Positions 1-41,353 of a stretch of 41,353 nucleotides of DNA are shown piece after piece. The DNA lies in the IMG/VR virus record IMGVR_UViG_3300032223_001030, positions 1 through 41,353 of that record. The stretch is one strand, 5' to 3'. The position numbers and the translations under genes are program-made. The number at the start of each line of letters is the position of its first letter. Positions within the stretch are counted from its first letter, which is position 1. This stretch comes from a virus. The notes under the pieces were generated by a model that was given only the letters and a program-made list of their open reading frames with translations, was not told where the DNA came from and did no database searches.

Positions 1-75
1 GACATGATCGATCAGACGGCCAAGGCTATCATTAAGAAAGACGTCAATGAGATACGCAAAGAACTCGCAGAATAA
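1..75 (+). CDS. C-terminal end of an unidentified protein (partial)
   Basis: Frame 1 is open from the window edge to a TAA at 73-75 and encodes about 24 residues rich in Lys, Glu and Asp (ending EIRKELAE), which look helical. The start lies outside the window, so no function can be given. Its last 29 bases overlap the start of the next gene at 47 in another frame, the kind of tight packing expected for a co-translated phage gene pair. Confidence 0.6.
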   Translation, partial: DMIDQTAKAIIKKDVNEIRKELAE

Positions 76-448
76 CTGGAAGTTGATCAGCATCGGCTCG
101 ATCCTGATCTCCTTGGCCGTCCTGGCTGCGCTGACGATGTCTCTGGCTCTGACTTCTGGATGCACCTCTACGGTTATTCCTCGAGCCGTAGTGTCCTCTC
201 AGGCTAGCTGGGACGGCACCAATCAGAACTCCGGCTTCATCGGTTTCGAAAATGGATGCGGAGTCATCACGCCCCACGCTCGAGATCGCTATAACGCCTT
301 GATCGAGGTATACGGCAAGAAGTTCATGCCTCCGCTGACTTATGACTACGGCGTGTGGCCGTACAGCAACGGCAACTACATCATCACTCCTCAGGCCCTC
401 ACGGACTTTGTACAGATGAATCGATGGCGCAAGTCGACGGCTCCATAA
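47..448 (+). CDS. Putative membrane-anchored or lipoprotein, unknown function
   Basis: This 133-residue protein begins with a short polar, basic stretch, then a long hydrophobic segment (about residues 12-36) that ends in LTSGC, a lipobox-like sequence with Cys39 as possible lipidation site. The box is imperfect because Leu is not at -3. The rest is a soluble domain rich in Tyr, Trp and Pro. The start at 47 overlaps the preceding gene and no Shine-Dalgarno is visible, suggesting translational coupling. A small lipoprotein overlapping an upstream helical protein recalls Rz/Rz1-type spanin pairs, but the upstream gene is almost entirely outside the window, so this is only a thought. It could equally be an exported virion or superinfection-related protein. 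Confidence 0.6.
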   Translation: MRYAKNSQNNWKLISIGSILISLAVLAALTMSLALTSGCTSTVIPRAVVSSQASWDGTNQNSGFIGFENGCGVITPHARDRYNALIEVYGKKFMPPLTYDYGVWPYSNGNYIITPQALTDFVQMNRWRKSTAP

Positions 449-458
449 CTGGAGATCG

Positions 459-466
459 TATAAATA
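459..466 (+). promoter_or_regulatory. Late promoter for gp13
   Basis: Perfect T4 late octamer TATAAATA. In T4 this element spans about -13 to -6, which puts the expected start near 472, one base before the gp13 ATG at 473. No Shine-Dalgarno would remain in the transcript. Confidence 0.8.
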
Positions 467-472
467 TAGGGT

Positions 473-1222
473 ATGGCCAACCCTAATTCACGACAGACGC
501 TGATTGACTACTGCCTCCGTTCTCTCGGCTCTCCGGTCATCGAGATCAACATCGATGACGATCAGGTATCCGATCGTATCGACGAAGCCATTCAGTTCTA
601 TCAGAACTTTCATTCTGACGCCGTCGTTCGTAACTTCTATAAGTATCAGATCACACAGACGGATTTCAATAATCGCTATATCACGCTTCCCGATCAGCTG
701 ATCTACGTGCTTCGTGTGTTGCCTATTGGTGTGTCTAACGGCACGCAGGGTATCTTCTCGGTCGACTATCAGCTCCATCTGAACGACCTGTACGATCTTC
801 GTCGTCCGGGTAACCTGATCAACTACGAGATGACTCGTCAGTACTTGTCCCTGCTCGACATCGTGCTGAACGGCATGGATCAGGGAATCATCTTCTCTCG
901 TCACATGCAGCGCCTCGAGATCGAGTGCGACTGGCCCTCACGCATTCCGGTCGGATCTTGGGTCGTCGTTGAGTGCTATCAGACGATTAATCCCGACGAC
1001 TATCCCTCCGTGTACAACGATCAGTTTCTCAAGCGGTACGCTACGGCGTTGATTAAGCGCAACTGGGCACAGAACCTATTCAAGTTCAAGGGCATGGTCC
1101 TTCCCGGCGGCGTCACCATCGACGGCACGGAACTCATGGCGCAAGCTAAGGAAGAGATCAAGGAGATCGAAGCTGAAGCGCGCAGTGTGTGGGAAACCCC
1201 CGTTGATTTTTACGTAGGCTAA
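473..1222 (+). CDS. gp13: Neck protein gp13
   Basis: A 249-residue homologue of T4 gp13, which with gp14 forms the neck that closes the filled head and receives the tail. The N-terminus (SRQTLIDYCLRSLG, then VIEINIDDDQVSDRIDEA) is the hallmark of marine T4-like gp13, followed by a region with many aromatic residues. It is shorter than T4 gp13 (about 309). It is followed directly by gp14, gp15, gp16 and gp17, as in T4. A late octamer ends seven bases before the ATG, so the gene is probably expressed late from a near-leaderless mRNA. No better alternative identity. Confidence 0.93.
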   Translation: MANPNSRQTLIDYCLRSLGSPVIEINIDDDQVSDRIDEAIQFYQNFHSDAVVRNFYKYQITQTDFNNRYITLPDQLIYVLRVLPIGVSNGTQGIFSVDYQLHLNDLYDLRRPGNLINYEMTRQYLSLLDIVLNGMDQGIIFSRHMQRLEIECDWPSRIPVGSWVVVECYQTINPDDYPSVYNDQFLKRYATALIKRNWAQNLFKFKGMVLPGGVTIDGTELMAQAKEEIKEIEAEARSVWETPVDFYVG

Positions 1223-1238
1223 AATCCTACATAATACT

Positions 1239-2192
1239 ATGCCTCGCTCCGTATACTTTGGACAGAATGTTAAGTCCGAGAAAGAACTATATGAAGACCT
1301 CATCATAGAGTCCATTCAAGTGTACGGATTCGACATGCAGTATCTTCCTCGGCACATCGTATCTCAAGACATGCTGCTGAATGAAGACACGGAGACTCGC
1401 TTCGATAATGCATTCGATATTGAGATGTACATCGAGACGGTCGATGGATATGAAGGCGACGGAGTTCTGATGTCTAAGTTTGGCTTAGAGATTCGCAATC
1501 AGCTCAAGATCGCCGTCTCTCGACGTCGCTGGGAACAGGGCATCGGCAAGTGGGACAAGGGATACAACAACTATCGTCCGTCCGAAGGCGACTTAGTCTA
1601 TATTCCGGGAATCAACGGCCTCTTCGAGATCAAGTACGTCGACCTCGAGTCTCCATTCCATCAGCTAAACAATCTGCCGGTGTATAAGATGACTCTGCAG
1701 CTCTTCGAATACCGCGGAGAGGACCTCAATACGGGCAACGCTCAGATCGACGCCGTGCAAAATCAAGCATCTACTCCTTCGTCGTACCGCGCGACGTTTA
1801 CATATAACTCCGGTTCGTCTAAGTTCAATCTGAACGAGTACGTCACGCTCACGTATACCGGAACGAGCAGCACCGGTCAAGCCAAGATCACGGACCTTCA
1901 GTACAAGTCCGCGCAGGCATATCCCTACTACGTGCAGCTCTCGAATCTGACCTTCACGGACGGCTTGATCCTTCCGCTCACCAGTCAGACCTCGACGAGC
2001 CACGTGTCTCTATCGAGCGTCGTCACCACGGCGTCTGGTACCATCGTTCAAGTGTATACGCTCACGGACGGAGATCGTATTTTGAACGATGGCGACATCT
2101 CGATTCAGAACAATCCGATTCAGACTCGAGCGAACGACATCATAGACTTCACAGAGATTAATCCATTCGGCGACACGAACGACACGGCCTAG
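1239..2192 (+). CDS. gp14: Neck protein gp14
   Basis: A 317-residue gp14 homologue and partner of gp13 in the neck. The N-terminal half (SVYFGQNVKSEKELYEDLIIESIQ, split here as SVYFGQNVKSEKELYED; later MSKFGLEIRNQLKIAVSRRR) is the conserved family core, including the short segment around GDLVYIPGINGLFEI. From about residue 185 to 290 there is a Ser/Thr-rich, beta-looking stretch not expected in T4 gp14 (about 256 residues), so this is a longer version with an inserted or extended domain. The C-terminus returns to NDIIDFTEINPFG, a typical gp14 ending. Start context has no Shine-Dalgarno; the gene lies 16 bases after gp13. Confidence 0.92.
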   Translation: MPRSVYFGQNVKSEKELYEDLIIESIQVYGFDMQYLPRHIVSQDMLLNEDTETRFDNAFDIEMYIETVDGYEGDGVLMSKFGLEIRNQLKIAVSRRRWEQGIGKWDKGYNNYRPSEGDLVYIPGINGLFEIKYVDLESPFHQLNNLPVYKMTLQLFEYRGEDLNTGNAQIDAVQNQASTPSSYRATFTYNSGSSKFNLNEYVTLTYTGTSSTGQAKITDLQYKSAQAYPYYVQLSNLTFTDGLILPLTSQTSTSHVSLSSVVTTASGTIVQVYTLTDGDRILNDGDISIQNNPIQTRANDIIDFTEINPFGDTNDTA

Positions 2193-2195
2193 TAT

Positions 2196-2960
2196 ATGCT
2201 ATCAAAGACATATCATTACAATCAGGTCATCAAGAAGTGCGTAGCCGTGTTTGGTACGCTCTTCAACAACATCACGATCGGTCGCGTCGCAGAAGACGAC
2301 AAGATCTCGAATGTCGAGCGAGTACCCATCGCTTATGGTCCTAAGCAGAAATTCCTCGATCGCATCACTCAGCAACCCGACCTCTCGACGGACAAGGTGG
2401 CTATCAAGGTCCCTCGCATGTCATTTGAGATCACCTCGATTCAGTACGACTCAGAAGTCAAGATGAATCGCATGAATCAAAATCGTGCACAGATTCCTGG
2501 AGATACTCTAAACTATACGACCACTTGGCAAGCCGTTCCGTACACGATCGGCATGCAGCTCAACATCTACGGTCGCAATCAAGACGACGTGCTTCAGTGC
2601 CTCGAGCAGATCCTTCCCGAGTTTCAACCCGAGTACACGGTCACGGTCAAGGACCTAGAAGCTATCGGAGTCAACGTCAACGTGCCGATCATTTTGAATT
2701 CAGTGAATCTCTCGGACGACTACGACGGTAGCTTCGAGACTCGTCGAACCATCGTATATTCGCTAGATTTTACTATGCGCGTGAGGTTCTCGGCTCCTCC
2801 CTCGACTCAAGGCATCATTCGCTTTACACAGACATCTATCACTCCGTCGATGGATACTACTCAGCCTCCGATCGAATACGTCCACGTGCCCGTCCGATCT
2901 CCTTCCGATACTCCAGACAACTACACGGTCGTGACGTCGATCGATCAGTTTGGATTCTAG
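2196..2960 (+). CDS. gp15: Tail completion and sheath stabiliser gp15
   Basis: A 254-residue homologue of T4 gp15, the hexameric terminator that caps the sheath and tube and joins the tail to the neck. Family signatures are visible: YHYNQVIKKCVAVFGTLFNN at the N-terminus, VPIAYGPKQKFLDRITQQP near residue 45, and the core IKVPRMSFEITSIQYDS near 70-86. The C-terminal beta domain includes an RTIVYSLDFTMRVRF strand. Length is close to T4 gp15 (272). The ATG lies three bases after the gp14 stop, so translation is probably coupled. Confidence 0.93.
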   Translation: MLSKTYHYNQVIKKCVAVFGTLFNNITIGRVAEDDKISNVERVPIAYGPKQKFLDRITQQPDLSTDKVAIKVPRMSFEITSIQYDSEVKMNRMNQNRAQIPGDTLNYTTTWQAVPYTIGMQLNIYGRNQDDVLQCLEQILPEFQPEYTVTVKDLEAIGVNVNVPIILNSVNLSDDYDGSFETRRTIVYSLDFTMRVRFSAPPSTQGIIRFTQTSITPSMDTTQPPIEYVHVPVRSPSDTPDNYTVVTSIDQFGF

Positions 2961-2968
2961 AGTAAATA
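2961..2968 (+). promoter_or_regulatory. Weak late-promoter-like octamer before gp16
   Basis: AGTAAATA differs from TATAAATA at two positions and ends eight bases before the gp16 ATG, the same geometry as the stronger late promoters in this window. Function is inferred from position only. Confidence 0.35.
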
Positions 2969-2975
2969 CTATATC

Positions 2976-3440
2976 ATGAGTACGGACAAACAGGCAGACA
3001 TACTCGCCGCGCTGGAGAATAACCTTCCAGTCGTCATGCCTTCGTCTCCTCCGCCTCCTGCCAAGTTGACTCCGGCTCCGGAGAAGGAACACCTCATATC
3101 TGACTCCGAAGAGGACTACAAGTACTCTCGTAAGAAACTCAAGAACTTGATCGACAAGGCCGAGGAGTCCCTCGAACGCCTGATCGTAGTGGCCGACGAG
3201 GCAGAACACCCGCGCGCCTACGAAGTGTTGGCTGGAATGCTTCAGACTACTTCGGACATGACGGACAAGCTCATGGACCTGCAGAAGAAACGCAAGGAGC
3301 TCATCGTCGGCAAGAAACCAGAAGAGAATAAGCAGGGCACTACAAACGTTGCCGTATTCGTAGGCACGACGGCTGATCTGCAGAAGCAACTCTCTTCGGA
3401 TACTACCATCATCGATGCCACTCCTTCTGAATCCAAATGA
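2976..3440 (+). CDS. gp16: Small terminase subunit gp16
   Basis: A 154-residue protein in the gp16 position, immediately before and overlapping gp17 by four bases (ATGA). T4 gp16 forms rings that recognise DNA and regulate the gp17 ATPase during packaging. The protein has a Pro-rich N-terminal part (about 18-35), then a charged helical core (about 45-115: SRKKLKNLIDKAEESLERL and LQKKRKELIVGKK) consistent with the antiparallel coiled-coil of gp16, and a flexible C-terminus. Length matches T4 (164). Identification rests on synteny plus the coiled-coil pattern more than on a catalytic motif, since the family has none. Confidence 0.85.
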   Translation: MSTDKQADILAALENNLPVVMPSSPPPPAKLTPAPEKEHLISDSEEDYKYSRKKLKNLIDKAEESLERLIVVADEAEHPRAYEVLAGMLQTTSDMTDKLMDLQKKRKELIVGKKPEENKQGTTNVAVFVGTTADLQKQLSSDTTIIDATPSESK

Positions 3441-5044
3441 AGAGAGTCGTCGATCCATCAAAGGTTGGTCTTTCATATTTAGGGAACGCTCAGGTCAAGC
3501 GCGACGGAGTTCAGCAGAACTTCACGGCCAAGGAGATCGAGGAGTACAAGAAGTGCATGAAGGATCCTGCGTACTTCGCACGTAAATACTGTAAGGTCAT
3601 CAACCTCGATAAGGGCCTCGTGCCCTTCGACCTATATCCGTATCAGGAGAAGATGTTCGCGCAGTTCGTGCAGAATCGATTCAACATCGTCCTGGCTTGT
3701 CGTCAGTCAGGTAAGTCCGTATCCGCGTCGATCTACATCCTCTGGTACGCCGTATTTCAAGCCGATAAGACCATAGCTATTCTGGCCAATAAGGGATCTA
3801 CGGCTCGAGAGATGTTGGCTCGTATAACTCTGGCGCTCGAGAACCTGCCGTTCTTTCTGCAGCCCGGATGTAAGGCTCTGAACAAGGGATCGATATCGTT
3901 TTCAAACAACTCGCGAATCGTCGCGGCGGCTACCTCGGGCAACTCCATTCGCGGTATGTCTATATCGCTCCTGTACCTCGACGAGTTTGCCTTCGTACCG
4001 GACGCGGATACGTTCTATACGTCCACCTATCCGGTCATCTCGTCCGGTGAGAAGTCTCAGCTCATCATGACTTCGACGATCAACGGCGTAGGTAACCTAT
4101 TCTATCGCCTCTGGCAGGGTGCCGTGCAGGGAGCAAACGAGTATAAGCCGTTTCGCGTGGACTGGTGGGATGTGCCGGGTCGAGACGAGAAGTGGAAGGC
4201 GCAGACTATCGCCAATACGTCTCAGCTCCAGTTCGATCAGGAGTTCGGCAACGCGGCAATCGGATCGATGGACACACTGATCTCTCCGGAGTTTCTCCTA
4301 GCTCTGAAGGCAGAGTCTCCGTTCGAGACCATTCGTTCCGTGAAGTTCTATCGCCCTCCGATCGAGGGTCATCAGTACGTCATGACCGTAGACGTATCGA
4401 AGGGCCGCGGTCAAGACTACTCGACCTTGACCGTGACGGATACTACGGCTCGACCCTTTGAGCAGGTAGCCACTTGGCGGGACAACATGATGTCTCCATT
4501 GCTATTTCCAGACCTCATCGTCGCCGTGGCCAAGAGGTACAATGAGGCTCTGGTCGTAATCGAGAACAACGACGTCGGACAGGTGGTATGCAACGGCGTG
4601 TACTACGACCTCGAGTACGAGAATACCTTCGTAGAGTCGGCTATCAAGGGCGGCATCGGAGTCACGATGAACAAGCGCGTGAAGCGAATAGGCTGCGCTT
4701 TTCTGAAGGACATCGTAGAGGCTCGTAAGTTGGAGCTGCACGACGCGGACTCGATCCTCGAGCTGTCGACCTTCGAAGCTCATGGAGACTCATATGAGGC
4801 GGCTACTGGATGTCACGACGACATGGTCATGAATCTGGTCCTCCTAGCTTGGTTTCTGACCACTCCCTTTGCGGACCTCAAGGATGGCGAGCTGAAGGGT
4901 ATGCTCTTTGCCGAGAAGGCTCGAGCGATGGAGGACGAGCTGGTTCCTGCCGGTTTCCTAGGCAATTCTCAAGCTACTTTTACTCCCTCGATGGAGATAT
5001 ATAATCAGATGGCAGAGGATATGAAGAAGTGGGATAAGTTGTGA
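3437..5044 (+). CDS. gp17: Large terminase subunit gp17 (ATPase-nuclease)
   Basis: The 535-residue packaging motor. The N-terminal ATPase has a Walker A at 87-94 (ACRQSGKS), Walker B with catalytic Glu at 178-184 (LLYLDEF) and a coupling motif MTSTING at 211-217. The C-terminal RNase H-like nuclease has DVSKGRGQDYS at 319-329 (Asp319 as first metal ligand, matching the DCSEGRGQDY of T4), Glu376 in ENND and an HDD motif near residue 455. It is shorter than T4 gp17 (610), mainly at the N-terminus, as in marine relatives. The start overlaps the gp16 stop (ATGA), implying translational coupling. Confidence 0.97.
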   Translation: MKRVVDPSKVGLSYLGNAQVKRDGVQQNFTAKEIEEYKKCMKDPAYFARKYCKVINLDKGLVPFDLYPYQEKMFAQFVQNRFNIVLACRQSGKSVSASIYILWYAVFQADKTIAILANKGSTAREMLARITLALENLPFFLQPGCKALNKGSISFSNNSRIVAAATSGNSIRGMSISLLYLDEFAFVPDADTFYTSTYPVISSGEKSQLIMTSTINGVGNLFYRLWQGAVQGANEYKPFRVDWWDVPGRDEKWKAQTIANTSQLQFDQEFGNAAIGSMDTLISPEFLLALKAESPFETIRSVKFYRPPIEGHQYVMTVDVSKGRGQDYSTLTVTDTTARPFEQVATWRDNMMSPLLFPDLIVAVAKRYNEALVVIENNDVGQVVCNGVYYDLEYENTFVESAIKGGIGVTMNKRVKRIGCAFLKDIVEARKLELHDADSILELSTFEAHGDSYEAATGCHDDMVMNLVLLAWFLTTPFADLKDGELKGMLFAEKARAMEDELVPAGFLGNSQATFTPSMEIYNQMAEDMKKWDKL

Positions 5045-5053
5045 AGGAGCGCT

Positions 5054-5077
5054 TTTCAATAAATAGGCTTATTGAAA
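5054..5077 (+). promoter_or_regulatory. Inverted repeat containing a late-promoter-like sequence, upstream of gp18
   Basis: Nine-base perfect arms TTTCAATAA (5054-5062) and TTATTGAAA (5069-5077) flank a 6-base loop. The left arm and loop contain CAATAAATA, a variant of the late octamer. It lies in the 83-base gap between gp17 and gp18. The hairpin could limit read-through or affect promoter use; the gp18 ATG is 50 bases further on, preceded by AAAGG with a long spacer. Confidence 0.5.
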
Positions 5078-5127
5078 TCTAGTCTTATCATGTCAACTTA
5101 TAACAATACTGAAAGGTAAAAACTAAT

Positions 5128-7230
5128 ATGGCATTCCTCTTATCCCCGGGCGTTCAGGTCAATGAAAAAGACCTTACGAACGTAGTACCGGCGGTCGCCA
5201 CTTCTATCGGCGCCACAGCAGGCGCGTTCAAGTGGGGTCCAGCCGATACGGCAATCACGGTCGCCAACGAAGGCGCACTACTCACCAGCTTTGGAAAACC
5301 CGACGCGAGTTTCGCCGTCTCGTTTCTGACGGCGGCGAGTTTTCTCAACTATGGCAACACTCTCAAGGTGGCTCGCTCAGTCGGCGCGACGACCTATAAT
5401 GCGTATTCGACCTATCCGGCGACTACGACTTCTACGACCTTCACGGCTTTAACGGCAATCGGCTCTGGTTCTACGACCATGACGATTTCTGCGACTACGA
5501 TCATTCTGCAGCAGTTACAGACCGGATCGACGCTATCAATAGGTACTGTATCTGGTCTATCGACGGCCTCGACGACTGTCATTTCCGCTGTCGCATTTAA
5601 TGGTAGTAATGCTATTCTTACCTTTAGTCCTGCGACTACGGCGGCTATCACTTCTGCTACTACATTTACGGCTGGCAATTTAGCTACTGTGATTTGGGGA
5701 GGTTCTGGTACGACAACGTCGACGGCTCCTATTCAAATCAAAAATTCTGATCTGTTTAATGCGACTTATCCTTCAGCTGGATCGTATGTCACTCCGTTTG
5801 TGGCACGCTATCCTGGCAAACTTGGCAATTCGCTGTACGTCACGGTTATCAATTCTTCGACGACTGGAACGATCGCTACCGATCCTAATGGTGCGGGCGT
5901 TCCTGGATCTTCGTTTGTCATCAACACGACCTCGACGATCACCCTCGGCGCTGGATTTGACTATAAGCCTACGACGGCCGATGAAATTCATATCCTCGTT
6001 CAGGACGACAGTCTGGGTACTATCACTGGTACTCCTTATACGGTACTCGAGCGTTGGCAGGGCCTCTCGCTCTACTCGAACTCGAAGCGCATTGATGGCA
6101 CGGCTAATTACTACTTTGATTACGTCAATCGTAATTCTAGCTGGATCTATACGCTAGGTCTTCAGACTCCTCTGTCGGCTTGGGGCTACAACAATATTGG
6201 CGGTCTGACCTCTGGAACGGCTATCACGGGCGGTACGGCGAATCCTGGTCTGGTGTTTGACATGGCCTATGGTCCGGCTAATTCTATCGGTACGGATGTA
6301 TTGCCGACGTCAGGTGAAGTTTCTACGACTCTGGATACAGTATTCATGGATGCGGCGACGATCGACATCAATCTATTGTTTGCCTGTGATCCGGACTGCG
6401 CTACGAATGGATCCGGTTCTGGATACTCATCGCTGTCGACGGCCGAACAGAAAGTTCAATCGATTGCTAATACTCGTAAAGATACGGTCGGCTTCGTCTC
6501 GGCACCGGTGCAGATCTGGGCGTTAACTACGACGCCGCAAAAATACTCGGCCGTTGTAGCTAAGTTCATTTCCTCATCGGCGACTCGTGATTCCTATTCC
6601 GTGTTTGACTCGACTTCGCTGTACGTGTACAACAAGTATCAAGACAACTACGTTTGGATTCCTGCTTGCGGTCACATGGCTGGTCTGTGTGCCAATACGG
6701 ACAACGTGGCGGATGCCTGGTTCTCTCCGGCTGGCTACAATCGTGGCAATCTGAAGAACGTCACCAAATTGGCCTATAATCCGAATCAGACGGATCGCGA
6801 CGGCTTGTATCAGAACTCGATCAATCCGATCGTCTCGTTCCCCGGTCAGGGCATCCTGCTCTTCGGCGACAAGACGGCTCAGAGCAAACCGAGCGCGTTC
6901 GATCGCATCAACGTTCGTCGCCTCTTCATCGTTCTCGAGAAGGCGATCGCTACGGCTGCTAAGTATCAGCTGTTCGAGCTGAACGATCGCTTCACGCAGG
7001 CTATGTTCCGCAACATGACGGAGCCTTTCCTGCGCGACATCGCTGGTCGTCGCGGCATCACGGACTTCTTGGTCGTGTGCGATGGTACGAACAACACTCC
7101 GGAAGTCGTCGACACGAATCGCTTCGTGGCCGATATCTACATCAAACCAGCTCGCTCGATCAACTTCATCACGCTGAACTTCATCGCTACTCGTACCGGT
7201 GTGAGTTTCTCTGAAGTCGCTGGAGCTTAA
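5128..7230 (+). CDS. gp18: Contractile tail sheath protein gp18
   Basis: The 700-residue sheath subunit. The N-terminus (FLLSPGVQVNEKDLTNVVPAV, seen as SPGVQVNEKDLT at 6-17) and the conserved C-terminal domain (RDGLYQNSINPIVSFPGQGI, FGDKTAQ, RINVRRLF, FVADIYIKPARSINFI) are diagnostic of T4-type sheath proteins. T4 gp18 has 659 residues. Residues about 92-195 are a Ser/Thr/Ala-rich, low-charge, beta-like stretch that looks like an inserted surface domain. The DNA of this part is also less GC-biased than the 3' end of the gene. An AAAGG 11 bases before the ATG is a weak ribosome site. Sheath is followed by tube, as usual. Confidence 0.96.
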   Translation: MAFLLSPGVQVNEKDLTNVVPAVATSIGATAGAFKWGPADTAITVANEGALLTSFGKPDASFAVSFLTAASFLNYGNTLKVARSVGATTYNAYSTYPATTTSTTFTALTAIGSGSTTMTISATTIILQQLQTGSTLSIGTVSGLSTASTTVISAVAFNGSNAILTFSPATTAAITSATTFTAGNLATVIWGGSGTTTSTAPIQIKNSDLFNATYPSAGSYVTPFVARYPGKLGNSLYVTVINSSTTGTIATDPNGAGVPGSSFVINTTSTITLGAGFDYKPTTADEIHILVQDDSLGTITGTPYTVLERWQGLSLYSNSKRIDGTANYYFDYVNRNSSWIYTLGLQTPLSAWGYNNIGGLTSGTAITGGTANPGLVFDMAYGPANSIGTDVLPTSGEVSTTLDTVFMDAATIDINLLFACDPDCATNGSGSGYSSLSTAEQKVQSIANTRKDTVGFVSAPVQIWALTTTPQKYSAVVAKFISSSATRDSYSVFDSTSLYVYNKYQDNYVWIPACGHMAGLCANTDNVADAWFSPAGYNRGNLKNVTKLAYNPNQTDRDGLYQNSINPIVSFPGQGILLFGDKTAQSKPSAFDRINVRRLFIVLEKAIATAAKYQLFELNDRFTQAMFRNMTEPFLRDIAGRRGITDFLVVCDGTNNTPEVVDTNRFVADIYIKPARSINFITLNFIATRTGVSFSEVAGA

Positions 7231-7244
7231 TCCTAGAAACATCG

Positions 7245-7252
7245 TATAAATA
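7245..7252 (+). promoter_or_regulatory. Late promoter for gp19
   Basis: Perfect TATAAATA octamer, 21 bases before the gp19 ATG. The expected start near 7258 leaves a short leader that contains a good Shine-Dalgarno (AAGGA, 7262-7266), unlike most other genes here. The abundant tube protein may need this stronger ribosome site. Confidence 0.8.
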
Positions 7253-7273
7253 AGATAACATAAGGAAAATCAT

Positions 7274-7903
7274 ATGGCTAATAGTGTAAACGATTTCAAG
7301 GCTAAGCTGATCGGCGGCGGCGCACGTCCGAATCTGTTCCGCGTAGAGTGCCCCTTTCCGGCGGGCACTGGTGGCAGTCAGGAAACGGCGTCGTTCATGA
7401 TCAAGGCGGCTCAGATCCCGGCGGCTCAACAGGGAACGATCGAGGTTCCGTACCGCGGTCGTAAGTTCAAAATCCCCGGCGACCGTACGTTTGATACGTG
7501 GACGATCAAGGTCGTCAACGACACGACGTTCGACCTGCGTAATGCGTTTGAGAACTGGCTCGACTTCATGAATCCCGCTCCGGGCAATTCTGGCAAGACG
7601 GCCTATTCTCAATACATGGCTCAGCTCCGCGTGTATCAGCTCGATAAAGGTGGCAATGACGTAAAGTGCTATACTTTCGTTGATGCATATCCTCAATCGG
7701 TCGGAGCGATCGAGCTCGGCTACGATACGAATGATCAGATCGAAGAGTTCGACGTGGTGTTCAACTATCAGTACTGGCTGTCTTCTTCGACGGTCTTCAC
7801 TGGTAAAGATGGCGGCGCTGGTATCGGCGGCCTCATCTCGGGCCTCAAGAGTGGCTTGGTCAATGTGGCGGTGGGTGCTATTTCTGGCGCGATCTCTCGT
7901 TAA
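7274..7903 (+). CDS. gp19: Tail tube protein gp19
   Basis: A 209-residue tube subunit. Family features are present in order: NDFKAKLIGGGARPNLFRVE at the N-terminus, PAAQQGTIEVPYRGRKFKIPGDRTFDTW around 55-85 (the conserved RKFKIPGDRTFDTW loop), and FVDAYPQSVGAIELGYDTND with EEFDVVFNYQYW at about 135-167. T4 gp19 ends soon after this strand at 163 residues. Here there is a 40-residue Gly/Ala/Ile-rich tail (about 170-209) that is hydrophobic and may line or cap the tube. A strong AAGGA ribosome site precedes the ATG. Confidence 0.96.
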   Translation: MANSVNDFKAKLIGGGARPNLFRVECPFPAGTGGSQETASFMIKAAQIPAAQQGTIEVPYRGRKFKIPGDRTFDTWTIKVVNDTTFDLRNAFENWLDFMNPAPGNSGKTAYSQYMAQLRVYQLDKGGNDVKCYTFVDAYPQSVGAIELGYDTNDQIEEFDVVFNYQYWLSSSTVFTGKDGGAGIGGLISGLKSGLVNVAVGAISGAISR

Positions 7904-7939
7904 CTACCGGTGGCCTAGTCTAATTCATAGGCTATTCAC

Positions 7940-7973
7940 GAGGGGCGGCTCAAGCGGGCCGCCCCTCTTTTTT
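7940..7973 (+). terminator. Intrinsic terminator after gp19
   Basis: A ten-base perfect GC-rich stem, GAGGGGCGGC (7940-7949) with GCCGCCCCTC (7958-7967), an 8-base loop and a run of six T (7968-7973). It separates the tail tube gene from the portal gene, which has its own late promoter eight bases later. Confidence 0.93.
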
Positions 7974-7980
7974 GAACATA

Positions 7981-7988
7981 TATAAATA
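7981..7988 (+). promoter_or_regulatory. Late promoter for gp20
   Basis: Perfect TATAAATA immediately after the gp19 terminator. The expected start is near 7994, four bases before the ATG at 7998, so the AGG at 7990-7992 would be lost from the transcript. Confidence 0.8.
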
Positions 7989-7997
7989 CAGGTACGC

Positions 7998-9773
7998 ATG
8001 AAATTATTTGGATTTGAGATTTCGAAGCAGATCAAGAAGGCCGACGAGCCGTCACCCTTCGCGGGCCTCATTCCTGACGTTCCTGTAGCGCCAGCTCCCA
8101 AGCCCGTAGAGGTCAAGTCTTTTGTTCCCAAAGAAGCCGAGGACGGATCGACGGTCATCTCGGCCGGTGGATACTTCGGTCATTACATCGACATCGACGG
8201 CACCACGGTAGCTTCCGATCAGGACCTCATTCTCAAGTATCGTAACGCGGCTGAACAGCCCGAATGCGACACGGCCGTCAACTACATCATCGACGAAGCG
8301 ATCGCGGCTGGAGAAGACGGCTCGCCGGTGTCACTGGCAATGAACGACCTCGACTATCCCGATGAGGTCAAGGACGCCATTCAGAAAGAATTTGACGAAG
8401 TTATTCGCCTGTTAGATTTCAATCGTTCCTGTTCCGATACCTTTCGTCGATGGTACGTCGACGGTCGCCTGTACTATCACGTCATCGTAGATCAGCAGAA
8501 CCCCGGAGCTGGTATCTCGGAGCTTCGATACATCGATCCGATCAAGATGCGTAAGATCCGCGAGATCGACACCAAGATCGATCCCGAGACCGGCGTCAAG
8601 TTAATTACGACGAAGGCCGAGTACTTCATCTACAACGAGAATCAAATCGCCGGTCAGCTGGTTCAATCCGTTAATACGGGCGACTCCGTCACCGGCCTCA
8701 AGATCGATCCATCTGCGGTCTGCTACGTTCCTTCCGGTCTGCTCGACTCCACACATAAGCGCATCATCTCGAACGTTCACAAGGCGCTGAAGCCGGTGAA
8801 TCAGCTCCGCATGATGGAAGACTCGCTGGTCATCTATCGCATGTCCCGTGCGCCCGAGCGTCGCATATTCTACATCGACGTGGGTAACCTGCCGAAGGCA
8901 AAGGCCGAGCAGTACATGCAGGAGATCATGTCGAAGTATCGTAACAAGATGGTGTACGACTCTTCGAACGGCGTGATTCGCGACGATCGCCGTCACATGT
9001 CGATGCTCGAGGACTTCTGGCTTCCTCGTCGCGAGGGCGGCAAGGGTACGGAGATCACGACCCTTCCTGCCGGCGAGAACCTCGGTCAGATCGACGACAT
9101 CCTGTTCTTCAAGAAGAACCTGTATCGTTCGCTGAACGTACCGCTCTCTCGATTCGAAGCCAACACGGCGCTCTGGACGGCCGGTAAGTCTACGGAGATC
9201 AATCGCGAAGAAGTATCATTTCAGCGATTCATCGATCGCCTTCGTCGTAAGTTCTCGTACCTCTTCATTAACCTCCTGAAGACTCAGCTGCTCCTCAAGG
9301 GCATCATTGTCGAGGAAGACTGGTTCAAGATCAAGGAGAAGATCAACATCGACTTCAAGCGAGACAACTACTTCTCAGAACTCAAAGAGTTCGAGATCCT
9401 CGGAGCTCGCATGGAGATGATCGGCAAGGTAGGCGAGTTCATTGGCCGCTACTACTCCGAGAAGTGGGTCCGTCGTAACATCCTTCGTCAGTCCGACGAC
9501 GAGATCGAGACGATGGACATCGAGATCGCACAGGAAAAGGCTCGCGGAGACATCTCGGCTACGGCCGGTGAGAACGTCGCTCAGGGCGGCGGAGAAGATA
9601 TGGCGGCTATGGGCGGAGGAGCCCCAGAACTCGGCGGAGCTCCCGCTGAACTAGGCGGAGAAGCTCCTGCCCCCGAAGAAGCTGGTGCAGAAGCTCCTGC
9701 CCCCGAAGAAGCAGCTGCGGCTGGAGCGCCTGAAGCGGCGCCGGCAGCTCTACCCGGAGCTCCAGCAGTTTGA
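7998..9773 (+). CDS. gp20: Portal vertex protein gp20
   Basis: The 591-residue portal, the dodecamer through which DNA enters and leaves the head and on which the prohead starts to assemble. Conserved parts are clear: GGYFGHYIDIDG near 55, YRNAAEQPECDTAVNYIIDEAI near 75-97, RYIDPIKMRKIREI near 180, RMSRAPERRIFYIDVGNLPK near 283 and EGGKGTEITTLPAGENLGQIDDILFF near 345-371. T4 gp20 has 524 residues; the extra length is a low-complexity C-terminal tail from about 525 rich in Ala, Gly, Pro and Glu with repeated EAPAPEE units. Followed by the small core protein and protease gp21. Confidence 0.97.
   Translation: MKLFGFEISKQIKKADEPSPFAGLIPDVPVAPAPKPVEVKSFVPKEAEDGSTVISAGGYFGHYIDIDGTTVASDQDLILKYRNAAEQPECDTAVNYIIDEAIAAGEDGSPVSLAMNDLDYPDEVKDAIQKEFDEVIRLLDFNRSCSDTFRRWYVDGRLYYHVIVDQQNPGAGISELRYIDPIKMRKIREIDTKIDPETGVKLITTKAEYFIYNENQIAGQLVQSVNTGDSVTGLKIDPSAVCYVPSGLLDSTHKRIISNVHKALKPVNQLRMMEDSLVIYRMSRAPERRIFYIDVGNLPKAKAEQYMQEIMSKYRNKMVYDSSNGVIRDDRRHMSMLEDFWLPRREGGKGTEITTLPAGENLGQIDDILFFKKNLYRSLNVPLSRFEANTALWTAGKSTEINREEVSFQRFIDRLRRKFSYLFINLLKTQLLLKGIIVEEDWFKIKEKINIDFKRDNYFSELKEFEILGARMEMIGKVGEFIGRYYSEKWVRRNILRQSDDEIETMDIEIAQEKARGDISATAGENVAQGGGEDMAAMGGGAPELGGAPAELGGEAPAPEEAGAEAPAPEEAAAAGAPEAAPAALPGAPAV
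9659..9712 (+). repeat. Short tandem repeat in the gp20 tail
   Basis: A 24-base unit occurs at 9659-9682 and again at 9689-9712, a 30-base period that gives a ten-residue repeat with EAPAPEE. It lies in the disordered-looking end of the portal and may vary between relatives by slippage. Confidence 0.8.
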
Positions 9774-9786
9774 AAAACACAACACG

Positions 9787-9794
9787 TATAAATA
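9787..9794 (+). promoter_or_regulatory. Late promoter for the small prohead core gene
   Basis: Perfect TATAAATA; the expected start near 9800 lies five bases before the ATG at 9805. It would serve the small core gene, gp21 and possibly gp22. Confidence 0.78.
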
Positions 9795-9804
9795 AGGATC
9801 TGAC

Positions 9805-9975
9805 ATGAGTAAACACGCCGAAACATTCGTCCATGCGGTCATTGCGGGTAACAAGGAACAGGCCGAGCAGGCCTTTCAGCGCGGATTGGCCGAGAAGGCC
9901 GTCGCGGCGCTCGAGGTTCGTAAGTTGTCCCTGGTAGATCAGGTGTTCAATAACCCTACGGTCGAATCTAAGTAA
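9805..9975 (+). CDS. Small prohead core protein (gp67/gp68-like position)
   Basis: A 56-residue protein starting MSKHAETFVHAVIAGNKEQ and ending NNPTVESK, mostly predicted helix with alternating charge. It lies between the portal gene and the protease gene, exactly where T4 has genes 67 and 68, whose products are internal prohead core proteins trimmed by gp21. It has its own late promoter and ends two bases before gp21. The match is by size, composition and synteny; the NNPTVESK-type ending resembles small core proteins of marine T4-like phages. Whether it corresponds to 67 or 68 cannot be decided from sequence alone. Confidence 0.8.
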   Translation: MSKHAETFVHAVIAGNKEQAEQAFQRGLAEKAVAALEVRKLSLVDQVFNNPTVESK

Positions 9976-9977
9976 CA

Positions 9978-10634
9978 ATGAAACTCATCACGGAATATAA
10001 CGAGAGCGGCGTTCATGCGCTTATCGAGTCTGCTGGTCCCGAGAAGAAGTATTTTCTCGGAGGCGTATTCATGCAGGCCGAGAAGCAGAATCGCAATAAT
10101 CGAATCTATCCTCGTGCCGTTCTGAAAGATGCCGTGAGCCGCTTCGTTGCCGAACAGGTTTCTACTGGTCGTGCGGTCGGCGAGTTGAATCATCCCGAGG
10201 GTCCGCAGATTAACCTAGATAAGGTTAGCCATCGCATCACGGAGCTCAAGTGGAACGGCGACGACGTATGTGGTAAGGCTTTGATTCTCAATACTCCGAT
10301 GGGTCTGATCGTCAAGGGTCTGCTCGACGGCGGCGTTAAGCTCGGCGTCTCCTCCCGCGGTATGGGATCCGTCGAATCTCGTGGTGGTAAGACGTACGTG
10401 AAGGAAGACTTCAGTCTGGCTACGGTCGACATCGTACAGGATCCGTCGGCTCCTTCGGCCTTCGTCGAGGGAATCATGGAGGGCGTAGAATTTTTTAAGG
10501 AAGGCAACGAGATCATCGCTCGCAAAGTCGAGAAGATCAAGAAGGTGATCTCCCGCACTTCCAAGAGTCAGTTGGCCGAAGCTCAGGAGCGTGAATTCAC
10601 GAAGTTCATGACCGAGATCGCCAACGGCTTATAA
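9978..10634 (+). CDS. gp21: Prohead core protease gp21
   Basis: The 218-residue serine protease that matures the prohead by cutting scaffold, core and capsid proteins after a hydrophobic-x-Glu motif. It carries the herpesvirus-assemblin-like triad pattern: His72 in GELNHPEG, Ser125 or Ser126 in KLGVSSRGMGSV, and an Asp in the VDIVQDPSAPSAF segment near 151-162. Length equals T4 gp21 (212). The ATG follows the preceding stop by two bases with no Shine-Dalgarno, so translation may be coupled. Gene order portal, core, protease, scaffold, capsid is the T4 head module. Confidence 0.96.
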   Translation: MKLITEYNESGVHALIESAGPEKKYFLGGVFMQAEKQNRNNRIYPRAVLKDAVSRFVAEQVSTGRAVGELNHPEGPQINLDKVSHRITELKWNGDDVCGKALILNTPMGLIVKGLLDGGVKLGVSSRGMGSVESRGGKTYVKEDFSLATVDIVQDPSAPSAFVEGIMEGVEFFKEGNEIIARKVEKIKKVISRTSKSQLAEAQEREFTKFMTEIANGL

Positions 10635-10640
10635 CACTCT

Positions 10641-10661
10641 CTCCTGACTTCGGTCAGGGAG
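10641..10661 (+). terminator. UUCG hairpin in the gp21-gp22 gap
   Basis: CTCCTGAC (10641-10648), loop TTCG, and GTCAGGGAG (10653-10661) form a stem with one bulged G closed by the very stable C(UUCG)G tetraloop. The following TTATT is only a weak T tract, so it may be an attenuator or RNA-stabilising hairpin rather than a full terminator. The rest of the 131-base gap holds no clear late octamer; a small AGAGG/CCTCT hairpin (10725-10747) lies closer to gp22. Confidence 0.6.
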
Positions 10662-10765
10662 TTATTGGGTATGGGTACTCAGTTCGAACCTGTTTGTTCG
10701 ACTCGAGATTGAAAATAATGAGATAGAGGTCCACAGGGATTTCCTCTCCAACCAAATCAAGCAAA

Positions 10766-11950
10766 ATGCTTAAAAAGCAAAAAAAGCAAGGTCTGATTAC
10801 TGAATCGGAACAATGTATGTCTGACATCGAGAAAGCCGTCGCGGTTACTCCGCGCGCGGTGTCTCCTGTCGCGCATGCTCCTGGTCCGATCACGGAAGAG
10901 GAACCCGAAGCTAAAGAAGACGGCGAATCGTCCGAACACGAAGCCGAAGAAGGACCCGAACACGAAGCTGGCGAGACTGCAGAGTACGAAGCCGGTGAAG
11001 AGGAAGCGGGGCGCGAAGAGGCTGGCAAGGAAGACAAAGAGTGCGAATGCACCTGCGACGGCGAATGCAAATGCGGCGCCTCGAAGGATCAGGAAGACTC
11101 CGACGAATCCGAAGCCGATGAAGAGGGCGAAAAAGAAGAAGACGAAACTGAAGTCGACATGGAAGAAGACGTTAACGCGCTGATGAACGGCGAAGCCAAC
11201 CTGACGGAAGGCTTCAAGTCCAAAGCGAAGACGATCTTCGAAGCGGCCGTGAAGAGCAAAGTGCGCTCGGCTCGTAAAGAACTCCATGAGGGATATCAGC
11301 GTAAGCTTGGTCAGAAGGCCGAAGAGATCCTGAACACGGTAACCGAACAGGTCGACTCGTACCTCACGTACGTGGTCGAATCCTGGATGAAGGAAAATCA
11401 AGTCGCCGTCGACTCGACCCTTCGCACGGAGATCGCGGAAGGATTCATTACGTCCTTGAAGAACGTGTTTGCGGAGAGCTACATCGAAGTCCCCAAGGCT
11501 GATAAAGACTTGGTGGAGTCCTTGAACTCCCGCGTCGCGGAGCTGCAGGAACAGGTGAAGCAGGCTGGTCTGATCGTCGAGAGTTCAAAGAAGCAAAACG
11601 AAGGTCTGCTCCGTAAAGCCATTGTCGCAGAAGCGGCCAAAGGTTTAGCGGTCACACAGGCTTCGAAGCTGACTGAACTCACAAAGGATACGGTATTCGA
11701 GTCCGTGGAATCCTTCAAGAAGAAGGTCGCCACGATCAAGGAATCGTATTTTAGCGGAAAGGCTCCTCAGTCTAATAAGCCGGCTCCTCTCGTGGAATCG
11801 GCCGTGAAGCTGCAGAAAGCTGTCAGTTCGGGTACGACACAGGTCATTGTAGAAGGTCAAGATGATCCTTTGGCTTACGTGTCGGCTGACATGAAACGTT
11901 ATCTCGGCGCAATCTCTCGCGTTGAGGCCGGTAACCCGAATCGTAAGTAA
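10766..11950 (+). CDS. gp22: Prohead scaffold (core) protein gp22
   Basis: A 394-residue scaffold, followed by the capsid gene. The middle and C-terminal parts match gp22: helical segments such as EGFKSKAKTIFEAAVKSKV, VDSTLRTEIAEGFITSLK, and a long coiled coil (about 245-290) followed by LTKDTVFESVESFKKKVATI. The first 135 residues include an insert absent from T4 gp22 (269 residues): a highly acidic Glu-rich stretch (about 43-92, 106-136) holding five cysteines in 11 residues (93, 95, 97, 101, 103). The first ATG lacks a Shine-Dalgarno; an in-frame ATG at residue 18 is an alternative start, but MLK matches the usual gp22 N-terminus. Confidence 0.92.
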   Translation: MLKKQKKQGLITESEQCMSDIEKAVAVTPRAVSPVAHAPGPITEEEPEAKEDGESSEHEAEEGPEHEAGETAEYEAGEEEAGREEAGKEDKECECTCDGECKCGASKDQEDSDESEADEEGEKEEDETEVDMEEDVNALMNGEANLTEGFKSKAKTIFEAAVKSKVRSARKELHEGYQRKLGQKAEEILNTVTEQVDSYLTYVVESWMKENQVAVDSTLRTEIAEGFITSLKNVFAESYIEVPKADKDLVESLNSRVAELQEQVKQAGLIVESSKKQNEGLLRKAIVAEAAKGLAVTQASKLTELTKDTVFESVESFKKKVATIKESYFSGKAPQSNKPAPLVESAVKLQKAVSSGTTQVIVEGQDDPLAYVSADMKRYLGAISRVEAGNPNRK

Positions 11951-11991
11951 GAGAGAAAACCCAAACCATAACAACTCAATTAGAAAAAACT

Positions 11992-13575
11992 ATGTTCAAT
12001 ACCGAACAGTCTGTTGCTAAGTGGGCACCGGTTCTGGACCACGCGGAAGCTCCTGCATTTAAGGACAACTACCGTCGTCAGGTCACGGCCGCTCTGCTCG
12101 AAAACCAAGAAAAAGCCATCAAAGAAGAGCGTCGCATGCTCTCCGAAGCTGGTGACGCCGGCACTCAATCGATTCAGAACTTCGATCCGATTCTGATCAG
12201 CCTCGTGCGCCGCGCGATGCCGAACCTGATCGCCTATGACATCGCTGGCGTGCAGCCGATGAGCGGACCCACTGGTCTGATCTTCGCGCTCAAGCCGAAG
12301 TACAATAGCCCGTTGACCGTCTCTGGTCAGACGATCGTTAGCGTTGGCGATGACGCCCTCTACGGCGGCGTTCAAGGCGTGACGACGAACACCCCTCCGG
12401 TGACTCTGTCTGGTACGGCCCTCGGCGCCGGCAGCTCGTACTTCACTGGTACGGCTTCCGTGTCTACGACGACCACTACGCTGACTCTGTCGGCGGCTAT
12501 CACTGGCCTCCAGGTCGGCGACTTAGTCATCGCTCAGAACATCGTTCCCGGAACGCGCATCACCTCGATTAGCTCCAATGTCATCACGCTGGACACGACT
12601 CCTTCTGGCACGGTCGCTTCGACCTCCGGTGGTATCCTGTTTGCTAATCTGGCTCCGGTGGTGTCGCCCTTCTCCGGCGCGGCTCCGTCTGCGTATCCCT
12701 ACACGGTCGGTCAGCCCCTGCCCACCGCTACTGGTGAAGCTCTCGGCTCTACCGGCGGCACGGCGTTCGCTGAAATGGGCTTCGACATCGAAAAGACGAT
12801 CGTGACCGCGAATACTCGCGCGCTCAAAGCGTCTTACACGATGGAGCTTGCTCAGGACCTCAAGGCCGTTCATGGTTTGGATGCTGAATCCGAACTGGCG
12901 AACATCCTCTCCTCGGAGATCCTGTTCGAAATCAACCGTGAAGTCATCGAGACGATCAACGCGAAAGCCGTCCTCGGCGCTCGCTTCGGTTATTCTACGG
13001 CTGGCGTATACGACGTGCGTACGGACGCTGATGGCCGTTGGGCTGCTGAGCGCTACAAGAGCCTGCACATGGCTATTGAGCTCGAAGCGAACCAGATCGC
13101 CAAAGACACCCGTCGCGGTAAGGGTAACTTCATCCTGTGCTCCAGCAACGTGGCTTCCGCTCTGGCGGCCGCTGGTTCATTGGACTACTCGCCGGCTCTG
13201 AGCACCAAGCTCGAAGTCGATGACACCGGCAACACCTTCGCTGGTGTGCTCAACGGTCGCATCAAAGTGTACGTTGATCCGTACGCCTTCACCGACTACA
13301 TCACGGTCGGTTATCGTGGCTCGAACCCCTACGACGCTGGTATCTTCTACGCGCCGTACGTTCCTCTCACGATGGTCCGCGCCATCGACCCGGCTACGTT
13401 CCAGCCGCGCATCGCGTTCAAGACCCGCTACGGCGTGGTTGCGAATCCGTTCGTGCAGCAGATCAACCCCGGCACCGGCAGTGCGCAGAACGGCAACGAT
13501 CGTGGTAACTTCTACTATCGTACCTTCCAGGTCCGTAACCTGAGCCTCCGTGGCGCTCAGGGTGCTACCAGCTAG
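11992..13575 (+). CDS. gp23: Major capsid protein gp23
   Basis: The 527-residue HK97-fold capsid subunit. The conserved N-terminal region includes FDPILISLVRRAMPNLIAYDIAGVQPMSGPTGLIFAL (seen in parts at 64-100), and the rest includes EMGFDIEKTIVTANTRALKA near 261 and VKVYVDP-like IKVYVDPYAF near 420. A gp21 cleavage motif L-S-E at 50-52 would release the first 52 residues, similar to the T4 delta domain. Residues about 138-215 form a Ser/Thr-rich beta stretch (TGLQVGDLVIAQNIVPG) that resembles a small added surface domain. A terminator follows, consistent with very high expression. No late octamer is evident directly upstream. Confidence 0.97.
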   Translation: MFNTEQSVAKWAPVLDHAEAPAFKDNYRRQVTAALLENQEKAIKEERRMLSEAGDAGTQSIQNFDPILISLVRRAMPNLIAYDIAGVQPMSGPTGLIFALKPKYNSPLTVSGQTIVSVGDDALYGGVQGVTTNTPPVTLSGTALGAGSSYFTGTASVSTTTTTLTLSAAITGLQVGDLVIAQNIVPGTRITSISSNVITLDTTPSGTVASTSGGILFANLAPVVSPFSGAAPSAYPYTVGQPLPTATGEALGSTGGTAFAEMGFDIEKTIVTANTRALKASYTMELAQDLKAVHGLDAESELANILSSEILFEINREVIETINAKAVLGARFGYSTAGVYDVRTDADGRWAAERYKSLHMAIELEANQIAKDTRRGKGNFILCSSNVASALAAAGSLDYSPALSTKLEVDDTGNTFAGVLNGRIKVYVDPYAFTDYITVGYRGSNPYDAGIFYAPYVPLTMVRAIDPATFQPRIAFKTRYGVVANPFVQQINPGTGSAQNGNDRGNFYYRTFQVRNLSLRGAQGATS

Positions 13576-13604
13576 TCCTTGAGATTAGAATAGTAGTTCC
13601 ATCG

Positions 13605-13636
13605 AGGGGCTCTCCGAAAGGGGAGCCCCTTCTTCT
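13605..13636 (+). terminator. Intrinsic terminator after gp23
   Basis: An eleven-base stem (13605-13615 with 13620-13630, one G-U pair) closed by a GAAA tetraloop, followed by a pyrimidine-rich TCTTCTTTG. It isolates the capsid gene from the next late transcription unit. Confidence 0.9.
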
Positions 13637-13641
13637 TTGTC

Positions 13642-13649
13642 CATAAATA
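13642..13649 (+). promoter_or_regulatory. Late promoter (CATAAATA) for the tube-fold tail gene
   Basis: One mismatch from TATAAATA. The expected start near 13655 lies past the first in-frame ATG (13653), which argues that translation begins at the ATG at 13659. Confidence 0.72.
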
Positions 13650-13658
13650 TGAATGATC

Positions 13659-14159
13659 ATGAGTACGCCACTATCGACACTAACAACTAACGTCAATTTC
13701 CTGCAACAGGTCAACTTCAAACTGACCATTCAGAGGCCCAGCTTTGCGAACCTAGAGTACTTCTGCACGTCCGTGAATCTGCCGTCCGTCACGACCGGAG
13801 AAGTCAAGGACAACTATCGTAATCAACAGGCATACTTTCCTGGAGACACTCTGGCATACGACACGCTCCGTCTGAAGTTCATGGTCGACGAGGACATGAC
13901 CAACTACACGGAGGCATACAACTGGATGCTTATCAATTCGACTCCGAATCAGGTGCCAACTGACTCAGCGCCACCGAGCCGCTCAGACCTGATCCTCTCG
14001 GTCCTCACGTCGAAGAACACGTTTAACAAGCAGTTTCAATTTCGTGACGCGTTTCCCACATCGATCGGCGAGTTGGCATTCAACGCTCAGGCTCAGTCGA
14101 TCGAGTACATCTCATGCGAGATGACTTTTAGATTCAACTACTTCACGATCATTTCTTAA
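13659..14159 (+). CDS. Tail protein with a tail-tube-like fold, possibly tail completion
   Basis: A 166-residue protein with the layout of T4 tail-tube-family proteins: LP-rich N-terminal strands (CTSVNLPSVTTGEVKDNY), a YFPGDTLAYDTLRLKFMVDED segment that parallels the GDRTF loop of gp19, and a C-terminal FRDAFPTSIGELAFNAQAQS with strand CEMTFRFNYF. It therefore looks like a distant paralogue of gp19. In marine T4-like genomes the tail completion gene 3 is often placed between gene 23 and uvsY, so gp3 is a reasonable candidate, as is another tube-fold adaptor. The start at 13659 is chosen over 13653 because of the late promoter position. Late expression is implied. Confidence 0.75.
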   Translation: MSTPLSTLTTNVNFLQQVNFKLTIQRPSFANLEYFCTSVNLPSVTTGEVKDNYRNQQAYFPGDTLAYDTLRLKFMVDEDMTNYTEAYNWMLINSTPNQVPTDSAPPSRSDLILSVLTSKNTFNKQFQFRDAFPTSIGELAFNAQAQSIEYISCEMTFRFNYFTIIS

Positions 14160-14164
14160 TCGGC

Positions 14165-14172
14165 CATAAATA
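14165..14172 (+). promoter_or_regulatory. Late-type promoter (CATAAATA) before uvsY
   Basis: CATAAATA 13 bases before the uvsY ATG; expected start near 14178. The same variant recurs before the tail gene and before 16165. Confidence 0.65.
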
Positions 14173-14185
14173 AATTCACTATATC

Positions 14186-14635
14186 ATGCTAAACATTGAA
14201 GAGATCATCAAGGAATGGGAATCAGACTGTCAAGTAGATTCATTGGCGCTCGACGACTCGACGATCAAGTTCGCCAAGATTCACGCCAAGTACCTCTCGT
14301 ACATCACGGACTTCAAGCTGAAACTTCGTCTGGCTGACTCGAAACTCTCGGAGACTCGGCACGCCAAGTGGATGTACTACACCGGTAAGATGACGAAGGA
14401 AGAGATGGACGAGAGGAAGTGGCCGTACGATCCGTTCAATGGAGGCGCCAAGCCGCTTCGCTCGGATCTGGAAACATACATAGACTCAGACGCGGAGCTT
14501 CGAATCCTAATAGATAAGAAGACGTACTTTCAAACGGCCGTCGATGCATTGACGGAGATCTTAGACACGCTTAGATGGAGACATCAGCACATTCGAAACT
14601 GCATCGACTGGAGACGGTTTACGGCAGGATCATAA
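14186..14635 (+). CDS. uvsY: Recombination mediator UvsY
   Basis: A 149-residue homologue of T4 UvsY (137), which loads the UvsX recombinase onto gp32-covered single-stranded DNA. The pattern is recognisable: an acidic N-terminus (IEEIIKEWESDC), a helical core with many Lys and Tyr (KWMYYTGKMTKEEMD), SDAELRILIDKK, and the diagnostic C-terminal segment IDTLRWRHQHIRNCIDWRRFTAG-like sequence ending WRRFTAGS, matching the AIKHIQDMRAFEAGK end of T4 UvsY. It sits directly before uvsW, as in marine T4-like phages. UvsX is not in this window. Confidence 0.88.
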   Translation: MLNIEEIIKEWESDCQVDSLALDDSTIKFAKIHAKYLSYITDFKLKLRLADSKLSETRHAKWMYYTGKMTKEEMDERKWPYDPFNGGAKPLRSDLETYIDSDAELRILIDKKTYFQTAVDALTEILDTLRWRHQHIRNCIDWRRFTAGS

Positions 14636-14638
14636 CAC

Positions 14639-16156
14639 ATGAGTATCATACACGCAAGTCAGATCGATCAGGCTCACCTACGAGTGACCTGTGAGGATTC
14701 CGGAGTCCTACAGGAGCTCTCGGAGTTCTTTTCATTTCTGAGTCCCGGTTACAAATTCTCTCCAGCGTTTCGTAATCATCATTGGGACGGCAAGGTCAGA
14801 CTGTTCAACCTTCGTAATCAGTCCCTGCCCGGCGGCCTCTTATATCACCTTGCGCAGTTCTGCGACTCACGTAAGCACGAATTGATACTGGCATCAGGGC
14901 TAGAGCTTCCAAAGCTGACAGAAGCTGAACCAGAAGCGCCGGCGGCCCTCTATCCGGCCACTGGCAATGACGGTAAGGCCCTCGAGGTGCGTGATTACCA
15001 ACAGGCGGCTATCGACCGCGCGGTGAGGGACAAGAAGGTCCTATTGGTATCTCCGACCGGATCCGGTAAGTCCCTGATCATCTACGAGCTCCTGCGCTGG
15101 TATCTGGTCAACACGAAGGGTTCGGCCAAGAAGGCGATCGTCATCGTTCCCACCACGGCGCTGGTCGAGCAGATGTACAAGGACTTCTCGGACTACTCCT
15201 CGAAGGACGAGTCGTTCGATCCTGAGGAGATGCTCCATAAGATCTACTCCGGTCAGGAGAAGGAGACGGACGCACCGGTCATCATCACTACTTGGCAGTC
15301 GGCCATCACGATGGGAGCGAAGTGGTTCGAGAAGTTTGGCGCCGTGTTTGGCGACGAGGCTCACCTGTTCAAGGCCGCTTCACTGACGAAGATCATGAGC
15401 TGGCTCAAGAACGCTTGGTTTCGTATCGGAACGACCGGCACCCTTCCGGGCGGAGAAGACGCCAAGATGAATAAGCTCGTCCTCGAGGGCGCGTTTGGTC
15501 CGGTCTTTCAGGTGACGACGACGGCCGAGCTGATCGACATCGGCACGCTGGCTCAGCTCAAGATTCACATGATCGTGTTGAAGTATCCGGAATCCCTGCG
15601 TAAGATGTACGGAGACCTCGACTATCAGGGCGAGCTCGACTTTCTGACCTCGCACGATCCGCGCAATAAGTTCATCACGAATCTGGTCGCGGATCTGAAG
15701 GGCAACTCTCTGGTCCTGTATCAGTTCGTCGAGAAGCACGGCGAGCCCCTCTTCGAGATGATCAAGAAGAAGTTGGCCGGAACCAAGCGTAAGGTCTACT
15801 TCGTGTCCGGTGAAGTCGGCGCCGAAGAGCGCGAACACATTCGGAGCCTGGTCGAGAAGGAAGAGGGAGCCGTCATTGTTGCATCCGTCGGTACGTTCTC
15901 GACCGGCATCAACATTCGAAACCTGCACAACATCGTCTTTGCGTCGCCGACCAAGTCTCAGATTCGAGTCCTTCAGTCGATCGGCCGCGGACTTCGCAAG
16001 ACGGAAGATGAACGCCCGACGACCGTGTACGACATCGCGGACGACCTCTCGAAGAAGGGGAATAAGAACTACACCCTGCAGCACGGTATCGAGCGAGCCA
16101 AGATCTACACCAAGGAGAAGTTTGACTTCGAGGTGCATGAAGTTCCGATCTCATAA
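14639..16156 (+). CDS. uvsW: UvsW DNA/RNA helicase
   Basis: A 505-residue superfamily 2 helicase that in T4 drives branch migration, unwinds R-loops and shuts off origin-dependent initiation. The N-terminal domain (about 1-110, with HHWDGKVRLFN) is the UvsW-specific nucleic-acid-binding region. The helicase core has motif Q/Ia around EVRDYQQAAI, Walker A SPTGSGKS at 138-145, DEAH at 239-242, GTTGTLPG motif III near 275, and motif VI QSIGRGLRKTEDE near 445. Length equals T4 UvsW (503). It starts three bases after the uvsY stop, so the two are likely coupled. Confidence 0.96.
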   Translation: MSIIHASQIDQAHLRVTCEDSGVLQELSEFFSFLSPGYKFSPAFRNHHWDGKVRLFNLRNQSLPGGLLYHLAQFCDSRKHELILASGLELPKLTEAEPEAPAALYPATGNDGKALEVRDYQQAAIDRAVRDKKVLLVSPTGSGKSLIIYELLRWYLVNTKGSAKKAIVIVPTTALVEQMYKDFSDYSSKDESFDPEEMLHKIYSGQEKETDAPVIITTWQSAITMGAKWFEKFGAVFGDEAHLFKAASLTKIMSWLKNAWFRIGTTGTLPGGEDAKMNKLVLEGAFGPVFQVTTTAELIDIGTLAQLKIHMIVLKYPESLRKMYGDLDYQGELDFLTSHDPRNKFITNLVADLKGNSLVLYQFVEKHGEPLFEMIKKKLAGTKRKVYFVSGEVGAEEREHIRSLVEKEEGAVIVASVGTFSTGINIRNLHNIVFASPTKSQIRVLQSIGRGLRKTEDERPTTVYDIADDLSKKGNKNYTLQHGIERAKIYTKEKFDFEVHEVPIS

Positions 16157-16159
16157 ATA
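16152..16159 (+). promoter_or_regulatory. Late promoter (CATAAATA) overlapping the end of uvsW
   Basis: The octamer overlaps the uvsW stop codon, and the expected start (about 16165) is exactly the A of the next ATG, so the mRNA for the downstream gene would be leaderless. Confidence 0.68.
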
Positions 16160-16164
16160 ATTCC

Positions 16165-16608
16165 ATGACGACGGACCTCAAGCAATACATCGACTCTCTG
16201 AACATTCAGGTGTATCGAATAATCGACGGCTCGATTCTCTTGGCCGAAGAGCATCATCGAGACAGCGTGGATGCATATCTGGTACTTCAGCGTCCCTTGC
16301 AGATCTGTCAAGTCATCCTCGAAGAACGCGTCATGACGGCGTACGTGCCGTGGATGCCTGGTACAGGTGAACACGTCAGGGTAAATCTCGATTCCGTGAT
16401 CGCTGAGGGCGACGCGACCTTCGAACAGAAGTTTGCTTATTCTCGCTACTACCTCCTCACTCACCTGCAGAAGTACCTCTCGCCCGAAGACTTCAACTCC
16501 ATCATGGAAGAGAACCATCAGGAGCAGAAGGAAGCGAAAGAGATGCCGAAGATGTCTCCGTATCTGAAGAGCGAGCTCTCGAAGCAGAAGCGATTCAATC
16601 TGAATTAA
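16165..16608 (+). CDS. Conserved phage protein, possible Sm-like fold
   Basis: A 147-residue protein of unknown function. The N-terminal 95 residues alternate short beta strands (VYRIIDGSILLAEEHHRD, AYLVLQRPLQICQVIL, VMTAYVPWMPGTGEHVRVN) in the order strand-turn-strand with a helix before them, which resembles the small beta-barrel of Sm/LSM proteins; marine T4-like phages carry similar short proteins after uvsW. The C-terminal third is charged and helical (EENHQEQKEAKEMPK), probably flexible. Sm-like identity is inference from pattern only. A late octamer precedes it with its expected start on the ATG. Confidence 0.65.
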   Translation: MTTDLKQYIDSLNIQVYRIIDGSILLAEEHHRDSVDAYLVLQRPLQICQVILEERVMTAYVPWMPGTGEHVRVNLDSVIAEGDATFEQKFAYSRYYLLTHLQKYLSPEDFNSIMEENHQEQKEAKEMPKMSPYLKSELSKQKRFNLN

Positions 16609-16619
16609 AATCCCGCAGC

Positions 16620-16694
16620 CTGCTGCTGTCTGCTTCTGTTAGCCTCAATCTGATCTAGCTTGCCTTGACTATCCCTGTCCTCTGCTGCTGTCTG
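16620..16694 (+). repeat. Direct repeat pair upstream of gp55
   Basis: CTGCTGCTGTCTG occurs at 16620-16632 and again at 16682-16694, 62 bases apart, in the 209-base gap between the preceding gene and gp55. The gap holds no open frame of note; it appears to be a regulatory region. Confidence 0.75.
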
Positions 16695-16701
16695 GATCCA
16701 T

Positions 16702-16727
16702 TGTACAGTCGCTTCAACGGTTGTACA
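16702..16727 (+). promoter_or_regulatory. Two extra TGTACA boxes upstream of the gp55 promoter
   Basis: TGTACA at 16702-16707 and 16722-16727, exactly 20 bases apart, match the -35 box of the gp55 promoter (TGTACT at 16784, 62 bases further). The near-helical spacing (two and about six turns) suggests protein binding sites on one face of DNA. Confidence 0.5.
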
Positions 16728-16783
16728 TGTCCAAATTACAATCGATCTCGGTCGATCTCCTGCTCAGCATTGTAAATCTTTCA

Positions 16784-16811
16784 TGTACTTTTCAGAAACT
16801 CGTGTTATATT
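16784..16811 (+). promoter_or_regulatory. TGTAC-class promoter for gp55
   Basis: TGTACT (16784-16789), 16-base spacer ending TGT, and -10 box TATATT (16806-16811). The expected start, seven bases past the -10, is the A of the gp55 ATG at 16818, so the mRNA should be leaderless. Confidence 0.75.
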
Positions 16812-16817
16812 GTCCAC

Positions 16818-17459
16818 ATGAAAGATAGCATCACGGCAGAATCGACACCAAGAAAAATCAAACCGTCAGAGCGCCCTCACTACGTCAACAACGCCGAGTT
16901 CTCAAAGGCGATCGTCGACTACGTGATCCTGGCAAAAGCCGCAAAGGCCAAAGGCAAACCTCTCCCTCAGCTTTCTGAGTACATCGGGACGTGCCTGCTG
17001 AAGATCGCCGAGGGCCTCTCTCGTAAACCCAACTTCGTTCGATATACCTATCGCGAGGACATGGTGATGGACGGCGTCGAGAATTGCATCCGCGCCGTAC
17101 CCAACTTCAACGTGAACGTCGGCACTCGTACAGGACTGCCGAACGCCTTTGCTTACTTCACGCAGATCTGCTTCTTTGCATTCATTCGTCGCATTCAGAA
17201 GGAGAAGAAGTCACAGGACATCAAGCTCCTTTATATGGAATCGGCAGGCATCGAGAACTTTGCCACCTTCGGCGAGGGCGAGGCCGGTGACTCTCCTGCG
17301 GTCGGCGAGGGAATCGTGGAACGTGTGCGTCACAAGGTCGAGCAGATCCATAAGCGCGACGCGGCCGTCAAGGCGTTTGGCAAGACGATTAAGAAAGGCA
17401 AGAAAGCGGCCAAGAAGTCGACCACTTCGTCCCTCGAGCTATTCTCCCTCCTGTCCTAA
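16818..17459 (+). CDS. gp55: Late-transcription sigma factor gp55
   Basis: A 213-residue homologue of T4 gp55 (185), the divergent sigma factor that directs host RNA polymerase to TATAAATA late promoters together with gp33 and the sliding clamp gp45. Visible family features: YVNNAEFSKAIVDY at 22-35, LLKIAEGLSRKPNFVRYTY at 62-80, MVMDGVENCIRAVPNFN at 85-101 and NAFAYFTQICFFAFIRRIQKEKK around 112-134, which is the -10 recognition region. The C-terminus (SSLELFSLLS) resembles the gp55 C-terminal clamp-binding hydrophobic motif. The many late octamers in the window are its presumed targets. Promoter and ATG imply a leaderless mRNA. Confidence 0.93.
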   Translation: MKDSITAESTPRKIKPSERPHYVNNAEFSKAIVDYVILAKAAKAKGKPLPQLSEYIGTCLLKIAEGLSRKPNFVRYTYREDMVMDGVENCIRAVPNFNVNVGTRTGLPNAFAYFTQICFFAFIRRIQKEKKSQDIKLLYMESAGIENFATFGEGEAGDSPAVGEGIVERVRHKVEQIHKRDAAVKAFGKTIKKGKKAAKKSTTSSLELFSLLS

Positions 17460-17466
17460 CTACTAT

Positions 17467-18534
17467 ATGCTCATCGCGATAATCAACGACACTCACACCG
17501 GACAGCGCAATGCGTCCGATGTGTTCCTCGACTACACGGACAAGTTCTATCGCGACGTGTTCTTTCCATACTGCAAGCAGCACGGCATCAAGACCGTGAT
17601 TCACTGCGGCGACTACCTCGATCATCGCAAGTACGTCAACTTCAAAGCCCTCCATCGTACTCGTAAGGCGTTCCTCGAACCCCTCGCCGAGAACGGAATG
17701 AACATGATCATCATTCCCGGAAATCACGACGTGTATTTCAAGAACACGAACGAGCTCTGCGGCCTGCGCGAGGTCCTTGGATACTTCATCGAGAATGTCG
17801 AGATCGTGATGAAGCCGACCGTGAAGCAGATCGGCGGCCTCGATCTGGCATTCCTTCCGTGGATCGCGCCAGACAACTACGCGGAGTCGATCGACTTCAT
17901 CGCTAAGGCTCCCGCGCCGATCTTGATCTCCCATCTAGAACTGGCCGGATTCGAAATGATGAAGGGACAGCCGGCCTCCGATCATGGAATGGATGCCTCA
18001 CTATTCAAGAGATACGAGATGGTCCTATCTGGTCATTATCATACCAAGTCGACACGTGAGAATATTCATTACCTTGGCACTCAGTTCGAACAGACATGGG
18101 CGGACTGTGAAGATCCAAAGTTCTTTCACGTCCTCGATACGGACACTCGAATCCTTACGCAAGTAAAAAATACCTTTACTCTGTTTGAACGTGTGGTGTA
18201 TAATGATGAACGACAAGATCCAGACTCGATCGACGTGACAGGATTCAAAGGCAAATACGTCAAGGTCATTGTTGCCAAGAAAAGCAATCCAAGTAAGTTC
18301 GATCGATTCATTCAACGCATTCAGGATGCTGGACCGATCGAGCAGCCCAGGATCGTCGAGTCGTTTGATGAGTTCACATCCCATCGAGTCGAGGATCAGC
18401 AGATCAATCTCGAAGACACCGGTAAACTATTACATACATACATCGATGCCACTGAGACGTCGCTCGACAAGGAGCGCCTGAAGTCCATGATGCAGGAACT
18501 CTACGTCGAAGCTCAGTCGGCAGAAAACGCTTAA
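17467..18534 (+). CDS. gp47: Recombination nuclease subunit gp47 (Mre11-like)
   Basis: A 355-residue calcineurin-type phosphoesterase that with gp46 resects DNA ends for recombination-dependent replication. All metal-site motifs are present: NDTHTG at 7-12, GDYLDH near 49-54, GNHDVYF near 85-91, the HLE motif near 153 and GHYHTKS near 190. Length equals T4 gp47 (339). The frame extends further upstream into gp55 but MLIAIINDTHTG at 17467 gives the expected N-terminus, eight bases after the gp55 stop. It is followed by gp46 with a two-base gap. Confidence 0.96.
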   Translation: MLIAIINDTHTGQRNASDVFLDYTDKFYRDVFFPYCKQHGIKTVIHCGDYLDHRKYVNFKALHRTRKAFLEPLAENGMNMIIIPGNHDVYFKNTNELCGLREVLGYFIENVEIVMKPTVKQIGGLDLAFLPWIAPDNYAESIDFIAKAPAPILISHLELAGFEMMKGQPASDHGMDASLFKRYEMVLSGHYHTKSTRENIHYLGTQFEQTWADCEDPKFFHVLDTDTRILTQVKNTFTLFERVVYNDERQDPDSIDVTGFKGKYVKVIVAKKSNPSKFDRFIQRIQDAGPIEQPRIVESFDEFTSHRVEDQQINLEDTGKLLHTYIDATETSLDKERLKSMMQELYVEAQSAENA

Positions 18535-18536
18535 TC

Positions 18537-20249
18537 ATGTTAACCTTTCGTTCCGTCTCATTCAAGAACTTCTTATCGACCGGCGACGTGCCTATCACGA
18601 TTCGCCTGGATCAAAGTCCTACGACCCTGATCGTCGGTGCCAACGGCGCAGGCAAATCCACGATGCTTGATGCAATCTGCTTCGGCCTATTCGGCAAGCC
18701 CCATCGCGACATCAAGAATCCGCAGCTCATCAACTCCGTCAACGGAAAGAACTGCGAGGTCCAGATCGAGTTCACGATCGGCCAAGACAAGTATCGAGTC
18801 GTTCGTGGATACAAGCCGTCCGTGTTCGAGATCTGGAAGAACGGAGCGCTCCTAAATCAGGAATCCCACTCGCGCGACTATCAGGCCGTCCTCGAGACAA
18901 ACATCCTGAAGATGAACAAGAAGTCGTTCAATCAGATCGTTGTCCTCGGAGCAGGCAACTTCGTGCCATTCATGCAGATGCCGGTATGGGATCGTCGAGG
19001 CGTCATTGAAGAACTCCTCGACATCTCCGTGTTCTCGGACATGAACACATTGATCAAGGAGAAGTTGGCCAAGTCCCGTGAGGATCTCAAAGAGACGGAG
19101 AATCAACTGGCGATCTTCAAGGAAAAGGTGAGACTGCAGACGAAGCACCTGAATGATCTCAAGCAAATCGATGCAAACAACACGCAGTCGATTCGAGACG
19201 AGATCGCGACCATTGAGTCTCAGGTCTCGACCAAGCAAGACGAGGCGAATGAATATCAATCCACCCTCGATGCCAACACGAAGGTCGTTACGGCCGCGCA
19301 GAAGGCGGCACAGAAGAAACGTCAGGCTCTAATCGGATATCAGACGCAGATTCAGTCCAATCTTACGAGGATCCGTACGGAATCCGAGTTCTATCAAAAG
19401 AACGACGAGTGTCCGACATGTCAGCAGAAGATCGAGAGCGACATCAAGGAACGAAGGACTCATCAGTGCTCGACCAAGTCGGCCGAGTTCAACGACGGTC
19501 TGAGTAAATTGAATGAAGCACTGACCCAGGCAAATGTGGAACTGGATCAGGCCAATGCTCGAATAAACGAGATGATGGCCGTTCAGTCGTCCCTCTCGAC
19601 CGTCAACGCGACGATTCAGTCCCTTCACAATCAGATCGCGGCGCTGAATAAGAAACTCAAGGACGCATCGGCCACGTCGGACACCAAGCAAGCCGAGGAC
19701 GAGCTGCAGGTCAGTCAGCAGGAACACCTACGGCTCACTCAGACACGCTCGAATCAAATAGACGAACGTTCTTATCTGGACGTCATTCAAGAGATGCTGC
19801 GTGATACGGGCATCAAGGCGAAGGTCATCAAGCAGTACGTGCCGCTCATGAATAAGTTCATCAATCAGTACTTGTCCGTCCTTGACTTCTTCGTGTCGTT
19901 CATGCTGGACGATTCGTTCAACGAGACGATCCGTTCCCGTCATCGGGACGACTTCTCGTATGCCTCGTTCTCGGAGGGGGAAAAGATGCGCATCAATCTG
20001 GCGATCCTGTTCACGTGGCGCCAGATCGCCAAGCTCAAGAATCACAACGCGACTAACCTGCTGATCCTCGATGAGACATTTGACTCGTCTCTGGACGGCG
20101 AGGGCGTCGAGAATCTGCTTCGAATCCTCAACACGCTGACGGCCACCAACGTCTTCGTCATCACCCACAAGCCGGATGCGATGTCCGATAAGATGGCGGC
20201 CAAGCTGGAATTCGCTAAAACCGGCAACTTTTCGACCCTCAAAGCGTAA
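18537..20249 (+). CDS. gp46: Recombination nuclease subunit gp46 (Rad50-like)
   Basis: The 570-residue SMC-like ATPase partner of gp47. Walker A GANGAGKS is at 34-41, a long coiled coil runs from about 165 to 400 with a zinc-hook CPTC at 292-295 at its apex, the signature motif is SFSEGEKMRINLAILF near 477, and Walker B LLILDETFDSSLDGEG lies near 506-521. Length matches T4 gp46 (560). The coiled coil is short compared with cellular Rad50, as usual for phages. Translation is probably coupled to gp47. Confidence 0.97.
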   Translation: MLTFRSVSFKNFLSTGDVPITIRLDQSPTTLIVGANGAGKSTMLDAICFGLFGKPHRDIKNPQLINSVNGKNCEVQIEFTIGQDKYRVVRGYKPSVFEIWKNGALLNQESHSRDYQAVLETNILKMNKKSFNQIVVLGAGNFVPFMQMPVWDRRGVIEELLDISVFSDMNTLIKEKLAKSREDLKETENQLAIFKEKVRLQTKHLNDLKQIDANNTQSIRDEIATIESQVSTKQDEANEYQSTLDANTKVVTAAQKAAQKKRQALIGYQTQIQSNLTRIRTESEFYQKNDECPTCQQKIESDIKERRTHQCSTKSAEFNDGLSKLNEALTQANVELDQANARINEMMAVQSSLSTVNATIQSLHNQIAALNKKLKDASATSDTKQAEDELQVSQQEHLRLTQTRSNQIDERSYLDVIQEMLRDTGIKAKVIKQYVPLMNKFINQYLSVLDFFVSFMLDDSFNETIRSRHRDDFSYASFSEGEKMRINLAILFTWRQIAKLKNHNATNLLILDETFDSSLDGEGVENLLRILNTLTATNVFVITHKPDAMSDKMAAKLEFAKTGNFSTLKA

Positions 20250-20266
20250 GAAAGTGACAAAACTCA

Positions 20267-20338
20267 TGCAAGTCGTTGGTATTCAACGTGAAAATTCTTT
20301 CACTTTTTTGTGTACATTTGACTGGCATGCGGTATACT
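20267..20338 (+). promoter_or_regulatory. TGTAC-class promoter with upstream dyad for the VWA gene
   Basis: TGTACA (20311-20316) and TATACT (20333-20338) are 16 bases apart. Upstream, 20267-20288 carries TGCAAGTCGTTG followed by the dyad CGTTG-GTATT-CAACG, and a second dyad GTGAAA-ATTC-TTTCAC (20288-20303). The same arrangement recurs at 22589-22659. The expected start (about 20345) coincides with the first usable ATG. Confidence 0.72.
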
Positions 20339-20344
20339 TATCTC

Positions 20345-22582
20345 ATGATCGAGCAAGTCAATATGAATCAGCAGGGGATGCTGGCCAAACTCTTGGCCAA
20401 GGAAAATCTCCGAATCCAACACGGCAACTACGCTACGGCGTTCTTTGACACCAAGTCGCGTGTCCTTGGCCTTCCAATCTGGAAGACGTCAGGCAAGAAC
20501 GTTTATGACTTGCTCGTCGGACACGAAGTCGGCCACGCCCTCTTCACTCCGATGTCTGGCATAGAAAAGTTCCGTCAGGAACTCCCCGAGGTGCCATTCG
20601 ATATCTGCAACATAGTCGAGGACATTCGCATCGAGCGCATGATCCAAGACACGTACCCGGGCCTCGCGACCGCGTTTCGTCAAGCATACGAGACGCTGGT
20701 CGCGGACAATTTCTTCGGCCTCAAAGGCAAGGACATCTCCAAGATGAATTTTGCCGATCGTCTCAATCTTCATGCCAAGGCTGGCAAGGCGGTCGACGTC
20801 AAGCTGACGGCCGACGAGCAGGCGATTTATGATCGCTGCATCAAAGCCCAGGACTTCGACGAGGTGATCGAGATCTGCAAGGACATCGCTCATCTGGTTG
20901 GCAAGCGTAAGGAAGACGAGGCTGGATCTCCGGCGGCTGGCAAGTCCGAGAGTGACAAGCAGGAGGATGCTCCTCAGGCCCCTTCAAACGAGGACTCCGG
21001 CGATGAGGCTGAGAACGAGGATCCAGGATCTTCCGAAGGATCCGGCAACGACTCCGAGCAGGACTCAGATGACGAATCTGACAATGATGGCGAGGCCGAT
21101 GGCGGCCAGCCGTCCGACGAGCAGGCTGAAGATTCTGATGAGCAAGCTCCGACGGCTGGATCTCAGGCCGGCAACACGACACTCAAGGACGAGCTCACCT
21201 CCGAGACGGCCAAGTCCTTTGAGCAGGCTCTCAAGTCGATCCAGCAGACGGATGAGTACGTCCACTTCCTCGCCCCTCGCAAGGAAGCGGTCCAGAGCGT
21301 CATCACTCCCTATCAAAAGCTCCTCGAGGCTCGTCAGTCGAAGCCTCGCTACGTGGGTTACATGACTCATCCGGCCACCAAGGCTCACTACGCGGAGACG
21401 AAGGCGTCTGCGAAGAAGTACGTGGCCGGCCTGACTCGCGAGTTCGAGATGCGCAAGGCGGCTCATCAATATTCTCGAGCGTCCGTCGCCAAGACTGGCA
21501 CGCTCAACATGGCCAAGCTCCATTCGTATCGCTACTCGGAGGACATCTTCAAGTCGATCACCAAGCTGGCCAACGCCAAGAATCACGGCATGATGATGTT
21601 CGTCGACTACTCGGCCTCGATGCAATATTCGATCGGCCACGTCCTGGAGCACACGGTCAACCTCGTCATGTTCTGCCGCAGCCTCAACATCCCGTTCGAA
21701 GTCTACGGCTTTACGAATCCCTCGGTCAACAAGCCGCTCGCTAAGATGGCCCATGACGAGATCAGTCTGTCATACCTGTCCCTGATTCAGACGTTCTCGA
21801 GCAAGATGAGCAAGGCCGAGTTTGATCTGGCCATCGAGCAGACCCTCGCGCAGGCTTTCTTCTACAAGGGCGGCGGCCGCTCGGTCAGCTACGAGCTCGG
21901 CGGCAGCGGCAGTTACTGTCCGGCGGCGTCGCCCCACGAAAGTCTGTCTGGCACGCCGCTTCAAGAATGCGTCGTGGCCGCTCACATCCTCGTCAACGAG
22001 TTTCGCAAGGCGAATTCGGTCCAGAAGATGAACGTGGTGTTCCTCACGGACGGCGACGGATCCATGCTTCATCGTCATCAGACTGAGGCCGGATCGAAAG
22101 CCGCTGGATCCAGCTACATGACTTCCAAGATGAAAGGCAACCTCGGCGGCACCGAAGTCACTCTGAACGAAGGCTTTTATTCGTACGAGAAACTGATCCA
22201 GAATCTTCGCAAGGCGACTGGATCGACCGTCGTTGGATTCTTCATTCCGAATTCTCCTCAGCAGGCGATTCGATATGCGGGACGCGCCATGGAATACACG
22301 CGCAAATCATTCCCGAGCATATCGACTTCGAAAGATGCCCACGCGACCTATCGCAAGGACAACTGTCTGATCATCAAGGGTGGATACGGCTTCGACGAGT
22401 ATTATGTGCTGGCCACCGGCAAGAATCTGGACATCGACACGGAAGACGAGTTCGATACGGACTTCGAGGTCATCGACATCAAGAAGTCTCAAGGCAAACT
22501 GGCCCGCGCCTTCACGGAATTCAACAACACGAAGCGCACTCAGCGCGTGATCCTCTCAAAATTCAGTCAGGTGATTGCCTGA
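20345..22582 (+). CDS. Large protein with HExxH motif and C-terminal VWA domain (CobT-like)
   Basis: A 745-residue protein. Near the N-terminus it has a zincin-type motif, GHEVGHALFTP at 59-69 (His60, Glu61, His64), followed by a helical domain; then a very acidic Glu/Asp/Ser-rich linker (about 190-280); then a conserved helical part and a C-terminal von Willebrand A domain with a MIDAS DYSAS at 421-425 and VVFLTDGDGS near 561. The order acidic linker plus VWA resembles CobT of aerobic cobaltochelatase and VWA partners of MoxR ATPases. The next gene encodes such an ATPase. The upstream in-frame extension is rejected because the promoter lies inside it; ATG 20363 is an alternative start. Its biological role in the phage is unknown. 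Confidence 0.82.
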   Translation: MIEQVNMNQQGMLAKLLAKENLRIQHGNYATAFFDTKSRVLGLPIWKTSGKNVYDLLVGHEVGHALFTPMSGIEKFRQELPEVPFDICNIVEDIRIERMIQDTYPGLATAFRQAYETLVADNFFGLKGKDISKMNFADRLNLHAKAGKAVDVKLTADEQAIYDRCIKAQDFDEVIEICKDIAHLVGKRKEDEAGSPAAGKSESDKQEDAPQAPSNEDSGDEAENEDPGSSEGSGNDSEQDSDDESDNDGEADGGQPSDEQAEDSDEQAPTAGSQAGNTTLKDELTSETAKSFEQALKSIQQTDEYVHFLAPRKEAVQSVITPYQKLLEARQSKPRYVGYMTHPATKAHYAETKASAKKYVAGLTREFEMRKAAHQYSRASVAKTGTLNMAKLHSYRYSEDIFKSITKLANAKNHGMMMFVDYSASMQYSIGHVLEHTVNLVMFCRSLNIPFEVYGFTNPSVNKPLAKMAHDEISLSYLSLIQTFSSKMSKAEFDLAIEQTLAQAFFYKGGGRSVSYELGGSGSYCPAASPHESLSGTPLQECVVAAHILVNEFRKANSVQKMNVVFLTDGDGSMLHRHQTEAGSKAAGSSYMTSKMKGNLGGTEVTLNEGFYSYEKLIQNLRKATGSTVVGFFIPNSPQQAIRYAGRAMEYTRKSFPSISTSKDAHATYRKDNCLIIKGGYGFDEYYVLATGKNLDIDTEDEFDTDFEVIDIKKSQGKLARAFTEFNNTKRTQRVILSKFSQVIA

Positions 22583-22588
22583 GGTATG

Positions 22589-22659
22589 TGCAAGTCGTTG
22601 ATACACAACGAGATACTCTTTCACTTTCCTATGTACATTTACAAAGAACGTGATATACT
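22589..22659 (+). promoter_or_regulatory. TGTAC-class promoter with upstream dyad for the AAA+ gene
   Basis: TGCAAGTCGTTG (22589-22600) begins a perfect dyad TCGTTG-ATACA-CAACGA (22595-22611), then CTTTCACTTT, TGTACA (22632-22637), 16 bases, TATACT (22654-22659). The block closely copies the one before the VWA gene with the same spacing, implying co-regulation of the two genes. Confidence 0.74.
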
Positions 22660-22680
22660 TATATCAGATTGGAATACATT

Positions 22681-23904
22681 ATGAACAACGCCATCATTAA
22701 ACGGACCATCGAAAAACTCCACGAACGCTCTCCTGGCCAGAACATCTGGCAGCGCGACGTCATCGCCGACACGGCCCGATCCCTCGGTCTCTCGTGGACG
22801 GAGATCAACGAAAACCTGCTCGCTTCGCACGTTCGGTGCGGCCGCGGTCATTACGACCTCGCACGAGTCCGCACGGTTACCTACGACGCCGCCGGCGCCA
22901 TCAAGCCCGTGGCCGTCGAATCGGCCGCCGAAGCTCCCTCCGAGCCCTCAGCGCAGTCGGTTCCGGCTCCAGCTGCGGTCTTCAAGCTCGCTCAGGCCGT
23001 CACCTCGACCATGAACGACGACGCTTACATCCCAGACGTGGATCCGACTTTCGTCCGCTGGGGCGAGTACGACACGGTCCTCAAGGCCATTCAGTCCGGC
23101 CTGTTCTATCCGATCTACATTTCCGGTCTGTCCGGCAACGGCAAGACCACGATGGTCGAGCAGGCATGTGCCAAGCTCAAGCGTGAGTACATTCGAGTCC
23201 AGATCTCGCCCGAGACGGACGAGGACGACCTGATCGGCGGCTTTCGACTGCTCAACGGCGAGACGGTCTTCTGCAAGGGGCCGGTCCTCAAGGCCATGGA
23301 ACGCGGGTGCATCCTGCTCATCGACGAGATCGATCGCGGCTCCAACAAGATCATGTGCCTACAGGGCATCCTCGAGGGCAAGCCGGTCCTCGTCAAGAAG
23401 ACCGGTCAGGTAGTCCAGCCGGCCGCCGGCTTCAACGTCATCGCGACGGCCAACACCAAGGGCCGCGGATCCGAGGACGGTCGATTCGCGGCCGCCACGA
23501 TCATCGACGAGGCGTTCCTCGAGCGCTTCGTAGCCACCATCGAGCAGCCCTATGCCGCTCAGGCCGTCGAACGCAAGATCGTGGTCAAGCACATGGAGAA
23601 GTTTGGCAAGCTCGATGAGGACTTCGCGGACAAGCTCGTGGCTTGGTCCACGGTCATTCGCAAGACCTTCGAGTCCGAAGCGATCGAGGAAGTCATCTCG
23701 ACTCGCCGCCTCTGTCACATCGCTCAGACCTTCGCGATCTTTGGCGACCGCGCCCGTTCGATCCAGCTATGCATCGCGCGATTCGATACGGACACTCGCA
23801 ACGCATTCCTCGACTTGTATTCCAAGCTCGACGCGTCGATCGTTCCTCCGGCTCCGGTCGCTGAAGTGGCTCCGGCTGCGACCACGAACGAAGCTCCGTT
23901 CTGA
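22681..23904 (+). CDS. MoxR/CobS-type AAA+ ATPase
   Basis: A 407-residue ATPase. An N-terminal domain of about 100 residues (IWQRDVIADTARSLGLSW, Ala/Pro-rich linker 75-105) precedes an AAA+ core: Walker A GLSGNGKTTMVEQA near 148-160, EDDLIGGFRLLNGETVF near 182, Walker B CILLIDEIDRGS near 210-221, and sensor FNVIATANTKGRG near 255-266 with an EAFLERF arginine region. Marine T4-like phages often carry a cobS annotated for cobalamin biosynthesis; here the partner VWA gene suggests a chelatase-like or remodelling complex instead. The ATG at 22681 has GGA seven bases upstream; a TTG at 22669 is an alternative. Confidence 0.88.
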   Translation: MNNAIIKRTIEKLHERSPGQNIWQRDVIADTARSLGLSWTEINENLLASHVRCGRGHYDLARVRTVTYDAAGAIKPVAVESAAEAPSEPSAQSVPAPAAVFKLAQAVTSTMNDDAYIPDVDPTFVRWGEYDTVLKAIQSGLFYPIYISGLSGNGKTTMVEQACAKLKREYIRVQISPETDEDDLIGGFRLLNGETVFCKGPVLKAMERGCILLIDEIDRGSNKIMCLQGILEGKPVLVKKTGQVVQPAAGFNVIATANTKGRGSEDGRFAAATIIDEAFLERFVATIEQPYAAQAVERKIVVKHMEKFGKLDEDFADKLVAWSTVIRKTFESEAIEEVISTRRLCHIAQTFAIFGDRARSIQLCIARFDTDTRNAFLDLYSKLDASIVPPAPVAEVAPAATTNEAPF

Positions 23905-23929
23905 GTCGTAAAATAGATAAACTTTCCGG

Positions 23930-23958
23930 TGTACAAGCGACACGGAGCAGTTTATTAT
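23930..23958 (+). promoter_or_regulatory. TGTAC-class promoter with a transcribed leader
   Basis: TGTACA (23930-23935) and TATTAT (23953-23958), 17-base spacer. Unlike the other members it is followed by a leader of about 75 bases before the next gene. The leader holds an 8-base inverted repeat (GCGACCAA 23982-23989, TTGGTCGC 24015-24022) and a 34-codon frame from ATG 23978 that overlaps the next gene in another frame. Confidence 0.55.
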
Positions 23959-24041
23959 ATCCAACAATCTCTTCGATATGGGCGACCAAGTATCGGAGCG
24001 AATCACAACAAAAATTGGTCGCATTGAAAGCAACACACAAC

Positions 24042-24308
24042 ATGAGCAAGACAGCCATCAAACAACTGACCAAGAACTATAAAGCCACCGGCACCCAGCG
24101 CGGCGCGATCCTCGAGACGCTCAGCGCAGGCACTCAGTTCTCGGTCTCCGATGCCCGCAAAGCTGGTATCGCTAACCCGACTGCCGTCATCGCCAAACTG
24201 CGCGAAGAAGGCTTCGAGATCTACTCGAACCCTTGGTCCCGCCGCAGCGAACGCAAAGTCGCCGCTGGTACGGTCAATCAGTACCGCCTCGTTGCCTACG
24301 TTGCCTAA
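24042..24308 (+). CDS. Small helix-turn-helix-like protein
   Basis: An 88-residue basic protein. The segment QRGAILETLSAGTQFSVSDA, then RKAGIANPTAVIAKLREEGFEI, has the shape of a winged helix: helix, short turn, helix (recognition, with PTAVIAKLREEG) and a beta wing (IYSNPW, VNQYRLVAY). Many T4-like phages encode such small HTH proteins of unknown target. The start at 24042 is the first ATG; an upstream in-frame GTG is less likely. It has a dedicated promoter and leader and a strong hairpin behind it, so it forms its own transcription unit. Candidate regulator; target unknown. Confidence 0.75.
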   Translation: MSKTAIKQLTKNYKATGTQRGAILETLSAGTQFSVSDARKAGIANPTAVIAKLREEGFEIYSNPWSRRSERKVAAGTVNQYRLVAYVA

Positions 24309-24325
24309 GCTAGGCAAATAACTCT

Positions 24326-24363
24326 GGTGCCGGATCCGCTCGATCACGGCTGGATCCGGCACC
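24326..24363 (+). terminator. Perfect 12-base stem after the HTH gene
   Basis: GGTGCCGGATCC (24326-24337) pairs fully with GGATCCGGCACC (24352-24363) over a 14-base loop. The downstream T tract is weak (TTTT at 24373-24376), so termination may be partial. A smaller hairpin TTGCCT/AGGCAA (24301-24317) spans the stop codon. Confidence 0.7.
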
Positions 24364-24376
24364 GAGTCTCAATTTT

Positions 24377-24724
24377 ATGAGCGAAATGACAACAAGATCG
24401 AATATCACAGGCGTTAAATACGATGCTGGCAAGCCTCAATACGGGCTTTTTCCTCCGTTCGCTCTGGAGGAGGTCGCCAAGGTCCTGACCTACGGCGCCA
24501 ACAAGTATACGCCAAACAACTGGAGACACGTTGAGAATTCCTCCAAGCGTTACTTCGATGCGGCTCAACGACATATGTGGGCCATCGCTCGAGGCGAAGT
24601 CAACGATCCTGAATCTGGCTTTCCTCATGCGGCTCACGCGGCAACGTGCCTCTTATTCCTGATGGAATATCAAATGGGCACATCACAAAAGACGGTAGAC
24701 TTTCTTAAATCCACAAACAAATAA
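24377..24724 (+). CDS. dATP/dGTP diphosphohydrolase-family protein (DUF5664 type)
   Basis: A 115-residue all-helical protein. The sequence GVKYDAGKPQYGLFPPFALE near 11-30, VLTYGANKYTPNNWRHV near 37-53, YFDAAQRHMWAIARGE and DPESGFPHAAHAATCLLFLM is the typical pattern of this phage family, named after the N-terminal domain of MazZ-like dNTP diphosphohydrolases. Such enzymes adjust dNTP pools; in some phages they support modified-base genomes, for which there is no other sign here. It stands before the clamp gene in the replication cluster. Confidence 0.8.
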   Translation: MSEMTTRSNITGVKYDAGKPQYGLFPPFALEEVAKVLTYGANKYTPNNWRHVENSSKRYFDAAQRHMWAIARGEVNDPESGFPHAAHAATCLLFLMEYQMGTSQKTVDFLKSTNK

Positions 24725-24730
24725 ATCATC

Positions 24731-25402
24731 ATGCTTAAACTATCCAAATTCACGGTCGACGTTCTGAAGAACTTCGCCTCCATCAATCCCAATCTCGTGA
24801 TCAAGGAGGGCTCGACCTTCTCGACGATCGCTGAGGCAAAAAACATCATGGCGTCCGTCACGGTCCCCGAGAACTTCTCTCGCACCTTTGGCGTGTACGA
24901 CCTGAACGAGTTCATCGCCGCCTTGAGCCTTCTGGAAGATCCGACGATCGACCTGCTGGAAGACTCGGCGATCCTCTCCGATGACTCCACGACGGTCAAG
25001 TACCGCTTCGCGAATCCGACCGTCCTGACGACTCCGTCCAAGGAGATCAAGATGCCCTCGATCGACGTGACCGTCAAGCTCACCAACGACCTGCTCGGCA
25101 AGGTCCGTAAAGCGGCAGGTGTCTTGGGCCACTCGATCGTCGCGCTGAAGGGAACGTCGTCTGGATCCCTGAGCCTCGCGGTCCTCGATCCGAAGGACTC
25201 GTCGGCCAACACCTACACGGTCGCTCTGACCGAGAAGCACACGCTCGACAAGGACTTCTCCTTTGAGTTTCTAATTGACAACCTCAAGGTCCTCTCTGGT
25301 GACTACACGGTCGCCGTCTCTTCGAAGCTGATCTCCGAATGGACTCATGCGGACTTCAAGGTAAATTACTTCATCGCTCTGGAGAAGACCTCAACCATCT
25401 GA
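24731..25402 (+). CDS. gp45: Sliding clamp gp45
   Basis: A 223-residue homologue of T4 gp45 (228), the trimeric processivity clamp that also tethers gp55/gp33 RNA polymerase for late transcription. The N-terminal KLSKFTVDVLKNFASINPNL and IKEGS-TFSTIAEAKNIMA, then FGVYDLNEFIAALSLLEDP near 53-71, are diagnostic. The C-terminal part (SKLISEWTHADFKVNYFIALEKTS) ends as in other gp45 proteins. It is followed by a small GroES-like gene and then clamp loader genes 44 and 62. A six-base gap separates it from the preceding stop; no Shine-Dalgarno is seen. Confidence 0.95.
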   Translation: MLKLSKFTVDVLKNFASINPNLVIKEGSTFSTIAEAKNIMASVTVPENFSRTFGVYDLNEFIAALSLLEDPTIDLLEDSAILSDDSTTVKYRFANPTVLTTPSKEIKMPSIDVTVKLTNDLLGKVRKAAGVLGHSIVALKGTSSGSLSLAVLDPKDSSANTYTVALTEKHTLDKDFSFEFLIDNLKVLSGDYTVAVSSKLISEWTHADFKVNYFIALEKTSTI

Positions 25403-25416
25403 TCATACATATTAAC

Positions 25417-25659
25417 ATGAAGCCGCTAAGCAACAACGTCATCTTTCGTAAACAGAACTCATACGCCTCTCAGAAAAGCTCCGTCATCATGACGATCGAG
25501 CCCGAGGTGGAATTCATCGCCGAACACATCGGCGCACAGGTAGAGAACGTGAAGGTTGGAGATCGCCTCGTCATTCCTGCTGGTAAGGCAAAGGCAATCA
25601 ATTCCGATGACAAGTTCATGATCTCTGAGGACGACATTCTAGGCATCTACACAAAGTAA
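25417..25659 (+). CDS. Very short GroES-like co-chaperonin (gp31 analogue candidate)
   Basis: An 80-residue protein that follows the GroES plan: N-terminal strand KPLSNNVIFRKQ (compare RPLHDRVIVKR), a short Ser-rich loop with a hydrophobic VIM (23-25) where GroES has its GroEL-binding IVL mobile-loop tripeptide, VKVGDRLVIPAG at 46-56, and the ending DKFMISEDDILGIY at 65-78 (compare VLIMSESDILAI). It is shorter than GroES (97) and T4 gp31 (111), mainly by loss of the roof loop and part of the mobile loop. In T4, gp31 replaces GroES for folding gp23. Location inside the clamp operon is unexpected. No other identity fits as well. Confidence 0.75.
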   Translation: MKPLSNNVIFRKQNSYASQKSSVIMTIEPEVEFIAEHIGAQVENVKVGDRLVIPAGKAKAINSDDKFMISEDDILGIYTK

Positions 25660-25660
25660 C

Positions 25661-26602
25661 ATGAACGAATTCCTCTGGGTTGAAAAATATCGTCCCAAGA
25701 CGATCGACGAGTGCATCCTTCCGGCTCCACTCAAGAAGACGCTGAACGAGGTCGTGAAGTCCGGTCAGTTACAGAACATGCTTCTGACCGGAACGGCTGG
25801 ACTTGGCAAGACCACCGTGGCTCGTGCTCTGTGTGGCATGCTCAAGCTCGATCACATCCTGATCAACGGCTCAGAGGAATCAGGTATCGACGTCCTTCGA
25901 AATAAGATCAAGCAGTTCGCTTCGACCGTTTCATTGGATGGCACTGGCTCGTACAAGGTCGTAATCCTTGACGAGGCCGACTATCTGAATCCGCAGTCGA
26001 CTCAGCCGGCGCTTCGTGCATTCATCGAGGAGTTCTCGGCCAACTGTCGATTCATCTTCACGTGTAACTTCAAGAATCGAATCATCGAGCCCCTTCATTC
26101 TCGATTGGCCGTAGTTGAATTCAACGCGACCAAGAAGGAACTCGTTGGCCTTGCTGTTCAGTTCCATGAACGTCTGAAGAAGATCCTCGATCTCGAGAAG
26201 ATCAAGTACACGGACAAGGTTCTGGCCGAGCTCATCATCAAGCACGCTCCCGACTGGCGTAGGATCTTAAATGAGTGTCAGCGTCACTCTTCGTCCGGCG
26301 AGATCGGCGCCAATGCCGTGGTTGGTCTATCTGACTCGAACATTCAGGCCCTCATCAAGGCTCTGAAGGAGAAAGACTTCAGGACCATGCGCGCTTGGGT
26401 GGTCAACAACAACGACGTCGATCCAGCACAGGTGTATCGATCGATCTACGACTGCATCACGGAAGTGGCTAAGCCTGAATCCGTGCCGCAGGCAATCATC
26501 ATCCTGGCGGACTATCAATATAAAAACAGTTTTGTGGCGGATCGTGAACTGAATACGGTCGCGGCTCTCACGGAACTCATGTGCAACGTCGAATGGAAGT
26601 AA
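25661..26602 (+). CDS. gp44: Clamp loader large subunit gp44
   Basis: A 313-residue AAA+ ATPase (T4 gp44: 319) that opens gp45 and loads it on DNA together with gp62. N-terminal FLWVEKYRPKTIDECILP is the RFC-box-like start; Walker A GTAGLGKTT at 44-52, Walker B VVILDEADYL at 100-109 with DEAD box, sensor TCNFKNRIIEPLHSR near 148-162 containing the SRC-like arginine motif. The C-terminal collar domain follows. The ATG is one base after the stop of the GroES-like gene, suggesting coupling. Confidence 0.97.
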   Translation: MNEFLWVEKYRPKTIDECILPAPLKKTLNEVVKSGQLQNMLLTGTAGLGKTTVARALCGMLKLDHILINGSEESGIDVLRNKIKQFASTVSLDGTGSYKVVILDEADYLNPQSTQPALRAFIEEFSANCRFIFTCNFKNRIIEPLHSRLAVVEFNATKKELVGLAVQFHERLKKILDLEKIKYTDKVLAELIIKHAPDWRRILNECQRHSSSGEIGANAVVGLSDSNIQALIKALKEKDFRTMRAWVVNNNDVDPAQVYRSIYDCITEVAKPESVPQAIIILADYQYKNSFVADRELNTVAALTELMCNVEWK

Positions 26603-26997
26603 AACCCAAAAAGTTATCTTTCTTTGACTGCCTCAACTCGATCAACGAGGGAGCTCGAGGCAAGGATCTATTTGAGAATCCCTTGATGGAGGAGAAGACC
26701 TACGTTCCATTCATGTGCAATCGTGGACTCAGCTGGTTCTCTGACACGATCTTACTTGCCAATGAAATGAATCGTAGGCCCACGATTCCAGTCAAGGCTC
26801 AATACAACTTTCTTCGTCTATCCATTCGTCCACGCAAACGTTTCTCGAAGTGGCTCAAGAACGAGGAGTCGGACGACATCGAACTCATCAAGCGAGCCTA
26901 CGGCTACTCGTCCGAGAAGGCTCGTCAAGTCCTTTCGCTGTTCTCATCGGATTCGTTGAAGGCTTTACGGCTCTCGCGCGATACCGGTGGAAAATAG
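26593..26997 (+). CDS. gp62: Clamp loader small subunit gp62
   Basis: A 134-residue protein in the gp62 position, overlapping the end of gp44 by ten bases. The sequence LSFFDCLNSINEGARGKDLF, YVPFMCNRGLSWFSDTILLANEMNRR near 40-66, and SIRPRKRFSKWLKNE near 82-96 is the pattern of the shortened gp62 found in marine T4-like phages; T4 gp62 has 187 residues. It forms the clamp-loader arm opposite gp44. Start at 26593 is preferred over an upstream GTG because it gives the usual N-terminus; the overlap implies coupled translation, as known for T4 44-62. Confidence 0.9.
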   Translation: MEVKPKKLSFFDCLNSINEGARGKDLFENPLMEEKTYVPFMCNRGLSWFSDTILLANEMNRRPTIPVKAQYNFLRLSIRPRKRFSKWLKNEESDDIELIKRAYGYSSEKARQVLSLFSSDSLKALRLSRDTGGK

Positions 26998-27003
26998 CAC
27001 ATG

Positions 27004-27011
27004 CATAAATA
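27004..27011 (+). promoter_or_regulatory. Late-type promoter (CATAAATA) before regA
   Basis: CATAAATA with the expected start near 27017, about 19 bases before the ATG. A late octamer before the early regulator RegA is unexpected and is immediately followed by an inverted repeat. Confidence 0.6.
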
Positions 27012-27042
27012 ACGTCATAATGATTAACTTTTGTTATGACGT
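27012..27042 (+). promoter_or_regulatory. Inverted repeat enclosing the regA start codon
   Basis: Perfect 9-base arms ACGTCATAA (27012-27020) and TTATGACGT (27034-27042) with a 13-base AT-rich loop. The right arm contains the first regA ATG at 27036, so in the RNA the initiation site would be paired. T4 RegA represses its own translation by binding its initiation region; this hairpin is a candidate operator or switch. Confidence 0.6.
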
Positions 27043-27497
27043 ATTCAACTTCAGAAATTTCTAACGCCTCTCGTGCTGAGAGCCTCGCCCCTTGGTCTCC
27101 ACAGGACATGTTGGAGGTCACGCTCAACGAGCCAGACGACTTTCTTAAAGTCCGCGAGACGCTGACTCGAATCGGCGTCGCTTCGAAGAAGGAGATCAAC
27201 ACATTGTATCAATCTTGTTTGCTACTTCATAAGCAAGGAAGATATTTTTTGGTGCATTTCAAAGAGATGTTTATGCTCGATGGAAAGCCTTCAGATTTTA
27301 CAATAGATGATTTGGGCAGGCGAAATACGATCGCTCAATTGTTATCTGACTGGGGACTTTTGAATATTGTCCATCCCAATAGACTTGTGGAAAAAACCAC
27401 TTTGCGCAATATCAAGATCATCTCTCATAAAGACAAAGCTCAATGGAATTTGATTCCTAAGTATCAGATTGGTCAGGTAAAGAAGAAGAAGCCTTAA
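27036..27497 (+). CDS. regA: Translational repressor RegA
   Basis: A 153-residue homologue of T4 RegA (122), which binds initiation regions of early mRNAs such as 44, 45 and regA and blocks ribosomes. From residue 25 it aligns closely with T4: MLEVTLNEPDDFLKVRETLTRIGVA, TLYQSCLLLHKQGRYFLVHFKEMF, RRNTIAQLLSDWGLLNIV and IPKYQIGQ (all seen here in shorter pieces). The 24-residue N-terminal extension is Ser/Ala-rich and not in T4; translation could instead start at the ATG at 27108. The 3' two thirds are clearly more AT-rich than the 5' end, suggesting a mosaic gene. Synteny 45-44-62-regA supports the call. Confidence 0.93.
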   Translation: MTYSTSEISNASRAESLAPWSPQDMLEVTLNEPDDFLKVRETLTRIGVASKKEINTLYQSCLLLHKQGRYFLVHFKEMFMLDGKPSDFTIDDLGRRNTIAQLLSDWGLLNIVHPNRLVEKTTLRNIKIISHKDKAQWNLIPKYQIGQVKKKKP

Positions 27498-27508
27498 TTC
27501 GATTTTCT

Positions 27509-27516
27509 TATAAATA
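27509..27516 (+). promoter_or_regulatory. Late promoter for the nucleotidase-lysozyme fusion
   Basis: Perfect TATAAATA; expected start near 27522, five bases before the ATG at 27527. Late expression fits a lysozyme. Confidence 0.78.
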
Positions 27517-27526
27517 GCTTACGATC

Positions 27527-29737
27527 ATGAGCGACGAGGCTATCAAACAACCGATTAAGGATAAAGACGTCGCCGTGACGTCTTATCAGATCTACTGCGA
27601 CATGGATGGCGTCCTCGTCGACTTCGACACGGCCATCAAGAAGGTTACCGGAGGCAAACTCTGGGACGAAGCCGTTCGCGACCTCGGCCTCGAAGAACTC
27701 TGGCGTCTAATCAATCTTGGCGGATCCGCTTGGTGGGCCGAACTCAACTGGACCAAAGACGGTCAGAAACTCTGGGACTTTCTTCGCGATAAGAATCCAA
27801 TCATTCTCACGGCCGGTGCGATCTCGAGGACTGGCGATCGAGCCCTTAATGGCAAGAAGGCATGGTGTCTGAAGCACCTCGGTCCTAAACCTGAGGTCAT
27901 CGTGGCCGATCATGGCACGGATAAGAAGTTCTGGTCCGAGCCTGGACACATTCTGATTGATGATCTGGAGGAGAACATTCGTGCTTGGCGTTCTCGTGGA
28001 GGCATAGGCATTCATCACAAGGACGCTGCCCAGACGATCTCTGAGCTCAAGGAGCATATCCTTACGTTTGCTCCCAATGATGAGCTGGAAGAGGACTGGA
28101 GATCACTGGCCGCGGCTGGATTGCTCGGTCTATCTGCCGTCAAGATGTATGAGAGTCTGAATGCCTCTTCCGTCTCCGCTTCTGGCAAGCTTTTTAGAAA
28201 AGTTGATAAAGGCACTCTGAAGGATCCGTTTCAGGAAGGCAAGTTCTTCATGACTCCGGATCTTCGACTCATCTCCGTGCAGGATCATGAATCCGCTGCG
28301 GCCGAGATCCTTGGTGGTGAGTACGATTCGGACGATTCATGGATGGATCGTTGGAGCGCTCAGTTGGCCGAGGCTGGATGGGTGCGAGTGATCTGTGACG
28401 GTGAAAGCCTGGTGTTTTCATGGAAGGCCAGTCCGTCTCAGATTCGTGAGCTCAAGAACTTGGCTATCGAGAATCAACTTATACTGATCGACGATGTCAA
28501 CTCGAAAGATCGCGTGCTGTGGCAACCCGGAATGGATGAAGGCACCGATCAGAAGAACTCCAAGAAGCTTCAGATCTACTGCGACATGGATGGTGTTTTG
28601 ATCGACTTCGACACACCTCTAAAGAAGCTTACCGGAGGCCTTCTGTGGAATGACGCGGTCAAGGAATATGGTCTCGAGGAATTCTGGCGTCGAATCAATG
28701 CTGGCGGTGTGGAGTGGTGGAGCGACCTTTCCTGGGCACAGGACGGCCATCAGCTCTGGAACTTCATCAAGGATAAGAATCCCATCATTCTTACGGCCGG
28801 TGCGACTTCTATGACTGGAGATCGTGCTGAGAGAGGAAAGAAGATCTGGTGCGCACGAGAATTAGGTAATTCCTTTGAAGTCATTGTGGCCGATCATGGA
28901 AAGGATAAGAAGTATTGGGCCGCGCCGAATCACATTCTCATCGATGATCTGGAAGAAAACATTCGCGCCTGGAGATCTCGAGGAGGCATCGGCATCCTTC
29001 ATCGGAATACCACTCAGACGATCGCGGAGCTCAAGGACCACTTGCTATCATGGTCCGATGATCCCGATGAGCTGGAAGAGGACTGGAGATCAATGGCCGC
29101 GGCTGGATTGATCGGTGCGACTTCTCTGACCGGAGCTCATGGCGCATCGGCCAAGCATCATTCCGTGCCTCATAACAAGGCACACATCACTCATACGATT
29201 TCCAATAAGATGACACCTCTGACGGCCACCACTCCAGAACAGCTCCTGATGGGCTACGAGAACTCCAAGGACAATCCTAACGGCGGATATGACAAAGCTT
29301 CCGGAAAGTGGTTTCCCGTGCGAAGTCTGGAAGGCGGATCCGACACGATCGCCTACGGTCACAAGCTTCTGCCCGGAGAGGACTTCTCCAAGGGAATCAC
29401 GGACGAAGAGGCCGTCGCTCTCCTTCGTCAGGACATCGCCAAGCGCGAGGTGGCCATTCGAAAGGCCCTTCCTGAATACGACTCGCTTCCTCAGTACGTC
29501 AAGAACGGCATCGTCTCCGCATGGTATCGCGGCGACCTTGGTCCCAAGGCTACTCCCAAGACGATGGCGCTCATGAAGGCCGGTGACTGGTCTCAAGCCG
29601 CGGCTGAGTATCTCAATAGCCGAGACTTCAAGACCGGATTTGCTGGCGTCAAGAAACGCATGCAAGACAACGCGGATGCTTTTACGAAGTTCGCTTCAGA
29701 AAAAGTTTCGACGGGTATGCAGGTCGCGTATAAATAA
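27527..29737 (+). CDS. Fusion of two HAD 5'-nucleotidase-like domains with a lysozyme domain
   Basis: A 736-residue protein of unusual make-up. Residues 20-212 and 347-535 are two copies of one HAD-type domain: motif I CDMDGVLVDFD (24-34) and CDMDGVLIDFD (352-362), motif II ILTAG (93-97, 421-425), and ILIDDLEENIRAWRSRGG (142-159, 470-487) as the acidic motif IV. This is the 5'(3')-deoxyribonucleotidase pattern. Each copy ends in EEDWRS, then AAAGL. Residues 223-333 form a separate mixed domain. Residues about 575-725 resemble T4-type lysozyme (GH24): LEGGSDTIAYGHKLLPGEDF at 601-620 parallels TIGIGHLL, then ITDEEAVALLRQDI. Expected role is peptidoglycan cleavage plus a nucleotidase-derived part that may be catalytic or structural. 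Not a known standard lysin. Confidence 0.85.
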   Translation: MSDEAIKQPIKDKDVAVTSYQIYCDMDGVLVDFDTAIKKVTGGKLWDEAVRDLGLEELWRLINLGGSAWWAELNWTKDGQKLWDFLRDKNPIILTAGAISRTGDRALNGKKAWCLKHLGPKPEVIVADHGTDKKFWSEPGHILIDDLEENIRAWRSRGGIGIHHKDAAQTISELKEHILTFAPNDELEEDWRSLAAAGLLGLSAVKMYESLNASSVSASGKLFRKVDKGTLKDPFQEGKFFMTPDLRLISVQDHESAAAEILGGEYDSDDSWMDRWSAQLAEAGWVRVICDGESLVFSWKASPSQIRELKNLAIENQLILIDDVNSKDRVLWQPGMDEGTDQKNSKKLQIYCDMDGVLIDFDTPLKKLTGGLLWNDAVKEYGLEEFWRRINAGGVEWWSDLSWAQDGHQLWNFIKDKNPIILTAGATSMTGDRAERGKKIWCARELGNSFEVIVADHGKDKKYWAAPNHILIDDLEENIRAWRSRGGIGILHRNTTQTIAELKDHLLSWSDDPDELEEDWRSMAAAGLIGATSLTGAHGASAKHHSVPHNKAHITHTISNKMTPLTATTPEQLLMGYENSKDNPNGGYDKASGKWFPVRSLEGGSDTIAYGHKLLPGEDFSKGITDEEAVALLRQDIAKREVAIRKALPEYDSLPQYVKNGIVSAWYRGDLGPKATPKTMALMKAGDWSQAAAEYLNSRDFKTGFAGVKKRMQDNADAFTKFASEKVSTGMQVAYK
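29729..29736 (+). promoter_or_regulatory. Late octamer overlapping the fusion gene stop
   Basis: Perfect TATAAATA formed by the last codons. It would start transcription near 29742 and give the Hsp20 gene an 89-base leader that carries a hairpin. The overlap with codons makes chance somewhat more likely than at the other sites. Confidence 0.6.
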
Positions 29738-29760
29738 ATTTGAGTCCAGACGGATTCAAT

Positions 29761-29785
29761 CGGCGAATGCCTTCGGGGTTTGCCG
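29761..29785 (+). ncRNA. UUCG hairpin in the Hsp20 leader
   Basis: CGGCGAATGCC and GGGTTTGCCG enclose a C(TTCG)G tetraloop with one bulged G and two G-U pairs. It has no T tract and sits 45 bases before the Hsp20 ribosome site, so it is more likely a leader structure protecting the mRNA 5' end than a terminator. Confidence 0.55.
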
Positions 29786-29830
29786 ACAAAACAACAACAA
29801 GTCCCTGCTTAAGTGGGGGAAAGGAAACAA

Positions 29831-30271
29831 ATGCAACTCGGTCACTACAGCTACATCCCACGCCAATTCTTCATTGGCTTCGATGATCTCTTCAACCTCC
29901 TAGAATCCCAACCTTGGAAGGCTGAAGCGAATACATTCGGCACATATCCGCCTCATAATGTCATTAAGATTGATGAGGATAATTACACCATTGAATTCGC
30001 CGTCGCCGGTTTCAAACCTGAAGACATCGATCTCGAGGTAATGGACTCCGTGCTACGCATCACTGGTGGCAAGAAAGACGAGCGTGAATACTCCCATAAA
30101 GGAATCTCTTCGAAGAACTTCTTCAAGACATTCACACTCGCCGATTACGTAGTCGTCACTGGCTCAACCCTCGAAGATGGTATTCTCTCGATTCATTTGA
30201 AACGTGAATTACCCGAGTCAAAGAAGGCTCGTAAGATCTCGATTGGTAAGCCGCAGTTCCTCAAGGGCTGA
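29831..30271 (+). CDS. hsp20: Small heat-shock protein Hsp20 (alpha-crystallin)
   Basis: A 146-residue sHsp with a short N-terminal arm (FFIGFDDLFNLLE), an alpha-crystallin domain from about residue 42 (PPHNVIKIDEDNYTIEFAVAGFKPEDIDLEV) through GISSKNFFKTFTLADYVVV and LEDGILSIHLKRELPE near 120, and a C-terminal ARKISIG that holds the conserved I-x-I motif. It holds unfolding proteins; T4-like cyanophages carry hsp20 as a core gene. The AAGGA at 29821-29825 is a proper ribosome site, so the ATG at 29831 is preferred over an upstream GTG. In T4-like phages it is thought to aid capsid or replication protein folding, which is inference. Confidence 0.94.
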   Translation: MQLGHYSYIPRQFFIGFDDLFNLLESQPWKAEANTFGTYPPHNVIKIDEDNYTIEFAVAGFKPEDIDLEVMDSVLRITGGKKDEREYSHKGISSKNFFKTFTLADYVVVTGSTLEDGILSIHLKRELPESKKARKISIGKPQFLKG

Positions 30272-30283
30272 GGTCGTAAAATA

Positions 30284-30322
30284 GGGTCCGTGAGGTAATT
30301 TGGTTATGTACTTCACGGACCC
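30284..30322 (+). terminator. Inverted repeat after hsp20, overlapping a promoter
   Basis: GGGTCCGTGA (30284-30293) pairs perfectly with TCACGGACCC (30313-30322) over a 19-base loop. The right arm is the spacer of the TGTAC-class promoter at 30307-30335, so the same DNA may end hsp20 transcription and begin another. T tract is poor. Confidence 0.65.
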
Positions 30323-30335
30323 TTCATGTTATATT
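30307..30335 (+). promoter_or_regulatory. TGTAC-class promoter, now facing an antisense gene
   Basis: TGTACT (30307-30312), 17-base spacer ending TG-T, TATATT (30330-30335). It points to the plus strand but is followed by a minus-strand endonuclease whose stop codon overlaps the -10 box. It may be the original promoter of the polymerase gene, separated from it by the insertion. Confidence 0.65.
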
Positions 30336-30990
30336 ATGACTTGAATTTGCATTTATCGAAATGCCATGTTTTCATTCCTGTACTACCTCCAATTTTTCCA
30401 CAATGAGGACAAATAATTTTAATTTGGCTAGGATGAGAACCATTGGCTGCTCTTTTTCGATTCGACTGTGATTGTATTTTTCCTCCTAAAAATGGATGTG
30501 TACCATTAGCTATTTGTTTTTGAGCATTTTTTATTCGTACTTCTTTCATCATTAGAGAATTTTGAAAAGTATCTTTTAGAAAAATATGTGTGCCATTTGA
30601 AATGTTTTTTTCACTTATTCTTTTTGCAATTTCTCCTCCTAGAAAATGATGCGTACCATTAAGAACTCGCTTTAAAGCTAATTCGGATTGTTGTTTTCCT
30701 CCTAGAAAATGATGCGTACCATTAGCTACGAGTCGTAATTGTGATATTCTAGCTAAATTTGATTTTTGTTCAGGTGTTATAGTTATTCGATTAGCGATTA
30801 GTAAACAAGCATGCCAATCGCCTTGAGCATAATGAATATCATAATGTTCCTGAATGGTAACAGCCTTTAAGTTTTCCGGTGAATTATTCGAATGATCTCC
30901 ATCAATGTGATGAATTTCGAATGTTCTTCCAGATTCATCAATGGGAATAGGACCGAAATGGTCCTCATAGATTTTCCTATAAGTAGTCAT
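30334..30990 (-). CDS. HNH homing endonuclease with NGTHxFLGG repeats
   Basis: A 218-residue minus-strand protein, the only gene on that strand. The N-terminus has the HNH nuclease core EIHHIDGDHSNNSPENLKAV (25-44) and later HYDIHY. Five repeats of NGTH-type (90, 111, 132, 162, 183; mostly spaced 21) form a DNA-reading array, and the C-terminus ends in a zinc-finger-like CPHC (194-197) with His210 and Cys214. This is a typical phage mobile endonuclease that cuts intron- or gene-free alleles of a neighbour to spread itself. Its DNA is much more AT-rich than flanking genes, a sign of recent arrival. It has a late promoter and a hairpin leader on its own strand, no visible ribosome site. Confidence 0.93.
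   Translation of the reverse strand: MTTYRKIYEDHFGPIPIDESGRTFEIHHIDGDHSNNSPENLKAVTIQEHYDIHYAQGDWHACLLIANRITITPEQKSNLARISQLRLVANGTHHFLGGKQQSELALKRVLNGTHHFLGGEIAKRISEKNISNGTHIFLKDTFQNSLMMKEVRIKNAQKQIANGTHPFLGGKIQSQSNRKRAANGSHPSQIKIICPHCGKIGGSTGMKTWHFDKCKFKS
30634..30724. repeat. Near-exact DNA repeats inside the endonuclease gene
   Basis: A 28-base unit is identical at 30634-30661 and 30697-30724, 63 bases apart (21 codons), encoding the NGTHHFLGG modules. The identity at DNA level points to recent duplication of the DNA-binding module. Confidence 0.85.
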
Positions 30991-31023
30991 AGCTGCAATG
31001 GTTCGTTAATTGTTTATTGTAGA

Positions 31024-31053
31024 GCTGGTGGGGACGGCAATCCCGCGACCAGC
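31024..31053 (-). promoter_or_regulatory. Hairpin in the endonuclease mRNA leader
   Basis: Reading the minus strand, GCTGGT (31053-31048) pairs with ACCAGC (31029-31024), and inside it GGGA (31044-31041) pairs with TCCC (31034-31031). It lies in the approximately 68-base leader between the minus-strand late promoter and the start codon. T4 homing endonuclease mRNAs use leader hairpins to restrict early translation; this may be similar, although the hairpin does not overlap the start codon. Confidence 0.55.
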
Positions 31054-31063
31054 ATTCAATCTC

Positions 31064-31071
31064 TATTTATA
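31064..31071 (-). promoter_or_regulatory. Late promoter on the minus strand for the endonuclease
   Basis: TATAAATA reads from 31071 down to 31064 on the minus strand; expected start near 31058. It is the only late octamer noted on this strand and directly precedes the only minus-strand gene. Confidence 0.78.
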
Positions 31072-31090
31072 CAAATTAGTAATTTCATGA

Positions 31091-31118
31091 TGTACATTTA
31101 AGATATGTGGTGTATTAT
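31091..31118 (+). promoter_or_regulatory. TGTAC-class promoter for gp43
   Basis: TGTACA (31091-31096), 16-base spacer ending TG, TATTAT (31113-31118). Expected start about 31125, one base before the polymerase ATG. It runs back to back with the minus-strand late promoter at 31064-31071. Confidence 0.75.
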
Positions 31119-31125
31119 ATGAATA

Positions 31126-33690
31126 ATGATTAAACAAAAACTTCAAGATTTCGCATTTTATACAAGTGTAGCAAGGTCAATGAACATGCTGCTGGTTCGC
31201 GGATATGACCGCGACGGTAAGCGTGTGCAAGAAAAGGTTCGCTTTCGTCCCACGTTTTACCTCGAAGCCAAGGATAAGACCAAGACAAAGTTCAAGGCAC
31301 TCGATGGCACTTCGATCGAGCCTATGCAGTTCGACTCGATGTCCGAGTCTCGTAAGTTTGTCGATACTTACAAGGATGTTCCTTCATTCAAGGTGTATGG
31401 CAACGATCGGCACATTCCGGCTTTCATCTACTCGCAGTTTCCTCTCTCGGTTCAATATCAGCAATCGATGATTCGCATATGCACTCTCGACATCGAGGTG
31501 GGTAAAGAAGCATGGGGATATTCGGAGGCATCTGAAGCCAAGAATCCAATCATGGCCATCACGGTCAAGAACTCGACGGACAACACCTGTCACACGTGGG
31601 GCCTGAAGCCGTACGACCCTTCGAAGGCCATCACGACTCGCTACTCGATCGACTATCGGCAATTCAAGACCGAAGGTCAGATGCTCGAGGACTTCCTTCG
31701 CTGGTGGATTCATCCGGACAACAATCCCGACATCATCACCGGTTGGAACGTCCGCGCCTTCGACGTGCCCTATCTGATCACTCGACTCAGTAAGCTCGGC
31801 GGCGAAGAAGCCTCTCGCGTCATGAGTCCGTGGAATCTGATCGAGGCCAAGGAAGTCAAGCTCAAGGGTCGTCAGCAGCTCCTCTATGAGTTGGTCGGCA
31901 TACAGCAGCTCGACTACATGGATCTCTTTCAGAAGTTTGGCTACACGTATGGAGCACAGGAACAGTACACGCTGAATCACATCGCCAAGGTGGTGCTCGA
32001 CGAGAACAAGCTCGAGTACGACGGCACGCTCGATGACCTGTACCATGCGGATCATCAGAAGTTCATCGACTACAACATCAAGGACGTCGAGCTCGTGGAT
32101 CGCCTGGAAGAGAAGCTCGGTCTGATTCAGCTCGTCCTCATGATGGCTTACATGGGCGGCGTGAACTACACGGACACGCTCGGCACGACGGCGATCTGGG
32201 ACTCGATCATCTTTCGTAAGTTGGCCAATAAGAACATCATCGTTCCGTTTCAGCCTTCGCCTCCGTCTCACGTCCCTCAATTTGCTGGCGGCTACGTCAA
32301 GGACGTGCAGGAAGGAATGCACGAGTGGGTCCTCTCGTCCGACGTCAACTCGGAGTATCCCAACCTCATCGTGCAATACAACATGTCGCCCGAGACCTAC
32401 ATTGCACACACGAAGATGGAAGTGAATCCGGACCTCATCATCGATCGAGTCCTGAATGATCAGCCGATCTTCGACGAAGATCCCGAGGTATGTGTGGCCG
32501 CCAACGGCGCATGCTTTCGCAAGGACATTAAGGGCATCATTCCGCTGATCGTGGAAGACCTATATGAACGCCGCGTAAAGATCAAGAAGGAAGCCGGTAC
32601 CAACAAGAGGAAGCTCGAGTCTCTGCCCAAGGATTCCGGCGAGCGGCACATGGTCGAGAAGGTAATCGCCAAGCTCGACACGGAGCAGATGGCCGTGAAG
32701 ATCCTCCTGAACTCCATGTACGGCGCGATCGGCAACAAGTACTTTCGCTACTTCAACATCGAGGTCGCCGAAGCCGTGACTCTGTCCGGTCAGACGGCCA
32801 TTCGCCTCGCTGAAGCTATCGTGAATCGCTACGTGTCGAAGATGGTAGGCGTCGAGAAGGATCGAGTGTTGGCCGTCGATACCGACTCCGTGTATGTGAC
32901 TCTGAAGGACGTGATCGACAAGTTCAAGCCCAAGGATCCCATCAAGTTCCTCGATGAGTTCTACGAGAAGGGTATCGGCCTAGAACTCGAGGTGACGTTC
33001 AATAAGCTCGCCAAGGCTACAAACGCCTACGTGAATCGCATGATCATGAAGCGTGAGGCCATCGCGGATCGTGCCGTCTGGACGGCCAAGAAGCGGTACA
33101 TCCTCAATGTGCTCGACAACGAAGGCGTGAGGTATGCCGAACCGAAACTGAAGATGATGGGCATCGAAGCAATCAAGTCTTCGACTCCTGCCGTCTGTCG
33201 CGGTGAGATGAAGCGCATGTTCAAGATCATCATGACTGGTGACAAGAGGAAGACGCAGGAGTCCATCGCCGAGTTTCGTTCTCGCTTCTCGAGTCTGGCT
33301 CCGATCGAAGTCGCCTTTCCTCGCGGCGTCACGGACGTAGAAGGATGGCAGTCGAAGTCGACCATCTATCAGAAGGGCACGCCGATCCATGTCCGTGGAT
33401 CCCTCCTCTACAATCACTGCGTCGTGGCCAAGGGCCTCGAGGCCAAATACAAGACTATCAAGTCCGGCGAGAAGATTCGCTTCATCTATCTCAAGATTCC
33501 AAATGAGATTCAGGAGAACGTGATCTCGTTTCCGGCCGTGACCGACTTGCCGAAGGAGTTTGGCCTACATAATTCCGTCGACTACGACACTCAGTTTCAG
33601 AAGACGTTCCTTGAGCCGCTCGAGATCATTCTCAAGTCGATCGGCTGGACATCGGAAGACTCTGGATCTCTCGAAGAATTTTTTGGATAA
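31126..33690 (+). CDS. gp43: Replicative DNA polymerase gp43
   Basis: An 854-residue family B polymerase (T4 gp43: 898). The 3'-5' exonuclease has LDIEVG (Asp122, Glu124) and a GWNVRAFDVPYL motif near 205-220, plus DYNIKDVEL-like motif III near 312. Polymerase motif A is DVNSEYPNLIVQYNMSPE from about 406, motif B KILLNSMYGAIGNKYFRYFN near 525, and motif C VDTDSVYVTL near 585, which has the family's DTD catalytic pair. The C-terminus (SLEEFFG) is the clamp-binding peptide expected to dock on gp45. It has its own TGTAC-class promoter and is preceded by a mobile endonuclease. Confidence 0.97.
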   Translation: MIKQKLQDFAFYTSVARSMNMLLVRGYDRDGKRVQEKVRFRPTFYLEAKDKTKTKFKALDGTSIEPMQFDSMSESRKFVDTYKDVPSFKVYGNDRHIPAFIYSQFPLSVQYQQSMIRICTLDIEVGKEAWGYSEASEAKNPIMAITVKNSTDNTCHTWGLKPYDPSKAITTRYSIDYRQFKTEGQMLEDFLRWWIHPDNNPDIITGWNVRAFDVPYLITRLSKLGGEEASRVMSPWNLIEAKEVKLKGRQQLLYELVGIQQLDYMDLFQKFGYTYGAQEQYTLNHIAKVVLDENKLEYDGTLDDLYHADHQKFIDYNIKDVELVDRLEEKLGLIQLVLMMAYMGGVNYTDTLGTTAIWDSIIFRKLANKNIIVPFQPSPPSHVPQFAGGYVKDVQEGMHEWVLSSDVNSEYPNLIVQYNMSPETYIAHTKMEVNPDLIIDRVLNDQPIFDEDPEVCVAANGACFRKDIKGIIPLIVEDLYERRVKIKKEAGTNKRKLESLPKDSGERHMVEKVIAKLDTEQMAVKILLNSMYGAIGNKYFRYFNIEVAEAVTLSGQTAIRLAEAIVNRYVSKMVGVEKDRVLAVDTDSVYVTLKDVIDKFKPKDPIKFLDEFYEKGIGLELEVTFNKLAKATNAYVNRMIMKREAIADRAVWTAKKRYILNVLDNEGVRYAEPKLKMMGIEAIKSSTPAVCRGEMKRMFKIIMTGDKRKTQESIAEFRSRFSSLAPIEVAFPRGVTDVEGWQSKSTIYQKGTPIHVRGSLLYNHCVVAKGLEAKYKTIKSGEKIRFIYLKIPNEIQENVISFPAVTDLPKEFGLHNSVDYDTQFQKTFLEPLEIILKSIGWTSEDSGSLEEFFG

Positions 33691-33691
33691 A

Positions 33692-33913
33692 ATGAAAGCT
33701 ACACTCGAATTCAACTTACCGGAAGAACAGACGGAACATCGTGCGGCCGTTCAGGCACTCGATTGGAAATATGTCGTCTCAGAGATGGATGAATATCTGC
33801 GTTCACAGATAAAATATCAAGAGTTGCCCGAAGAAGCTAATAAGGCTCTTCAGGCGGCTCGAGATCATCTTCATGAACTCTGCAACGACAACAATGTAAA
33901 CATACACGAATAA
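33692..33913 (+). CDS. Small conserved phage protein, unknown function
   Basis: A 73-residue protein: MKATLEFNLPEEQTEHRAAV, then WKYVVSEMDEYLRSQIKYQE and an amphipathic helix QAARDHLHEL. The EFNLPEE start and D-EYLR-IKY core recur in many tailed phages of different groups, usually near replication genes, but no function is known to me. The ATG lies one base after the gp43 stop, so it is likely co-transcribed and coupled. A longer in-frame version overlapping gp43 is rejected. Confidence 0.8.
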   Translation: MKATLEFNLPEEQTEHRAAVQALDWKYVVSEMDEYLRSQIKYQELPEEANKALQAARDHLHELCNDNNVNIHE

Positions 33914-33917
33914 AACT

Positions 33918-34331
33918 ATGAGTAAAAATTGGTCAGATGATATCAATCACATGCACACCCACTATGGTGTGAAGGAAGCAACATCGAAGCTTGACTCTAA
34001 GAAGCTCAAGGCATATCTAGAGTTTCGATTCAACTTTCTGCAAGAAGAATTGAATGAAGGCAAGCTCGCCGTACAGGCAGGCAACTCCGAAGAGATCGTC
34101 GACGCTCTGATCGACCTCTGCGTCGTCGCCATCGGCACTCTGGATGCATACGGTGTCGATGCTCATAAAGCTTGGGATCAAGTCTTATTTGCAAACATGG
34201 CTAAGAAGGTCGGCATCAAGGAGTCTCGGCCAAATCCCTTTGGCCTTCCGGATCTGATTAAGCCTGAGGGTTGGGTGCCTCCGTGTCACGAGGGCAATCA
34301 CGGAATCATTCCGAAGGCGTTTGAAGAATAA
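33918..34331 (+). CDS. MazG-like nucleotide pyrophosphohydrolase
   Basis: A 137-residue all-helical protein. The central FRFNFLQEELNEGKLAVQ and SEEIVDALIDLCVVAIGTLD segments give the E-E-x2-E, then E-x2-D metal-binding pattern of the MazG/HisE superfamily, and FANMAKKVG follows as in other phage members. Such enzymes hydrolyse (d)NTPs or related alarmones to monophosphates and pyrophosphate; in phages they may clean dNTP pools or dampen host starvation signals. It follows gp43 and the small conserved gene. The C-terminal 40 residues (Pro- and Gly-rich) are typical of the phage form. Confidence 0.85.
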   Translation: MSKNWSDDINHMHTHYGVKEATSKLDSKKLKAYLEFRFNFLQEELNEGKLAVQAGNSEEIVDALIDLCVVAIGTLDAYGVDAHKAWDQVLFANMAKKVGIKESRPNPFGLPDLIKPEGWVPPCHEGNHGIIPKAFEE

Positions 34332-34334
34332 GTG

Positions 34335-34362
34335 TGTACTTGCTCAGATATCATGTTATGAT
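34335..34362 (+). promoter_or_regulatory. TGTAC-class promoter for the primase-like gene
   Basis: TGTACT (34335-34340), 16-base spacer ending TGT, TATGAT (34357-34362). Expected start near 34369, five bases before the ATG at 34374; no ribosome site fits in that space. Confidence 0.7.
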
Positions 34363-34373
34363 GTCTGCATATC

Positions 34374-35324
34374 ATGTTGGCACTGACGATATTCAAGTCG
34401 ATCTTCGATAACAAGACCCATCGCAAGATGGAGTTCTCCTCGTTCGACGAGTTCGAAGACCTCCTGTACAAGCTATCGAGGACTCCGGGTTACAAGCCCA
34501 AGAAGGACGAGAAGTTCAATCCCGATGCTTCTCCTCTGATTACTCCAGCGACCTTCAAGGCTGGAATGACTCGCGCCAATGCCAACGTGGAGTGCTGGTC
34601 TGGATGGGCGGCGATCGACGTCGACGAGTATCCTGCTGGAGGATTCGAAGACGCGATCGCGGCCTTTCGAGTGTATCGGCACGTGTGCTACTCGTCGGCC
34701 TCTTCGAAGAAGGAGCATCCTAAGTTTCGAATGGTCCTTCCGCTCACGTCGTCCGTTTCGGCCGAGAAGATTCGACACTTCTGGTTCGCCCTCAACAAGG
34801 AGTTCAAGTCTTTGGCCGATCCGCAGACCAAAGACCTCTCGCGCATGTACTACGTGCCGGCTCAGTATCCAAACGCCCACAACTTCATCTTCTCCCATCG
34901 TGACGCTCCGATCTTGAATCCGACGGCGCTCATGTCGAAGTATCCGTGGATCGAGAAGGCTTCTACAGGAATCCTCGATAACCTATCCGAGCACATGCAG
35001 AAGAAGATGGAGGAGTATCAGAAGAGCCGCCTCACGAACTCCCATAAGTATTCTTGGACGTCGTACCGTGACTGTCCGTTCGTAAAGCGCGAGCTCATCA
35101 ATCAGTATCGATCGATCTCGTCGACCGGATGGTATGGCCTGATGTACAAGATCATGTCTTCCATTGCCGCTACGGCGATTCGTCGTGGCTATCCGATCAC
35201 GGCAACGGAGATCGCTCAGCTCTGTAAGGAACTCGATCGAGATACCGGATCGTGGTACAAGAACCGCGGAATGGAAGTCGAAGCCGCCCGCGCCATTTCG
35301 TTTGCTCTGAAGGGTGCTAAATAA
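34374..35324 (+). CDS. AEP-type primase/replication protein
   Basis: A 316-residue protein with the pattern of archaeo-eukaryotic primase (AEP) domains found in phage and plasmid replication proteins: WAAIDVDEY at 78-86 (Asp82 and Asp84 as metal ligands), SSASSKKEHPKFRMVLPL at 107-124 with the Ser-x-His-Arg-like nucleotide site, and DPQTKDLSRMYYVPAQ at 149-164. The C-terminal 120 residues are helical and may bind DNA or a helicase. T4 primes with gp61, which belongs to another family, so this is unusual in a T4-like core. It could be inactive or act with a different substrate; the identification rests on motif order. Confidence 0.72.
   Translation: MLALTIFKSIFDNKTHRKMEFSSFDEFEDLLYKLSRTPGYKPKKDEKFNPDASPLITPATFKAGMTRANANVECWSGWAAIDVDEYPAGGFEDAIAAFRVYRHVCYSSASSKKEHPKFRMVLPLTSSVSAEKIRHFWFALNKEFKSLADPQTKDLSRMYYVPAQYPNAHNFIFSHRDAPILNPTALMSKYPWIEKASTGILDNLSEHMQKKMEEYQKSRLTNSHKYSWTSYRDCPFVKRELINQYRSISSTGWYGLMYKIMSSIAATAIRRGYPITATEIAQLCKELDRDTGSWYKNRGMEVEAARAISFALKGAK
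35317..35323 (+). promoter_or_regulatory. Late-type CTAAATA before the sugar-transfer block
   Basis: CTAAATA, the variant reported for cyanophage late promoters, overlaps the end of the primase-like gene. Six bases after its last A lies the ATG at 35329, so the expected start is on the start codon. Confidence 0.55.
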
Positions 35325-35328
35325 AATT

Positions 35329-36066
35329 ATGAAAACAGCCGTCATCATTACAGGACAAGCCAGATCATTTTCATTTGTACATCCAAATCAAAACTGGTAC
35401 GTATATCGTAAGCTGCCCAATCCAAGTTTCTTTGTGTCGGTCTGCGACGACTCCGATTCAGAGACTCTAAAGGCGATAGGCAATAAGTATCCTCTCAAAT
35501 TCGAACGAGTCAAGGATCCGGTATTCCAAGAGCCGCCAAATTTTCAACAGCTCATGTTCTCCGGTTACGGCTTCGGCGAGGGCGGAGCTCAAGGCTTCTA
35601 TCGTCAACACTGGTCGCTCAAGCGCGGATGGCAATTCTTTCAGGAGCAGAAAGGGCTCGAGGAGTTTGATCTGATCGTTCGCCTTCGTCCTGACCTTTGG
35701 TTTCAAGAGTTCATCGCCCCTGACTATTCTAAGATCGGCGACAAAGACTGCCTCACGCCGTGGTGGTCAACGTTCTCTGGAGTCAACGATCGCTTCGCTA
35801 TCATGGGCAACTCTGCGGCAAAGTCGTACATGACGGCCTTTGATAAGCATCAGACTCTGTTCGGCATGGGTTGTCCCATGCATCACGAGACCGTGATTCG
35901 TGCGGCGATGGAACTCGACGGCATCAATGTCATTCAGCGCATGACTACATTCTTCCTTCGCTGTCGTAAAGATAAAAATACCGGTCAGATCGGATTCGTC
36001 GGAGAACAGATGTGGCAGAATGACCTAGGCATGGCGATCTTAAATCCATTCAATAGATCAATATGA
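35329..36066 (+). CDS. Putative glycosyltransferase
   Basis: A 245-residue protein. The N-terminal AVIITGQARSF and following SFFVSVCDDSDSETLKAIG, together with DLIVRLRPDLWF near 120-131, fit a family of short glycosyltransferase-like proteins (GT-A type) found in capsule and LPS loci, where the Arg-Asp segment replaces a clear DxD. It opens a seven-gene block of sugar and methyl transfer genes that overlap or nearly abut. ATG 35329 is preferred to an in-frame GTG at 35314 because of the CTAAATA position and the clean N-terminus. The acceptor is unknown. Confidence 0.7.
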   Translation: MKTAVIITGQARSFSFVHPNQNWYVYRKLPNPSFFVSVCDDSDSETLKAIGNKYPLKFERVKDPVFQEPPNFQQLMFSGYGFGEGGAQGFYRQHWSLKRGWQFFQEQKGLEEFDLIVRLRPDLWFQEFIAPDYSKIGDKDCLTPWWSTFSGVNDRFAIMGNSAAKSYMTAFDKHQTLFGMGCPMHHETVIRAAMELDGINVIQRMTTFFLRCRKDKNTGQIGFVGEQMWQNDLGMAILNPFNRSI

Positions 36067-36701
36067 TTAAAGTCTGTACATTCTTTTCAGAGTCTCATTT
36101 GTCTCTCTATCGAGAGTTCATGAATTCCTTTCCTTATCAGGAAGGTGTAGATCTGATCATTAGATTCATGCCTCAAGAGTGTCAAGGATACTTTGAATGT
36201 GTTGACTGGAATAAGACGATGCATCGTAAGATCGACTACATCATTCAATACCTCGAAGAGATGTCAGAAGCAGATATCATGATTCATGCAGACGTCGATA
36301 TAAAATTCTATAAGCCATTCAAGCAAGATATAGAAGCTTTACTTGGAGATTATGATATAGCGTTTCAAAATGATGGCAATTGTTTATGCATGGGATTCTT
36401 TGCAGCTAGAAAGTCTCAAAGACTAATCGATCTGATGAGATCAGTAAAGAATAACATAGCCAAGTATGGTAATGATCAATATGCTATGAATGCTTTAATC
36501 GCGGCGAGTGGATTAAAGTTTGGAGTATTGCCTCCAAGGTATTATAGTTTCGGCGCATTAAACTCGTGCACGAATTGGAATGTAACAATTCAGAGCTTCA
36601 ATGTGCCCAAAGACATCATATTGCATCACGCGAATTGGACTGTTGGCGTCGACAATAAGATAGCTCTTATTCGAAAGACCGAAGAACTCTTGAAGTCATG
36701 A
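36063..36701 (+). CDS. Putative nucleotide-diphospho-sugar transferase
   Basis: A 212-residue GT-A-type protein with a DxD motif, HADVDIKFYKPF (75-86; Asp77, Asp79), that would bind the metal and sugar nucleotide, and DYDIAFQNDGNCLCMGFFAARKS near 96-118. It overlaps the preceding gene by four bases (ATGA). The DNA is distinctly more AT-rich than the core genes, and the composition stays so through 40372. Substrate and acceptor unknown; candidates are host surface glycans or virion proteins. Confidence 0.75.
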   Translation: MIKVCTFFSESHLSLYREFMNSFPYQEGVDLIIRFMPQECQGYFECVDWNKTMHRKIDYIIQYLEEMSEADIMIHADVDIKFYKPFKQDIEALLGDYDIAFQNDGNCLCMGFFAARKSQRLIDLMRSVKNNIAKYGNDQYAMNALIAASGLKFGVLPPRYYSFGALNSCTNWNVTIQSFNVPKDIILHHANWTVGVDNKIALIRKTEELLKS

Positions 36702-37564
36702 AGCCATATCAGAAACAACTCAACGATCGATTCGCGCGCTTTCGTGTTAAGCCCACGTATGCAACGTATCCACCATACCATGTCGGAGACTACATAGAAG
36801 ATTACTTTTTCAACGAGTTTGTATCGCGAGATCTGGATCTAGATCGGTACTACATTCCAGTATCTTGGACTACTTGTTACAATCAGAGCGGCGTGCAAGG
36901 ATTACAGGAAGAACTGCTGAAGCTTGATGCGTCGTGTCGATACTTCACACTATCTCAGCATGATGACGCCATTCGTGAAAAGCTGCCGAGCAACACTCTT
37001 CATTTTGCTGCAGGCGGAAATGGCGGAGGTATTCCGATTCCGCTCGTATGCTCTGCCATGCCTCGCCTCGATAAGGCATATGGCAAGGACATCTTGGCTT
37101 CATTTGTTGGAACGATATCGCATGGTCCAGTTGGAGATTTGAGAAAGTTGATATATCATCAATACTTTAATGACAAAGACTTTTACTTCTGTCAGCCTCG
37201 AGGATGGAGTCCAGCCGTGCCTCAGTCACAGTTGGAAGAGTTCATGACCGTTACGGCTAGGTCTCGCTTTACACTATGTCCTCGAGGATATGGCGCACAG
37301 AGCTTTCGCTTCTATGAGGCGATGCAGCTCAATTCTATTCCAGTCTTCATTCACACTCAAGCATGGTTTCCATTTGATGGCATCATCGACTGGAATCGAT
37401 TCGCCATAAGGATACATATAAATGACATTCACATGCTGAAAAATATACTCACGTCGATCTCTTTGGAAAGGCAACAGCGCATGCTTGAATATGGAAAAGA
37501 AGTATATGCTAAACACTTCACGCTGCAAGGCGTGTGTGATACGGTATTAAATTTGATCAAATAA
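36698..37564 (+). CDS. Exostosin-family (GT47-like) glycosyltransferase
   Basis: A 288-residue protein. The C-terminal third carries the diagnostic RFTLCPRGYGAQSFRFYEAM near 187-206 followed by NSIPVFIH, which is the exostosin nucleotide-sugar binding signature (CPRG, then R-E, then PV). N-terminal half, with YIEDYFFNEFV and YIPVSWTTCYN, fits the acceptor domain. It overlaps the preceding gene by four bases (ATGA), suggesting coupled translation. Sugar identity cannot be told. Confidence 0.85.
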   Translation: MKPYQKQLNDRFARFRVKPTYATYPPYHVGDYIEDYFFNEFVSRDLDLDRYYIPVSWTTCYNQSGVQGLQEELLKLDASCRYFTLSQHDDAIREKLPSNTLHFAAGGNGGGIPIPLVCSAMPRLDKAYGKDILASFVGTISHGPVGDLRKLIYHQYFNDKDFYFCQPRGWSPAVPQSQLEEFMTVTARSRFTLCPRGYGAQSFRFYEAMQLNSIPVFIHTQAWFPFDGIIDWNRFAIRIHINDIHMLKNILTSISLERQQRMLEYGKEVYAKHFTLQGVCDTVLNLIK

Positions 37565-37567
37565 TAT

Positions 37568-38131
37568 ATGAAAACACTCATAGACGCAGGAGCCAATAGA
37601 CTGCTCGGATTTGAAAAATTAAAGACACTCGAACCAATTACATCTGATACAATTAAGATCTTTATTGAACCCAATCCTGAATGTTGGTCACACATCGAAC
37701 AGAACTTAATATCGATTGGAAATGCTTCTTTGATCAAAGCGGCTCTAGGCGATAAAGAAGATACGGCTATACTCGTGACGAGCGGTACATATGAAGCCGA
37801 TATGGGTGCTACTGTCATGGGTGAAGAATTTTATGATGCGAGTCTAATGCGATGGGGACTCAAGAATGAATTAAAAAAATATCACCCTACACGTATTACG
37901 ACCATCGCATCAGTCCTTAATACTCATTCGATCGATCCTCGAGAATGTGTATTGAAGCTAGACATCGAAGGGGCTGAATATGCCGTGATTCAGGATATCA
38001 TCAACAATAAGATGCCTTTTCAAAAGATATACTGTGAATTTCATTTATTTGATGCCAAGCATGAAAAGCTAAAATATGATATTGCAAAACAGCTGAATGA
38101 GCTCGGCACAATATTGTATGGATGGGATTAA
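37568..38131 (+). CDS. FkbM-family methyltransferase
   Basis: A 187-residue S-adenosylmethionine-dependent enzyme. Motif I is shortened to LIDAGANRL (4-12), then FIEPNPECW at 36-44 binds the ribose, and VLKLDIEGAEYAVI near 123-136 is the FkbM signature. It is shorter than many FkbM proteins. Likely O-methylates a sugar or a glycan end built by the neighbouring transferases. It lies three bases after the exostosin gene. A second FkbM-type gene occurs at 39000. Confidence 0.85.
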   Translation: MKTLIDAGANRLLGFEKLKTLEPITSDTIKIFIEPNPECWSHIEQNLISIGNASLIKAALGDKEDTAILVTSGTYEADMGATVMGEEFYDASLMRWGLKNELKKYHPTRITTIASVLNTHSIDPRECVLKLDIEGAEYAVIQDIINNKMPFQKIYCEFHLFDAKHEKLKYDIAKQLNELGTILYGWD

Positions 38132-38137
38132 ATTTGT

Positions 38138-38989
38138 ATGACAGGCATCTATAGTTCACGAAATCACCTTTTGGTGAAAGGACCAAATCAGTCTTTTGGG
38201 AATCACGTCCTTCACCTATATGCAATCTATTCATTTGCAAAGGCAAATAATCTGCCATTCTTTGTAACGGCCGATTCGAATCTAGACGAACTATTCGACC
38301 TTTCACCTTTCAAGACGGCCTTTCAGCCGAGCAGCTGTCTCTTTGATGAGGAATATGGAGGCGGCTTAAATGAATATCGTAAAAAAGAAATTAGAAATTA
38401 CGTAAGGACAAGCAGTATACTCAGCGGAAAAGAGTCAATAACAGAGCCCGTCTTTGTGAGTGGATGGTTTTGGAATAAAGCCGTATTGCCATCTAAAGAC
38501 TTTTTTGATCAAGTAAAAATTAAACCTGAAGCACTAGATCGAATCAACTCAAAGTCTTATATTTTTGATGAACACTCCTTAGTCGTACACTATCGTGGCA
38601 CGGACTTTCGTCAACATCAAATTGGGTTTGGAGACATAAGATTACGTCCGGAATACTATTCAAAATGCATCGAACATTTCAAACAGACTCGGTGCTCAAA
38701 AGGTATCGCTCGAATTGTACTCGTTGCTGATGATATCAATGAAGCACTCAATGTCATGCCATCGCTACATCAGCATGATCTAGTCATTGAAACTAATGAC
38801 TACATTACAGACTGGATGATATTATTCTCTTGTGCCAATCTGGTGTGTTCAAATTCTTCTTTCTGCTATACAGCAGGTGCGTACAACAAGTCTAGAGTAT
38901 ATCAGCCTTGTGGATTCTTCAATCGATATATAGATCCATCGCTCGACTTTCCGATCGATCCATATTATTCAAACTCAATCATAATCTGA
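38138..38989 (+). CDS. Fucosyltransferase-like glycosyltransferase
   Basis: A 283-residue protein with the general layout of alpha-1,2-fucosyltransferases (GT11): an N-terminal SFGNHVLHLYAIYSFAKANN that parallels the GNQLFQ...A segment, a VVHYRGTDFR motif near 150-159 corresponding to the H-x-R-x-D donor site, and CSNSSFCYTAGAYN near 234-247 equivalent to the SNSTFGWWG segment. It is a more divergent member than the gene at 39623. Start ATG at 38138 follows the previous stop by six bases. Confidence 0.72.
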   Translation: MTGIYSSRNHLLVKGPNQSFGNHVLHLYAIYSFAKANNLPFFVTADSNLDELFDLSPFKTAFQPSSCLFDEEYGGGLNEYRKKEIRNYVRTSSILSGKESITEPVFVSGWFWNKAVLPSKDFFDQVKIKPEALDRINSKSYIFDEHSLVVHYRGTDFRQHQIGFGDIRLRPEYYSKCIEHFKQTRCSKGIARIVLVADDINEALNVMPSLHQHDLVIETNDYITDWMILFSCANLVCSNSSFCYTAGAYNKSRVYQPCGFFNRYIDPSLDFPIDPYYSNSIII

Positions 38990-38999
38990 CATCGCCGCC

Positions 39000-39626
39000 A
39001 TGATAATTACACTACAGTCGTTAATTGAAAAATTCAATCTTAATATCAAAGGCGTCATACATTTGGGCGCACATCTCTTAGAAGAAAAATCAGACTATGA
39101 TAGGTTTGGAGTAAAAAATGTCGTATGGGTCGAAGGCAATCCTACTCTATGTGAGATCAATAAAAAAACTCTAGAGCATTCTACAAATCATACGATTTAT
39201 AACTATTTAATCTCAGATCAAGATGATGTAGAAGTCGAATTCAAAATAACAAATAATGGACAATCTTCTTCTATATTGGATCTGGATAAACACTCTCTAT
39301 ATTATCCTCATATCGTAGTCGTCGATGTCATACGAGGAAGAACTAAAACGGTCAAGTCGATCATGCGCGATAATGCAATCGACATATCCAATTTCAATTT
39401 TGTCAATCTAGACCTTCAAGGAGTAGAACTAAAAGCTCTGAAAGGGTTTGGAGAATTGCTCAACAATATCGATTACATCTATACAGAAGCAAATACTGGA
39501 TCCGTGTATAAAAATAACGATTTGATTGGCGATATAGATGAATACCTCAAAAAATTTGGATTTGATCGAGTGGAAACTAATATCGGTGGTCAAGAATGGG
39601 GAGATGCATTTTATATTAAAGCATGA
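39000..39626 (+). CDS. Second FkbM-family methyltransferase
   Basis: A 208-residue enzyme: GVIHLGAHLLEE (18-29) is motif I, VVWVEGNPTLCE near 40-51 and FVNLDLQGVELKALKGF near 134-150 the FkbM signature, and the C-terminal GGQEWGDAFYIK is a typical ending. It differs clearly from the first copy, so the two may act on different positions. It overlaps the following gene by four bases (ATGA). AT-rich like its neighbours. Confidence 0.85.
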   Translation: MIITLQSLIEKFNLNIKGVIHLGAHLLEEKSDYDRFGVKNVVWVEGNPTLCEINKKTLEHSTNHTIYNYLISDQDDVEVEFKITNNGQSSSILDLDKHSLYYPHIVVVDVIRGRTKTVKSIMRDNAIDISNFNFVNLDLQGVELKALKGFGELLNNIDYIYTEANTGSVYKNNDLIGDIDEYLKKFGFDRVETNIGGQEWGDAFYIKA

Positions 39627-40372
39627 TAACAAATGTATTTCAAGGAGGATTAGGCAATCAATTGTTTCAAGTAGCAGCAGGATTGTCTTTTGCTCGAGAC
39701 AATAATGATAGCTACGTCTTAAATCCTACAACATTTTTAGGAATGGGACAGGGACGATCGATCCATCATTACCTCGATACTGTTTTTAAGAATATCGATA
39801 AGGGCTATTTTACATGTTCGAATGTGTATAAAGAAAAGGCATTTGCATACAATCCCATTCCATATTCAGGAGACATGATACTTGATGGGTATTTTCAATC
39901 TCCAAAATACTTTGGCAAACAGAGCTCGTTCATTAAAAACATATTCTGCTTTCCACAAGTCATTTTTCAGAGAAAGACGTGCGCGATACACGTGCGCCTT
40001 GGAGACTACATGAATTCAGGATTTAGTCTGATCACTGCAAAGTATTTTGCCGATTCAATCGAATATGTTCGAAGCCGAGAAGAGTCGATCGACTTTATCG
40101 TCATGACGGATTCTCCACAATACATACATAATTATTTGCCTACTGATCTTAACTATCGACTATTCGGCAATGATGAATTAGAACAGATATCGGCAATGAT
40201 GGCGAGTGACTATGTGATTATTTCAAATAGTACATTTGGCTGGTGGGGTTCTTTTCTTGGCAAAGATAAAATATCGATAGCTCCAGACAAATGGGGCACG
40301 GAAAGATGGTTCAAGGATCCATCTGAATATGCCGACATCTATCGCGATGACATGATAAGAATCAGCGTTTAA
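39623..40372 (+). CDS. Alpha-1,2-fucosyltransferase-like protein (GT11)
   Basis: A 249-residue GT11 member with all hallmarks: FQGGLGNQLFQVAAGLSFA near 6-24 (GGLGNQ), CAIHVRLGDYMNSG near 117-130 (H-x-R-x-G-D), FIVMTDSPQYIHNYLP near 150-165 and IISNSTFGWWGSFLG near 199-213. The family transfers fucose (or a related sugar) from GDP-sugar to a galactose-type acceptor. With the other genes of the block it suggests building of a decorated glycan, either on host surface or on the virion. Last gene of the AT-rich block. Confidence 0.88.
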   Translation: MITNVFQGGLGNQLFQVAAGLSFARDNNDSYVLNPTTFLGMGQGRSIHHYLDTVFKNIDKGYFTCSNVYKEKAFAYNPIPYSGDMILDGYFQSPKYFGKQSSFIKNIFCFPQVIFQRKTCAIHVRLGDYMNSGFSLITAKYFADSIEYVRSREESIDFIVMTDSPQYIHNYLPTDLNYRLFGNDELEQISAMMASDYVIISNSTFGWWGSFLGKDKISIAPDKWGTERWFKDPSEYADIYRDDMIRISV

Positions 40373-40408
40373 GAATAAATGACTTCGTAATTCAGTTACA
40401 CTTTATTA

Positions 40409-40436
40409 TGTACTTCTGAACCTTTCATGGTAATAT
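40409..40436 (+). promoter_or_regulatory. TGTAC-class promoter for the zinc-knuckle gene
   Basis: TGTACT (40409-40414), 16-base spacer ending TGG, TAATAT (40431-40436). Expected start about 40443, three bases before the ATG at 40446. Confidence 0.68.
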
Positions 40437-40445
40437 GATCTGGCA

Positions 40446-40637
40446 ATGGACGAAGATGATCATACATACGGACTGATCGAGTGCCAGTGCTGTCACGACC
40501 TACACGACGTCTTTCAGATGCGTGTAGATGAGTACGGCAACTGCTACTGCGATCGATGCATGTCTGAATCCATCGTCATCTCTCAGGCAAATCTAAATAA
40601 ACTCATGCCGTTCATCAACGATCAATCGTCTAAATAA
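40446..40637 (+). CDS. Small zinc-knuckle protein
   Basis: A 63-residue acidic protein with two CxxC pairs, Cys13/Cys16 (CQCC) and Cys35/Cys38 (CDRC), 18 residues apart, the layout of a zinc ribbon. Two more cysteines (15, 33) lie next to them. Proteins of this type can bind nucleic acid or act as adaptors of host RNA polymerase, but nothing here decides that. Its promoter places the start near the ATG, and core-like base composition returns after the sugar block. Confidence 0.72.
   Translation: MDEDDHTYGLIECQCCHDLHDVFQMRVDEYGNCYCDRCMSESIVISQANLNKLMPFINDQSSK
40630..40636 (+). promoter_or_regulatory. Late-type CTAAATA overlapping the end of the zinc-knuckle gene
   Basis: CTAAATA with the next ATG (40642) exactly six bases after its last A, as at 35317 and 16152; expected start on the start codon. 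Confidence 0.5.
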
Positions 40638-40641
40638 TACT

Positions 40642-41259
40642 ATGGAAATGTTCGACTACATCACGTGTGAGGCTAAGTTGCCTAAGATTCCAAATCCGAT
40701 GGAACTCAAGGGATATGACTTCAATAAACTTACTTTTCAAACCAAGGACATCTACAATGCGTTCAATGCGTTAACGCAGTATCGCATCACGGCCGACAAG
40801 AAGCTGCAACTACGTGACGCGGTACTCGAACACGTGCCCGGAGATCCAAAGAGCAAATCAGTCATGGGTCGCATCGGTCACATGAAGGAAGTGAGTTCGT
40901 CTTGGGAAGACGTTTATTTCACCGGCACGATCGACTTCTATGACTCGATTCGTTTTTACTGCAATCCTGAATTGCAGAACGACTACTGGATCGAATACAC
41001 AGCCAAGGTCATTCAAGGCAAGGTAAAGACCATTCGCGTGAAAGCCTTCACCCATGAGAACAACGCCGAATCTCGAGCTGGGCATGAGGCTTGGGTGAAA
41101 CGAATGGAAGCGGATCGCATATTCTGGATGAAGTGGTACGCTCGATTCCTCATCAAGCCGTACTACAGAGCCGTCAGTTGGGTGTTTAGAACATGGCGCC
41201 ATTTAAGAGCTAATATGCCAAGTTCAAATAAAGTCGAGGCTTTCTTAAAGCCATTTTGA
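40642..41259 (+). CDS. Conserved phage protein, unknown function
   Basis: A 205-residue protein beginning MFDYITCEAKLPKIPNP and LTFQTKDIYNAFNAL, with a TGTIDFYDSIRFYCN stretch near 94-108 and WIEYTAKVIQGKVKTIRV near 115-132. This beta-rich layout (xFDYVxCxxPLP, FQTKD, G-EIRFY, W-EY-A-F--G-V) is common in phages of several groups and is of unknown function. The C-terminal 65 residues are basic with many Trp and Arg and may form an amphipathic or membrane-touching helix (MKWYARFLIKPYYRAVSWVF). Late-type CTAAATA precedes it. Confidence 0.78.
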   Translation: MEMFDYITCEAKLPKIPNPMELKGYDFNKLTFQTKDIYNAFNALTQYRITADKKLQLRDAVLEHVPGDPKSKSVMGRIGHMKEVSSSWEDVYFTGTIDFYDSIRFYCNPELQNDYWIEYTAKVIQGKVKTIRVKAFTHENNAESRAGHEAWVKRMEADRIFWMKWYARFLIKPYYRAVSWVFRTWRHLRANMPSSNKVEAFLKPF

Positions 41260-41260
41260 T

Positions 41261-41353
41261 ATGAACTACACGACAAACAAAGAGAAGCTTGGTAAGCTCG
41301 GTGAAGAGCTCGTCGCTTCGATCCTCGGTGGCAGCCTATCGGAAAATAAGTAC
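41261..41353 (+). CDS. Start of a probable PD-(D/E)xK nuclease or similar (partial)
   Basis: An ATG one base after the preceding stop opens a frame of 31 codons that runs off the window: MNYTTNKEKLGKLGEELVAS and ILGGSLSENKY. A start of the form K-x-G-x-L-G-E-E-x-V-A-x-x-L is usual for small PD-(D/E)xK-fold nucleases, where the Glu in GEE is the first active-site acid. The catalytic D...ExK part lies outside the window, so this is a suggestion only. Confidence 0.5.
   Translation, partial: MNYTTNKEKLGKLGEELVASILGGSLSENKY

Follow-up and report, generated by a model that had tools for sequence, protein, structure and literature searches.

What does a gene pair that has been named both as a peptidase and as part of cobalamin synthesis do for a T4-like phage? 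The stretch of DNA analysed here (the window) is an IMG/VR virus record of 41 kb, a T4-like phage fragment encoding tail sheath, portal, head protease, scaffold, major head protein, helicase, gp55, gp47, gp46, gp45 and DNA polymerase. Between gp46 and gp45 lies the pair in question, a protein combining an HExxH motif with a VWA domain and a CobS-like ATPase. The pair itself has been published. Liu et al. 2021 (PMC8651126) described the same genes (phrog_459 and phrog_249) under a different interpretation, as viral “cobST”, held the “peptidase” label to be mistaken and proposed that host CobN is hijacked. The cobaltochelatase reading was repeated in 2026 (PMC13390420), and cobS is one of six named cyanophage core genes (PMC3037559). 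What is new here is the reinterpretation of the pair as a MoxR/VWA machine with a putative zinc-protease domain, common to unrelated mobile elements.

We propose, at slightly better than even odds (a probability of about 0.52), that the pair is a two-component MoxR/VWA machine that remodels or cleaves a replication, recombination or late-transcription protein, or a host factor acting there, and is not a cobalt chelatase. The distinction matters since marine virus surveys routinely list cobS among the auxiliary metabolic genes for vitamin B12, an ecological reading that falls if the two genes encode a protease-remodelling machine. If the proposal is true, a function at the core of many tailed phages and of IncC plasmids, which carry multidrug resistance, becomes directly testable through one catalytic residue, one MIDAS and one ATPase. 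The features of the locus are listed in Table 1.

Table 1. Features of the pair and related genes, in window coordinates.
Feature	Position	Strand	Remarks
Head maturation protease	9978-10634		phrog_207, 2e-71
gp46 (SbcC-like) recombination nuclease subunit	18537..20249	+	conserved upstream neighbour of the pair
Promoter-like TGTAC-N17-TATACT	20311..20338	+	upstream of the HExxH/VWA gene
HExxH/VWA protein, 745 aa	20345..22582	+	ATG at 20345; phrog_459 “peptidase”; published as viral CobT
HEVGH, residues 60-64	20522..20536	+	predicted zinc-binding/catalytic motif; H60, E61 and H64 invariant
NIVEDIRIE, residues 89-97	20609..20635	+	E92 or D93 presumed to be the third zinc ligand, with supporting residues; N89, E92, D93, R95 and I96 invariant
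Disordered acidic linker, residues ~194-282	20924..21190	+	low pLDDT, D/E-rich
VWA domain, residues ~412-634	21578..22246	+	MIDAS D421-S423-S425, T537, D569; MIDAS columns invariant
Promoter-like TGTAC-N17-TATACT	22632..22659	+	upstream of the ATPase gene
CobS-like/MoxR-type AAA+ ATPase, 407 aa	22681..23904	+	ATG at 22681; phrog_249
Walker A, G149-T156	23125..23148	+	invariant columns; present in 166/166 relatives
Walker B, D215-E216-I217-D218	23323..23334	+	
gp45 sliding clamp	24731..25402	+	conserved downstream neighbour of the pair

The original prediction, made from the sequence alone, described a 745-residue protein with HEVGH, an acidic linker and a VWA domain with MIDAS, followed by an AAA+ ATPase. 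The open reading frames, and the conservation and pairing reported below, bear this description out. The first protein is a whole-family match to phrog_459 (E=1.8e-170), and single-sequence Pfam, PDB and PADLOC searches with it gave nothing useful. Residues 194-278 of its linker have a pLDDT below 50 in the structure model, and aspartate and glutamate make up as much as 40% of a 60-residue stretch of the linker. The core of the MIDAS reads DYSAS (residues 421-425), and the best solved fold for the VWA domain is that of NorD within the NorQD complex. The ATPase is a whole-family match to phrog_249, “porphyrin biosynthesis” (E=9.8e-107), contains the Pfam domains AAA_5 and CbbQ_C, and matches midasin, CobS and NorQ in sequence. 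The locus therefore has the arrangement that defines MoxR/VWA systems, a MoxR-type AAA+ ATPase with Walker A and B adjoining a VWA protein with a MIDAS.

This arrangement is maintained across phages, as the co-occurrence analysis suggested with the original prediction made clear. The CobS gene lies no more than 1.5 kb from the HExxH/VWA gene in 87 of the 91 loci with room for it, and directly downstream on the same strand in 86. The HExxH/VWA gene is on the other strand, about 1.5 kb from CobS, in locus L177, and stands without a visible CobS on three contig fragments (L073, L075 and L186). Cyanophage records carrying each of the two genes are equal in number (365 Synechococcus, 61 Cyanophage and 24 Prochlorococcus).

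The original prediction had tied itself to the conservation of HExxH among homologues, and the zincin-like motif proved genuine. HExxH and NxxEDxR[IV][ED] are both intact in all 96 T4-type relatives that cover the site, drawn from viral and genome contigs; the genome-contig members were fetched by the pattern N[VI][LIV]ED[VAI]RIE, so the ED part of their conservation is biased, and HExxH was absent from every search pattern used to collect relatives. Among 57 N-domains spanning 17-98% identity to the window protein, only eight columns are invariant (H60, E61, H64, N89, E92, D93, R95 and I96). HExxH recurs in IncC plasmids, in most phage-plasmids examined and in Rhizobium, Bacteroides, Gordonia and haloarchaeal phages. 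Members found without the ED pattern also have the two motifs, or near variants of them: Rhizobium phages, a Klebsiella phage-plasmid, IncC, haloarchaeal HCTV-16, Bacteroides phage BS162P1, Gordonia phage GMA3 and Roseobacter phage CRP-810. In Vibrio phage JSF23, HExxH is preserved alongside only part of the second motif, and two chromosomal members have HExxxH, with a one-residue insertion. HExxH is degenerate in an A. baumannii phage-plasmid (QEVAK) and in Pseudomonas phage nickie (SEISK), which indicates that catalysis is dispensable in some lineages.

The N-domain was modelled with a pLDDT of 91.5 and a pTM of 0.87, and its top Foldseek matches are mostly zincins, albeit weak ones (E 0.3-1, top probability 0.95); the best solved structures are the minigluzincins 4jix, 4jiu and 4qhf (jannalysin, abylysin, selecase) and the antirestriction protein ArdC, and there is a weak likeness to IrrE/PprI as well. 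Minigluzincins and ArdC have a fold weakly matched by the predicted N-domain and an HExxH helix like its own; unlike the phage protein, they stand alone, with neither a VWA domain nor an AAA+ partner. As in zincin metallopeptidases, HExxH is joined by an acidic, presumed third-ligand motif on a following helix, and both are conserved. From these sequence features, the N-domain very likely binds zinc, and the protein would, on balance, carry out proteolysis. The protease-chaperone complex of the original prediction thus stands as the best reading of the pair, with cleavage itself put forward more cautiously than the complex.

According to the published view, viral CobS-CobT recruits host CobN, inserts cobalt and raises the cobalamin supply for nucleotide synthesis. 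Traces of real kinship lie behind it: PF06213 matches 14 of the 57 N-domains (best 7e-14), the N-domain of the IncC-like group aligns with CobT in profile comparison (P=96%, 176 columns), RHEph10 has a CobT_C match (4.9e-35), and the solved structures of CobS are the next-best sequence matches of the ATPase after midasin. However, the ATPase scores 75.6 bits against TIGR01650 (CobS), whose equivalog cut-off is 558.55, and the HExxH/VWA protein scores 11 bits against TIGR01651 (CobT), with a cut-off of 759. In an 89-row maximum-likelihood tree, T4-type CobS sits on a long branch as a clade of its own (99/95), apart from the clade of true CobS (100/97); closest to the latter are a phage-plasmid group and JSF23, itself long-branched. 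One cellular genome has both a true CobT (826.7 bits) and an HExxH/VWA protein. E. coli and like hosts (of IncC and SSU5-like elements) are not known to make corrin rings.

The original prediction had also named, as grounds against itself, a phylogeny placing both genes within true cobaltochelatase with a CobN partner in phage or host. Besides the separate position of T4-type CobS, none of 16 mobile-element records (11 named phages and plasmids and five viral contigs) has CobN (PF02514). Of the 23 cellular genomes bearing a wider-family HExxH/VWA gene, 13 lack it, several of these genomes being incomplete assemblies; these counts concern the wider family and not cyanophages in particular. CobN was detected in the pSymB control. 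The cyanobacterial control carries a CobN-family protein, so the case for cyanophages rests on the equivalog cut-offs, the CobS tree and the shared anatomy. Taken together, the family cut-offs, tree position and CobN co-occurrence make it very probable that the pair is not a cobalt chelatase, as had been predicted, and leave the published view improbable. Neither of the two grounds named against the original prediction overturned it.

How, then, does the phage protein relate to CobT? Four true CobT proteins, each adjoining a true CobS, have no HExxH, and the segment of S. meliloti CobT that matches the zinc site reads GDSMALRKACHD...AVEQARVEA. Profile comparison of N-domains gave 99.6% for T4-type against the IncC-like group and a non-significant 3% for T4-type against CobT directly, so the T4-type N-domain is linked to CobT only through the IncC-like group; a profile search of PDB sequences with the N-domain returned CobT at a suggestive E=0.27. 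The cobaltochelatase CobS-CobT (TIGR01650, TIGR01651, PF06213, PF11775) resembles the phage pair in setting an AAA+ protein beside one with an N-domain, an acidic disordered linker and a C-terminal VWA domain. True CobT works with CobN and has CobS partners in a separate clade; the phage pair, in contrast, carries HExxH and lies among replication genes in a genome without CobN. By its homologous, PF06213-like N-domain, the HExxH/VWA protein is assigned to the CobT superfamily as a distant homologue, with a putative zinc site that true CobT is without, and the labels “CobT” and “peptidase” would both be partly right. The zinc site may have been lost from the cellular chelatase subunit. The earlier statement that the partner protein points away from cobalamin is thus supported regarding chelatase activity and too strong regarding the name, since the CobT label is not baseless. 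Because the pair is better read as a remodelling machine, the well-known cyanophage metabolic gene “cobS” is probably misnamed.

Other families outside cobalamin synthesis offer parallels. NorQ-NorD and CbbQ-CbbO, both MoxR/VWA systems, likewise join a MoxR-type ring to a VWA partner; unlike the phage protein, NorD-type protein showed no zincin domain in the one protein scanned. NorD acts on a respiratory enzyme. The original prediction had also proposed comparison with CobT, DUF2201 and MoxR-associated VWA families; the analysis found the NorD match and the distant CobT homology. DUF2201_N/DUF2201 (PF13203, PF09967) has the same HExxH and VWA architecture, but no homology to the phage N-domain was detected (hhalign P < 3%, a weak test with two DUF2201 sequences), and PF13203 has no match in the window. 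We therefore treat DUF2201 as an architectural parallel only.

The timing of expression can be approached through the promoters. The segment at 22591-22640 is a near repeat of 20269-20319, including a CGTTG/CAACG dyad, so that the two genes are preceded by similar sequence. Within the window there are 19 occurrences of TGTAC...TAT, where 3.5 are expected, and six of the stricter TGTAC-N16-20-TATDWT, where 0.19 are expected, with gp55 and DNA polymerase among the genes preceded. The T4-late-type ATAAATA is also enriched (12 against 2.6 expected), mostly upstream of structural genes. In 21 relatives, a TGTAC-type box lies upstream of the first gene in 13 and of the second in 15, and no late TATAAATA/CATAAATA box lies upstream of either gene. 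The shared TGTAC-type boxes and the lack of a late box suggest that the pair is expressed early or middle, together with the replication genes. We found no expression data for cyanophage cobS or the peptidase gene in the literature.

Based on the match of the VWA domain to NorD of NorQ-NorD and of the ATPase to midasin, CobS and NorQ, we propose the following mode of action. The CobS-like AAA+ ring would use ATP to remodel or pull a target protein that docks on the VWA domain by way of its MIDAS. The gluzincin-like domain at the N-terminus would then cut the exposed target, or in some lineages merely hold it, and the disordered acidic linker would let the domains move. The target is probably the element's own replication, recombination or late-transcription protein, or a host factor there; that it belongs to replication or recombination is about as likely as not. 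The suggestion that the pair inactivates a host factor found no specific support, and neighbourhood and promoters point to replication and recombination instead.

A machine of the same build could also work without cutting, its zincin-like domain binding zinc or the target as part of a pure remodelling device akin to NorQ-NorD, RavA-ViaA or midasin. True CobT and two mobile-element lineages keep the pairing without catalytic residues, and the VWA domain matches NorD; yet all intact members share E61, a constancy that metal binding by itself would not require, and we consider this reading unlikely. Another possibility is an anti-defence or host-takeover protease, directed early in infection against a defence or regulatory protein of the host, which it would destroy. 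The early/middle-type promoters, the carriage of the pair by phages, phage-plasmids and conjugative plasmids alike, and the weak fold resemblance to ArdC and IrrE/PprI are all compatible with such a role. Anti-defence genes are usually patchy in their spread, however, and both genes of the pair are present in the same 450 cyanophage records and in a fixed place; with no specific host target and no convincing PADLOC family in addition, we consider a defence role unlikely as well. A phage-encoded peptidase motif might, finally, suggest virion maturation. We set this aside as barely credible, as the window encodes a head maturation protease of its own (phrog_207), late promoters are missing ahead of the pair in the relatives, and the pair is also found on conjugative plasmids.

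The preferred reading, a machine that remodels or cleaves a replication or recombination protein, draws on gene context beyond the window. Most neighbours of the pair serve replication or recombination (gp46/47, gp45, ssb-bet-exo, RecT and DnaE), although early and middle genes of phages lie close to replication genes in any case, so that neighbourhood alone does not fix the target. T4-type loci conserve the order gp47-gp46-HExxH/VWA-CobS-gp45-gp44. The pair adjoins dnaE in Rhizobium phages, Shinella and Acinetobacter plasmids, Klebsiella phage-plasmids and Pseudomonas phage nickie, in several of them separated from it by a sigma gene. In JSF23, a helicase and DNA polymerase I are encoded in one run of genes with the pair. 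HCTV-16, GMA3 and CRP-810 have no obvious replication neighbours by the pair. We tentatively suggest a widespread, unrecognised class of mobile-element systems, in which a MoxR AAA+ ring and a putative zinc-protease/VWA protein would process a replication or recombination protein in bacterial and archaeal tailed phages, phage-plasmids, conjugative plasmids and chromosomal elements, and CobST would be a cellular offshoot that had lost the protease site.

Gene order varies among these elements. The IncC plasmid pAR060302 has the row CobS, a hypothetical gene, ssb, bet, exo, DUF3150 and HExxH/VWA, and sets related to this cluster are found on chromosomes of Methylobacter, Thiocystis, Pseudomonas and Desulfacinum, among others. 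In Pelotomaculum, the order is RecT, AAA_5, HExxH/VWA and a PD-(D/E)XK nuclease. A MazG-like gene often precedes gp45 in T4-type loci. Pseudoalteromonas phage XG4 encodes the VWA and HExxH parts in two separate genes, with CobS and the clamp still adjoining.

Each gene of the pair, encoding the HExxH/VWA protein and the CobS-like ATPase, is preceded by its own upstream element, and the two elements closely resemble each other. Both contain a CGTTG...CAACG dyad, TTTCACTTT, TGTACATTT and TATACTTAT, and these elements were found again in relatives. They constitute a putative regulatory element of the pair, present in two copies. The window also holds TGTAC-N16-20-TAT-type sites (six strict matches versus 0.19 expected), which appear to form a phage promoter class. 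They precede gp55, DNA polymerase and other genes, whereas ATAAATA late promoters precede structural genes.

The pair itself varies among relatives. In Pseudoalteromonas phage XG4, the VWA and HExxH parts are two adjacent, separate genes. Two naturally degenerate versions, in which the pair is retained and HExxH has been lost, occur in the A. baumannii phage-plasmid and in Pseudomonas phage nickie. In IncC plasmids, the stretch that separates the CobS-like gene from the HExxH/VWA gene contains a DUF3150 (PF11348) gene, a placement repeated in most of the related chromosomal clusters, and DUF3150 is probably a third component of the IncC-type branch. On an Agrobacterium plasmid, a CobT-type VWA domain is fused to an apparent TIR-like N-terminus, and the neighbourhood includes a toll/interleukin-1-receptor-domain gene.

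Features of the window and of relatives' loci
Feature	Location	Remark
TGTAC-N16-20-TAT-type sites	16784, 20311, 22632, 23930, 30307, 31091, 34335, 40409	
Upstream elements	20269-20340; 22591-22660	
gp55 ORF	16818-17459	
gp47 ORF as listed	17149-18534	TTG start
Small ORF	24015-24308	phrog_4973 (unknown); between CobS and MazG-like gene
736-aa protein	27527-29737	C-terminal phage lysozyme domain
Homing endonuclease	30334-30990 (-)	HNH/intron-type; phrog_12324
Phage XG4 locus	L005 6935-9177	
A. baumannii phage-plasmid locus	L246 3499-5421	
Phage nickie locus	L272 4983-7067	
IncC plasmid locus	L252 6016-7293	DUF3150
Agrobacterium plasmid locus	L257 5167-6639	apparent TIR-like/VWA protein

Near the pair, the phrog_4973 ORF is kept in many relatives. 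The listed gp47 ORF begins about 100 codons 5' of its family matches, which start at residue 106, and it overlaps the gp55 ORF; the real start is probably near 17464. The 736-aa protein is an odd fusion joining nucleotide metabolism and lysis: two 5'(3')-deoxyribonucleotidase/HAD-like domains, visible as a repeat (residues ~20-180 and ~345-515), precede the lysozyme domain, and a search for phage records with at least 80% coverage found none. The homing endonuclease gene is set in an A+T-richer island.
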